Shown: positions 1 to 64,000 of the stretch, one piece after another
Layout of the letters: each line of letters starts with the position of its first letter
How positions within the stretch are numbered: the first letter of the stretch is position 1
Assembly (NCBI GenBank): GCA_025917655.1
Contig: CP084611.1
Location: forward strand, 4,650,001-4,714,000
Length of the DNA: 64,000 nucleotides
Origin: Chlorella sorokiniana
Taxonomy: Eukaryota; Chlorophyta; Trebouxiophyceae; Chlorellales; Chlorellaceae
Reading direction: 5' to 3'
Made by a program: the position numbers and the translations under genes
The notes under the pieces: generated by a model
Told to the model about the DNA's origin: nothing
The model's input: the letters and a program-made list of their open reading frames with translations, nothing else
Database searches by the model: none

Positions 1-1128
1 CAGACCGCCCCCCCACACACACACACACCTGCGCCGACAGGCCCATCGACTCGGCCACCGCCCGTATCAGCAGCTTGCTGACGAGCGTGTCTTCTCCCAG
101 CCTGCTGCGCGCCCCCTTGGCCAGCAGCAGCGAAAAGCTGCGGGCAGGGGGTGGGCCAGCGGGCATGCATGTCCTGGGGGCAGGGGCAGAGGAGCCCATG
201 CTGCACCCACACACCCTGAACCCATACTGCACTGCCGCTTGAGCGGCGGCGGCATGCGTGAGTCCCTCCCTGCCACCCCCCACCCCACCTCAACCCCTGA
301 CTTGATACGTTACTGTCAGCCCACAGCAAGGATGCTGTCCCCCCCCACCCCCACCCCCACACACACACCCACACACAACCTTGAGTAACGAGGACGCAGC
401 GCAGGAGCGCACCCCCTGCCGAGCCGACCTGCGCTCCTGCAGTCCGTTGTAGGTGGTGATGAAGGCCTTGTGCTCCCGCGTTTCTCGCGGTCTGTGGCCA
501 GGGCGCAGGTGCAGCCCACCCCCACCACGTCGGTGCCAAAGGAGGACAGCTTGGCGGCCTGGCGGTAGGCGGCGTGGGCCATAGCGCTTGCCGTCTCTGC
601 ATGCAGCATGTGTGTGGGGGGAGGCAGGGGAAGAAAACGTCGAGTCCATAAGGCGAAAGGCAGGGGGCGCAGGCCCAATGTCGGCATTCAGCCATATGGG
701 AGGTTCGAGGTCGACCAAGCGAGGCCATGCTGCAGGCGGCACTACCCACCCTTGCTGGCATACGTCTGGGGCGCGGCTCCAAGCATGTCTGCCAGGCTGG
801 CTCGGCTGTAAGGCACCCGTATGTCTAGCACTGTGCGGGATGCGCCAGGCACCGACAGCAGCCAGCCCATGGCCTGCAAGCAGCAGCCACAAGACGGAAA
901 AACATGCCGTCAAGCAGAAGAGAAGGAAAAGGCGAAACAGCAATAAGGAGCACAATTGTCATGCCTGGGGCATCCAAATCACATTGTGGGCGGCGAAACT
1001 TGAGGCGACTGCAGCGGCAGCCGGGATGGGCGGCCGGCCACCTGTGCAGCGCCGCCGCCCAAGTAGAGAACCATGCGCGCTGTCGAGCTGTGGATGCGCT
1101 CAACCGTGTTCTCTACCGCAGAGTCCAT
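1..1128 (-). CDS. CinA-like domain / nucleotidylyltransferase-type protein, N-terminal part (runs off left edge)
   Basis: This is the 5' part of a minus-strand gene with exons near 1128-1042, 873-750, 596-429 and 137-29; each intron is GT-AG and the phases join. The reconstructed N-terminus starts MDSAVENTVERIH, then VLYLGGGAAQ, AMGWLLSVPGASRTVL, RVPYSRASLADMLG, ETASAMAHAAYRQAAKLS, and DVVGVGCTCALATDR. That series matches the CinA C-terminal-like domain (glycine-rich strand, GASRTVLE-type loop, VGVG..ALAT strand) which in plants precedes a cytidylyltransferase-like domain (recalled: Arabidopsis At2g01220 type). The second domain would lie left of base 1. The start at 1128 fits because the family begins just before the VEAIH-type helix. 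One base appears to be missing in a G run near 475-480 (minus-strand CGCGGGAGC), since the frame before it and the frame after it both match the family. Substrate unknown; family assignment is from memory. Confidence 0.7.
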
Positions 1129-1685
1129 GGTTTCTGCCGGCACTGAGGCTGCCACGCAAAGTTGGCGGACTTGTGATCGGGCTGCAGCTGCGCTGTTAAA
1201 GCCGTGATCGAGACGGCGCTTAAGATTGTTTCTTCTTTGTGAGAGGCAGCGATCCAACCCACGGGGTCTCACGGTCCACACGATCAACCTCTGTGCCCTT
1301 GCAGCAACGCAGCTGCTCAGGCTGCTGACCATTCTGATGCAACGTAAAGTTTGCGGAAGATCCGCAATGGGTTTGTGCCGTCTGAGAGGGGTTCCCTGCC
1401 GGCAGCGCACCAGGTTGAAAGTGACGTGGCGGTCATTCACACAGATTGCTTGCATTCAAATTAGGGAATGAATGGCCGAGGGTGAGGGACAAAGGATCAA
1501 GTGGAAGATAAAATGTGGCAGCATGGAGCTGAGCAGCAAAGGCAGTAACAGTAAAAACACGACAAACACGGAGCGATCGGCGGAGGAAAAGATCCGCTGG
1601 CAGCAGTCATCAGAGTGGCAATATAGGAAGCGCAGTGGAATGGAGTGAAACGCACATGGACGATTTATTCAACAGGCGTGCACAG
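1129..1685. other. Intergenic spacer
   Basis: This lies between the 3' end of thioesterase copy A and the start of the CinA-like gene, both on the minus strand, so it should hold the downstream gene's promoter and the upstream gene's 3' UTR. I see no coding stretch, RNA gene or clear repeat. Confidence 0.5.
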
Positions 1686-4391
1686 TCAGGTTGACAGGTC
1701 AAGGGCGGAGCCGGGGCCTGCTAGGCGCGCCACCTCCAATGCTTGCTGTTCTGCACCGCACGCCAGGCAAGCAGCAGCTGCCACATCACTGGACGCATTC
1801 ACAGAGGCCAACACTGCCCGACGCATGCCAGGCCTCTCGCCCAACCACCCTGTAGCCCACCTGTGGACGGCAGCATGCGCTTAGGCGGCAGCGGGGCCCC
1901 CGTTTCGTCGCGCTCGAGCTCAAAGCTGAACACAAAGTTGAATGTGTTGGTGACGACGCTGCTGCGCCGCTCGGGCTGCGTCACAGAGGCCTCCACCTTC
2001 AAGTGGGCCATGCCCTACGGCAGAAGAAGGGGCGGGAAGGGTGGGGGAGATGGAGAAGAAGGTTGCGTGTGCCCGGCCAGGAGCAGGGCCCAAGATGCTG
2101 GCCCAACGCTTGGCAGGCTTGCAGGGCGAGCCGCGCATCCGCACCAGCTCGGTTGTGCGGGGCCACCCATGTGTGGGCCACCCAGGAGCGCAGGCGCAGG
2201 AGGTCACCCACGCTCACGGGCCGCCGAAAGGTGACCTCCTCCACCTCGACTGCAAAGCACAAGGCGGGCACAGAGCACCGCTTGCTGGCCACAATCTCAT
2301 CGACGGTGCCGGCAGCGGTGGAGTGTCGAGCGCAGCTCGAGGTAGGCCAACCGCAGGGAGCAGCCAGCAGTGTTCTGTGCAAGCCGCTGTGCCACGCACC
2401 TGCGTGCGGCCGACAGCCGGCGAAGAGGTAGGCTGTGGAATGAGCCAGCTCAAACGCGCGCCTGTGGGAAGGGGGAGACAGCAGAAAACAACGTAAGCGT
2501 AGCGGACAACATGGAGCGTGCATCCAGCGCCACCACCGGCTAACTTGAACCAAGCGCAACGCACCGCATCAGGAAGCCGCCAAACACGCGACCGTGCACG
2601 TTGCGCTGCTGCGGCTGGCAGGTGAAGGTGTTTTCCAGCGACGTTTCGTCCATCAGCAGCAGGTTGGAGTCTGCATGCACAAAAGGAACCAGTGCATCAA
2701 CAGGAGGCGGTTTGTGCAGAGCTACGCTGCGGCTGGCAGCACTGAAGCGCCCGCGATCACCAGAGGCACACTGCTTTAGGGGGAAAGCCTTTACCTGCCA
2801 GGGCCGGAAGGTCCATCTTCGTCTTGGCCGCCGCCAGCAGCTGCTCCGCCCAGCGCTCCTGCTCCGGGGTCACTCCTGCGGGCGGCGGGGACACTGCCCC
2901 AGCCTTAGGCGTGTGCATTCGGGGTCTTCCCCGTCCCCCTTTGTTTCCCCTTATAGACATTCGGAGAGCCGCAAGGCCCTGGAGAGCGAGCCAGCTAGAA
3001 CCCACCCAGGTGTATGGAAGTGCTGCCCTTGGCTGCCTCTCTCGCCGCCTTGCGCCGCTGGTTGACTCGCTGCCGCTCGCAGAACAGGTCGCGCTCCTCG
3101 CTCGACTTGGGCAGCAGCGGCGAGATGGGGTGCGGCCGCCCCGTCAGCATCTCCCGTGCCACGAAAGTGAAGAGAGCCGTCAGCTGCAGCTGCCCTGCCT
3201 GCAGAGGGGTTCATGGATGCAGCGCAGCAGGTTTTATGGCAGCGGAGGAGGATGAAGAACTCGAATCACATTCACAAGCTGAAAAACACAGATAATAACA
3301 AGGAGGCAGTTTGGCAGCTAAGGCACGGATGCAGCAACCGCCCCCACCTGTTCCAACTCCAATCTAATCTCCACACTGCTGCTGCCTGCCCACACCACCT
3401 GCCCGCTCATGCGCATGTCCTTCTCCAGGCTCAACTGGCTGCTGCGTAGCTCGATGGCCTCCACCCCAGCCGTCACCAACAGCGGCGGCCGCGATGACTC
3501 GTCCGCAACATCGCTGCAGCAGAAAGGGCCAATGCTGCCCATGTGTCACGGCTGTGCACCTCGCGCAACTTGAACGGACGCATGCAGCTTGAAACAACAT
3601 GGAACTTCAATCAGCGTTTGCTGGGACTGCGGCCGATCCGGCCGCGTGGCGGAAGTGCTGCCACCCCTGACTGACCAGTGATCAAAGGCGATGAGGGCGG
3701 ACAGTGAGTCCAGGTCCTCCAGTATCTTGCCTATGCGGACCTCCCCCACGGGGAGCGGTACTGCAGGGTGCACAAGCATGAGGCCGTGAGTGCCACCCTA
3801 GATTTCCACTCCTTCATCCCACTGGCGATGCTGCGCATTGATTGCATCGGTTGCACATCAGCAGCCTGCATCTGCTGCTCTGCAGCCAGGGCTGATTCAT
3901 GCAGAAATAAAAAGCTCTCACATGCTCTCTCAGTAGGTCGTCGGTGCCAAAAGGGTAGGTGACCACCAGTGGCCGCGGCGGCTTCGGTAGCTGTGTTGCT
4001 AGGTCCCGCGGACCGGCCCCCAGCAGCTTCTCCTCTGTCCAAGGGTACCTGCTCAAATGGATGGCACACATCCAATGATCTGGCTGAGCTCAGCACATTC
4101 CCAGTAATCAGCATGAGGCAACCGGATGGAGGAGGAGCAGGAACAGCGCCGTCAATTTGCAGAGGCAGGCGCTGCCGCCCACCGCTCTTGCCACAGACGC
4201 TTGGTGATCGGCGTGCTTGACGCCAGAATGTACGAATTTTGGGTGTCAGGGATTTCTGCCGGCCCCAGTGCACCAGGCAAGCTGTGAAGCGGAGCGCGGA
4301 GCAGCTGCTGCAGAATGACCGCGGAGGCGCGATCGGCGCCCGACAGCAATCTGGCAAGGCCTGGGAGACATGAACGTGCCGCAGGCAGCAT
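1686..4391 (-). CDS. Acyl-CoA thioesterase, ACOT9/10-like, double hotdog (copy A)
   Basis: Hydrolyses acyl-CoA to fatty acid and CoA; the family acts mainly in mitochondria. Eleven exons: 4391-4183, 4048-3922, 3760-3676, 3513-3348, 3198-3006, 2875-2795, 2670-2565, 2461-2400, 2250-2167, 2014-1861, 1750-1686, about 444 residues. The N-terminus MLPAARSCLPGLARLLSG is arginine/alanine-rich like a mitochondrial presequence; an upstream in-frame ATG at 4445 is an alternative start. Landmarks: TPITKRLWQER, YRSPWGEVRIGKILEDLD, ELRSSQLSLEKDMRMSG, first hotdog LTALFTFVARE, VTPEQERWAEQLL, second hotdog MDETSLENTF..GRVFGGFLMR, AFELAHSTAYLFAG, TFRRPVSVGDLL, and C-terminus STEQQALEVARLAG. One base seems missing in a G run near 3745 (TGGGGGAGG) inside exon 3. 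It is a paralog of the gene at 8072-11279. Exon 9's 3' end is the least certain boundary. Confidence 0.85.
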
Positions 4392-5039
4392 TGCAAGGGT
4401 CTGTCCTGCGCAAAAATCAGCCCAGCTTGCAATCCCAAGCTTCAAGGGGCATTTTATGAGATATATGACTGATGTATAGTCGTAAGATGATCACACGGGA
4501 AGGGTTGCTGCACTCTGGCAGCCGTCGTCAGGTGTGGGCTTGCCGTACGATGTAATGCCGCTTGAAGGCAGACTGTGAGCACGAAGGCGTGGGACCAAAC
4601 AAAGTTGGTATAGCGTTGGCTGCCACACATACAAAGGGCGCTTTCGTCGACACCAAAAGTTTTCACGCTAAAGCGCCCGTCAAGCCTGATGTACTTGGCA
4701 GATGATGCACTGGATGACGCCTTTGCGCTCTTGGAACGCAGGAGACACAGCCTTGCTGCTGCTTTCCGAGTTGCTGTGCACCAGTCTTGCGCTCTTGTCC
4801 CGAGCATCTCGTTCAAGTTGGCGGTGCAGGGAGCGACAACAACAGATCCGCAACATAAGTCACCATGCACCGTTAGAAAAGGGGGATGACAGCCGCTCGG
4901 CGCCTGCGCCCTTCTTGTGGCACTCTGCATTTGCTGGGCACTTGCAAGGAGATCAGAGCTATTGGTTTCCGCAGCATGACAAGAAGTTGACTGCTGCTGT
5001 GAGTGCATGTCGCAAAGTGTATCTATACGATCACTGGAA
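4392..5039. other. Spacer with an uncertain 201-codon minus-strand reading frame
   Basis: This lies upstream of thioesterase copy A. A minus-strand frame at 5059-4454 is open for 201 codons, but its protein is rich in Ser/Ala/Thr/Cys with no domain I recognise. Random open frames of this size are common in such GC-rich DNA, so I do not call it a gene. The part next to 4391 should contain the copy A promoter. Confidence 0.4.
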
Positions 5040-5480
5040 CTGCTTGCTTCAGGGACCAAATCGAGGTCCCTGGCGTGTGCTGGATGTGCATTCTTGCGAC
5101 GCCTTCGTCATGCCGCCGCTGGTCTCGCTGACTGACTGACCCGGCTTACTGCAGCGGTGGGTGTATGGGGACGCCACATTTCCTCATCGCAGGTTGCATG
5201 AAACTCTGCCTTCATCCTCCCTCACTTGCGTGCACCTGCCACATGACGTGGCGGTGCAACTCCCCACATGCTGGCTGCGCTGCCTCTTCAGCACCTCGGC
5301 CTCGTCCAGAACAGCTGGCAGCGCTGCAACGCTGAGTATGCCTCTCACATCGCCTTTGCGCTGCTGCTGAAAGGCGTTTGCCAAGGCGGGCCAGGCACGG
5401 CGCCGTGCCTGGAGCGCTCGCTGCTTTGCAGTTGGAGATGCATTGACACGGCGCCAGCGGTTCAGGATAAAAAATGACGG
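5040..5480 (+). pseudogene. Relic of the LRR C-terminal region of the neighbouring F-box/LRR gene
   Basis: The stretch reads, in separate frames, RVLDVHSCDAF..PPLVSLTD and then MLAALPLQHLGLV, IAFALLLKGV and GTAPCLERSLLC. The F-box/LRR gene downstream has the matching series SLRVLDAEQ..HLTSMTQLT, LASLPLQHLCLI, TAFARLLGAL and KAPCLERLYF in the same order. No F-box or upstream LRR part is visible here, so this looks like a truncated, decayed duplicate of the 3' exons. It could instead be an exon cluster of an unrecognised transcript. Confidence 0.5.
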
Positions 5481-5682
5481 TTGGCATTGCAGTTGCAGTG
5501 GGCAAGCCGAGGGCTGCCGCGACATGCGCGAGCGCATGCAGTCCCGCTGGCCCTGCTGGCCCAAGTGAGGATGCCCGGCCTTGAAAGCTTTCCAGCATCA
5601 ATTTAGCTTGCGTCCTTACTTGTGTTCCTCTTGTAGATTCGCGTTGGCGGCTGCTTTGAAAAGCTGCTGGGCGCAACTGATC

Positions 5683-7900
5683 CATGTCCTTTTCCAGCAA
5701 GCGGGGCTCAGTGGAGCTTACTTATCTACCTGATGAGATTCTGGAGATCATATTTGATCCACTGGGCTTGAAAGACAGGCAGGCGCTAAGTTTTATGCGT
5801 GCTCAAAGTATGCCCGGTGTCGGGGCAGCCCGTGATGGCTGAAATAGAGTAAGCTGCAAGGCTTAAAAGAATGTACGAGCGCCGGGGTGCGGTCAGCATC
5901 CGCCACCTCCACACCCTCCATTGCCACCTGCCTGTCCGCCGGTGCCCTCCTGCAGACTGCGGCTGCTGCTTACCTGCAAGCGCCTCTATGGCGTCGTTCA
6001 TAACAGCGCCGAGCTCTGGACCAACATTAAGCTCAGTTTGTATCAGAGTTACAGATTTTGCGGTTTTGACCACGCGGTGAACAGGGGCGAGCTCCTCGCT
6101 CTTGCGCCGTTTCTAGCAAAGGGCCCCGCTGGTTCAAAGCGGGTGAAGCGTCTGGCCCTCACCCTTGATTTGGAAGGAAAGAATCCAAATACGCAGCCTG
6201 GCGAGGTTGAAGAGGCTGATTATTGTGACGAGAGAGTGTTCGACGATGCATGCATCCAGGTGCAGTGCATGATGCCAGCGCCCCCTGGACCTTGCTGCCT
6301 CTGCAGATACGTGCCTTCTCGGCAGGCATTTGATGGGTGACAAGTTGCGAATTGGTTGTCAAATGGCTGGCCCCGCCCCCTGCGCCTGCTCTGGCGCTTG
6401 CAGACGGCGCTTGCCGCGGTGGTTGTGTGTGGCCAGCGCCTGGAGCTGCTTGCGTTGTGCTGGCTGGGCAACCTGGAGGTCAGGGAGCGGTTGCATTGTT
6501 GCATTGGAGCGTTGTCAACCGCAGTATGCTGCCACTGCCGCACGATGTCTGATGCTGCACAATCCGCCAGCCGACTGCAGGTGGAGGGCTGGATTCGCTG
6601 CCTCCCCCGCCTGCGCCACCTGTTCCTGGAGGGCATTGGCGAAATGGGGGTGAACAACTTGAGCGTGCGGCAGGGCCTGGCCACCTTAAGACGCTTGGAG
6701 GTGCTGTCAATCCATGCCGAGCAGCTGGATATGGCGGAGGGCAGCCTGCCCGCTGGCCTGCACACACTCCGCCTGGCACATGTCACAGGGCGCTCCCTGC
6801 CTGAAGCTGTGCTGGACGCCACGCAGCTGCGCAGCATTGCATTGCATGAGATGCATGGCACCGAGGTGCTGCGGGGTCTGGAGTACCTGAAGGACCTAAC
6901 GCGCCTCGAGCTGATGGGCGGATCGCATCGGAGCTCCCTGCGCCTGTCCAGGCTGCCGCACCTGCGAGAGCTTGTGAGTGCTGCCAGCTGCGCACGCTTT
7001 CCTTGCTGGTGCCTGCGTGATCGCGTCTTGGCGCAGTGCTGCATGCTGTCTATGTTTGCTTTTGGCTTTTGCCTTCAGCTGGAGCGGCTTGTTGGCTGTT
7101 CCCCCAGGGTTGAAACCTGCCCACCAATGTCCCTTCTGTTGCAGAGATTATTGACTTGGGGAGACAGCGACGAAATCGTGTCTGGAGCGGTACACAGCCT
7201 GCCTCAGCTGACGTACTTCAAATGCGTAGGTGGGGCAGCCGCCGTCTTGAAACGGCTGCCTTGGCTTGCAAGCGGCAAGCGACTGTGCCCTCCTCCAACC
7301 CTGTCGCAAGCATCGCTTGTTAGCATCCTCTCGCTTTGCAGGGAGCCGGGGTAACGGCGCGCTGGTGGCTACCATCCTAAGATGACGTCGCTGCGTGTGC
7401 TGGATGCGGAACAGCGCGTTTCTTCTCTCCTGCCGCATGCCGCCCATCTGACGTCGATGACCCAGCTCACAGCAGGGGTAAGGCGGAGTTAGGGCACCGT
7501 TTACTTCCATCCTCTCCTGCTGTCGTTGCCCGACTGCTGACACTGCTAACTCCTGCGCCTGTTTTTTGCAGGCGCTGCCGCTCGACCTGGCGGCAAAAGC
7601 CCCTGCAGCGCTGGCTTCGCTTCCGCTGCAGCACCTCTGCCTTATCGGCGGGGCCAAGCGGCGCAAACTTCCCGGCTACGTTTCGCGCACAGCTTTTGCG
7701 CGGCTGCTGGGAGCGCTTGCAAAGGCGCCTTGCCTGGAGCGTCTGTACTTCAGCAGCAACGCGCTGTCCCGCCTGAGCAAGCGCAAGAACCAGGGGCGCT
7801 TTGCGCGCCCCTTGGCCCTGCTGCAGCAGCGCGGCCTGGCTGATTTTGGCAGCGTCGACAAATGGAGGGAAGCTGCCACCCTGCCGCCGACTTGGTATGA
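5683..7900 (+). CDS. F-box / leucine-rich repeat protein
   Basis: Probable substrate-recognition subunit of an SCF ubiquitin ligase. The start at 5683 gives MSFSSKRGSVELTYLPDEIL followed by EIIFDPLGLKDRQAL, the first half of an F-box; after an intron (acceptor at about 5956) LRLLLTCKRLYGVVHNSAELW completes it. Downstream exons carry irregular LRRs: LPRLRHLFLEGIG, LRRLEVLSIHAEQLDM, LPAGLHTLRLAHV, LEYLKDLTRLELMGG, LSRLPHLREL. Clear exon edges: donor after 6973; exon 7079-7108; exon 7145-7225; acceptor before 7342; donor near 7476; acceptor before 7573, leading into ALPLDLAAKAPAALASLPLQH. The joins at exon 1/2 and near 7342-7385 need a one-base correction. The 3' end was not located; the frame remains open past 7900 towards thioesterase copy B, which ends convergently at 8072. 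Function inferred from the F-box only. Confidence 0.6.
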
Positions 7901-8071
7901 TCGGTTTGAAGGCAGGCAAATGTGGGGGTGGATGCATCACACGAGAAGTGGTTCAATTTCAAATGAGGTATCATCATGCCTTTCTTCGCCTCACAACAAC
8001 TCTGCTTGTGACTCACGTTGTAAGCCTTACATATGCCATGCAATGCTGCACAAAGTACAGACTTGCCCAGC

Positions 8072-11000
8072 CTATGTGCTGCTGCCTGTCGCTGGCTGGG
8101 TGCCAGCCTTGCGCCCGCCCGGGCCGAAGAGCGCCGCCAGCTCGAGCGCTTGCTGCTCTGCAGAGGGAGGCAGGGGGCCACCAACAGGTGCGTCGCGTCT
8201 CAACAGCGACATGAGCGACGAGCCCAGGGCCCATGACAGAAGCAGGCTGGTTCGCACGTCATGCCTGCCCAAGCCGAGCAGCCAGCGCTCGGGGCAGGCT
8301 GCCCTGCGACATCCTGCCGCCGCTGCAGGCTCCCCCTCAGGCAGGCCCCGCTTGCCTGTGCTGGGCAGCACCTGCTTGGGCGGCAGGTGCCTTCCAGTGA
8401 GTGGGTCCTGCCGCAGGTCCACTTGGAAGGTGATGTTGAAGCTGTTGGTCACCTCGCTGCGGGCCAGCAGGCCAGGGAAAGGTGGAAGGGAGAAAATGAA
8501 GGCGCCCAGCCAGGCCGTACCCAGCTTTGCAAATGTCTTTACTGCTCGTGCTCTGCACTGGGCCCCTTCCTTTTCATACAGTCTTTCCCTTTGCGCGGCG
8601 CTGTTGCCGCACCTTGTGAGCCGCTCTGGCTGCGTCACAGAGGCCTCCACCTGCAGGTGCACCATGCCCTGCCGCACAGCAGGCACGGCACGGACGCAGT
8701 GGTTGGCTGCAGGGGTGACTTGCCCTCCAAGCTGGCAGCTGGAAGCTGGCGGGAGAGGCACCCCTGGCGTGCAGCACGGCATCCAGAGCTCCCGCCCTTC
8801 ACCATCAGTGTTGCAGGCCTGCCACCCAGCCCACCCGCCCGCACCCCACCTGGCCTGGCTGATGCGGCAGCGCCCAGGCGCGGGTCACCCAAGCCCTGAA
8901 CTTGATCAGGTCGCCGACAGACACGGGGCGGCGGAAGGTGATGCGGTCCACCTCCACCGTGCGCGGCCGACAGCCGGCGAAGAGGTAGGCGGTGGAGTGG
9001 GCCAGCTCAAAGGCGCGCCTGCGGGGAGGAAAGCGCGTCGTGCTCGCCTCCACAGGGAGGGTGCGGCGATAAGGGCCCAGGCGCAGCGCTGCTAAACCTG
9101 TTCAGTTACCCACCGCCGAGGCGAGTGTGAGGTACAGATCAGCGTGTGACCAGGCCAGCGCTGCCTCACACCAGCACAGGCGGCGGCGGCGCACGGCGAC
9201 GCATAAAGCGAAAGCTCACCGCATGAGGAAGCCGCCAAACACGCGACCGTGCAGGTTGCGCTGCTGCGGCTGGCAGGTGAAGGTGTTTTCCAGCGACGTT
9301 TCGTCCATAAGCAGCAGGTTGGAGTCTGCAGGGGCAAATCCAGCGACAGCAGCGGCAAGCCGGGCGACAGGCCGCTTTACTTTGCAGGGTCAAAAAGACT
9401 GTGCTGGGGAGAACTGTGTACATGGGTGCAATTCAATGCGCACGAGCGAACGACCACCAGTACAGCTTCGCAGACAATGCCGACAGACCCGCCTCACCCG
9501 CCAGGGCCGGCAGGTCCCGCTTTGTTTTTGCTGCTGCCAGCAGCTGCTCCGCCCAGCGCTCCTGCTCCGGTGTGACTGCATTGCAAGGGAGGAGAAGAAG
9601 CAAAGGATTACTGCTGGCCAATGTGTAAGGAACTGGGCAGAATACAGGCAGCCAGGACGGGCAGCCAAACAAGAATTGAGACCAGAATGTCGCGACGGAG
9701 GCTCACCGTGATGCATCCCACTGCCGCTGCCGCTGCCCTTCTGTTGCTGCCGCGCCGCCTTGCGCTGGTTGTTGATGCGCTGCCGCTCCTCAAACTGCGC
9801 CTTGTCCTGCGCAGGCGGAAAACGGCGCATTTACAATGCTGGCTACCTACATCGCCCACAAATCATCACGCGTCACTTCCACCAGAGTGCACCGAAATGG
9901 CAAGGGTTTGGGGCACCACGCCAGCTGCTCCCTCCGCAAGTCCTGCTTTGATCCCCTGGCCCTGCTCCTGGCGCTGCCCAGGCCGCACCACCCTGCAATT
10001 CATTGCTGCGCCGCCCTGGCCCACCTCGGCTGTCTGCGGCTGCACCGGGTTGATGGCGTAGGCCTGGCCGGTGAGCGCGTCGCGCGCCACAAACGTGAAG
10101 AGCGCGGTCAGCCGCTGCTGGCCACCCTGCGCAAAAGAAACCATTGGGAGAGCCGCGGCGGTTGGAGCGCTGTTGCAGCGGTGCCATGGCCTCACCAGAA
10201 TCATGCGTGTAGCATCCAGGGCCCGCCCAATAACGGCCCCGTTTGCAAGAAAGGGGCCAGGGACAACCAGCGGAGGCCTCCCAGCCCCACCCCGCTCCTC
10301 CCAGCCCCTGATGTTGCCCCTCCACCTGCTCCAGCTCCATGCGAATGTCCATGCTGCTCTTCCCCGTCCACACCACCCGCCCGCTCATGCGCATGTCCTC
10401 CTCCAGGCTCAGCTGGCTGCTGCGTAGCTCAATGGCCTCCACCGTGGCGGTGACCAGCAGCGGCGGCCGGGTCGCTGGGTCGCCGTCGTCGCTGCGCGAG
10501 GCCAGACAGGCGGGTGGCAGCATGTGGGCGGCCACGAGAGGGTTACTGGCAGCTGGCGCGTCAGTGGCCGTCTTAGAACCGGACCATGCATCAAACTACG
10601 CTGCAGCTGATGCAAGGGGTGGCCGTTGCCCCCACAGCCCAACGCCGCCCGGTCGCCCGCACCCTGCACGCCGCCCCACCTGGGGCCCACCTGTGCTCGT
10701 AGGCAACAAACCCAGCCAGCGAGTCAAGATCCTCCAGCACACGGGCAATGCGCACAGCGCCCCAAGGGTTCCTGCGACGGTGGCAGAACCGACAGGCGGC
10801 GCGGGCTGACTGGTTCACGCCTTGCCACACTAGTAGGAGTCGTCTGCCCAGAACAAGGCTGGCCCCTTCCTCTGCCTCTCTTCGTGGAAATTGGCGACGT
10901 GTTTATGCTTGCCTGTAGTGTTCCCGCAAGATGGGTTCACTCCCAAACGGGTAGGTCACCACGCATGGCTTTGGGGGCTTGACCAGCTGCTGCTGCGCGG

Positions 11001-11279
11001 TCGGGTCGCGGGCGGCGCCGCCGCCAGCTGCTCCGTTGTCACCCATTTGTACCGCTGCTGCCACAGGCGCTTGGTGACGGGTGTGTAAGTGCCCACAATG
11101 TCGCCGCCGTCGTCAAACACGTGCCCTGGCTGCTCGCTGCTGCCGCCCTCGGCGTCGCTAGGGGCGGGGACAGAGCGGTGCAGTCCTCGCGCCAACTGAA
11201 GGCCCACGGCTGCCAGCGCCCGCTCTCTGACAGGGGCAGACACGCTTCTGACTGCATTGCGACACAATGCGGCGAGCAT
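8072..11279 (-). CDS. Acyl-CoA thioesterase, ACOT9/10-like, double hotdog (copy B)
   Basis: Paralog of the 1686-4391 gene, about 470 residues. Exons: 11279-10913, 10771-10691, 10491-10326, 10124-10025, 9806-9707, 9575-9498, 9325-9220, 9018-8850, 8668-8613, 8456-8356, 8157-8072. It starts MLAALCRNAVRSVSAPVRER, a plausible mitochondrial presequence, then TPVTKRLWQQRYKWVTTEQ, NPWGAVRIARVLEDLDSL, LTALFTFVARDALTG, MDETSLENTF..FGGFLMR, TFRRPVSVGDLIKF, VEASVTQPERL, and STEQQALELAALFGPGG. Two introns begin with GC, not GT (after 10913 and after 8356, both AG|GCAAGC); both joins keep phase and family alignment. Compared with copy A, one intron is absent (exon 8 here spans A exons 8+9) and an extra one splits A's exon 10 after PERL. 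One base seems missing in the GC-rich stretch near 11010-11030, where the frame changes between TTEQL and RDPTAQQQLVK. Confidence 0.87.
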
Positions 11280-11752
11280 GGCGCGGGCTCAGATGCGGCA
11301 ACGCCCGGGCCTGCAACGCCGAGAGCAATGCCTGCCCGAAACGTGACTTGGGTCAGATAGTGTTGTGAACTGTAGACGGGCTTTACCTGCCGACATGCCT
11401 TGACCGGTCTCTTGTGCTGGGGCATGCCGCCAGCTGGTCGTCCCTGCTCACGGCCAGCGTCGCCAAGTGGCTTCTTTGCCTATCCCAGTCACTTTACAGG
11501 TGTTGCTATTACGATTAATGAATTAATAACGACAGCTCACAAGGGATTACCAAGGCAGGAACCCTGCACCGCCTGCGGTATGCCATGCTGCTGCTGGACA
11601 AGTGTAGAACTAGCTGCGACGTAGCGTCTCCCACCGCAGCAGCCCCTACTCAGGCAGCGAGTGGATTGCATTGAATGGAAGTTTGTTCAAGTAATAAATA
11701 GATGCATATGGACTGGGATTGCTTTCAATGCCGCCAGATGTTCCGCCCGCCA
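11280..11752. other. Intergenic spacer
   Basis: Upstream region of thioesterase copy B and downstream region of the ZMYND10-like gene, both minus strand. It contains an AT-richer patch near 11510-11535 (GATTAATGAATTAATAACG). I see no coding or RNA gene. Confidence 0.5.
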
Positions 11753-14700
11753 TCACTCGGCGGCCTCCAGCAGCCCATGCCTCACCGCCAGAGCACCGCC
11801 CACAGGCACGTAAGGGTACCACACGCCCAGTCCCTTATCACGCTCGCAGGGCTTGTCCATCCGCTTGAGCTTCAGCTGCAGTGCCAGGCCGCTCCCCGCC
11901 AAGCCCCCGACCGTGAGCCACATAGCCGGCGGCAGGCTGCTGGTGTCCCTGCAAGACCAGGATGAACGGGGCTTTCGTCACATTGCCATCACCTCATAAA
12001 CCTGGATCGCCAATCGTACGAATCTTGTAAACAATTCGCGTCTAGCTCACCTGGTTTCGCTGGCTGGCAAGCTCAGCTGCGCCTCGCATGTGTGCCTGCC
12101 AAAGAGCACAGCAACCTTGCCGTCTGCCGGCAGCGCGCGCTGCAAGCTCTCCGACAATGGTAAAAGCCGGTACCGCTTGCCCTTCACCGGTGCTGCAGCC
12201 CCCAAGCCGCTGTCCCCGCTGCTTGGCTGCCGCGGGTGGTTTTCGTTGGGCGGGTTGCCTGCGGTGCCCTGTTCACCTCCTCCCACCCTGCCGCAGCCAG
12301 CTGCTGCTGGCCCAGGTGTGCTGGTGACTGCATCCGGCGGCCGCTCGCAGTTTAGTTGCAGTGTGTAAGTGGCCCACCACTCCCACACCCCTAGCTTGGC
12401 CTGGCGGTAGGCATCCACCTTGACTCTATCTGGCAGCGCATTGAGCTCACCCTGCAGGCAAGGAGGCATGCGAGCTGCATTGAGGAAGAACAAGCGGCCA
12501 GTGACAAGGGGGACGAGCGCAGAAGGCAGCCAATCAACAGGGGGTACAAGTGGTGCGCGTGGGGCCCATCTTGCAACGCGCACAGGCAGTGTCACAAGGT
12601 CCGGGCCATCACCTGTTGCCGCCCCAAATCCGCATCCATGCCGCACATCAGGTCGATGCCGCGCATCAGGCTCTCCAGGCGCTGCTGCGACAGCTGGCGC
12701 GCGCTCGGCCCAAACTGCTGCGCCCGCTGCTGCTCCGCCAGCGCGCCCCAGTCCCCGCATCTCAGCATGGCGGCGCGCATGGTGTGCACCTGCGTTCCAC
12801 AGTGGCCCGAAACTAGATCTCATGCGGGCAGGTGTGCAGCTGCGCGCCAGCTGTAAGCGCCTTTTGCTTGCCGCGCAGCACAGCCAGCAGGACATGCAGC
12901 TGCACCGACCTGCTCCATGATGAGCCGCGCCGGCGTGCCCACCGCCTGGCAGTTGTTCATCCCAAACGCCAGCTCATCCAGCACGCGCTGCACGCTGCGC
13001 AGCACCGGCAGCTGCGCAGCGCAGCACAGCGCGCAGGGCAGCAAGCCGGGCGGGACAAGGTCAGCGGCCAACAGCTGGTGGGTTTTGGTGGGTGCTTGCC
13101 CACAGCTTTTGATTGCGGGGGCTACGCAAAGCGGGCTGCCAATCTACAGCCCGGCACTGTCAGTGTTTCAGCCACTTCTACTGCTGCTCTGCGTTCCGCA
13201 GCCTCCCGTGGAACGCACAGCTGCTAGAAATTTCTGCTAGAACCGTTGCTGTTGCTCTGCGTTCCGAAGGCCCTCCCCCACTTTCGCACCTGGTCCAGCA
13301 GCAGCTCGTTGAAGTGGCGCTTGAGGCGCAGCAGGCCGTTGGCCCGCGCCTCGGTCATGTCCATGCGGGAGCGGGCCGCCGGGTCGGCCACCAGGTTGTG
13401 CAGCAGCAGCCAGACCTGCACATGCACGGCACACACGATGGGCAAGGTGTGGAGCACCTGCCGCACCCGCTGCAGCGATACGGTGTAGCCCGCCCACGGC
13501 AGCGGCGTGCAGAATGCAAGTACGCGGCGCGGAGCATGCTTGAGCCAGCCTCCGGCTGTGCAGAAGGGCTGGTGCAGCTCGCCCCACCAGGGGGAGGGCC
13601 ACTCTGGCTGCCTCTGCGCACCTGGCCATCCAGCTGGGTGAGGCGGTGCCGCTCTCGCGCTTCCACCGCCTGCCAGGAGCCGCCCACAAACTTCTCGGTG
13701 GCTCCGCCCCGCCCGCGCCGCACCCACGGCGGCCGATCCAGCAGCGGCAGCAGGGCCATGGCTGTGTCGTTGGTGGAAACCTGCAGCAGGCAAACCGTGA
13801 AGACCAGCTGCAGGACCTCCCAAGCCTGGACCCCGAGCAAATGACCGCCAGTCACAACCGGACAACCAGCAGCGGCGACGGTGGCATCAGACAGCGCCAT
13901 GCCTCCTCACTCTTCACACACTCACGATGCGCGCCAGCACGCTGAGCGACAGGCGGGGCGCGTGGTCCGTCAGGTAGCGCAGCAGCGTGGGCGCGCACAG
14001 GGCAGCCGCCAGCCGCACCTCCCCCTCCGCTCCCGCAGCTCCTCCAGCGGGCTCAAGGCCAGCAGCTCCTGGGCGCTGCGCTCTGCTGGGGGTTGACGCA
14101 GCAGGGTGAGCTGCTCAGGGGGCGCACCGGCTGCTTGCAAGACAGGGCACTTGGCACCCCGTTGTGCCCCGGCCCCTCGATTGGCGAGGGCTGCGGAGAG
14201 TCAATGATGCGAGATGTACCCCTCCCTCTTCCCTCCTCCCAGTCTCCCCCTCTCCAGCCCTGCGCACCCTTGTGCGCCGCGTGCTCGTGCGCCTCGCCGC
14301 TGCCCAGGTAGGCCAGGGCGCGGGCGCACCAGTCGCTCAGCTCCACCAGCGCCTCCTCGCTGGCCGCCTCTGCAGCTTCCTCGTGGAACAGCACCACCTG
14401 CGGGCCGGGGAGTTGCAAAAGGATGGTTGGGCTGGGGCGGGGACGGGCTGCCAGGGAAGGAGGGTGCCTGCACGATGCATCCATTTCGGGTTTTGGCAAC
14501 CGAGGAGGAAGCCTGCAGAGGCTGCATGCAGAGCTGTGCTGTGGGAAGGGGATGCTGCGGCACCTCCAGCAGGTTGGCCAGCGTAGCTTCTTGGTACAGC
14601 AGGTGGTAGGCCGTCACCGAGTCCACGCCAGTCGCCAAGTGCCCCTCCAGCAGCGGCAGCAGCCGCTCGCGCCACACCTGCGGGCGCCCGACACCAGCAG

Positions 14701-15214
14701 GCGTGTTGCGTGGCTGCCTATGCCTGCCCCATGCAGGATGACAGCGATTGAGTTGCGCCGGGCAACCAGGGCAGCGCCGCTTTTGTACAGCACAACTAGC
14801 TCGCCTCTGCCGCCAGCAGCTCGTGGACAAGCAGCGTCACGCGGTCGTGGGACACCAGCGCTTCCTTCACAAACTCATCGGAATGGGTCTGTGCGTTGAG
14901 GTGGGCCTGCAGGTTGAGCTGCTCCAGAGCGTCATGCTGGTCCAGCCAGGCAGCGGTGCCATACTGCAGGGGAGGGACAGCCGCTGGGCCTGGTCAACGC
15001 ATGCGTTGACCGCGAGCGCAAGCAGGGCCCCGGATTGCCATAGGCAGCATGATGTGATTGTACAACCAACACTTGCAAAGCTGCAAGCTTGCCTCCACAA
15101 CACCGAATGGCCGCAGGTGCTGGACGGCTCGCTCAGCCTCGGCGGCAGTCAAAGCAGCCTGCGTGGCGGCGGCGGGGCTTGCTTTTTCAGAGGGTGCCGG
15201 TTGGGCTTAGCCAT
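11753..15214 (-). CDS. ZMYND10: ZMYND10-like axonemal dynein assembly factor (DNAAF7), MYND finger not visible
   Basis: ZMYND10 is a cytoplasmic co-chaperone that assembles axonemal dynein arms. Exons: 15214-15093, 14963-14805, 14677-14564, 14397-14268, 14085-13926, 13781-13622, 13414-13290, 13011-12910, 12789-12612, 12452-12051, 11949-11753, about 610 residues. Family blocks run in order: EAERAVQHLRPFGVVE, WLDQHDALEQLNLQAHLNAQ, VKEALVSHDRVTLLVHELLAAE, VWRERLLPLLEGHLATG, LFHEEAAEAASEEALVELSDWC, LLRYLTDHAPRLSLSVLARI, NDTAMALLPLLDRPPW, RLTQLDGQVWLLLHNLV, RLKRHFNELLLDQ. Human ZMYND10 ends in a CxxC-rich MYND finger; here no CxxC pairs occur, and the last about 250 residues are an unrecognised tail with AKLGVWEWWATYTL and PPAMWLTVGGLAGSGLALQL. 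Introns 1 and 2 have GC donors (GAG|GCAAGC, GAG|GCGAGC). Frame slips: A run at 15183-15187, and near 14030. Confidence 0.82.
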
Positions 15215-15662
15215 GCTGCAGGTCCTACGATATGCCTTACGATTACCTGAACCGGTTCCGAGCCTGTCGCGGCAGCTTGCCCCCGCGCCAGCAAGTGCTC
15301 CATGGCGGAGCACGGCGGGATCAGGGCTGGGGGCGCGCTTGATTTGCTGAAACAATGGATACGGAAGATTGCAGATCAGGTTCAGCTCGGTCAACTCTTC
15401 CAATGGCAGGGGCAGCTCCCACGGCACGTGCTGCCGCCACACAACACGGCGTGCATGCATTTTAGACGCGTCACGGGGCAGGTCCTTGCATACGCATCTC
15501 GTTTCATTTCATTCTGTCGTTGCAGCCCGCCCTCCAAACCCACCCTCGGGCCCACCTTCGCCCGTTCAACGGCCGCGCGCCATCTTGTTGGCCACAGTCC
15601 CTGGCCCGTCGCTGAGCGGCGCTTTCGCCGCTCCTAGGGCTCCCAGCCGGCGGCAAACAACC
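15215..15662. promoter_or_regulatory. Divergent upstream region of ZMYND10-like and Mpv17-like genes
   Basis: The two genes point away from each other, so both promoters must fall in this 448-base interval. A minus-strand frame at 15460-15215 is open (contains LPLEELTELNLICNLPYPLF), but it matches nothing I know and is separated from the ZMYND10 start by the same frame running on; it may be 5' UTR. No TATA-like motif was recognised. Confidence 0.4.
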
Positions 15663-17136
15663 ATGCACAGCACCGCAGCCGGTGTGCGCCGCCTTGCAGC
15701 GGCGGTGGCGCAGCCCGCCGCCGCCACCTGCCAGCTAAGGTCTCGCGGCAGCGCCCTGTCTGCGGCCCGCCAGTTGCGGCACACCAGCGCGGTCCCCATC
15801 ACGGCCATCGCCACGCCTGTCCGCTCGCCGCTCCACAAGCGTGGCAGTGATGTCCAGTCGGAGGGCGGCGATGCGGCTTGGGCGCCGCCGCAGCTGCCGC
15901 CGTCCACCCTGCTCGCCTCCACCGCGGGCGCGCTGCACCGCGGCATGTCCGACCTCTGGCAGGCTTACCTGCACTCCCTGCAGCGCCACCCGCTGCTCAC
16001 CAAGGCCGCCACCTCCTTCTTCTGCGTCTGCGTCGGCGACGGCATCGCGCAGTGGCTCGGCGGCGCCCCTTCTCCGCCCCCGCGTGCTGCGCCTCGCCGC
16101 CTACTCCTCCACCGTGGGCGCCGCCACGGGCCACTACTGGCACCGCTGGCTGGAGGCGCACGTGTACCCGGAGGCCGCCACCGGCAACCGCTCGGTTCTG
16201 GCCAAGATGGCGCTGGACCAGCTCGTGCTCACCCCGTCATGACGGCAGGCGAGCGCCGTGCTGCACGCCTGACCGACAGACGTTGCGGATGTTCACGCTT
16301 GTGGATGTCCATGCGCCCAAACGTCACAGCGTGGGGCCGCTTCCCGGCGCTGTGCAAGTTATCTTGCCGCCATCTCTGCCGGAACCCGTCTGATTGCGGC
16401 TCGCCGGCGCCAAGCCTGCTAAGGGTGCCCTCCTGCCCGACCTGCCGCCTGCAGTTTTCTTTGCGGCGCTCAAGCTTATGGAGGGCCGCCCAGACGCCAT
16501 CATCCCCTTCATGCAGGCAAGGCGCCCCACGGCTTGCTGGGGGCGCCGTATGCTCCTGCGCTGCACCTCCTGCCCACGCTGCTTTCTATCCCTTGCTGCA
16601 CCAAGGCGTCAGACGGGCAAGGCAGGGCATTCCTGCTCAGCTGCTGCCTTGTACTGCTGCAGGAGAAGTACGTGCAGACGCTGCTGGCGGGGTACGCCGT
16701 CTGGGTGCCCTGGAACTACGCCAGGTGGGGATGGGGTAGGGGGCGGGCAGCTGGCCTCTTCACATGCACGCCTTCTGTCGGTCAGCGCCTGTCGCTCTAG
16801 TCCCACCTGCGGCTGCGGCGGTCTTCTATGCTGCTGGCATCCCCCTGGGCTGTGATTGGCTCCTGTCCTTGCGACCCGCCCCTCATCCTCTTTTCCTCCA
16901 ACACCCCGCTCTCTTGCAGTTTCAAGTGGATCCCCCAAGACCTGCGCATCTTGGCGGGCAACCTGGTGGGCATCGGCTGGGGCACCTTTGTCAGCGTGTC
17001 GTGTATCAACAACGCCGGCGGCACCCCCACCGCCCCCGCTGTCTGCCCCACCGTCGCGGCAGCCCTGGAGGCGGTGCCAGCGGCCTGCCCCACTGTGATG
17101 GCTGCTGTGGAAGCCGCCGCGCTAGGGCCGCAGTGA
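15663..17136 (+). CDS. Mpv17/PMP22-family membrane protein
   Basis: Members are four-helix membrane proteins of mitochondria, peroxisomes or chloroplasts, with proposed channel or metabolite-homeostasis roles. Start ATG 15663 gives a long Ala/Arg-rich leader suited to organelle import, then the family signature LWQAYLHSLQRHPLLTKAATS and VGDGIAQWL, RVLRLAAYSSTVGAATGHYWHRWL, LAKMALDQLVLTP, FFAALKLMEGRPDAIIP, EKYVQTLLAGYAVWVPWNYA, SFKWIPQDLRILAGNLVGIGWGTFVS, ending with a Pro/Ala/Val-rich tail to 17136. Exons: 15663-~16240, 16455-16516, 16663-16724, 16920-17136. Intron 2 has a GC donor (CAG|GCAAGG at 16517). One extra base seems present in the C run near 16067 (the frame changes within GGA/PLLRP). 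The first donor near 16240 is not canonical as read (CCCCGTCATG) and may also be hit by an indel. Confidence 0.82.
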
Positions 17137-17590
17137 GCGGGCTGCTGACCGGGGTGCGCGGGCGATGCCGCACTTTGTGCCCGCTGGGAGGCGGGCAGAC
17201 CACACAATCTGCCAGGAACTGCGCCTCCCGAGCGGCCCCGACACACCTGCCAGCGCCCTCTCAGCCCGCACCCCCATCTCTTTGTACTTCTTCTTTCCCC
17301 CAAGCCGAGCGAACATCCCGCCGCAAGCGACAGTGGCGACCGCCATTTGATACCCATAAGACCTTCATCGCGTACCGGCCCTTTCCTTGCTTCAAGCTTG
17401 GCTAGCGGCCGGGCCCATTCTTGGCACTGCTAAGTGTTGCACAGTCTCCGCCTTCCAGCGTGTGTCTGAACAGTTTTGATGATACTGCTTGCCCGAGCGA
17501 ATGATTTTCTCCCCCCTTCCTTCTTTCCCTGCCATAATGTGCTGGTGTCATGTATCAACAATCGCTCGTATTACTGCATTGGTGGCCTTC
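17137..17590. other. Convergent 3' region
   Basis: Lies between the stop of the Mpv17-like gene (+) and the stop of the CCDC103-like gene (-), so it holds both 3' UTRs. I see no gene, no strong repeat and no clear polyadenylation signal. Confidence 0.5.
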
Positions 17591-18417
17591 TCAACTGCCT
17601 TGCTTTGGATCCTCTGGCTGACTGCCTTCAACAACGCATGCCTCCCGCACCATGCGGCTGCTCGCCGCCCAGCTGATCTTGAGCGCATGTGCAAGGTTGT
17701 CCAAGCGCTGCCTCGCCTGTAACGATAGCCCAGCGAGGGCCACAGCAAAGCACTTCGCAGCCGCGGCGGCCTTCAGCACTCCAGCTGCCATGCTGCATGC
17801 GTCTGGGCTTGCCTCAGATGCTGCAGGCTCCTCGATCTCTAGGAGATCCACAAAATCCTGCAGCATTCTGCTGTTGAGCTCAAGCTTGAGCAGGCGCGGC
17901 AAAGCGCCTGCTGCGTGCGCCTGCTGCAGCAGGTGCCGTCGCTTGGCTACGCATGACGTCGCTCGCCAGGCGCGCCCAAAGTGGCTGCCGGAGCGCAGGG
18001 CGTTGTCCACGGCTGCCTTTTGATGTTCTCGCTGCTGCGGCTGCTGCTGGATGCTGTGCAAAGAGTTTCCAGAGTGCCATCCGGACCGAAGCTCAGGGCA
18101 GCCGCCTTAGGCTTGCTGCCCTGGATGGCCGCCAAGCGAAGGCCGCCCCGCATGGGCCGCAGCTGGGCAGCTGACACCAGCGACTCGAAGGTCTCCACAT
18201 CAGCGCGCTGCTTCACGGCGTTCTTCTTTGCAGCATCGATGGCCTGCAAGGCGCAGCGGCACCGGTGGCTTCGGTCGGCGATGGGGCGGCAGCAGGCGCT
18301 GGGGCTGCGAGGCCGGCTGGACGCCCGTGCAGGGGTGCCGGCAATTCTTGCCTTGACTCTGGCGTCCTCTGCCACTGCATGCTCCACTCTCGTCCGCAGC
18401 TGCGAAGGGGGCAACAT
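17591..18417 (-). CDS. CCDC103: CCDC103-like dynein assembly/attachment factor
   Basis: CCDC103 (PR46b in Chlamydomonas) is needed for axonemal dynein arm assembly and microtubule attachment. Two exons, 18417-18352 and 18243-17591, give about 239 residues, close to the 242 of human CCDC103. Exon 1 reads MLPPSQLRTRVEHAVAEDA then RVK; exon 2 starts AIDAAKKNAVKQRADVETF followed by ESLVSAAQLRPM, matching the dynein-attachment N-terminal helix (human ..AAKLRAVEQRVASYEEF). The C-terminal half has an RPAP3_C domain: GSHFGRAWRA, LLQQAHAAGALPRLLKLEL, NSRMLQDFVDLLEI, KCFAVALAGLSLQAR. The intron has a GC donor (AAG|GCAAGA); the phase-0 join reproduces the family alignment without gaps. A one-base slip near 18062-18068 (CTCTTTGC) separates the two halves. 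Head-to-head with the NUFIP1-like gene. Confidence 0.78.
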
Positions 18418-18706
18418 CTGTTTGACCTGCGAGTATGCTTGACCTTGAACGTGAGATTCAGTCGTGGAAGAGACTGAATTACGCTTTAGCATTGAGCACA
18501 ATTGCTCTGTCGTTAGTCGAAGCACCAGCGGCCATGCAGCACTCTCGGCTGTTTGGCGCTGGCGCCTTGCGTCCCTCGGATGCCGTCTCAGCGGCTGCGG
18601 GCATCATGCCCCTGTATGCTTAAGCCCCGATATTCATTCGCTATGATGCAGCATCTCTTGCTGTAACGAGCGCTGCACCAGCCCTGCAGCAAGGTGCCCA
18701 GGCACC
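18418..18706. promoter_or_regulatory. Divergent upstream region of CCDC103-like and NUFIP1-like genes
   Basis: This 289-base interval must supply both promoters. A 62-codon plus-strand frame (18435-18623) is open but has no recognised match and lies within the shared upstream region, so I do not call it. A TGTAA occurs at 18661, on the sense strand of the NUFIP1 5' flank, so it is unlikely to be a poly(A) signal. Confidence 0.4.
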
Positions 18707-21700
18707 ATGCAGCCGCCGCAGGGCCCCTTTCCCGTATATCCAGGGTTCACGCCCGCGCTGCAGTATCCTGGACAGCAGCAGCAACAGGTGGGGTGGGTTC
18801 ACTGTGGCGGCGCCAGATGGGGTCCTTCCTGGCCATCAACCGCCCTTCTTGTGCCCGATAGAGTTGCAACCGGCGGGCGATGCAATGAGCAGCCATGCTG
18901 TGTACTCGTCTTCGCAGGCCGGCGCCCCTGCTGCACAAGGTTTCGTTCAGGGAACCCTACAGCACCCCGGCTGGCAATTAGCTAGTCAACAGTATCAGCA
19001 GCAGCCGATGGCAGCAGCTTACCAGCCGCAGCCGCAGCCTGCTGCCGCCGGCAGGGTGATGCGGCCAACCGTAGCTCGGCCACCGCCTGCTGGCGGCATG
19101 ACCGTCCTGCCCCAGTATGCAGCGCAGCAGCCTGCTCAGGGCATGGGAAGCATAATGCGGCCAATGATGTCTGGCGGCATCATGCGGCCGCAGCAGCTGG
19201 GAGCGCCTCCTCGGCCGCCGCCACCTACGCTGCCGCCGCCTGCTCTCCCTCCCGCGCAGCAGAGCAGCAGCATCATGCGGCCGCAGCGACACGCGCAGCC
19301 GCCGCCGCCAGCCGTTGCAGGGCGGCGCTGCCGCCGCAGCTGCCGCGGCCGCCACCGTCGCCGCAGATTGCGATGCCTGGGGTGCAGCTGTACAACCCAA
19401 ACACTGGTGCCCCCATCCCGCAGCTGCCAGCCGCAGCAGCAGCCCCCACAATCATCATGCGCAACCCAAACACGGGGCTCCCATCTACCCACCCGGCCAC
19501 AGCATGCTGCTCATGCAAAGCGCCCAAGCTGCGCCTCACCCCCAGTGCTGCAGCCCCACACCCCCAGCAGCACCAGCAGCAGCTGCAGGGCCCGCAGCAC
19601 CATCAGCAGCAAGGGCAGCAGCGCCAGCAGCAGCACCAGCTCCCCCGGCCAGCGTCGCACGGCCGCGGCGGCGGCGGCAACGGCGGCTGGACGCCGGGCG
19701 GGGGTCGCGGCGGCAGGGGCCGCCCGGTGCTTGCGCCGCCCGCGGCGGCAGCGCCAGCGCGACATCGCGCTGCCCCCGAGAAGCTCACCGAGGATCCGGT
19801 GCCCCGCGCGCCGCTCTCAGCAGCAGAGGCCGCCGAGGTGGAGCAGTGAGTGGGGGCCGCCGCGCTGCCGTGTGCTTCTGCTGCCTTCCTTGCCGGCTTG
19901 CTTGCCCCCCTGTCTGCACGGCACTGGGCTTGGCGGTCGAAGCTGGTCGCTTCCCAGAGGCCCCACACAGCTCGCAGGCTGCCCCCACAGCCCGCCACTC
20001 ACCAACCCATGTTGGCGTCTGTCCCGTGTGCAGGTGGGTCAACGAGCGGCGGCGCTCCTTCCCCACGTCCGATACGGTGGCACGACGCGAGGCCGAGGCG
20101 GCGGCGCGGCGTGAACGCGGAGAGCTTGACGCGGCGAGGTGCGGCGCCCGCTGTGCCTGCTGCGCAGCCCAAGCGGCCACCCGTGGCACTTGCCAGCTCC
20201 GCGCCACGGCTGCCGCTTTCTTGGGGCGCCTCGGCCTCCCCAGCTCAGCAGGCTGCCCACGCTCCCTCCTCCATCCCTGTCCACTCCTTGCCATCCCCCC
20301 CCCCATCCCCATCCCCGGGTTTTGCAGGAGCGAGCGGCAGCAGCGCCTGGCGGCTATCCTGGCGCAGCAGTCTGCCATGGGGCTGTCCAAGGCTGCAGGC
20401 ACCCTTGACATGTACCTCGACATGCGGCGCGCGGCGGCGGGCGGGGGCGAGGTGGGTGGGCCGCGCCCACACGGCTTCCTGCTCATGTTGCCCGCAGCAA
20501 AGGGGCGCACCAATGGCTGGTATGCTCGCCGCGCTGGAAAGCACACAGCCGTTGCCTGCGGCGCCCTGGGCCCCAGCAAGCGCTGCGGGTGTGAGAACGG
20601 CCTGCTGGCTTGCACTGCGTGAAACAGGCTGCCAACCCGCACGTCGCAGGGCGGCACGACGGCGGGCGTGGCGGCCGCGGCGGCCGCGGCGGCCCCCCAG
20701 CAGCGCGGCTTCGGCTGGGAGAGCTTTGTGTCTGGGGGCGACCCTCTGGAGCCGGCGGCGCATGCGTCGACGGAGGGGGCTTTGGGGCTGGGCCCCGCTG
20801 CCCCCACCAGGAAGCGGGGGCGACCGGAGGGTGACAGCGGCGGCGCAGGCGGCGAGTTTCATGTGGAAAGCCAGGAGGACGGCGCCCCCGAGCCCGCAGC
20901 CAAGCGCGGCAGGGCTGACGGCGGCGACGACGGGCTGGCGGCCCTGGCTGGGTACGGCAGCGGCAGCGAGGGCGCGGCGCCTGAGGAGCATCGTGCCAGC
21001 GCTGGCCAGCAGCAGCAGCAGCAGCAGCAGCAAACCACCCAGGAGGGCCCCTTTTCGGATTTGCGCGGCCTTGCAAGCCCCCATGGGGAGGCAGGGGAAG
21101 CAGGGGCGGCCACGGCGAGCGCTTGGGCGGACGCGGCGGCGGCGGGCGCTTTGGCCCCGATGGCGGCAAGGGCCGCGGGCGTGGCCGAGGCCGCGGCGTG
21201 ACCTGGGAAGACCGGCAGGATGGCGGCCGGGGTGGGCGCGGCGGCCGTGGCGGCCGGGGTGGTCCCCCTGCTCAGCAGCGGCAGCAGCAGGGCCGTGGCC
21301 GCGGCGCAGCGCCGGCCCCGCAGCGGCCGTCGCGGCCAGCCCCGCCCACGCTGCTCCAGAAGCTGCTTGCCAAGGAGATACGGTGGGTTGCCGGCCTGCC
21401 CAGGAGCTTGGCAGGAGCCCCCTGCCCTCCCCTTTTTCCATTGAAGCGCCGTCTCTCCAGCCTGCCGACAACATACTGCAAGACATTGAAGACACTTGTG
21501 ACGCTGATCTAGCCTGCTGTGTGTATTGAAAGCTGCGGCTCCCCTCCGTTCTTTGCGTCCCTCGCAGGCAGGACCACAGCTACCTGCTGCAGGCCTTCCG
21601 CTTCTTTGTGCGCAACAACTTCCTGCTGGACTGGGCCGCGGGCAAGCCCCTGGAGCTGCCGCCCCCACCCGCGTACCCGCCGCCGCTGCCCAAGGCGCAG

Positions 21701-22083
21701 TGGGGCCACGCGCCGGGCGATGCGGCGGACGCAGATGGCAGCGGCGAGGCCGGCGGCAGCCGCGTGCAGCGGCCGGGGACGTGCGGGCGCTGCTGGCGGC
21801 GGTGGCGGGGGATGCGTTGGATGTGGAGCTATCTGATGAGGAGGAGGGGCTGTTGCTGCCTGGAGCGGCGGGCGAGGGCATGGACGCTGCAGGCGCAGAG
21901 GATAACGAAGAGGAGGAGGGCAGCGAGGAGGAGAGCAGCAGCGGCAGTGAAGGGGACAGCGAAGAGCAGGAGGACGAGGAGGACGAGGAGGGGCAGCTGC
22001 CGGGCGGCGAGGAGGGCCAGCTTCTCGCCGACGTGTATGCGCAGCCTGCGGACGACATTGATGACGACGTGGATTTTTCATGA
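18707..22083 (+). CDS. NUFIP1: NUFIP1-like box C/D snoRNP assembly factor, RGG- and acidic-rich
   Basis: NUFIP1 is the adaptor that brings box C/D snoRNP proteins to the R2TP/HSP90 machinery in the nucleus. Exons: 18707-18787, ~18870-19845, 20034-20138, 20328-20451, 20650-21382, 21568-22083. The N-terminal region is Gln/Pro-rich with repeated GIMRP/SIMRP motifs. The family-defining NUFIP1 domain spans exons 2-4: VEQWVNERRRSFPTSD, VARREAEAAARRERGEL, SERQQRLAAILAQQSAMGL. Exon 5 has a basic KRGR patch, a polyglutamine run (CAG repeat near 21006-21033) and RGG repeats. The end of exon 5 plus exon 6 give TLLQKLLAKEIR, then QDHSYLLQAFRFFVRNNFL, a conserved C-terminal box in plant NUFIP proteins, followed by an acidic Glu/Ser/Asp tail. 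Several one-base frame changes occur (near 19330, 19476, 19540, 21095, 21775), mostly in G/C runs. Confidence 0.78.
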
Positions 22084-22642
22084 GTGTTGCCAAGAGTGAA
22101 GGGAGTGTGGGCTTGCTCAGCAAGCCAGAACCATGCACATGTTGTGCACGCACCCTCATTTCCAGTTTTGCCTCCCAAACCTCCAGTTTCTACGCACATT
22201 TAATCAGTGGCCTGCGGATGCGTCTGTTAGCGAGGGCGTTGGGTGCATCCTCAGCGTGCGCCACCGCCTCTTGGCTTCCAGCCACGCCAATTACATTACA
22301 TATGATACACTTGTCCATCCCGGCCCGAGCCTCCTCGCCGCCACGGCTGTTGAGTCCCACGGCTTTCCAGAAGAGAGAGCAGCGTGGTCCTGGGGAGGCC
22401 AGGAGCTCCGCAGAGGCGGGGAGGGAAGAGGTCAAGGGGAGGGGAGGGGGAGTGAACTGGAGAGAGAGTGCGGCAGTGCTGCAGGCTAGTTTGATGCGGG
22501 AATAAAGAGTGCAGCAAGGAGGACGAAACAAATTCTGCAAAGACGGAGGTAGGCAGGCAAAAAGGCCTTGCTTCAACTGGGTTGCCTGCAGGGCAGGACG
22601 GTTTCTGTTCTTCTCTGCTCCAGCAGGCCCAGGCCTGGCAGG
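22084..22642. other. Convergent 3' region
   Basis: Lies between the stops of the NUFIP1-like (+) and armadillo-repeat (-) genes. It contains a purine-rich plus-strand stretch near 22395-22470. No gene or RNA was recognised. Confidence 0.5.
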
Positions 22643-24239
22643 TCAGCAGGGCAGCTCCGCAGCCACCCGCGCCCTGCAAGCCTCGGAACCGCACGTCAAG
22701 GTGTACAGCGCCTCGGCCGCGTGGCTGCGGGCCGCCAGGCTGGCCCCTTCGTCCATCAGCCGCAGGAGCGCGGGAATGAGCTTGTTCCCCGGCGCCGCGA
22801 CGCGCCGCAGGAGCCCCGGCTGGCCGTGCGCCAGCTCGCAGAAGGCGGCCAGGCACGCCTCCTGCATCTGGGCGTCGCCGCAGCCCAGCCAGAAGGACAG
22901 CGAGGGCAGCAGCTCCTCGTCCCGAGCCGCAGCCTCCTGGTTGACGGCGTGGCCGGCCACCAGGCGCCGCAGCACCGACGCGGCGTTGGCCAGCACGCAG
23001 AGGTGCCCGTCGCAGCACAGCATGCGAACCACGAGCGTCAGGCCGCCGGCAGCCTCCACCGCGGTCTGGTGAGCGGGGCAGGCTCCCAGCAGCCGCTGCA
23101 GCGCCCCAGCGCTGCCAGCTGGGCGGGGATGTCGCTGGCGGCACGCAGCTGCTCCACAGCTGCCTCCACCTGAGCGGCACAAGCAGCCAGGGGGAGCAGC
23201 AGGCAGGGCTTGAGTGAAACTGAAATCTTGGGCCTGGTCTGGGTCTACAGCATGCCAGCCTCTACTGCGGGACCTGCTGCTGTGTGGCCTGACCCACTTG
23301 GCAGCCCTGCCCACACCAGTACGGCAGCCTGTGTCTCCACACAGGTGCAGCAGCCGGTGTATGTTTGTGTGTGTGTTTGGTCGCGGCTGGCCCACCTGAG
23401 GGTCGGGGCTGTGCTCCTCCCACAGGTCCTGGCCAGCCCAAGCCTCCGGGCCGGGCTCTGGGGTGGGAGGGGTTGGGGGCTGCTGCGGCGACAGCCGTCC
23501 GGCAGATGCCAGGCGGGAGGGGCTGGCCGGCAGCGCCGCCACCGCGCCCTCACTGTGTGAGCTGGCAGCCGGGCCGCCGACTAGTCGCCGGTAGCATTCA
23601 ATTTGGAGGCAAGCTGCCATGTCAGTCATGGTGCTGCTCAGGCGGGACTGGGCCTGCGTTAGGCGGGCCTTGATGTCTCCAGCAAACAGGAAGCGGCGAG
23701 CGCTGCAGGCGGGGAGGGTCGCCAGGCGGGGGATGATCAGCCCGCAGCTGCAACCCAAGGGCTCAACCAGCTTGAGGGAAGGGTTGGGTTCCAGAACCTA
23801 TTGCCTGCTGGCATGAACCAGTCAACAGATCCTTGCGCAGGCCGGCGGCAGGAGCACGTACGCATGAAGCACGTGTGCTGGGATGCTGCGCTGTGGTTTT
23901 GCTGCACACGTGCTTCAGGCTGGCTCACCGGCTCCAGCCAGCTATGGCGTGCACCGCATCCCCTGCCCGGAACAACGCGTCCAGCACGGCTTCCACGGCC
24001 GACAGCAAGACCTCGGGCGTGTGCTTCCCCCTGCTGCCGCCGCTGCCGCCGCTGCTGCTGCCGCTGCCGCCGCTGCCGATGTCCTGCAGGTCAAGCACCA
24101 TCGCGGCAAGCAGCTCCTGGCGCCGCTGAAGGAACAGTACCTCGTCCCCGTTCTGCCTGTGCTGCTCGATCCACTCCAGCGCATCTTTGACCAGCGTGGC
24201 GGCGCCCACCACCGCCGACAGGACGACAGCAGGGTCCAT
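22643..24239 (-). CDS. Armadillo-repeat protein with N-terminal helical domain
   Basis: Three exons: 24239-23929, 23747-23396, 23169-22643. Exon 1 starts MDPAVVLSAVVGAATLVKDA followed by LEWIEQHRQ and LAAMVLDLQDI, a helical bundle-like N-terminus with a Gly/Ser linker. Exon 3 contains ARM-type repeats: LQRLLGACPAHQTAVEAAGGL, VVRMLCCDGHLCVLANAASVL, LVAGHAVNQEAAARDEELLP, MQEACLAAFCELAHGQPGL, LIPALLRLMDEGASLAARSHA, ending AELPC. Such proteins are usually scaffolds; no specific partner can be named. One base appears missing in the C/G run near 23098-23109, joining AAL to GALQRLL. Intron 1 carries a perfect 14-bp inverted repeat (see 23865-23917). An N-terminal 4-helix plus ARM layout resembles some plant ARM proteins, but I cannot identify the orthologue. 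Confidence 0.72.
23865..23917. repeat. Perfect 14-bp inverted repeat in intron 1 of the ARM gene
   Basis: TGAAGCACGTGTGC at 23865-23878 is the exact reverse complement of GCACACGTGCTTCA at 23904-23917, with a 25-base loop. Each arm contains the CACGTG core. In RNA it would fold as a strong hairpin in the intron. Confidence 0.85.
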
Positions 24240-24772
24240 GGCCGCTGCTCAGGCGGGATTGAGCATGGATACCGCAATGTGTCAGCGACCGTCGATGGCA
24301 GATCAACGCGAAACACGCGGCTAGAGCGGTGTTCACTGGGGAGGCCAGTAAGTGATCTTCCTGAGGCTCCCACCTTCTCCCACAAACTGGAGCTTATGGC
24401 AGATGGCGCTACTTTACGCCATGCGGATCTAACATTGCTGTGGAAGAGCAGCCTGCCCCAGTGGTCGGGACTCGGGGGTGTTCCCCTACCACCCTGGAAG
24501 GCACACAAACGGCCCTTTCTGGGAACCTCAGATCCCAGCACCTTCACAACCCAGAATGTGGTCATGCTCAGTCCATGCACATCATGGTGAAGTTGACAGC
24601 CAGCTGGCGGTCAACGGCGAGTCCCGGCGTGTCATGCTGCTTATATAGCTCCCAATTGCGCCGAAAGTAACATGTGAGGCCCTGTGAGGCTGTCAAAACT
24701 AAGATCAGGGTCATCCTTACAAAATCACGTCTGTCAAAGCCGCCACCGACACCGCCATCTGCATCATCATCA
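24240..24772. other. Intergenic spacer
   Basis: Upstream of the ARM gene and downstream of PABPN1 (both minus). No coding sequence recognised. Confidence 0.5.
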
Positions 24773-26483
24773 TCAGTAGGGCTGGAAGCCGCGGCCGCGC
24801 CCCCGCCCGCGGCCGCCTCCGTACGGCGGGTAGCCGTAGCCAAACATGAAGGGCGGGGGCATCATGGGCATCATGCCGTAACCATAGAAGCCGCCGCGCC
24901 CCGTCCGCGCCCCCCCCCGCCCCCCCGCCTTCATGCCCGGCACGTTGGTGCGCTTGGGGGCCACCTTGATGGCGCGGCTGCGCAGCTCCGAGTTGTCCAG
25001 CAGGCAGGCGTTAGCCACGGCATCTGCCTCCAGGAACTCGATGTAGGCAAAGCCCTTGGGGTTGCCCATCTTGTCTGCGCAGAGGGAAGGGCACGACTTG
25101 CAGGGGGTCGGCTCGGACTGGGAACGACGGAGGGTTGGAGGGACGAAGACACCGCCTCGTGGAGGGCCAGCAGCGGCTGGCAGCGAGGCCGCTGGGGAGT
25201 GCTGAGCGTCGCTTCACGGCGGCAGCTTGCGGCGGAGGGGTGAGAGGGCTGCAAGCCCCGGCCAAGCAGCACTGGAGGAGCGGGCAGGGCAGGCAGGGCA
25301 GGCACGGCGGGCGCCGCCGCCGCCGCACCCACCTGTGAGGATGGTGACGCGGTTGACGGTGCCGCACGACTGGAAGTGCATCTGGAGCTCCTCTGGGGTG
25401 CAGCTGTAGTCCACGTTTCCGACGTACACTGCGGTACAGGCAACACATGTGGCTTGCTGCGGCGAGCGCTCAGCATCATGCTCAGGGCGAAGGAGCGGGG
25501 GTGTTGCTGGAGCGCCAGCACAGAACCGGAGCAGGCGGCAGCAGGGTGCCCACCTGAGCGGCCGTCGGCCTCCTCCCTGGCCGCTGTGTCGGCAGAGCCG
25601 CTGCCCGAGGGCGCCATGCCCGCCTCCTTCTGCGCCTTGTCCTGCGGAGGAAACACATGGATCGCAGTGCAGGTTAGGGGCTAACATCTGGCGTGGGCCA
25701 TCTGCCTGAGGGGGTCGCGAATGCGCCAGCCAACATGCAGCGTCACCTCGCCCCGCCCTGCTGCGGCTTGCCTGCATCTCCTTCAGCTTTGCTGCCTCTT
25801 TCTCCATATCTGCCAGGCGTGCCTTCATCGCCTCGAGCTCCTGCTCCTGCAAGCGCGTACAACAAGCGGCAGAGGGCGATGAGGAAGGCAAAAACACAGC
25901 AAGCACTGCTTGCTCACAGAGCCATGTGCTTCATTCCCGCGCAGCAAATTTCTTGCACCGTCCCTTGACAGTTTTCAACTGCCGACCCTTGCGGCTTTCT
26001 TGCACCGTCCCTTGACGGTTTTCACTGCCGACCCTTGCGGCGTTTTCATCACCGTCCCTTGACGGAGTAGAGGCCGACCCTTGCGGCTTTTTTTTTTTTT
26101 CACCGTCCCTTGACGGACAGCCGGCACCGTCCCTTGACGGGCTTCTTGAGGCTGTGACTTGCACGTCCCTTGACGCAATGGTTTTATGGTTTCTCCCACT
26201 GGCTGGCTGCAAGCCTGCTGCTGCCAGGCAGAGACGACACCTGAGAGCGTGGCGCCCAAGGGCCGCCGCTGTCGCCACCCTGGTGCGACTACTGCCGAGG
26301 CGCGCTCTGTAAAGCCGGCTACGCGCGGTCAGCGGAGTCCATCAACGTATTAAACCGTCCCTCGGCGTGCCCCACCGAGCCAGCGTCGCACCGCTGCAGC
26401 ATCAACCATGTCCTCGGCACCACCCTCCACCTCCAGGTCGCCGGCCTGGAGATCATCGCCCCGTAATGCTCGTTATCGGCCAT
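24773..26483 (-). CDS. PABPN1: Nuclear poly(A)-binding protein, PABPN1/PABP2 type
   Basis: Binds nascent poly(A) tails in the nucleus and controls tail length. Five exons: 26483-26392, 25846-25772, 25641-25554, 25428-25333, 25074-24773, about 217 residues, the usual size for plant PABN. Order: acidic N-terminus [24 protein letters not shown]; coiled-coil [20 protein letters not shown]; linker; a single RRM with RNP2 VYVGNV and RNP1 KGFAYIEF; and a Gly/Arg/Tyr-rich C-terminus (repeated GRGRG, YGYP). The start at 26483 is chosen because the acidic stretch typical of PABPN1 follows directly; one base seems missing in the G run at 26459-26464. Intron 2 has a GC donor (ATGCAG|GCAAGC). Intron 1 (about 545 bases) holds an array of short hairpin repeats. 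Head-to-head with the ePHD-AAA gene. Confidence 0.87.
25956..26175. repeat. Array of nine short hairpin repeats, ~24-base spacing, in PABPN1 intron 1
   Basis: Two related elements recur. Type H, CACCGTCCCTTGACGG, is at 25956, 26003, 26050, 26101, 26125 and (degenerate) 26162. Type G, GCCGACCCTTGCGGC, is at 25981, 26027 and 26073. H and G alternate, with start-to-start spacing of 22-28 bases up to the fifth H copy. Both share CCG-N-CCCTTG-(A)CGG; CCGTC pairs with GACGG around a CCTT loop in type H, and CCG with CGG in type G. A partial copy (ACCGTCCCTCGG) lies at 26354. A poly-T tract (26087-26100) interrupts the array. Confidence 0.9.
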
Positions 26484-26850
26484 CTGCCTGGCTCCGGGTT
26501 GAGATGCAAGTCAGATGCAGTCAAGAGGGCGGGAGGGGCTCGGGAGAGCTGTTAATATGGCGAGAAGCGCACGCACAAAGTACCGGCGAGATGGAAGCAC
26601 CGACTGTAGAGCTGTTCAGAGGTGGAACTTCCACCCCGCCAGCTCAGAACATGGGGAGCGGGGCGAGGCTAACTGGGACATCAAAGCATTTGAAAGGATT
26701 TCGCGGCAGTTATCGGCAGCAAAGCCGCGCTACTGATCCCTCTGCAGAGCTGCTCTGCCCAAAAATGCTCAAGCAGCGGAGGGAGCCCTCCTGGTGTCGC
26801 ATCGCTCTCTGATCACATAACTTGGGTCCCCAAAGCTCGCCCCAGTCACC
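26484..26850. promoter_or_regulatory. Divergent upstream region of PABPN1 and the ePHD-AAA gene
   Basis: The 367-base interval between two opposite start codons should act as a bidirectional promoter. No canonical TATA motif or coding sequence was recognised. Confidence 0.45.
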
Positions 26851-29800
26851 ATGTTTCACCGCAGCTGCGCCTTCTGTTCCCAGCCGGCCGCCGCGGCCGT
26901 CAACCTCGGCCCTCTGCTGGGCCCCATCCGCGACCCTCGGGCTGCCAACCCTGATGGGCTCTTTGCGCACCGCCTCTGCGCCTTGTGGAGCTCCGAGGTG
27001 GGAACATAGACGGCAGCACACCTGGTGGCCAGCGCGCCTGCGCTGTGGCCCAAGCACTGCGGTGGTTTTGCCGCCTGTCGCTGCCTGTTGTGCGCACAGC
27101 ACGCCGTGCCGATCCCAGCACTGTGGGCCTCCCCTCCACACCAACACAACCCCCATGGCGGCCAGGTGTTCGAAACCGACAGGGGCACCCTGCGCAACGT
27201 GCTGGCGGCCATCAAGCGCGGCCGCCTGATGAAGTGCGCGCACTGCGGGCGGCGCGGCGCCACGCTGGGCTGCCGCGTGGCGAGCTGCAGCTGCAGCTTC
27301 CACGTGGCCTGCGCCAAAGAAGCCGGCTGCACCTACTACTGCGAACAGTTCCTGATTGCCTGCCCCAGCCACTGCCGCCAGTTCACCGAGGAGACGCACC
27401 AGCAGGCCAGGTGAACGTGCGCCTGGGGTGCCGTCGGCCTGTTGTAATGTTTGGGGTGGCGGGGGACAGGCTGCCGGGACGGAGGCGACCTTCCGGGGTC
27501 TGCTCCCGCTGCGCTGCTGCCATCAAGGCTGGCGACAGCCCTCTGTTTGTGGCACGCAGCACCTGAGCCCCGCCCGGCCTGTGCCCCCCGCAGGCGCACC
27601 CCCTTCACCCCCTTTCGGCTGCCGACGGCTGACGTGGCGACCGACGAGCGAGAGCACACCAGCGGGGCGGGGCTGGCTCGGCTGCGAGATGGCGAGGCCT
27701 TGGAGGAGGATCTCCTTCCCCCGCCCACCGAGCTCTTCCTGCGGTCAGCCAGCTGGCTGCCTTGCCTCCGCCTGGCTGGGCACAGTGCACGCTTTGCCTC
27801 GTTTTCATACAACCCAACCTGCCCCCACCCCCGGTTCCTTCTCACTCACCCCTTTACCCACCTCCGTCCCCGCGTCCTCCTGCCTGTGCAGGGGCCGCAA
27901 GCGAGGGCGCCGTCAGGAGGCCGTGCGGGCGCACATACTGCGGGCGGCGGCCGCCATGAAGCGCGCCCGTCGCGACATGGAGAGCCAGCGGTGCGCTGGC
28001 TGGGGGCTGGCCTGCCTGCCTGGCCCGGCGCACCGCCGCCGAAACGCCGGCCCTGCCAAGCGCGCCCTGCTGCCGGCTGTGATGCGTCAGACTCGACTTC
28101 AGCCTCTGCTTTGAACTCTTCCACAATTGCTTGTGCGTGACTGCTGCCGTGCAGGCACCGCGCGGCGGAGTCGTCCGACGACGAGGAGCACTTCCAGAAG
28201 AAGGAGGCCCGCCGCCTCGCCCGCGACACCGGTGCGGCGCTGTTTCGGCCTGGATCCAGGCTGCTCACTTGAGCTTTGCTGGCTCGGCCGGGCAGGCCGC
28301 ATGCCCCGCTGTGCCTATAAGCCCGCTGTGCCTATAAAGCCTCCATCCCTGCTGCGCACTGGAGCTCGCTGGCTTGCCCGGGCAGGCTGCGAGCCCTGCT
28401 ATGCCTATTCAGCACCGCTGTGCCCATAGTATGTGTCAGATGGGCTTCCCCTGGGAGCTTACGTGGTGCCCCCAGAGCGGTTTGCTTGCATGCGTTGATG
28501 GCCGGCCCTGCCGCGCCCCGCCTCTGCAGCCAAGCTGAACCCCATCACGCTCAACGGGGACGGCACCGCCGTGCAGCACGTGTTTGTCAAGTCGCCCGCG
28601 CCGGGCAAGGCCGCCAAGCAGTCGGGGCTGGCGGGTGGGTGAACGCGCGGGGGGGCGGCGGCGCTGGAGCGCATGCTCGTCCTCTTCCAGCGCAGCCTCA
28701 GGGGCCTTGCAAGGTGTCTTGTTTTGGTTGCGCGTGGCCGTCTGGTTCCCACAGACTGCCTCCTTGTGCATGCCGGCCCGCTGCTGCAGGCTCGGGCCTG
28801 CTGGAGAGCGGGCAGCGCCACACGCGGCGGGCCGAGGAGGCGGCGCAGCAGCCGCAGGACCAGCAGCAGCGCGTGGAGACGGCGGCGGTGGGCAGCATCG
28901 CCGCCACCGACTTCAGCTGCGTGGCAGGGCTGGGTGAGCTGATGCGATGCGCTGGGTGCCTGGGCAGCGCTGTATTCTCTTCGCTCGCCTGCCGCCTGCC
29001 TGCCGAATGCCTGTCTGCGAGCACCGCTGGCGGCCCCGTGAGTTATGCGGCGCGCAAGCCGCCGCCGTCTCGCCGGTGCTGCCGGAGCTTCAGCGCGACT
29101 GATGCCACTTGCTTGCCTCTGTTCTGTTGACTCTGATCCGACCCTCTCTTTGAAATCTCGTAATCTCTTCCCCCTGCAGACGGGGTGGTGCGCCAGCTGC
29201 GCGAGATGGTGCTGCTCCCGTTGCAGTACCCTGAGCTCTTTGGCGGCATGGGCCTGCGCCCCCGCGGTGAGGCACGCCGCTGTTGCACGTGCGGCCTGGC
29301 GACACAACACAACTGCCTGCTACGCTGGGTGCGGGCTGCTGGGCCCGCTTGTCTCGCTTCGGGAGCTTTGGGTGGGGGCGGGGGGCCAGGGGGCAAACCC
29401 ATGCACCTTCAACCCCCCAACACACACACAAAAACGCGCGTTCATGCACGGATGCACAGCGCACCACATCGCCTCCTGCACCCCCTGCGTGCAGCGGCAT
29501 CCTCTTTCATGGCGCCCCCGGCACCGGCAAGACGCTGGCGGCGCGCGCGCTGGCGGGCGCCTGCGCGCGCCACTCGCCGCTGCCGGTGACCTTCTTTGCG
29601 CGCAAGGGGGCCGACTGCCTGGGGAAGTTCCACGGCGAGGCGGAGCGCACCCTGCGGCTGCTGTTTGAGGAGGTGGGCCCCTTGCGGTGATGGTGGGGCT
29701 TCGCATGGTGGCGCAGACGATGCTGCGGTGTTGTGCCTGCGCACGTGCCGGGTGGTTTGGCGCAGACAGTGAAGCGGTGTTGGGCCTGCACACGTGTGTG

Positions 29801-32800
29801 TGTTTGGGGGTAACTGTTGCCCTTGTGCCCATGTGTGATGGTGGGGCGAGCTTGTTGCCGTCATCATTTCAAGTTGCAACGCACCGGTTGAGTCCCAGCA
29901 CCACGTTACTCCCCCCTCCCCACACACACACACACACACACCACCACCACCTCACGCACATGTGCTTACAGAACGCCGCCAGCCACCCCTGCAGCACATG
30001 CACACGCATCCACCCATCCCTGCCCTGCAGGCCGCACGCCCGCGCTCCCGCCATCATCTTCTTGGACGAGCTGGATGCGCTGGCCCCGCACGCGCGGCGC
30101 GAGCCGGCGGCTGTGACCAGATATACGCATCGGGTGAAGACCCCCTGCTGCGGCCCCTGCTGTGCTGGCTGCTGTGCTGGCTGCCCCCCGAGCAGGCTGC
30201 CGTGCCTCACGGGGCGACGAGACAGAGAGGTCCCAGCCGTAGTTGTCCCTCCTGCTTTGCGTTTGGTTTTGAAGGTTGCGACCAGGAGTCTTCGGCCTTC
30301 AGTGCCCCGTCCTGGCTTCCTCTGTCGCTCTCGCTTACCGCCAATGTACCTGCGTTTCTCGCCGCCTTCGCCGCCGCCCGCAGTGGTCGCCACTCTGCTG
30401 TCCCTGATGGATGGCGTTTCCGACCGCGGTCACGTGATCGTCATCGGCGCCACCAACCGCCCGAAGCCATCGATCCCGCCTTGCGGCGGCCCGGCCGCTT
30501 TGACCGCGAGGTGCACTTTGGGCTGCCCTCCCCCGAGCAGCGGCTGGCCATCCTGCGCACCCACACGCAGCGCTGGGCGGCGCCCCGCAAGAAGACCTCC
30601 TGCGGAAGGTGGCAGCCGCTGCCGAGGGCGCTGCCGGGGCCGACCTGGCGGCGTTGGCCGCAGCGGCCGTGCTGGCGGCGGTACGGCGTAGTGCCCCCGC
30701 TCTCATCGACCTCGCCGAGCGGGAGGCGGACGCGGTGGCGGCGGCGGCACAGCGGGAGGAGGCCGTGCGGCCACAGGAGATGATGCAGGTGCCGCAGGAG
30801 CTGCCGGGGGCTGGGTGGAAGCGCGGCGGCAGCGGCTGCTGGAGGGCGTCACAGTGGAGCACTGCGACTGGCAGGCTGCGCTGGCGGCGGCGCCGCCCCC
30901 TGCTCCCGCCGCGACGGCCTAGTGGCCCTTGCTGCCGCCGCCGCCGCCGCCGCTGCAGCGGCACGCGCTGCCGCTGGTGGCCCGCCGCTGGCCGCGCTGC
31001 TGGCGGCGCTGCACGCGGCTGACCTGCCGCTGCCGCCGCCGGCCACCGCGGTTGCCCGAGCGGCTTCGACTCTAATGAGCGGAGGGGGATGGGCAGCAGC
31101 TGGAGGCTGCCCTCGCGGCTGCGCTGGAGCGGCACGGTGCGCTGCTGCCACCAGCCGATGTCGACGTTTCCGGGCTGGCGACGGCCGGGGCAGCTCAAAA
31201 CACAGCCGTCGGCAGTGCAGCAGGGCCGCCCGCTGCAGACGAAAGTGCGGAGCGGCAGCCGGGCCGTCTGGGGCGCAGCCACGCTCCGTGCCGCCTGCTG
31301 CTGTGGGGGCTGGAGAGCAGGGGCAGGAGGAGGCGGCAGGGGGCGGTGCTGCGGCTGCTGGACGGTGAGCCTCCGCTGCTCTGCCGCTTTTCGTTTTTGC
31401 CCGCAGGTTGCGAGGTAGATTTCCGGTGGCTTTGATTGTTGCTTGTTTGTTGCTGGCATCGCCCCTCTGCCCTCCCCCGGGCCTCACCTGCTGGGCTTTG
31501 TCGCCGCAGGCTGCCCGGTGCATTGCCTCAGCCTGCCCAGCCTGGTTGCTGAGGGTGGGGAGGATGCCGCCGCTGGCTGCGTGGCACTGGTCCAGGAAGC
31601 GCTCAGGTGCGGCGGCCTCTGGGGCAGCTCTCGCCTGCAAGCCGCCATTGGGAGAGCCGGCAGCAGCCAGCGGCCTGGCCACACCCATCACACGCCTGGC
31701 TGCTGTGGGGTCGGCTGGCCGGCCACGACGGCTGCCGGCAGCCTGCTCCACCGACGGGTGTTGCTGCCCATTTGCTGACTCTGCGTTGCACCACTGCTGC
31801 TGCTGCTGCTACAGGCGCGCCGCCCCACACACCCCCTGCGTCTTCTTCCTGCCCCGGCTGGAGTCGTGGGCTCTGTCCAGGGTGAGCTGTGCAGCGGGGC
31901 AGGGAAGGGGGCCGCCCGTGGATGGATGCCCCTCCTGTGGGGCGACACTCCTGCTCCGCGCTTCCAGATTTCAGATTTGGAGGCTGGTAGGCGGCCTGCC
32001 TGCAGCATTCAGCCCTGCCTGAGCATCGCTCTCGCTGCCTGCATCGCCGTCTGGTTTACATTCCATCTTTTGCCACCCAAACCCCGGGCAGGCTGTTCTG
32101 CAAGCTGAGGAGTTGGAGGGCGCCGGCTGGTGCTGCCCAGCCCCTGTCGAGGCTGCAAGCAGCAGCAGCAGTGGGGGCCCGGCGGGCACGGCATGGCCGC
32201 AGCGCGGCGCCTTGTCGTCGCCCAGACACGCCGGTGAGGCCGACAAGGCGGTTTGACGCGCTGTAGCGTCGCTGTCTTGGCGGTGACGACGCGAGGAGGC
32301 GGGATGGCGAGGCAGTGCCTCTGACTCGCTGTGCCGGGCAGCCGCCAGCCTGGCTCGGCCCCTCCTTCAGCGCATGACCGTCCTCTCCCTCATGCTCCTG
32401 CCTGCAGTCACGTCGCCGGTGGGCGCCTCCCCTGCGCACCGTGGCTTCCGGCTGGCTCCCTCCCCCTTCAGGCGAGCGCCTGAAGAGCCTTCAACCCCAC
32501 ACCCGTGCTGACATTGCTCATGCAGGCCGCCTTCTCAGTGCCATTTGTGTTTTGCCCTGCTGACCCCTGCCTTCATTCCCACGTCCGGCTGTGTGTGCAG
32601 CGGGCTGCTGCCTCTGGAGGATCGAGTGGCTGCCACGCCTGCTGTGGCCCGCAGCCTGCGCCCCTCCGTCGACCGACCTGTCGGGCGGCAGCGGGCACGC
32701 CACGACACAGAGACGTTGCGAACAGCGGCCTCGAGCCCCGACCGGTGCTGCAGCGGTGCTTGAGCGGCGCACGCGCGATGCAGCCCAGGAGACGGCGCTG

Positions 32801-35006
32801 GTGCCGACGCCGATGCGGCAGGCGCCTGGCGCTGTTAACTCCACCGGAGGTGCTGCAATTGCGGCCGGACCCACGGGCCTCCTGGCCATCTGTACCTCGC
32901 CCCAGCAGCTCCGAGCGCTGCTGCCCGGGACGGCCCCGCTGTCGGGCCAGGCGGCGGTCGGCGGCGGTGGGCTGCCGCGCAGGGCAACCCCAACATCCGC
33001 TGGGCGGGAAGCGGACGAGGAGGAGGAGGCGGAGGGAGGGGCGGAGGTGGAGGCTGTGTGTTTGAGCCAGGCATGGAATCTGTTTGAGGCTTTGATGCGG
33101 CAGGCGCCTGCCACCCAGGTACGCAGGTGGAGGGGGGTCAAGTGAAGAGGGGCACAGCTGAGCCTTGCTGTCAATTCTGTGGGCCTCAGCTGGGCTTTGC
33201 TTCCCACCTGCAAGCCAACGCGCTTCGTTGGCAGCCTGTTGCTGAGATGCCAAGCCTGCTTCCGTCGCATCATTGGCCCTCTGCCGCAGCCCATCATCGT
33301 GCTGGCGACGTGCCACGCCGATGCAGACGGTGTGCCAGCCAACCTCATCCGCTTCTTCGCCGGACCTGCTGCTGCCGAGGGCGCACAGACAGCCCGCCAG
33401 GCAGCGCCCGGCTCATTCGCAGCCGCTGCGACATCCGGCGTGGCGGCCGTCGCCGCGCCGAGCGTCGTGCGCATGGCGGCGCCCGGCGGCGCGTGGCGGC
33501 GCGCTCTCTGCTGCCGCAGCCGACCACGCGGCAGCGGTGGTGGCCGCGCAAGCGGCAACGCTGCTGCACCAGCGGCTGTCTCAGGCTCTGCAGGACGGCC
33601 ACAGCGACGCAGCTGCCAGGCCCAGCAGCAGCTGTGAGGTCCAGGAGCAGCAGCAGCAGCAGCAGCAGGAGCGCGGCGTGGGGCCTTCCACACAGCCGCA
33701 GCAGCAGGAGCAGCAGGCGGTTCTGCAGGGGCAGCAGGCTGCTCCGCCAGCAGCAGCAGCTGAATCAGAGCTTTGGAACACCGCCGCTTGGAGCACAGCC
33801 GAGCTGGAGGGCGGCCTGCGCCTGTTCAGCCAGCTGCTGTCCTTCCAGCAGCAGCTGGCAGCCTCGCTGAGGGCCGAGCGCGTGGCGGCTCTCGACCGCT
33901 GGGCGGCTTCAGTGGAGGCCCAGCGCCGCCGCGGCGCATCCGCTGCGCCTGCACAGCTGCCGCCGACGTTTTCAGCCATTGCAGAACGCTGTGAGGCGGG
34001 CGAGTACGATGAGCCAGCCGAGATTCAGGCTGATGCAGCTGCCGCCACGGCACACGTGTTGGCGGTCGTGCAGCGCGTGCGGCGGCGTGCGGCGGCGGAG
34101 GCGCGGCGCCGCGGCCGCGCGACGCCGGCCGGCGGCGGCCAGGAGGCGGCAGCTGCTGCGGCCGTCACCGCCGCTTGCTCCCTGCAGGACAAAATTGAGA
34201 CGGCCTGCTTCTGGCTGCGCCAGCAGCTGCAGCTGGGTGAGGAGCGAGTGGCGCAGCTGCTGGCTGCTGCCGCGGAACACGTGCGGCGCCTGCAGCGTGA
34301 GCGCGACGCGGCGGACGCAGCGGCGGCGACGCAGCCGCAGGCGGACCCAGCCTTGGGTCAGCAGGCGGGCGCGGGTGCGGGCCAGACGCAGCAGCTGCAA
34401 AGCGGCGAAGGCACGCTGCCACCTCAGCAGCCAGTGAGGGCGGCTTCTCCTGCAGGCGCCTTGCCTGGCGCTGCAGGCAGCCCGGCTGAGGAGCCGGCAG
34501 TGGGGCCTGCTGCAGCGGCTGAGCGGCAGCAGCAGGATGCGTCAGAGGATGGTTTGCAAGGGCCCGCCCCTGGCAGCCAGCCAGACACGACGCCCGCTCT
34601 CACCGAGCCGACGCAGCAGCAGCAGGGGCAAGCGGAGGAGGTTGATGCGCGCGATCGCTTTGCGCAGGAGCAGCGGCGGCATGTGGCGGCGGCGGCGCGC
34701 CTGCTGCAGCAGCGGCTCGCCGAGGGCCTGCGTGGGCCGCTGGCAGCTCTCTTCCCACCCGCGCCGCCGCTGCGACCGCCCGGCAGCTGGCAGGCGCTGC
34801 AGGAGGCCGCCGGGCGGGCGGCGGCGGCAGCGGCGGCGGCATGTATGAATGTGCTGACGAATCTGGAAAGGCTGGAGGCAGTACCGCTGCAGTGGCTACA
34901 TTCACCCGACGAGGAGGCGCTGCTGGGGGCGCTGACCTCCGCGCTGGCCACACGCTGCGTGGCGGCGCTCCGCCAGACGCAACAGCCGGATGCGGCGGCA
35001 GCGTGA
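26851..35006 (+). CDS. Extended-PHD plus AAA ATPase chromatin protein (ATAD2-like; plant At3g15120 type)
   Basis: Nuclear histone-reading AAA ATPase by family. Early exons are clear: 26851-26997, 27166-27410, 27594-27743, 27892-27990, 28155-28231, 28530-28634, 28790-28933, 29180-29266, 29495-29672, 30031-30133, from 30384. Exons 1-2 form an extended PHD module: [22 protein letters not shown] and [33 protein letters not shown] with the paired Cys/His ligands. Basic and acidic linkers follow, then the AAA domain: [19 protein letters not shown], Walker [16 protein letters not shown], Walker [17 protein letters not shown] / [31 protein letters not shown] (arginine finger region). A degenerate second AAA module follows ([39 protein letters not shown]). 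The C-terminus is Gln-rich with a bromodomain-like [20 protein letters not shown] stretch and coiled coil. At least five one-base slips fall between 30030 and 30810. Exons from 30800 to 33270 are only partly resolved. Confidence 0.78.
28266..28429. repeat. Diverged tandem duplication within an intron of the ePHD-AAA gene
   Basis: Two similar units, about 28266-28338 and 28360-28429, each contain a GCCGGGCAGGC/GCCCGGGCAGGC block followed by GCTGTGCCTATAAG-like motifs; the motif GCTGTGCCTATAA occurs twice in unit 1, with diverged copies (GCTATGCCTATTC, GCTGTGCCCATAG) in unit 2. It lies in the intron 28232-28529. Confidence 0.6.
29919..29950. repeat. CA microsatellite in an intron
   Basis: A run of CA dinucleotides followed by CAC triplets between two exons of the ePHD-AAA gene. 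Comparable CA/GT runs occur in introns near 21, 36824, 40433 and 56003. Confidence 0.8.
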
Positions 35007-35401
35007 CTGCCTGCTGCCAGCTCGAAAGAGACGTGCGCATGGACCTGCTGTTATGCATGCATATGCAAATGCATATGCAAACTGCGGTTGTAAGGACTGT
35101 TCGTCGATTGCTTTCCAGTGCAGCATGGTCAGCAAGGGCAGGACCAAACGACTTGAGTCGCTAGGTGCATAGTTGTAGGTGCAAATGTTGAGGGCAGAGT
35201 CACGTAGAACAGGTCCTTCAACAGTGGCGGTATCTTGCCTTCGCCTTGGGTGCACGCTGCCGTCGTGGCGGGTCGGCGATGATGTGGCGGCCCGCAAAGT
35301 GCACCCATTGAGCTTCTATCGCATTATATATATGCGTGATCATTGCGCGTTTTGACGCTGTTCGGGGTACGTATTGGTCTGGCTGGAGGGTCGATGGGGA
35401 A
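35007..35401. promoter_or_regulatory. Spacer with a 12-base tandem repeat and a TATA-like box
   Basis: Between the ePHD-AAA stop and the scramblase start. The 13-mer ATGCATATGCAAA occurs at 35057 and again at 35069, sharing one base; it contains TGCATATGCA palindromes and an ATGCAAAT octamer. ATTATATATATG at about 35323-35334 is a TATA-like motif some 70 bases upstream of the scramblase ATG at 35402, a plausible core promoter. No coding sequence recognised. Confidence 0.5.
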
Positions 35402-38400
35402 ATGTTGCGATCTCGGCTTGTTAATTCCTTGTCAAGCTCGGGTAGATTGCTTGGACTAGGGTCAGCCCTTCAAGAGGTGCTGCTGCAACCCTGTTGGCTC
35501 GCTGCGTTGGCAGCCGTCGACAAACCTTTAGCCCCGGCCTTCAGCTCACTAGCAGCGCCTCAGGGCAGCCATGGACGACACTTGCAGCAGCTAGACCCAG
35601 CGCACCTTGCCCACGGCGCAGCTGCCTGCAGCGGCCACCGGACACCTTGCCCGCCTGCGGCCGCATGCCACGCCAGCGGGGCACAGCTGACCCTGCTGCG
35701 CGGCTTTGCCGCTGCTGCCGATGGGCGAGCCGCCGCGCTGCGCCGCCTGCGCCGCGCTGGCGCGCGTGCCAGCGGCAGCAGCCGCGGCCGCGAGGCCGCG
35801 CTGGCGCGTGTGGCGGAGGGCGGCGGCGAGGTGGAGGCGGGGCCTGCCACGGATGTGACGCCCGGGAAGGCCCCGCCAACGAGCTGCAAGTGGCCAGCGT
35901 GGTGGACCACCCTGCGCTGGTCGTTACACGACCCATCGAGTGGGGCACCGTGCTGCTGGGGTTTGAACAGGCCAACCGGTGCGCGCCCCGCGCTGCTTCC
36001 TGCTGCTGCTCGTCTGCCGCGCCCCTAGAGGCCGCCAACCGCCACCTACGGCCTCTCACAGGGCCTGGCTCCACTCCTGGGTGTCTTTGCCCTGCCACCC
36101 CCTCCTTTGCTGTTCCGCAACCCTGCCTCCAAGCTTGCGCCTGCTGCTTTTGTCTGCTGGCTCTGATCGACAGTGACCCTCCCAAACCTCCTTCCCGTCC
36201 CCTGCCTGCTCCCTTTCTTCCTGGCCCCTCCTTCCTCCAGCTACACGATCTACGACCAGCACGGCAACCTGGTGGCCCTGCTGGCGGAGGACGAGGGCTC
36301 CCTGGGGCGCGCGGTGGGCGGCAGCTGCTGCGCACCCGCCGCCCCTTCACCGCCACCGTGCTCGACCCCCAGGGCCAGGTCATCTTCCGCCTGCGCCGTC
36401 CTTTCTACCTGATCAACAGCTCCATATTCATCGAGGTGGGCGTGAGGGGCCCGGGGCGGGGGGGCGGGGGCGCGGCAAAGGGGTGCGCGGGGGAGGGCAG
36501 GGCGGGGGAACACTGGGGGAGGGGAGTGTGGTGTTGGTGGTGGTCTGTGAGCACGCTCGTGCGCGCGTGGGGGATGGGCCGTGGGAGGGCAAGGTGCGAA
36601 GGCTCCAGGTTGCTGGGTTGTGTGCAGTCTGCATAATCTGAGTGGTGGAGGGAGGCGTGTTTGGGTGCTGCTGTGCTGGAGACAAGTGCGTACGCCCCCG
36701 CAGCTGCCTGACCCCGCTCGCTTTGACTCCCTCCCTGCTGTCCGACAGGACGGTGCAGGTGCGGTGGTGGGCGAGGTGCACCAGCGCTGGCACCTGTGGC
36801 GGCGCAACTACGACCTGTACATCGGTGTGTGTGTGTGTGGGGGGGGCCGTTGGGGGCGGTACAGCAATGGCGGGGAACCTCCAACCTGTTGAACAGCGCT
36901 GGGCGTTCCAGCTGGCATGCAGCGCTACACGCACGACCTGCATGGCTGCTGAGTGGGCAGGCGACCTCCCGCTGGGCCCGAAATCAGGCCGTCATCCCCC
37001 TGCTTGCTCTGCCGCTGTGCTGTGCAGGCAAGCGCCAGTTTGCGGCGGTCCAAGGCGGGCTGCTGGCCTGGGACTTTGAGCTGAAGGACGAGCAGGGCGG
37101 CACGCTAGCCCTCATCGACCGGAACTTTTATGGTGGGTGATGTGCGTGTCCGCGTGTGTCGGAAGGGGGGCACAGTGCGTTAAGCTCCACGTCAGGGAAC
37201 AGCACACAGTTGTGCAAGTAAGGGAGATAAGAGAGTCCCTGCGCCTGCTGGACGCACGGTCCCACGGCCACCGCTCGCCCGCCACGGCCGGTTGGTGGCC
37301 CACCCGGTAACGCTGTACCGCTCTCAGTGCGTCTTCCCCCTTCCGCCTGCCAGGTTTCGGAAAGGAGCTGTTCACCGATGCCGGCAAGTACGTGATCCAC
37401 TTTGGCAGCAGCCCCGGCGAGGCCGCGGAGCAGGTGGCGACAGCCGTGGCGGCGCACCACCCTGACAAGCCGCCGCCGCCGGTGACGGCAATCGCGCGTG
37501 CTCGCACGGAGGTGTCGGTTGTGCCTACCAGCACAGGTGGGGGAAAAGGGGGGCGCGCGCGGGCGGCCTGGGATGTGGCAACAGTTTTGTCGCGGGAGCA
37601 TCATGCCTGGCAGCGCCTGCGCCTGGTGCTTGACTGGCAGCTTCATGAGCATGGAGGCTGCCGCCCCCTCCCCCCCAAACACCTCCACTCCCTACCCCCA
37701 CCCCATCCAACCGGCCCCCACATACACAGGCAACCAGCTGGTGGTGCACCGCCCGCTGGAGCTGTCCGAGCGCATGGTGGCGCTGGCGGCGGCCATATCC
37801 ATCGACTACGGTGGGCCCAGGGGCAGGGAGGGGGCCACAGGCGGTTGTGGGGAGAGCCTGCAGCGGCGTGGCCGGCTGTGTGGGGGCTCCACAGCGCATG
37901 CCTTGAGCGGAGCAGCGCATTTCATGACGTGTTCTCGAAGCAGCACACGGCTACCCGCACAGGCGGCAAGGGACGGCGGCAGCGCTCGCCCGCTTTGCTC
38001 GCCACTCAAAGGACCGCCAGCCCTGCCGCCCCTTGCTGCAGACTTTTTTCTCGCGGCATTCCTATGGCGGCGGCGCTGAGCCCGTTCATCGTACCGCCTG
38101 TTGTGCCATATCCAGGTGGGCGCTGAGGCTTCCAGCGCTCCTCACGTTCCCTTCCTGGGCTGGCCCTGCCTTGCAGCCACTGAGGAAAGTTTTTATTGAT
38201 CACTTGCAGCGCCCATCCCCACTGGGGATGCAGCAGAGGCTGCGGCTGGGGCTGAGGGCGCCGAGGAGGCGCGTCGGCTGATGACGCTGGGTATGCTGGC
38301 GGCGCTGCCGGCCCCGGCGGCAGCGGAAGCCCCAGCGGCAGCAGCGGCAGCGGCGGCGAGCCCTTGGAGCGGGATCTGGGAGGGGACGACGGCGGCTGGT

Positions 38401-38520
38401 TTGGGCGGCAGCAGGAGAAGCAGGAGGACAATGGCTGGGGCGGCGGCGGCGGCAGCGATGGCGACGATGGCGGCGACGGCTGGGGCTCCATTTGGGATGT
38501 TTTCACTGAAGACGATTAGC
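35402..38520 (+). CDS. Phospholipid scramblase family protein (AIM25-like)
   Basis: Scramblase/LOR-fold protein; yeast AIM25-type members are mitochondrial. The proposed start at 35402 gives MLRSRLVNSLSSSGRLLG, an amphipathic leader. The core begins at NELQVASVVDHPALVVTRPI followed by EWGTVLLGFEQANR, then YTIYDQHGNLVALLAED, RRPFTATVLDPQGQVIFRL, RPFYLINSSIFIE, GEVHQRWHLWRRNYDLYIG, QFAAVQGGLLAWDFELKDEQG, LALIDRNFYGFGKELFTDAG, YVIHFG, VHRPLELSERMVALAAAISIDYDFFSRHS, and an acidic Gly/Trp/Asp-rich tail ending DGWGSIWDVFTEDD at 38520. Exons: 35402-35978 (its first part uncertain), 36241-36435, 36749-36824, 37028-37133, 37354-37536, 37730-37810, 38042-38115, 38210-38520. One-base slips near 36320, 38085 and 38370. 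The first ~150 codons have no recognised match and may include an unseen intron. Confidence 0.75.
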
Positions 38521-38832
38521 TGGAAAGGCAACGACAGGCGGCCTGGTGCTTTGCACCCATCTGCCTGCTGGACCGGCTGCCCTTCTCTGCCACTAGATGC
38601 TGCTGTATGCTGCAGCTGAGCCTGCTCCCAGGTCTGCCTTCCCGTTGTCTGGCAGCCTATGCAACAGGCGCGCAGCAGGGCATGGTCCTCCTGTCGCGTG
38701 AAGCCGTGAGGTGGCGGTGCTTTTGGAAGAAAGAGCACAAGTACATGTGCCCTCACGCTCCTGCCCTGCTCAAGCCCTGTCACAAGCTCTGCATCAGCTT
38801 GTGGTTGCCTGCCCAGCATTTTCAAATCGGGT

Positions 38833-39480
38833 GTGCAGCGAGCCATGGCTTTCTTGCGCTTTCCACAGGCAGCCCTCGTGCTGGTGGCCTTGGGAGGCCC
38901 CTGGCTCGCCCCTTGTACCACCGGTGCCGCCCAGGCACCCGATGAGCGCACCTTGAATGGGGCAGAGGCGCTTCCCCTCGGCCTGCTGGGCACCGGCAAC
39001 TTTCCCTTCGCCCAGCCCGCCCAGGGGCCCACTCCGGAGAACCATGCCGGCCTAGAGGGCTTTGTGGTGGGTTGCAGCCTTGCAACTGGCCTGCAAGGAC
39101 GAGAGAGTGAAGAGGGAGGTCGTGGAGGGTCACCACATCGCCCAAAGGAGACCGCACAGGACAGATCCTGCCCTCGCTGCTTTATACATGAGCAGCCGAG
39201 GTGAGCCTCGCCCCGCACATGGTGTACCCCGCAGGTGGCAATGATGGACGCACTGTGCGAAGCGGCCGGAGAGAACTGCACCGCGGTTACGCTTGCATGC
39301 TGCCAGTCTGTGGTGCCCGCTGCACTTCTTGCTTAATTGCGCGCATGTGGAGGATGGCAGCGCGTGTCATTGCCCACCTAAGCCCGGCCTGAAGGCAACT
39401 TTCTGGTGGGCCTGACGCTGTGCTTTGTGGAGGGATACTACGCGCTGCCCTTCATACTTCAGGTGAGCAGCCTGAGGCTG
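38833..39480 (+). CDS. Possible small secreted or membrane protein, unrecognised
   Basis: A plus-strand frame starts MQRAMAFLRFPQAALVLVAL followed by GGPWLAPCTTGAAQA, which resembles a signal peptide with a cleavage-type end, and continues to LEGFV at a GT donor near 39067. After an acceptor before 39235 the frame reads VAMMDALCEAAGENCTAVTL then ACCQSV, and after another possible acceptor near 39392 GNFLVGLTLCFVEGYYALPF is a strong hydrophobic segment ending at a GT donor (39463). The second-to-third join does not keep phase as read. I do not recognise the family; it may be a broken or mis-sequenced gene, or chance. Confidence 0.3.
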
Positions 39481-39647
39481 ATCCGCATCAGGTAGCCGAG
39501 GTTGGTGGCTTTGGGCGGCAGCCCTCAGTTCCCCAGCCTCACTTCCCGTTGGGCTACTGACAGGGTTGGCAAAGAATAGGAACAGCAGCCGGGCAGGGAC
39601 GCAGAGAAACGGCAAGGACAGCCGCCGCAGGCAGGCTGCACAGTTCG

Positions 39648-42438
39648 TCACCGCAGCGCCTGCGCCACCGCGCCCGCCGTGGCATTCACAGCCGCCGCCG
39701 TGGCATTGGCCGCCGCCGCCGTCACGTTTGCTGCCAGCCCCGCTGTGGCGTTGAGCGCCGCCATTGTGCCGTTTATCGCGGTACCGTTTATCGCGGTGCC
39801 GTTGGCCAGATGGTGGTGCCCGTGATGCTCCGGGGGTGGTCCAGCCCTGGCCAGGCAGCATGGGTGTCGGTGGCTGGGATCCCGGCCAGGCCCCAAACGG
39901 CGCAGCGGCGGTTTGCCATCGGTGCAGCCAAAACCCACAGACTTTCTCAACCACCCTGGGCTGACTGAAGCTCCCTTGTCCTGGCTGCGCCAGCGGCTGC
40001 CCCACCGGCTTCCCTGGCTGTTTGTCGGTAGCTTGCAGGGGCCCCTGCGCAGGCCTCCCCCGGCCGCCCACCTCCAGTGGAAGATGAAGTGGAGGCCGAG
40101 GAAGATGATGGGGTTCCACACCACCAGGTACCGCACCATGTCCAGCATCTGGATCCTGCGGTACGACACGGCAGTACAGCGACAGTACAGTCAAGCAAGA
40201 CGAGAGGCTGAGGCGGGAGGCTGAGGCGGGAAGGGTGCGCGGCTGTCGCTGTGCGGCCCACTCATGCCCGCCGCGTCCCAGCCGCCGACGCGTGACAGAT
40301 GGTGCTCCCCTTCCAATAGAGGCTGCTTTCGAAAACTGCGGCCTACTCGAGTGACAGTAGCTGGTGGAGCGCGCTGCCCGCCGCCCGTGCGGCGCGCGCG
40401 CGCCCCGGGCCGCCCGCGCCCCCCCCCCCCCACACACACACACACACACACACACGCTGTGCACCGCAACACTGTTCCAGCGCTGCCCCCTCTCCCTCCT
40501 CCGTGCCCACCACGACAGGTTGGTGGTCTCCCAGGGGCGGTTCCCAAACGCCGACCGCAGGTCCACCTTCTCCCAGCAGGTGGGGCACGTGTCCTTCTTG
40601 CCGATGATGCACCAGCCGCTGCAGCGGGAGCCAACAAGAGGAGAGGGGCAAGGGACAGGGAAGGGGAGGCAGAGGCGTGTTCAGCAGCCTCGGTTGGAGG
40701 CGCACACGCGTGCGCAGCCAGGCTTCCACGCTGGGACCCGCGGGAGCGAGAAGTGGCAGCTGCGTGGCTAACCACGCATGTGCCAAGCGATCGCAGCCGC
40801 AACAAACGCAGCGTGCACACCGTATGCATTCCAGGTGGAAGATGTGTTTGCAGGAGAGCTGCACCGTGCCCAGGCCGCCGCTGGCGGCGCTGCCGCCGCC
40901 GGCCATGGCGCCGGCGTCATTGAGGTCGCCGCCGCAGATGCCGCAGGTGCGTACGGACACCGACATTTTGCGCCTGAGGGGAGGTGGAGGAGGTGCATGG
41001 GGCAGGCGAGGCGATGGGCTGAGTGCTGCCATCATCGCAAAGGCAGAGGCGGGCCCTAACAGGGCAGCTCCCGCAAGCATGGACCTGGCCCTCTGGTCGA
41101 CAGAGCTTGCACAGGGCGGCGGCGGCAGCGACGGCCGCCCTCACCCGGCGCCCAGGGAGCGAGCGATGCGGTCGGTGGCCACCTCGGCGCTGTCCCGAGT
41201 GAGGATGCCGTAGTACAGGCCGTACCACACGGCTGCGGTGCCACACAAAAGGGGCACCAGCGCACATAGGGGAAGACGTTGGGCCACACATGCCCGGCAG
41301 CTGCTGACACTGGCCGCGGTGACAGGGCCCACAAGCACCGACCGCGCAAGGAGGGATCTCGGGCATCTAGAGTGCTGCCCGCCCGCTGCTTGCTGGGCGC
41401 CGCCACCCACCTGTCAGCGCCGCGCCCGGGCCTAGCACCCCACGGAAGAGCAGGCCCAGCCCCGTGAATTCCAGGATGAGCATGATGTACCCCACGAAGC
41501 CCACACCCACGCTCACGCGGAAGACCACCATGAACCAAGCGTACACCTGGCGGGGGAGGGCACAGACAGGGCGGCGGCAAGCTGAGAGCATGGTGACAGC
41601 TCAGCAAGGCTGGCAGCTGGCTGCGGAGAGGGCACCGCCGCGGCAGCACAGCGTATGGGCTGCCTGCAGGCAGGCCTGCCGGACTGCATAATGGCGGCAT
41701 CCGGTGCAGCCTGGCGGGCTGAGCTGAAATGTGGGCAGGGAGGCGCCGTGCAGGCGCTGCCGCACCTGCTTGGGCAGAGACTTGTCCAGCTGCCTGGCGG
41801 AGCAGCGGTACAGGTAGTACCCCGTTACTGTCGAGTATACCACCCAGCTGCCCACAAAGCGCCAGCAGCCTGCAGTAGGGGAACAAGGGCCGAGCACGCT
41901 GGCGCGGTGCCCGGCCGACTCCCGCAGGCGCCACGGCGGCAGTCGCCTCCCGCGTGCTGCCGATCCCGTCACCATGCTGGCCCCACACGTGCTGTTACCC
42001 GTCATGACTATCGAATGGCGAGGGCATCCCATGAGCGGCTCTCACCCAGCTGCGCAGAAATAATGGGCGGGATGAGCCACAGGCCCACGAGCGTCGCCAG
42101 GTCGTAGCTGCGCTTGTGGCGCTTGCGCCAGCTGACCAGCCCCGCTTGAGCCCCAAACATCACAAACTGCCGGGCAGGATGCGTGGCAGGTTTCTATCAG
42201 TGGGCTGTTCATGGCTGGCCCAGCACAGCGGCTCGTCTAAGCATCCAGCGGCAGGACTGAAGGGCAGGCGGTCACCAGAACTATGTAGAAGGCTATGATG
42301 GTATGCTGTATCTCCTCTGGGTCGGGTTCCTCAAAAGCAGGCCCCACGGCGCCAGTCGCGTTGAGAGTGGCAGTGTCATTGAGTGGGATGCTCAGATCAC
42401 CGGCGCCTGTTGCACTTGCATTCTTTACAGCTTCCATG
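39648..42438 (-). CDS. RNF121: RNF121/RNF175-type multi-spanning RING E3 ubiquitin ligase
   Basis: Endomembrane (ER/Golgi) RING ligase linked to quality control and trafficking. Nine exons: 42438-42276, 42166-42046, 41869-41766, 41546-41411, 41232-41145, 40973-40821, 40618-40517, 40155-40072, 39846-39648, about 383 residues; all phases join without correction. Family blocks: HTIIAFYIVLV, SWRKRHKRSYDLATLVGLWL, WRFVGSWVVYSTVTGYYLY, YAWFMVVFRVSVGVGFVGYI, AVWYGLYYGILTRDSAEVATD. The RING reads [33 protein letters not shown], with the ordered Cys/His ligands, then EKVDLRSAFGNRPWE and LDMVRYLVVWNPIIFL. Unusual: the N-terminus and the last exon both carry many N-x-S/T sequons (three and seven), plus a His-rich stretch (EHHGHHH); human RNF121 lacks such a tail. 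Head-to-head with the EMB8-type gene. Confidence 0.9.
40430..40456. repeat. C-run followed by CA microsatellite
   Basis: A run of C then a (CA)n tract inside the intron between RNF121 exons 7 and 8; low-complexity sequence only. Confidence 0.8.
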
Positions 42439-42720
42439 GATCCCGTGGCCGCCCTTGGGCTCGGCAACCACGACAAATAGAGACGAAGGTTCAAGGTGCG
42501 AGTCCTTGGTCCGCAAGAACAGGAAAACTGGTGATCTTGAAGAACAGGAACACAGTCAATGTTGAATGGTTGCCAGAGCGTCAGTTCGGCGCCATGTGTT
42601 GCGCAGCACGTGGCGCAGCAGGGGGAGCCTTCCTGCCAGCTGCATCGCCTAATGGGAAGCTGATCAATGGCTGACATGCATCGAGACTGACAGGCCGTGT
42701 GAAAGTCCTTCCTTCGCGGC
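42439..42720. promoter_or_regulatory. Divergent upstream region of RNF121 and the EMB8-type gene
   Basis: Only 282 bases separate the two opposite start codons, so this interval must serve both genes. No TATA-like box recognised. Confidence 0.5.
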
Positions 42721-45700
42721 ATGTCCTCTTTTGCCTCTGTCTTCCCTGCAGCCCTGCACCAGTCTCTGAGCAGCAACACGACTTGGGCAGAGCGTTGCGA
42801 GTTACCCTCGCCGGCCTCCAGGCAGCGCGTGGGCACCAGGCGCAGCCAGCGACGTATGCGGGTGCAGGCCCTGTCTGCCGCGCCGCTGGGCCTCACCGCC
42901 GCTGTCGCCACCGCAGCAGCCGCTGCCTCTCTGGGCGTCGCCATGGCACGTGGCAGCAAGGAGCTGCGACCCACGGCAGAGGGGCAGAGCACGCCCTGGA
43001 ACAGCGCCATCCTGTCGCTCTGCCCCTCCCTCACCGCCCCTTACCGCATGCCCGCCTGGATGCCGCGGGCGGCCACACAGAAACCATCCTTGCAGCTTGG
43101 TTCAGGTGTGCGGCGGCGATGAAACCCACACCCCGACCTTCTTTTACCAGTGTGGAGGCAACCAGCGCTGCTGGACGGGCTGCCGCGAGGGTTGTGTGGC
43201 TGGCAACCTGCGCCCAGTCAGCCCTGTGTGCCAGCTGCGCTTCTTGAACAACACCTTAGCTTGTTCGCCCGGCCCCCATCACCACCCACACCCACACACC
43301 ACCACGTTTTCGCTGTGCAGGAAGAAGCCACACGTGCTTTATGACCGAGAGGTTGTGCAGATGCCAGACGGCGGCTGTGTGGCGTTGGACACAGAAGACC
43401 TGCCGGCAGCACAGGTGCGGCGGCTCTGCTGCTGCACTCAACACGCAGCACAGCGCGCCGGGCAGCTGCGGCAGATGATGCAGCCGCCAGGAGGGAGAGT
43501 GCGGCGAGCTAGTTGTGGACGGCAAGCCCAGCTGGGCAGGTTACACAGGGCAGCCAGGGCACTCAGCAGTTCCACAACCAGTTTTTCCCGTCTTGCCTTC
43601 CCTGCTTCTGCAGCACCTGCCGGAGGATGCACCCGTACTCATCCTGCTGCCAGGCTTGACGGGCGGCTCTGAGGACAGCTATGTGCAGCACGCCGTGGTG
43701 AGGCGGGTGGGGCAGGCTGAGGGCGGGGCGCTGCACCGGCAGCCGCCTGCCCAACCCCGGCCTGTGGCGCTTGTCGAGCACGCTTCCGTGTGTGGGCCCT
43801 CATCCGGGCACGTCTCCCCATGTGTGGCGGCGAGGCCTTGAGGGAGGTGCACGCCTGCTGGAGCCCTCGTGTGAGCCCCGGGCTGCCTCTTCGCAGGTGC
43901 ACGCGCGGGAGGCGGGCATCCGCGCCGTCGTGTTCAACTCGCGCGGCACCAGCGGCAGCCCCGTCAGGACCGCGCAATTCTACTCCGCCTCCTTCACGGA
44001 CGACATGCGGTGGGCACTACGTGCTGGACGCAAGCCGGCGCCGGCTGCGGGACCGTCTCCTGCGGCTGCGGGGCCGTCGCCTGCGGCTGCTGCCGCCCTG
44101 GCTGCAGCCAGGCAGCGCTGGGCGACGCCCTGTGGTCCCCCTCGGTGCCCTGTGCTGATGCCTGCCGGCTCTGCGCCCTGCCTGCCTGGCGCCCGCAGGA
44201 ACGTGGTGGCCCACGTGCGCAACCGCTACCCGCGCAGCCTGCTGTTTGCGGCGGGGTGGTCCCTGGGCGCCAACATCATGACGCGGTACCTCGGCGAGGA
44301 GGGCGACGCGACGCCCATCGCCGCCGCCGTCGCCATGTGCAACCCCTTCAACTTGGTGGGTGGCAGAGGGCTGGGGGCTTGCGGGGGTCGCTCAGGCTCA
44401 GGGACGCCGCGAATTTGGTGGAGGAGAACCTCTAAATGGGCGCACAACCAAGAGTGTGGGCCCCCATCTTGGTTTCAGCGGCACTGGCGTGGCTGAGGCA
44501 GCAAGGGCGGCTCGAGCCGTTGCCCCAGCACATGGGCTGCCTGCTTGTAACTGCCCTCCTTTCTGTGCCCCTGTTGCGACGCTCGCAGCCCCTCTCCGAC
44601 GCAAACTTCCACAAGGGCTTCAACCGCATTTATGACTGGAACCTGGCGCGCTCCTTGAACCGCATCTACGCCAACCACCACCATCTCTTTGAGGCAGAGG
44701 CGGCAACCCCGGGCGGTCGACGTGAGCGCGACCCCCCCCCACACACACACACACACACCACACCACACACACACACACACACACACAACCACCACCACCA
44801 CCCTCTTCAACCCACAATTGTTTGGGAGCGGCGCCGCCATCATGCCTTTACTTCTTAGCCATTGCCTTCAGCAGGGCTGTGCCCCAACCAACCCCTGTTG
44901 CAGCCTACCGCGCCGACCTGGCCATGAATGCCAAGACGATCCGGGAGTTCGATGATGCCATCACGCGCGTCTCGTTTGGCTGGCCCAGCGGTAAGATTGG
45001 CGCGGCGGCTTGCAGCTCACTGGGCCCCAGGCTGAAGGACTGGTGGCAGACTCTCGTGCCGGCTCGGTGTTTGTGCCACAAAGAGATCGCTGAGTGCACA
45101 CCCGCCTGCTGCCCCCGCTGTTCTTGCGCTACCCACAGTTGACGCATACTACGCCGGCAGCAGCAGCAGCCTGAGCATACCCAACGTGCGGGTGCCGCTG
45201 CTGGTTGTGCAGGTGCGTCCGCCGCTGCCTCTCTCCGCTGCCTCCGCAGCGCATGCACATCACGCTTGCCTGGATGCGCAGGCTGTCGGCAGTGAAGGCG
45301 CTGCCCACTGCGTCGCTGTGCCCGTGAGCGCACATCCACTGGCATTTTGACCAACACTTGCAGGCCGCTGATGACCCGATTGCTCCCAAGGAAGCCATCC
45401 CCTTTGAGGCAATCCAGGCAAACCCCTGCTGCCTACTGGTTCTCACCCCCACCGGCGGCCACCTTGGCTGGTGCGGCGGCCGCGACGGCTGGACAGGTGA
45501 GCGCCCTGCCCCTGCTCCGCAGCATCTCAACGCTGCTGCGGGCGATTGCTGGCGCGGCAGGACGGAGGCATGAGCCTGCGTGCAGCCACTGCTGCCGCTC
45601 GCTGCCGCTCGCTGCGTGCAGCCGCTCGCTGCCGCTCGCGTGTGTGCTCTTGCAAGAGTTGGTCAAAAGAGGTGATGACAGTCGCGCCGCCCTGGCTTCC

Positions 45701-45886
45701 CCTTTGGCCTGTGCAGGCGCCCCCTGGACTGACGCAGGCGTGGCAGAGTACTTCACCGCCGCGCGCCAGCTGCTGGCCCAGCCCGAGTTTGCTGCCGCGG
45801 CTGCAGAGGCGGCGGCGCGGCGGCCGGGCCCCGCAGAGCCAGCTGGGGTGTTCACTTTGGAGGAGACCCGGCACCAGGCGCCCTGA
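42721..45886 (+). CDS. Alpha/beta hydrolase, EMB8/ABHD1-3/YheT family
   Basis: Serine hydrolase; related ABHD enzymes act on phospholipids or other esters. Exons: 42721-43105, 43321-43414, 43614-43697, 43897-44009, 44199-44355, 44589-44721, 44904-44990, 45139-45212, 45364-45496, 45717-45886, about 476 residues. The N-terminus (to about residue 80) is Ser/Arg-rich then hydrophobic (LGLTAAVATAAAAASLGVA), a possible plastid leader or membrane anchor. Family blocks: PAWMPRGGHTETILAAWFR, KKPHVLYDREVVQMPDGGCV, VLILLPGLTGGSEDSYVQH, GIRAVVFNSRGTSGSPV, nucleophile elbow GWSLGANIMTRYLGEEG, MCNPFNL, LVVQAADDPIAP (acid region), LTPTGGHLGW (catalytic His). One base seems missing near 43070 (PRA/PRGGHTE). 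The intron 44722-44903 holds a long CA microsatellite. Confidence 0.88.
44738..44790. repeat. CA/CAC microsatellite in an intron of the EMB8-type gene
   Basis: C run, then CA repeats interrupted by CACCACACC, then CA and CAC repeats, within intron 6. Confidence 0.85.
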
Positions 45887-46848
45887 CTGCCCGGGACACT
45901 GCCACCGGACTGCTAAGCTGGTGGCTGCTGCTGCCATGCTGCCCCTGTACACTGGTAATCGACACTGCTCTCCTCTTGTGGTTCATTTTATCCGCCTGCT
46001 TTGAGTGGAACAACCCTGCCCTGATGCCTGCCTGCCACCAGATCCAGCAAGGCAGCCATCTCTGGGTGGAATGCATAGCTTACAACTGGGCGCCCGCCCC
46101 TCCACAACATCAGCTCACAAAGTAGTAAGGGGCGGTTTCCTGCAGCTGAACTGACAATGTGAGCAACACGCCTGCCGGCGGGTTGCTCAGCAAGGAACAG
46201 TTGGAGGACAGACTCGACTGGACTTGGACTGCAATCTAGGTGTAGGCACAAGAGTGGAGCAGTAGTCCTGGTTGCTTGCAACAACGTGCAACGTGCAGCT
46301 GGACTTGAGAGGATGCGGGGACGTGCCGTGGTGGTGGCCAAACACTAGTATGAAATTCGGAATGCGCAGAGCGATGTGGCGGCAGGGACGAGGAGACCGC
46401 CGCCCAGGGAAGCTCTGCTGATGTGGGCCCCACCTGCACGCGACAGCCGGCGCGGCAGCTGGAGAGCCCCGTGCAGCCAAGGGGCGCCTAATCAAAGGAG
46501 TGGTGCATTATCTTTATTCGAAACGGGCTGCGGATGGATTGACAGGTGCTGGGGGCGTGCGTAGAGGGGGCTAGCATGGGAGACGCGTTCGCCGCCTTTG
46601 GCGGGGTTGGGGACAGAGGGTTGACGCGCGCACCGAAAAAAAAATAACAACGCGGGGAAAGTATCGTATCTCACGGAGACGGGACAGAATTGCGAGACAC
46701 CAGGGACAAAAAATCGTCAGTGATGGGATGGCGGAGCGGGGGGCCCGGGACGCGGCGGCTGGGCGGCTGAAGCCAAGCGCATGGACGCACATTGTGGGCA
46801 AGAAGGGGGTGGGAGGGGGCTGTTTCAGCGGAGACGAGGAGGCGGCGG
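45887..46848. other. Convergent 3' region without recognised genes
   Basis: Holds the 3' UTRs of the EMB8-type gene (+) and the unknown gene at 46849-47771 (-). Several short frames are open but none shows a domain or consistent splicing. An A run lies at 46635-46648. Confidence 0.5.
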
Positions 46849-47771
46849 TCAGAGGCTGGAGAGGAAGGCACGTGCCGCCTCCAGTTGCGCGGCATCCTGG
46901 GGAGACAAGCCCGTGAGCGCGGCCTGCATGTCCATGATGCAGGGTGAGGCCTCGGGCTCAGGACGCACACGCCTGCGGGAGCAAGGCGGAGGGGGAGGTG
47001 AGGGTCAGTGGAGGGGAGCGCAGCCGTGAATCCGGGTGATGATGTGGCCAAGGCACGCCAGTAGGCGAGCGGCCGCCACTCTGCTCTGCTGCATCCACAC
47101 CTGAAGGCGGAGGGCCGAGGGGAGCGGGCGGGAGGCCTTGGGCTGGAGCTGGAGTCGGCTGCGGCGGCGCGAGGGCGCTGAGCTGGCGGGGTGTCCAGCA
47201 GCAGCTGCTGCGCCGGGCGCTTGCCGCCTCTGACGTCGATGGGCGGGGCAGGCCCGTGGGGGCGGGGGCTACGGCTGCGCTGCGCAGGCGGAGAGCCCGC
47301 AGCGCCGACCGTCGACGCCTGTCCCACAGGAGGCCTGGTGCGCTGCGCCGCCTCCATCTCTGCCTGGGGCGTGGCTGCAGCGCAGGTGCAGCAGGCATGC
47401 GCATCAGCGGTGCAGGTTGTCAGGAAAATGTGAGGGCCGCATCAGGTTGTGTTCCCTCGACTCGTTCACGTCCCCAGTCACTCACCCAGCTGTCGGTGTG
47501 ATGCATGCTTCCAGGCCTGTGCCGCCAGCAGCAGCGCTTGCAGGCCAGCCACGCGCCCATCAGGTCCCAGCTTCACGTGGCTGTCCACTGCGGTTGAAGC
47601 ATGACCCGGGCTGCACCGGCCGGGCGTGTGGGGAGGCATGATGCTGCTGCGCTCGCCGCTGCCGCCCGGGGTGGGGTTGTCAGGTAGCAGCGAAAGGCCG
47701 GCGGAACCGCCGCCAGCAGCTGACCGGGGGCCGCTGGGTGCGAGGGCGCAGCGGCCGGTCGACGTGATCAT
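46849..47771 (-). CDS. Unknown Pro/Ala/Arg-rich protein
   Basis: The proposed ATG at 47771 opens MITSTGRCALAPSGPRS and continues through HVKLGPDGRVAGLQALLLAA and QAWKHASHRQL to a GT donor after 47486. Further minus-strand coding segments appear at about 47350-47105 (AEMEAAQRTRPPVG; a Pro/Arg-rich stretch with RSRSPRPHGP), about 47100-47030 (VWMQQSRVAAARLLACLGHI) and about 46975-46849 (EASPCIMDMQAALTGL, SPQDAAQLEAARAFLSSL, stop). The helical segments and splice-like borders suggest a real gene, but I recognise no family, and the exon 1/2 join does not keep phase as read. Confidence 0.4.
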
Positions 47772-48855
47772 TATATACTCCTCAAGCTGGGATGGGGGGC
47801 CGTGCTAGGCTGCAAGGTTGCACGGGAAGCCGTGTCTGCGACGCGCTTGCATCATCAAGCGTGGGTTTGGGTTCTCGTGACCGCTTTTCAATGCTCCTAC
47901 CTTGTATGGGCTGTTTGCAGCAAAGGAACGGCTCTGTGAGAATTGCACGTGGGTGGCAGCCCGCCGCCCTCAAGCGAACTAGTACGTGGACGGGGTTGAG
48001 ACGAGGTTCGCAAGGGTTTGCGCCGTTGAGGGCAATGGAAGCCTTGCGAGAATGACTGATGGCATTGGCCGCAGCCAAACAATCAAAACCAGCCCACCTC
48101 ATCCACATGCGCCTCGGCAGGACACCGCGCTCAGCGCAGTGTACGGCGACCGTGAAGCCAACCCAAACCTACCCCTCTGGTTTGCCACCACTGCGAGTTG
48201 AGTTGCACTCCGGACCGCAATGTCCAAGCAATATGTCAACGCGGGAGAGCTGCAAGTTGTGGGTGGCACTCAAACACCGGACACCAACAGTACACTGCTT
48301 ACATTCTTCATGACAGGGGTGTTAGAGGCTGTGCAAAGATGCACGTGGGGATGAACAACAAGGGCCTGCCCAAGGAGAGGGAAAATAAATGCCGCTGTGA
48401 AGTGAATACATTTGCCCTGCCGCTCAGTGAAAAGTGGATCCAGGTAGCAAGGGGCAAGGTGGGGCCAGGGCGCACACTGCGTGCCTCCTACAGGCGAGCA
48501 AACCTACACAGAGCTAGCTGCGCCCACTGCAGTCAGGTAAGAAGATGTCAGCGAAGGGGGTCGGAGCGCGTTGTGCCGCGCGCCGGCGCGAGCACCATGC
48601 CGCTTCCCGCAACCGCCCACAGGTGCCGCTGCGGGTGCTGCCCTGCTGCACCACGCAAGCCCCGCCATGCATCTGCTGCCACTGTGCACGTCTCCGTGCT
48701 CCTGCGATCAAGGTGGGGGGAGAGGGATGAGGAGGGACGCCAGCTGGCCAGTGGCCTCGACTCCTGCACCGCGTTGTGGGGCGTCGACTACAACAGCCTT
48801 GGCTGGAACGGCATAATGCATCGTCCTGCTGGGCCCGGCACCCCCGTCCTCCAGC
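47772..48855. other. Intergenic spacer
   Basis: Upstream of the unknown gene at 46849-47771 and downstream of the GT92 gene (both minus). A long plus-strand frame (48198-48977) is open, but its product has no recognisable domain and runs antisense into the last GT92 exon, so it is taken as chance. No RNA gene or repeat noted. Confidence 0.5.
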
Positions 48856-51566
48856 TCACTGGGACTGCACTTTCTCCCAGTAATGCATGTCCCGGAAATT
48901 CACCCCCAGGCCGCCGCCCCGTTGCATTTTCCCCTCAAAGTCCTGGCAGGGGTGGAGGCATCGGCGGCGGCAGGTAGAGAGAATCTCAAAGGCCGCTTGC
49001 ACCAAGAGGCTGATCAGCCGCACCCGCTGAAAGCGTGGCTGGGCGCTGGCAGGGGCGACGGTGATCGCCTGCGGCCCCTTTCCACCGTGCCTGCCTGCTT
49101 GCCTGCAGGCTCTTGGTGACGTAATGGTATACCACCAGCCGTTCGGAGCGGATGCGTTTGGAGGAAAACCCATCCACTCGCTCCCGGCCGTGGACACTGC
49201 AGGGGCGGCGGCAAGCCGCGGCATGAGAGAGGACCCAGGCCAGGCGCTGGCGTGAGGGCGGCTGTGCACAGCGTATGCGGTGAGCCAGGATGCCCATCAT
49301 CGGCAGCCGGCCTACCCGCGTAGCAGCCCCCCACATAGAATGCATTGTGGGGCGAGGCGGGCTGCACTGTGAGCGCTGTGTTGACTATGCTTTTCACCGC
49401 CAGCTGCTCGGGCACCTGCAAGGGGTTGGGCAGGGGCCGGGTGGGGGCTGGCGCTGTGCACGTGTGCAAGGCAAGGCCGCAGCAAGCTGAGCCTGGAGGC
49501 TGTTGAGGGAGGCCAACACCGTCCACAACCTCCACAGCCTCCAAAGATGATGCCAGGTCTCCTTGGAACTGGGTCTAGGAGCAATGCTGGCAGCAGCCCA
49601 GGCCCGTTTGTAGCAGCGCAGGAGCGGAGAGCCGCGGGCAGCGTCGGAGCGGCTGCCCCACCTGCTCCGGGTAGCAGCTGGTGTAAGCCTCCAGGGTGCT
49701 CTCCTGGTGCTCCTTGTGCCCGCCTGCAAGCACAGCGTGCGCAGCGTGCTTGGCAGCGTGCCTGCCCAGCCCAGCCAATCTGGAACACGCTGCATGCGGC
49801 GACCGTATGGGTCTGTTTGCAAGACGGGGCCCCTGCAAAAAGGTGACTTGCTGCTGCACAGGGAGGGCCTCGCCCCCGCAAGCCCGCAGGCGGGCCCCCT
49901 CACTGGAGCCAAGGATGCGCCAGTTAGCGACCAGGCCTCCGTACTGCTCGTACTGCGCCAGCATGGCGGGCAGGTCGCGCGTGCCGTCGGTGATCACCAA
50001 GAACTCGTCTGAGTCGATGAAGGCTGCAGCAGCAGGGGACGGTTCGAGGGGAGGCGGCCGGGCGGAGTGTCTGTGATGGCAGGCACAGGAGCGCTGTCTC
50101 AAGCATGTGTATGCGCGCTTGTGGAAGAGGACGGGGTGGGGTATGTGTGGGATGGGTTGTGGGGTGTAGGGGGAAGGCTCCGGCTGAAGGGAAGATGAGC
50201 CATGGTCATGGAAACATGAGAGAGGTGGAGTGAGTTGGGGCCATGGCATCCGCTTGTTTCGATCAGCGCTGGCATGCTTGCAGCCCCCTGCGTTCCCAAG
50301 GAATGGCGCTGCCACCCACTCACCCATGAAGCGGTGGCGCTTGCCGTAATCCCGCAAACACAGACTGTACACAATCCATTGCTTGAACTGCGGGGGAAGC
50401 AGGGCGCTCACGCATCAGCGTCGCATCACAGGCGGCTGGCTTTGACAGCGCGAGGGCACGCCGACTGCCACGTCCCGCGACGGGCCAGCAGCACCGTTGC
50501 ACCGCGTGTTCTGCCCCTTCCACTAAGTGCTGGCACCTTGGGTGTGTACTTGTGGTCGTTGGTTGTGTTGAGGTCCTGGGCAGCTGCCACAAAGTCAGTA
50601 ATGTAGCGGTATGTGACGGTACCCGCCTGGAGGGAGGGATGAACCACAAGCATGAGCAGCACAGAGGTAAGCGAAAGCGGGCACGGCTGTCCGGCGGGGG
50701 CGCATGCCGGCTGTTCTGCAGCACAGCAGGCCTTCATCGCAGCCTGGCACCACCTTTAGCAGCGCACCTCGCGAAAGCGAGACAGAGCCCACTTGACGGG
50801 CGGGCGGCTGCCTGTGTCGAACACATACACATGGCCGGCCCCCAAGGCCAGATGGTACTCCAGCCACTCTGGCAGGTCTTCCGCCTGATCTGCAGCAGGA
50901 AACAAGCAAGCAAAGAAGGGGAGGGGGAGGCAGGCATGGGACGTGGGCATACGCCTCTGAGTGCCAGGCGGGCTGGGAGCAGCACGGTATGCAGGCGGGC
51001 AGCGTCGGAGGTACTTGGTCAGTGCATGCCGCTGCATGGGCGGTCCTTGCCGCACCTTTCACTGCCAGGCACATGGCCAGCCCGTGCAGCTCCCCACGCT
51101 GCCATGCCGCGTACCGCTCCTGCTGTAGCGCAAGTTCCTTTATGGAAAACTCGCGGCGGTGGGGGCCGCGGCGGCACGCCGCGTCACGCTGCTGCTTGCC
51201 GTCGGCACCAATGTCAGCCTCATCCTGCACTTCCGAATCTACCGAGTCAGCCAACTGGCTATCAGACCCCCTGCTGTCAAGGTGCTGCTCGTGAAGGCCG
51301 CCGCTCCCGCCGCCCGATAGCTGCCCATCGCCCAAAACGCCCGCCAAGCGTGTGGTGGCCGCCTCGATCTCGCTCTTGCTTGCCTGCATCGTAATGCAAA
51401 CCTGAGGTGTGCCGTTCTGCCCGAGCACAAACAACTTCAAGCAGGGGTTGTTGCTCACCTGTAAAAGCGCGATGCCCTTGAGCGCTGCAATGAGGCTCAC
51501 TGCCAGAACAATCTGATCCCTGGACCCCAGACGCCGCCGTTGAGCTGGCTGGGCAGTCACCCGCAT
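48856..51566 (-). CDS. Glycosyltransferase family 92 (DUF23) protein
   Basis: Type II Golgi-type glycosyltransferase; GT92 members include beta-1,4-galactan synthases in plants. Nine exons: 51566-51056, 50889-50768, 50626-50537, 50387-50324, 50023-49904, 49723-49662, 49415-49316, 49196-49103, 48942-48856, about 416 residues. The N-terminus MRVTAQPAQRRRLGSRDQI followed by VLAVSLIAALKGIALLQ is a short basic tail plus a signal anchor. Catalytic blocks: MCLAVKDQAEDLPEWLEYHL, GAGHVYVFDTGS, YRYITDFVAAAQDLN, FKQWIVYSLCLRDYGKRHRF, the metal-binding AFIDSDEFLVI, GGLVANWRILGSSGHKEHQ, VKSIVNTALTVQPASPHNA, LVVYHYVTKSLQDFEGKMQ then RGGG. Intron 8 has a GC donor (CTGCAG|GCAAGC); the join gives the family's YHYVTKS..DFE sequence. 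A one-base slip lies near 49190. The linker after the anchor is long and Ser/Gly/Asp-rich. Confidence 0.86.
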
Positions 51567-52368
51567 ACAGGGCTGCCTGTTGGGCTGCCAGCCTCCCTGA
51601 CAAACTCAATAAGCTACGGGATCATCAAGAAGATGTAACGACAAGCGATCAAGAGCTCTGATCGTTTCCCGGGAGTACCGGTACCTCCTCCTGGGCAGGG
51701 AGATGCCAGCGTCCACAATGGCACAGACACTGATGGGGGTCTGGCGACAGAGGCGCCCTGGTGAAGCTGCAGCACTCATCCAGAGCGTCTTTGAGGTTTA
51801 CAAGGACAACTCAACGCAATGCTCATAGGAGCTTGCAGCAGACTGCCGCAGTAGAGGGCAAAGATTGACCAAGCATGGGTAAAGATACAGACAGAGTGAT
51901 TTTCTAGTGAATCAGGTTGATCGAGGCGCAGTGGATTGCAGCTGAGCGCATGCTGGGTGCTGCAGAGGGGAGCGCCACCATCACACCGACACGCAGCGCA
52001 GCTGCACCGCGCTTGGGCCTGCCTAGGAGCGAGACTGGGCTGGGGGCTGTCCGTCAGAAGCGTGATGCAGTAGGGGCCTGAGCTCCCGGATTTGGAGTTG
52101 TCAGGACGCACACGGGGTGGGGAGGGAAGGGCTAAGTGTGGGGGATGGTACAGAGGCAACTATCAACTACCTCAAGACCGCGGGCGAGGGGCTCGGTGTC
52201 GGTCGAGCGCGGAAGAACCGGAGGCGGGGGGGGCCCAACAACGCTCGCCTGGATCAAGTGGGTCGAGTCAAGGGAACAACGCCGCCGGGACGCAGCGCAC
52301 GCCCGGTCGCAGCGTCAGTGCCTTCAATCGCAACACGGTGACCTGCGGCGTATCGGCCGCCGCTGCAA
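51567..52368. other. Intergenic spacer
   Basis: Upstream of the GT92 gene and downstream of the DDM1-type gene (both minus). No coding or RNA gene recognised. Confidence 0.5.
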
Positions 52369-55300
52369 TCACTCCACGCCCTTGAGCAGCCCTGAGCCGT
52401 CGATCTGTGCCACCACCTCGTAGCCCACCCCCGACTCCGGGTAGGGCCGCTCGCGGTTGGCCGCCAGGTGGCCTCTGTCCAGGATACGGTCCAGGGTCTG
52501 CGGGGGGTGGGGGCCACACAGGCAGAAGTGGTGCTTGGTGAGCGGCTCAGACTGGCCCGCCCTATGGGCGGCCACCACGCAGGTACGCTGAGCATGCAAA
52601 CAGCAGCGCACAGTGTAAGAAGCCTTCCCCTCCCTCCCATCCCCCGCGCCGCCTCCGGCCCCCAACGAGAAAAGCGCAGAAGCTCACCTGCTCGTCTGGC
52701 TCGCCGCTCTGCGGCACGTCGTTCAGGCTGATGTCGGCCTTGAGCAGGTCCATCAGCTCGTCCGCCTTCAGGCTGCTGCTGCCCTTGGAGGACTGCAGGC
52801 AGAGGGGCGTGGGGCAGGCATGCATGCGAGCGTGTGGCTTAATCGAGCCCTTGGGGGGGCTCTGGGTAGCGGTGGAGCTGCTCTGTCGGAGCAAACGTGC
52901 ATGAAGGGAGTTGGGGGCATGCATGGTGGCCCGGCTGCAACCAGCAGCCAGCAGATCAGCGGCCAGCTGGGCCCAGGGGTCAGCGCCGCACCGAACCCCC
53001 ACCTCTGCGGCGCCCGTGGACACATCCAGGAAGGCACCCTTCTTGATGACCAGCCGCTCCAGCATGAGCTTCTCGTTGGCCCTGCGGCAGCGCGGAGGTG
53101 TGCATGGCAGCGGCTGGGTTGCTGGGGGCCTGGGAGGGGTGCCGCGAGGGCGGGTGGCAGGCCGCGAGACAAGAGCATGCAGGAGGCACCCGGCAGCTGG
53201 CTGGTGCAGGCCTGCCGTGCATTGCTGCATTCCTGGCGGCTCCTAAGGAGCTGCCCCTGCCCCTGGAGCCACCTGCGCAGCATCTTGCCCTCCACGCTGT
53301 GCGCCGTCGCCAGGCGCATGACCAGCACGGGCTTCTGCTGCCCGATGCGGTGGCAGCGGTCCATAGCCTGAAGGTCCTGGTGCGGGTTCCAGTCTGCGGG
53401 TGGAGAGGGGTGCAGGGGTGCACGAGGCCTCAACGGATCAAAATGAAAGCGGGCACGGGCGAAAAGAACGCGGAAGACGAGTCGCAGAAGTGGCAAGCAA
53501 CTGGTCCAGGATGGCCAGGCCCCCAGCAGTACCGGGACGGCCGGAGTGACCAGTAATAGCTCCGCGCACGCGTCGGTCGGCTTCAGCACAACCGTTCCGC
53601 ACAGGCCCGTGCCCACCTGAGTCGTAGATGATGCAGGTGTCTGCGGCGGTGAGGTTGATGCCCAGCCCGCCCGCCCGCGTGGACAGCAGGAAAACCCTGC
53701 AATCGGGCTCGGTGTTGAAGCGCTTCATGGCCTCCTGCCGCTCCTGCCAGGAAATGGAGCCATCGATGCGGCAGTGATCCACGCCCGCTGCTCCAGGTAA
53801 GACGACAGCAGGTCCAGCATGGTCGTCATCTGCGCAGCCGCAAGCCGTCAGCACGTCAAGGGGGTCGGAGGGGTCTTCAGGAGGTTGGCGGCAGTGGCGG
53901 CAGGCGAAACGCGGCGCTTGAAAGGAGGGCTTCTGGACTCGGCGTACCTGGGAGAAGATCAGAATCTTGTGGCCGTTGGGCAGCAGGCGATTGAAGAGGC
54001 GCTCCAGCAGGGCCATCTTGCCGCAGTCCCGCACCATATCCTCGGGGTCGGGTAAAAGACGGAGCCTGGAGCAGGGGGCAGGCCAGGGAGGGGGTCGACA
54101 GGCGGGTTTCAGGCAGCCAGGGCATGCCAGGCAGGAGCGCAGGCTGGCTGCTGGCAGCAAGTCCGTTGACGGAGGCATGCAATAGGAGCAAGGGCAAAGA
54201 AGGGCTGGTGGAGCTGGTCCTTCCCTTTTAATCCTACGCCTGCATCTTTTCTGTTGCGGTGATGCAATTCAACCTCTCCCCAGAGACAAGACACAAAGAC
54301 GGCAGCAAGAGAAGGGTCCAGCGCACCATCAAAGGGCCCTGTGATGAGGTCAGGGTGGTTGCAGTTCTTGCGCATCTGCATCAGCACGTTGTTCAGCGAT
54401 GCAACGCTGGGTCCGCCGCGCCCACGAGACATTTTGTTCATCTCCTCCTGCAGCAGGGCAGCGGGGGCAGGAGCAGCAGCAGGCGGTAGGCTGCACAATG
54501 TGTATGGGGAGCTTGTGTGGGTGGGTGGGTGGAGGGTGGGGTGGGGCAGCTTCACAGCTGCAAGGCCAGCACACACAGCGCGGCTGCACGGGAACCGTCG
54601 GCCAGCTGCTTGCTGCGCCTGCACAGGCCTGGACCTAGGGGCGCCTCACATTGAGCGTCTTGTCGCGCAGCTGCTGGTTCAGCTCGCGCTGCTTGTCCGT
54701 CATGCTGGCGTACAGAATGACCTGGGAGGGTGCATGGGGGCAGGGTGAGTGGCGCTGTTTCAGACTGGGCAAGGGGGCATGTGTGACCCTGAACTGCTGG
54801 CAAGGAAGAGGAGGTTTGAAATGGGGCCGATGGTGCTGTTCTGCGGCTGTCGGTCGCTGCCCTGGCATCCCCCAATCCGTCCGACCCCACGGCATCCACA
54901 GCCTGCCTTCACCAGCCACCCTCGCACCTCCATCTTGCCCGGCAGGCTTGTCTCCACATCTGTCTTCACCCGACGCAGCAGGAAGGGTTTCAGGATCTGA
55001 TGCAGCTTGGACACGACCTGGGACAGGGCAGAGGCGGGTGTGGTTGTGGTTGTTTTAGCAAAGGGGTGGGTGCAAAGGTCTCTGGTGAGCAAACTAAAGG
55101 CATGCTCGCACTGGTCGGCCGACCCAAACGGGCGCTGCAAGTCGCCTTGCCTGCGGCGCCGCCACACCCAAACAACCGCCCCCTCACCTTGTTGCGCTGC
55201 TCCTGCGCCAGGATCTCTTTGTCGGCATTGGCAGTGCCCACGGCGGTGGTGAAGTCAAACCACGACTCGAAGTTCTCAAGGGAGGAGAAGACGTCGGGGA

Positions 55301-58218
55301 GCAGGAAGTTGAGCAGGCTCCACAACTCAGCCAGGTTGTTCTGCAGCGGGGTGCCTGCGGGCAGGCGGCGGCAAAATGGATGGGATGAGGGGAGGGAAGA
55401 GGAGGGCGGCAAGATGAAAGGGGTTGGAGGGGGCGTGGGAGAAGAGAGGAAGCAGCACTGAACATAAGTCAGGTGCAGAACCGTGCTGTGGGCGGCGCCT
55501 GCTGGGCAGCTGGGACAGCACGCTTCCACTGGCGGCTGGGGCAGCAGGAGCGGGCAACGAACCCGTCAGCAGCAGCTTGTTCTCGGCCGACAGCGTCTTG
55601 AGCTCCCGGATCAGCTTGCAGTTCATGTTCTTGAGGCGATGGCCCTGCCGGACGAGCACATACAGAACGCATGACAAAGCGCAGGCAGGCGTGCAGCAGC
55701 CGAAGGCTGCTTAACAGAAGCAACCACAGTGTGGATGCCAAGGCAAGCGCCCGTGCGCCCAGGGGGTAAAATGCACTGCGGCACCCCCTCTTCCTTTTTT
55801 TACTTTCCACCATCCTCACCTCATCGACCACGATGTACTTCCACTGGTACTTGGCCCTGCAGGGTGGAAAGCGAAGGGGGCAGCGCGGCCAGCCTCACGA
55901 CAGGCGGCCGCAGCTGGAACACCCAGCCACGCAATGCAGGACAGGCTGGCACCGCCAGCGCTCGCGAGTGTGCCGACCTCGTCACACTCCTGCTCTACAC
56001 GCATACACACACACACACTCTCTGAGCGCACATGAACTTGATGTCTGCAAGCAGGATCTCGTAGGAGGTGACCACAACGGGGAACTTGTCGTCCACGCGC
56101 CCGCCTGGGGCAGTTGGGGGGGGGTCAGACAAGAAGTGTACCGCTTGGGCCCCCGCTTGGGGGGGGGCAGGAGAGGCGCAGGAGAGGGGTGAGGTGAGGT
56201 AAGCCCATCAAGTGCGGATGGATGACTGGGCTACACACTCATGCAGAAAGTAGGCACAGCAGGCCAGGCGGGGCAGATGCACTGGCCAGAGCGGAGACGG
56301 GGATCCGTTCCGCATGGCAGGCAGGGTGTAGGAGCACCGACAGCAGCCGTGACTGTACTGCTCCCTTCTCACGCCCTCCCTACCCCCGTGCCCCCGCCCT
56401 GGCTCCCCCACTGCCCTGCGCCTCCCAGGGCCCCCCGTCGCACCTGTGGGCATGCTCTTGCTGCGGATGGCCTGGCGCTCCTGCTTGGAGCCGTGGTAGA
56501 GGACCACCGGGAAGCCGGGCGCCCAGCGCTCAAACTCCGCCACCCAGTTGGTGAGGGTGGAGAGCGGGCCCAGCACCATGTAGGGGCCGTTGATGCGCCC
56601 TGTGTTGCGCAGGTGGCACAGGAAGCCGATGGTCTGAACCTGCAGCGAGCAAGGCAGGGGAACCGAAAGAGGAATCGAGAATTGTGCATCGGACTTAAAA
56701 CGATGCTCAAAGATGGACCCAGACGGGGATCAGCGGGGCAGGGGAAGCAAGGGAGCGAGCGGGGGCGGCAAGCGCGCTGGGCAGGCCAGCGGGCGCCGGA
56801 TTGCAGCATGCCCTGCAACGCCGACAGCAACAAAGCAGCAAGCCCAGGCCCCAGTGCGGGTGGCAGGCAGCTTCTGCCATGCCCACAGAAGCCGGCAGGC
56901 ATGGCCAGTCGAGTATTTGCGAATGGCGGCGTGCAGGCTGCGGTACGACGAGGGGTACGCACCGTCTTGCCCAGCCCCATCTGGTCCGCCAGGATGCCAT
57001 TCAGGCCGTTGGACCAGAGCGAGATGAGCCACTTCACCCCCTTGAGCTGGTAGTCACGCAAGGCGCCGCTGAAGCCGGGGCACATCTCCTGCGGTTGTCA
57101 AGGGAGGGGCAGGTGGGTCCAGGAGGGCAGGGTAAGAACAGGGCACGGGCCTACAGCTGCAAGCCAGAAGAGGCAGGCTTGGGGCCAGCGCTGGTGCCTG
57201 GCAGCCTGGGCATGCCCTGCTAGGCATGCCTGGCAGTCATGCACGCAAGGGCAGTCCGGCAGGCATGCCGCCGCACTTGGGTGAGGGCCGCCAGGTCTGG
57301 CTTGGCCTTCTTGGCGGCGGCGGCAGCGCCGCCCCCTTGCGCTTGCGCCCGCCCGCCTTGGCCGCCGCTGCCTCCTCGGCAGCCTCCTGGTGCTTCTCCT
57401 CCACAGTGGAGATCTGGGCGCAAAGGGCGGCCAGGAGGCAGGTTTGTTCTCACGAGCGCAGCCGCCTCGGGAACAGGGCGCCACACAGCGTGAGCCCACC
57501 CATCCTCGGCTGGTCGCCAGCTGTGTGGCATGGCCCAGCCTCCCTCCTCCCTTGCCGACACGCAGCCTGGCATGGCCCAGCCTCCCTCCTGCCTCTCACA
57601 CGCGCAGCCGCACCTGTTCAGTGAGGAACTGCGTGTACATCTGGGAGCGGTTCAGCAGCGCCTCCAGCTGGCTGAACTTGGCCTGGTCCAAGGCGGCCTG
57701 GGCCTGCCGGGAGGGGGCAGGCCAACAGGGCAGGGCAACCGGGCTGAACAGGGAGCGTGACGGCCTGGCTGAACACGCAAACGCGGTAGGGAAGCCTGGG
57801 TGCGAGTGTGGCATGCCACGGGGGACTGCAGCCCCGCGTCGGCCCTCTCCCTCCCACCAGACACACCTCTGAGGGCGGGTCAGCATCCTGCTGCCGCTCC
57901 TCGCGCTCCTTGCGCAGCCGCTCCTCCTCCTCCAGGGCGGCCTCGGGCGCGAAAAAGTGCTCCACCTCAGTCTCCTGGAGCGAGTCGTTGGAGACCAGCC
58001 CTGCGCTTTGCACACGCGCCAGCTCCGGCCGCTTCTTGGGGGGTTGCTGTGGCCGCTTTCTGCTGCCGCGCGGGCTTGTCCGCGCCCGCCACAGTGACGG
58101 TCGCGGTGGCGCCCGCCGCCTTGGCCGCCGCCGCCGCCTCCTCGCCTGCGGGGGCTGCTGCAGCTGGGGCCTTCTGCGGGGGTGATGGGGACGGCGTGGG
58201 GCGGCGCTTGGGCGCCAT
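52369..58218 (-). CDS. DDM1: DDM1/HELLS (LSH) SNF2-family chromatin remodeller
   Basis: ATP-dependent nucleosome remodeller needed for DNA methylation and transposon silencing in plants. Eighteen exons give about 770 residues (Arabidopsis DDM1: 764): 58218-57867, 57703-57614, 57413-57277, 57088-56963, 56639-56444, 56105-56032, 55856-55820, 55644-55563, 55354-55188, 55017-54928, 54721-54650, 54447-54327, 54065-53948, 53829-53617, 53393-53273, 53081-53003, 52793-52688, 52497-52369. Helicase motifs: [12 protein letters not shown], Walker [32 protein letters not shown] box, [86 protein letters not shown]. The C-terminus [27 protein letters not shown] matches the DDM1 tail rather than ISWI or CHD. 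One-base slips near 58040, 57335, 54053 and 53785, mostly in G/C runs. Confidence 0.93.
57526..57590. repeat. 42-base-period tandem repeat in a DDM1 intron
   Basis: TGGCATGGCCCAGCCTCCCT, continuing CCT, occurs at 57526-57548 and again at 57568-57590, within the intron between exons 2 and 3. Confidence 0.8.
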
Positions 58219-58905
58219 GGCCGGCGACAGCAGGGTTTGCCGCGGCGGCCCACCACTCGGGAGGAGCAATCGAAGCAAAGCAAGTGATCGTTGCAGAGAA
58301 GGCGGCAAATGCGTGGATGGGATTGGGGCCGGCTCTGGGCAGGGTTGGCAAAGCAACGTCTCTTTGGCAGGACAAAGGGAAGGGCCACTGCCAGGAAGCG
58401 GAGGCCCAAAATGCAATCGACAGCAGCTTATCGGCACCTTCATTCTTCTCGAGTTCATTGCAGTAGGGGCCTAATAGCAGAGCGGGCTGGCCCCGGTGCT
58501 GCAAGCTGCTGCTGCTGGATGCGAAGGTTGCAGCTCGCTGCTACCCTGAAACGAAATGCCTGACTATTTCGGACCACCTGCAATGTGTGATGACGCAAAA
58601 CAGGTGCAGCATTTTGAGTTCATGGTATCCCAGCTGGGTCCACGTGGGGGCGCGATAGAGGAATGCCCCCGGCTGAGGCGTTTCTTTCAGTCAATTGCAT
58701 TGCTTACATAAACTGAGTGGGTTGATCTGTGTCCAAGCAACTTGTTAGCGGAGAGCTCATGTCGTTGGCAGCATTGGAGGCTTCTGTCGGTGCGCAGACG
58801 CATATATGCCATGGTGTAACGATGAGTCGGTGCACAAATGTGGTCCTGTCGGATACACGGCATGGCGAAGTGCCACTACTTAGGGACTCGCTTCTCTTCG
58901 CGCAG
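58219..58905. promoter_or_regulatory. Divergent upstream region of DDM1 and the sirtuin gene
   Basis: Contains the DDM1 promoter and probably the sirtuin promoter and first exon, which I could not place. Candidate sirtuin starts include ATG 58759 (MSLAALEAS) and ATG 58822 (MSRCTNVVLSD), neither of which joins cleanly to the next exon. Confidence 0.4.
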
Positions 58906-61900
58906 GGGCTTCCTCCGCTGCCCCGACCAAGAATGCCGACGTTAGCAGCGACCCAACGCCCACTTCTTCCATCCCTGGCGTCGGACCAGTGGAGGAGGCC
59001 GTGCCGCCGCCCTTTGACGCTGCTGCCAAGGACTCGGTGCACCAGAAACCCAGCACAGTTGCAGGGCAAGAGCATGGGCCGCCCCACCTGCCTCCAGCAG
59101 CAGCCCAACGGAACCGTCCGCATCATCAGACGCGGAGGAAGAGGCGACAGCCAGTGGGGATGGCTGCTCCAGCAGCTCGGTAGGCGCCCTGCCCCATTGC
59201 CCTGCCTGCCCAGAGCCCGCAGCAGCGGCAGCGAACTACCTGGTGCCTCTGAAGTCAGCCTGCACACTTTTGGCCCTCCCCCTGCTGCCTTTGCGTGCCA
59301 AACCACCGCCAGCGGCAGCGCCTGCCTGTGCCTCAACAGCGGCAGCTCTCTGCAAGGTTACCCCGACATCTCAGTTGCCCCCACCCACTTTGCCACACAC
59401 ACACATGCTGGTCCTTTTCCCTGTGCTCCTGCAGGAGGACGAAGGGGATGACCTGGCGGCTCGCCTGCAGCAGCAGCTGTCGGTGGCGGATGAGATTGGG
59501 GTGCAGCTGGTGCGCTACCCCACCGCCGGGCAACTTTCCTCCTTGCAACTTTGCCCCCTGCCCTTTCCCCGCCCTTGCTCGCTCACCTGCGCCAGACGTG
59601 ACGCCCGCAGAGATGATGCATGCAGCAGCAACCTGCGGCTACCGTCCCCTTACAGGCCATCTTCCCAAGACCGCTGCTACGGGTGTTACACGTGTGTTAC
59701 GAGCGCGTCACTTGCTGCCCCGCTGCAGGCAAAGGAGCCGCTTCTGCCCAGCTTCGACCTGGCGGGAGTGGCAGCGCTGATCAAGTCGGGGCGGGCCAAG
59801 CGCATCATCTGCATGTGCGGCGCCGGCATCTCCGTGTCCGCAGGTGGGTGAGGGCCGCTGGCGCGATGCTGCAAGCACATCTGCCGCTATGCTTGCTTCG
59901 CTGGCTAGCGCGGCGGCAGCCCTGCCCAGGCACGGTGCATCCCTGGCAAGCGTTGCTGCCAGCCGGCCGAGCGCGGCGTCTGCTCCTTCTCCTCCGCAGG
60001 CATCCCCGACTTTCGCAGCCCCGGTACTGGTCTGTACAGCCAGCTGCAGAAGTACAACCTGGTGGGTTGTACCGCCGTGGGCGGTTTGCCTGACAGGGTC
60101 AGGAGGGGGATCACCGCACGGCGGCTGCGGCTGCAGCTCTGCGGATGGTGGCAGATCGGTTGACGAGGGGCTCGCCTGTCCTCTGCACCCTGCATCGCCC
60201 GTCTGCTGTCCAGGACCGCCACTCGATCCCCCAACCATTGCTTGCTGCCACGCTCACCCCGCAGCCCTACCCGCATGCCGTGTTTGAGCTGGGCTACTTC
60301 AAGCGCAACCCGCGCCCCTTCTTCATGCTGGCCAAAGTGAGGGCCGGTGGCAGCGGCATGCGGCGGCGGCACCTGCCGGGCCCGCTGCCGCGCGTCCGTG
60401 CCGCCATTGGGGCCGCAGCTGCGCTGAGCACGGCGTGCACTGCCACTGACATGATTTGAGCCGTTCCATGCCCAGGTTCTTATCCACGTCTGACCCATCC
60501 TGGCCGTCCCCACGATTGCTGCACCCCCCGCAGGAGCTGTTTCCCGGCAACTACCTCCCCACCCCCACCCACTACTTCATGCGCCTCCTGCACGACAAGG
60601 GGCTGCTGATGCGCTGCTTCACGCAGGTGCTGGACCGCCCTGCAGCGCGGGTAGCTCAAAACTGCCTCGCCTTCAGCCGGCTCTCCGCTGGGGCTGCTTC
60701 TTGAGGGCTGGCGGGGCACCCTGGGCGCCTTCTGCATGCTGCGTTTGCTGAAGCCTCGCTAGCACCCCTGCCCCGCCTCCCTTCCTCCCTTGCCCAACAG
60801 AACATCGACAGCCTGGAGCGGCAGGCGGGGCTGCCCGAAGACGCGGTGGTGGCGGCGCATGGCAACTTTGACAGCGCCAAGTGCGTGCGCTGCCTGCGCT
60901 CCCACCCTGTGGAGCACGTCAGGCAGGCGGTGTTCTCGGGAGAGGGCAACCCCGCGTACTGCGTAAAGAAGGTATGCGTGTGTGCGCCTGTGCGCATTGC
61001 ATGGTATCGGAAGATGGGCTGCTCCGCTCCCTGCTGGCCTCGCCCGGCTGCACTTTGCGTTCTGGGTTGGGGTTTGCGTAGCTCTGCGCAGCTGTGGCGC
61101 AACTCCCCAGACCCAGCCTGCACCCCCCGTTCTACCAACAACCCCACACACGTGCACTCCCCACCCTGCCGACAGAGCTGCCGCGGCCTGGTCAAGCCCG
61201 ACATTGTGTTTTTCGGGGAAAGCCTGCCGCCGCGCGCTTCGAGCTGGCCCCCTCGACTTCTCAGCTGCGGACCTGCTCATCGTGATGGGCACCTCCCTTG
61301 CGGTGCAGCCCTTTGCGGGCCTCATCGGTGGGTGGCCCCTGGGGGCGCTGGGTGGCGCCTGGGTGGCCGTCGTGCTGCCCCCTCAGCCTGGGGGCGTGGG
61401 CACCCCCAAGCTCAGCCTGCCTGCGAGTTTGCTCTCCTCCCCTTCCGCACTGCCGGTTCGGCCCCGATGGATGGTGCTTCGGCTGCGCTGTTAACGCGTC
61501 GAACGGGTCTGACAGCTGCAAGCCGTTGCTTCAACGCCCTTCTGATGCCGCCGCCGCCGCCTGCCGCCGCCTGCCGCCGCCGCTGCAGACTTTGTCGAGG
61601 ACGCGGTGCCGCGCCTGCTGATAAACAGGGAGCCGGCGGGGGAGCTCACAGCGGAGATGCGGGCGTTGGGCATACGCCGCGGCTTCGACTTCGGTCCCGG
61701 CAACTACCGGTGGGTCCAGCTGGCCCGCGCAGCGGCGCCTGCGCCACTCCAGCGCCGCAGATGGACCGCCATCCTTGTCGCCGCACCTGTGCAGCGCAGG
61801 CAGCAGCCGTCTGCTCGGCTGCATTTGCACGCCCGTGCTCGTGCATACCCACCGCACCGGCCCACACGATCACCACGCCCCCCCCCCCACCCCTCCCCGC

Positions 61901-62110
61901 AGCGACGCGCTGCATCTGGGGGACTGCGACGACGGCGTGCGCCAGCTGTGCCACCTGCTGGGCTGGGAGGCGGAGCTGGAGGCGCTGGTGGAGCAGGGCG
62001 CGCCGCCTTCGCCCCCACCACGCGCCGCCCCCAGCGGCGGAGAGACGGCCGCCGCCGCCGCCGCCGCTGCCGGCGCGGCGGCTGGCTTGCCAGCCGAGCC
62101 AGACTTGTAG
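58906..62110 (+). CDS. Sirtuin NAD-dependent protein deacylase (class I, SIRT2-like); 5' end unresolved
   Basis: Removes acyl groups from lysines using NAD+. Exons: 58906-~59189 (acidic, ends [15 protein letters not shown]), from 59435 ([20 protein letters not shown]), catalytic exon ending 59843, 60000-60061, 60265-60336, 60534-60626, 60801-60971, 61176-61327, 61589-61709, 61903-62110. Motifs: [20 protein letters not shown] (NAD fold), [74 protein letters not shown] (catalytic His), zinc Cys in KCVRC and [45 protein letters not shown]. The C-terminus is Ala/Pro-rich with an acidic [11 protein letters not shown] block. The zinc pairs read C-x2-C and C-x4-C, the reverse order of human SIRT2. 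Frame slips near 59100, 61233 and 61250. The true start is upstream. Confidence 0.87.
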
Positions 62111-63042
62111 GGAGCGACGCTGCCGCATCGCCTCACCAGCCATCCTGGCAAGCAGGAGGCTGTCTGTGTGTTGCTTGGTGCCCTGCTGGTCTTCTGCTGC
62201 CTGCCGGTAGCATGACCAGCCTGCCGCCCGCCACTCGTGCGATCGCTCAGTTACAGAAGTCACGGGCGCGATGCGAAAAGATTGAGAGCAGTGGATACTT
62301 GCATTGGGACTATCTAGGCACGCGTGGGGGCCGGGGCCGCCGCCACCCCTCACCAAGTCGGGGGACAACGGGCCCGTGACACAATGCGGCGCTGAGCGTT
62401 GAGCACGCCCAGCCGTCGCAACTGCTTGCTGCATCAAGCGGCAGAACAAAGGGTGAAAAGAAGGGAAACCGCCAGGAAAGGGAAAAGGGATGGGAGGGAG
62501 GGGTTGGGAGGGGAGGGGCAGGCTTGTTGGGGCGGGCTGCGCAGCAGCCGACCGCAACAGCAAAAGCATGCTGCACCGCACGCTTGGCGGCCTGGGAGAG
62601 AAGGGAGGGGAGAAAGAGCGCGCGGGGTGCGGCACACGGGGCAGGAAGGCAAGAGGCTAGGGGGAGCAGGGCGCAGGAGACGGTAGCTTGCAGGGGTGTG
62701 CACACTTTCGCGCGTGAAACCTCAACTAAAGGGTCTTGACTAACGAGCAGCTCGCGGTTCCTGATGCTGCAGAACAGGAAAGCTTCTGGCCGGCGTGCCT
62801 CACAAAACTCGGGCGCCGGGCAAACGAAAGAAGGGCGCGGGCGCGGGGGTGGGGCGGCATGAGGGTAGCGGCTGCCGCCAGGGTCACGAAGAATAGATGG
62901 GGGAGCAGCGCGGATGAGACTGTTAGCGATGGCAATGACGAGGTGCTGTAGGGGATCACGAGATGGCCGCTGCCGTTCGCAGCGGCTCCGTTTTCAAGCT
63001 GGAATGTGGATGAACTGGAGGTTTTCTGCAGCGCTGTGTTGG
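62111..63042. other. Convergent 3' region
   Basis: Lies between the sirtuin stop (+) and the stop of the right-edge gene (-). It has purine-rich stretches near 62450-62520 and 62590-62690. Open frames here look like chance; no gene recognised. Confidence 0.5.
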
Positions 63043-64000
63043 TCACGCTTTGGCTGCCTCCTCCTTTGCGGCGAGGCCAGCCGTGAGCGGGCTGTCAGGG
63101 GCCAGGGCGGCCACACGGGCCCGCGCCAGCGCCTCGGCCTGTGCGGGGTCCAGCGGCGCCGCCGCCTCGGCCGCCGCCGCTGCGTCCGTGTTGGCCTGCT
63201 GTGCCGCGGGCGCGGGCATCGCAGGCGCTCCAAAGCCGGCGGGCATGGCAATGCCCTGGGCCAGCAGCATCGCCAGCATGAGGGTGGCATCGTTCACGCC
63301 GCCATTGGTGCCGCCGGCGCCGCCACCGCCGGCGCCGCTGTCGCCCCCTCGACCGCGGCGCCGCCACCGACCGCGGCCACCGGCAGCGCGGCCAGCCCCG
63401 GCAGGCCCAGCGGCGTGTTCTCGGCCGACGACGGCGGCAGCGCAGCGGCAACCGGCTGCTGCGCAAGGTCATCCATCCAGGACGGCTGCAGCTCCTGCCA
63501 CGTCTTCTCCACCAGGCTCTGCACGCACTGGCGCAGCGGCGCTTCTGCAGGGGAAAGCAGGGGGTGGGGGGTGGGGGCGCACAAAATACGTCAGAAAAAG
63601 CACCGCCTGCTCCAAACAGGTCCGCTCCATCAAACCGGCCCACAAAGTCGCCCGGTCCATGCATTTGGAGGCGGCCAGCCAGGCCACAACACGGCACGTG
63701 GTGGCACAGCACGTCAGGCAGTACCGCAGCACCGTACCTGCGTCCCGCTTGAACTCGTGCTTGACCTTGTTGTCCAGCTTGTACAGGCGCTGCCGCAGCG
63801 CCGCCAGCTCGGGCGCAGCGGGATGGAGCCTGCGGGACGGGGCCGGCGGGCGGGCGGGCGGCTGGGAGCAGCGCTGCCGAGCCGAGCAGCTGCCAGGCGA
63901 AGCTCTTCAACGCGCAATCCCCGTTCAACTGTTTCGCAAGCACCCAAGGCACCGTACCTCCCCCACCTCCACACACACTCAACCACCACCCACCATACCC
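63043..64000 (-). CDS. 3' part of an unrecognised gene (continues past the right edge)
   Basis: Two exons are clear: 63829-63738, reading LHPAAPELAALRQRLYKLDN then KVKHEFKRDA, and 63544-63043, reading EAPLRQCVQSLVEKTWQELQ then PSWMDDLAQQP, a Gly/Ala-rich linker, NDATLMLAMLLAQGIAMPAG, and an Ala-rich helix ending GLAAKEEAAKA. The GT-AG join keeps phase. The first block (Leu-rich basic helix KLDNKVKHEF and LVEKTWQELQPSW) looks conserved, but I cannot name a family. One base seems missing in the G run near 63345, after AVEG. Upstream exons lie beyond base 63900 or outside the window. Confidence 0.55.

Follow-up and report, generated by a model that had tools for sequence, protein, structure and literature searches.

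Locus and array

The window, that is, the whole stretch of 64,000 nucleotides of DNA that was analysed, carries on its minus strand what appears, judging from its sequence, to be the gene of the nuclear poly(A)-binding protein PABPN1, and inside the first intron of this gene lies an array of nine short hairpin-forming units (Table 1). The protein, obtained by joining the exon translations by eye, matches the RRM_1 family of Pfam with an E-value of 1.8e-14, and its best match among solved structures is an entry named Poly(A)-binding protein 1 (E 2.5e-51), followed by PABP2 chains. This best match, 2m70, is presumably an Arabidopsis protein, and the encoded protein looks plant-like, in keeping with a green alga. 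When the genome was searched with the RRM part, the sole matches at E <=1e-10 were two exons of the PABPN1 gene itself. Regarding the gene start, the presumed ATG (26483) is out of frame with a conserved stretch beginning at 26457, in whose frame a stop lies just upstream; the mismatch between 26457 and 26483 reflects either an assembly indel or an unrecognised upstream exon.

The location of the array in intron 1 of PABPN1, as given in the preliminary description, was borne out by the reading frame and the splice signals, since the end of exon 1 and the start of exon 2 join in frame around a GT-AG intron (26391-25847). The frame continuing from exon 1 hits a stop 13 codons into the intron. 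The array spans about +216 to +434 of the intron, with 111 nt between it and the acceptor end; some 300 bp of PABPN1 precede it, and ~675 bp separate it from the presumed first ATG (26851) of a divergent gene, called ePHD-AAA in the preliminary description, whose first exon piece, of 52 residues, has no match to any Pfam family.

Table 1. Positions in the window of the host gene, its first intron and the elements of the array
Feature	Position	Strand	Remarks
PABPN1 gene, coding part	24773..26483	-	RRM protein; best solved-structure match 2m70
Intron 1 of PABPN1, 545 nt	25847..26391	-	inferred from reading frame and GT-AG
Unit A1	25958..25971	-	CCGTCCCTTGACAG on +; the one change is a U-G wobble on the transcript strand
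Unit B1	25982..25994	-	CCGACCCTTGCGG on +
Unit A2	26005..26018	-	exact core
Unit B2	26028..26040	-	exact core
Unit A3	26052..26065	-	exact core
Unit B3	26074..26086	-	exact core
T13 on + (A13 in the PABPN1 transcript)	26088..26100	-	B3-A4 spacer
Unit A4	26103..26116	-	exact core
Unit A5	26127..26140	-	exact core
Unit A6	26163..26176	-	both outer positions changed; outer core pair G-U on the transcript strand

The array is real: a pattern scan of the window found all nine of the claimed units, at 25958-26176 and in the order A1 B1 A2 B2 A3 B3 A4 A5 A6. Unit A reads CCGTCCCTTGACGG and unit B CCGACCCTTGCGG, the latter being embedded in GCCGACCCTTGCGGC in the three B units. The core is exact in four of the six A units and in all three B units, A1 departing from it by one change and A6 by two, while the word CCCTTG is identical in the nine units. 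The two versions had been said to alternate with a spacing of 22-28 bases for most of the array. In fact, the alternation spans units 1-7 and the final three units are all A, while the start-to-start spacings, of 24, 23, 23, 24, 22, 29, 24 and 36 bases, stay within 22-29 in seven of the eight gaps and reach 36 in the last, following no multiple of three. Six of the eight spacers are 8-11 bases long, though some of them are without common sequence. Tandem Repeats Finder gives a period of 47 with 3.1 copies and 84% matches at 25949-26090 and, together with the nine units, this represents one unit repeated head to tail at a single locus, as expected of a minisatellite. At 26355, 180 bases away but still within the intron, a weak match with two mismatches, which would be the tenth, was excluded from all counts.

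The A13 that the sense RNA carries at the array is the longest A/T run in the window. In a sample of 264 kb, comprising the window and 20 sampled 10-kb stretches of the 38.8-Mb genome, two runs reach at least 11 bases, one being the T13 of the array. Runs of at least 13, on either strand, number 14 among the matches listed, which come from the first 4.46 Mb of contig 1, so that a given 545-nt intron would be expected to hold one ~0.002 times, a rarity that was noticed after the fact. The run may have arisen by slippage, eased by the T-rich spacers. If the intron is transcribed as the gene model implies, the PABPN1 transcript includes an A-rich tract, as an autoregulatory element of this gene would require.

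On the minus strand, one frame stays open for 136 codons over the entire array (25931-26341), without a methionine, and a second, at 25975-26328, covers the greater part of it with 117 open codons. Long open frames are unsurprising at 66% G+C; the best Pfam match of the first frame fell below the cut-off (E 0.3, 11.5 bits versus 28.1), and the second had no match. A coding repeat is unlikely in view of the lack of a methionine, the stop in the frame from exon 1, the non-triplet spacing and the absence of a Pfam match at the cut-off. Between 25848 and 26860, four sites resemble terminators; two of these coincide with array hairpins that run into T tracts on the plus strand (average in shuffles, 1.0). 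A bacterial-type terminator, a signal that to our knowledge is unfamiliar in algal nuclear genes, was nevertheless set aside as a reading.

Folding of the units and divergence of the spacers

The preliminary description held that all units form small stems, and that the two versions differ in both arms as if the stem were being kept. Folded singly as transcript-strand sequence, every one of the nine units gives a minimum-energy stem of 5-7 pairs with a four-base AAGG loop, the B stems carrying a one-base bulge. Out of 200 shuffles per unit, those folding as well numbered 0 for A1 and A2, 1 for A3, 5 for A5, 9 for A4 and 13 for A6, versus 8 for B1, 11 for B2 and 63 for B3; the B hairpins are therefore weak, B3 most of all. 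Both arms do differ: in B, one arm base of A has been lost and the opposite base is changed and unpaired. Since the outcome is a bulge, the difference is not compensatory, and the idea of a kept stem survives only weakly, through the pairing of the inner stem.

For the transcript strand, pairing is seen in 48 of 51 cells (94.1%, a value that 15 of 500 shuffles reached). In the inner five pairs, all 42 scorable cells are paired, including one U-G and one G-U wobble, the three B units having a gap at the U-A pair and being unscored there. The plus strand has 45 of 51 cells paired (88.2%, a value reached by 3 of 500 shuffles), with 40 of 42 in the inner five pairs. Inner-stem pairing thus leans weakly to the transcript strand, resting on two units, A1 and A6. 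The covariation score, computed on units that are related copies, was 0.213 for sense, a value that 8 of 500 shuffles attained, and 0.056 for antisense, attained by 19 of 500.

Folding at a larger scale gave no support for a sense-specific signal, the array as a whole reaching z -1.74 in sense (9 of 200 shuffles as good) and z -3.12 in antisense (1 of 200). Moreover, the folding of the intron (25848-26394), which had been proposed as a check, returned nothing unusual (z -0.05, 49 of 100 shuffles as good). The most constant part of the units is the loop together with its closing pair, unlike the prediction of selection on the stem only. No known RNA family was recognised in 25500-26900, where three matches of 11-15.8 bits stood against gathering scores of 37-61.

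The AB dimers 1 and 2 are alike at 45 of 47 columns, and since this near-identity extends through the spacers, the pair represents a tandem duplication, probably a recent one. Dimer 3 has cores identical to those of dimer 2 and an A-B spacer at chance similarity (3/9 and 3/10 columns), and the B-A spacer that follows it contains T13. The B2-A3 spacer retains some likeness to B1-A2 (8/12), equalled in 4% of shuffles. For the spacers A4-A5 and A5-A6, compared only with each other and with B1-A2 and A2-B2, similarity is at chance level, and the A4 and A5 cores are identical despite this unlikeness. Measured against whole-unit copying, spacers included, dimers 1 and 2 thus stand at one end and the A3-B3, A4-A5 and A5-A6 spacers at the other, with B-A between.

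Counted by columns, cores agree at 27/27 versus 11/25 for spacers in dimers 2-3 (nominal Fisher p 2.5e-6), at 26/27 versus 11/26 in dimers 1-3 (nominal p 1.5e-5) and at 26/27 versus 17/22 in dimers 1-2 (nominal p 0.077), values which are inflated, because conservation was the criterion by which the core was picked out and because a single block replacement is scored as many mismatches. The keeping of the cores while the spacers diverge implies either that the cores are under constraint or that the copying process favours the core.

Occurrence in the genome and elsewhere

A search of the whole genome for scattered copies of the core had been suggested, and it showed the exact A core to be confined to intron 1 of PABPN1: CCGTCCCTTGACGG occurs 4 times in 38.8 Mb, always in the array, as do the 3 exact occurrences of GCCGACCCTTGCGGC. 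A scattering of the core over the genome, which would have told against a regulatory role, was not seen. With up to 2 mismatches, GCCGACCCTTGCGGC has 450 matches, its control 363. The pattern CCGNCCCTTGNCGG gives 18 matches and its reversed control also 18, and the 12-mer CGTCCCTTGACG gives 10 (5 in the array and 5 elsewhere), its reversed control 12. The inverted repeat CCGTC-N4-GACGG is found at 24 places, 4 in the array and 20 elsewhere; the 675 matches of its reversed control make an unfair yardstick, the control being another palindrome. CCCTTG triples amount to 52 genome-wide, 7 of them overlapping in the array and 45 elsewhere, against 9 for the control. Several of the 45 are tandem arrays of different units (for example C13:180199, C8:2344606 and C11:1738602) and, since such CCCTTG-containing arrays occur, short local arrays are not strange in this genome. 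Used as a DNA query against the genome, in a mode that skips very common words, the array matched nothing but itself.

In the window, loose matches (<=2 mismatches) show no enrichment (25 versus 19.7 expected; 18 of 100 shuffles as high), and the excess over chance is the clustering of exact cores, not of loose matches. Within the 264 kb, no other locus packs six non-overlapping copies of one 10-mer into 230 bp, two further places reaching five. A covariance model built from the nine units gave them 24.9-31 bits, and nothing else in the 264 kb more than 16.1 bits.

Outside the genome, the two-core pattern was found in two stretches of genome_contigs and two of viral_contigs, all four of which are read as convergence. 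One of them, L049:1883-1962 (Streptomyces curacoi NZ_KQ947985.1), holds four copies of the 14-mer CCGTCAAGGGACGG at an exact 22-bp spacing, a curious twin of the intron array and probably a convergent one; such arrays can therefore arise without relation to PABPN1. The same 14-mer is present at L048:1108-1137 (bacterial MAG JAKAMI010000012.1), flanked by A and T runs in the manner of a terminator hairpin and, by eye, directly after an apparent tRNA gene. L050 and L051 have, also by eye, common sequence around the two-core match, and the A/B alternation is absent from the stretches read of L048-L051. When viral_contigs was searched with the PABPN1 protein, none of 13 pattern matches was confirmed. 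A literature search by title and abstract opening found no publication on the array, and neither 14-mer was present among the matches listed in a literature text search for the core words.

Origin of the array and its possible roles

We lean, at somewhat better than an even chance, towards a local imperfect minisatellite in intron 1 of PABPN1, in which a hairpin-prone core was multiplied in place. A simple minisatellite had been kept as a fallback in the preliminary description, and it remains the likeliest reading. The 14-bp core would have been multiplied in situ by replication slippage or template switching, both as single units and as the AB dimer, with one dimer duplication being recent, and the hairpin itself may be the cause of copying limited to the core. 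The array would be tolerated because it is intronic and clear of both splice sites, and would presumably lack a function. A minisatellite is favoured by the self-match in the genome search together with the local position of all four exact A cores, by the match of dimers 1 and 2 through their spacers, which is a mark of tandem duplication, by the changed edge unit A6 and the slippage-like T13, and by the ordinary folding of the intron. As in intronic minisatellites with repeats of some tens of bases, the array is local, head to tail and the only one in the genome, with a nearly identical dimer pair, a slippage-like tract and an altered edge unit. Unlike them, it has cores more alike than its spacers, its unit is a hairpin, and spacer sequence has been replaced in places with the length roughly kept. 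The minisatellite reading is disfavoured by the fact that whole-unit duplicates decaying at one rate would not keep cores and lose spacers, by the 8-11 bases held in six of eight spacers even where no sequence is shared, and by the survival of the inner stem on the transcript strand in all units. If neutral, the array would be a clear case of a hairpin core spreading locally with its spacers replaced, which bears on the origin of minisatellites.

A regulatory role of the array is possible, though on balance it would more probably have none. The form such a role could take with least difficulty, which we nevertheless consider unlikely, is a homotypic cluster in which each 14-bp inverted repeat (CCGTC-4-GACGG) would bind a dimeric factor, the whole acting as an intronic enhancer or as one shared by PABPN1 and the divergent gene. 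Constant cores between spacers that vary in sequence but mostly keep their length would suit such sites, as would the fact that what is most constant is a specific word, CCCTTG in nine of nine units, beyond a mere stem, and the position of the array close to the starts of both genes (~300 bp inside PABPN1, ~675 bp before ATG 26851). Nevertheless, the 12-mer core is found only 5 times elsewhere in 38.8 Mb, with a total below that of its reversed control, and CCGTC-N4-GACGG at only 20 other places, so that no widely used site of this exact form was seen. Moreover, B is an imperfect inverted repeat, and a spacing of ~23 bp represents a non-integer number of turns of a DNA helix with 10.5 bp per turn. 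In Chlamydomonas, intron-mediated enhancement is reported without a distinct motif in the enhancing introns (PMC7419008). The present case shares with it an early intron and an apparent green alga, and differs in the strong local motif of PABPN1 intron 1.

Less probable again is a platform in the pre-mRNA, where C[AAGG]G hairpins and A runs, A13 among them, would bind PABPN1 or a splicing factor, delay the splicing out of intron 1 and thereby hold down the PABPN1 level. All 42 scorable inner-stem cells pair on the transcript strand, two of them as wobbles, against 40/42 on the other; A13 lies in the transcript of a gene whose product binds poly(A), and a retained intron 1 would meet a stop after 13 codons from exon 1. 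The autoregulation of human PABPN1 by intron retention was reportedly described by Bergeron et al. in 2015. According to two reviews, human PABPN1 binds an A-rich region of the 3' UTR and promotes the retention of its own 3'-terminal intron (PMC12385487, PMC5602073), which would lend the platform a precedent in the same gene, also with an A-rich tract in the transcript. Nevertheless, the human case concerns a different intron and a tract in the 3' UTR, while the present array is in intron 1 and retention and binding are here hypothetical. In addition, unusual folding is more pronounced in antisense (z -3.12) than in sense (z -1.74) and absent from the intron as a whole, the strand argument hangs on A1 and A6, and A13 may be plain slippage. 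A specific version of the platform, which we regard as improbable, would be a homeostatic device: the A runs would bind surplus PABPN1 while the regularly spaced C[AAGG]G hairpins hold a partner, and the splicing of intron 1 would be slowed, yielding a transcript with an early stop. If true, autoregulation of the kind known in people would have been reached here by an independent route. More generally, a functional array would suggest that the nuclear poly(A)-binding protein has come under the control of its own introns on more than one occasion.

That the array is one member of a dispersed family of hairpin repeats, or what is left of a mobile element, is very improbable and largely refuted within this genome. 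Its palindromic units and variable spacers are reminiscent of short palindromic repeats in the organelle genomes of Volvox, but the genome-wide pattern and DNA searches found no array or exact core at a second place, and in the rest of the 264 kb the covariance model scored nothing above 16.1 bits.

Two further observations concern the host gene. Between the array and the acceptor of intron 1 there is a separate perfect 7-pair hairpin, AGCAAGCAGTGCTTGCT, at 25898-25917, followed on the transcript strand by a T-rich stretch, and the second intron seems, by reading frame, to use a GC donor at 25770-25771 (ATGCAG before the junction and GCAAGC after it).
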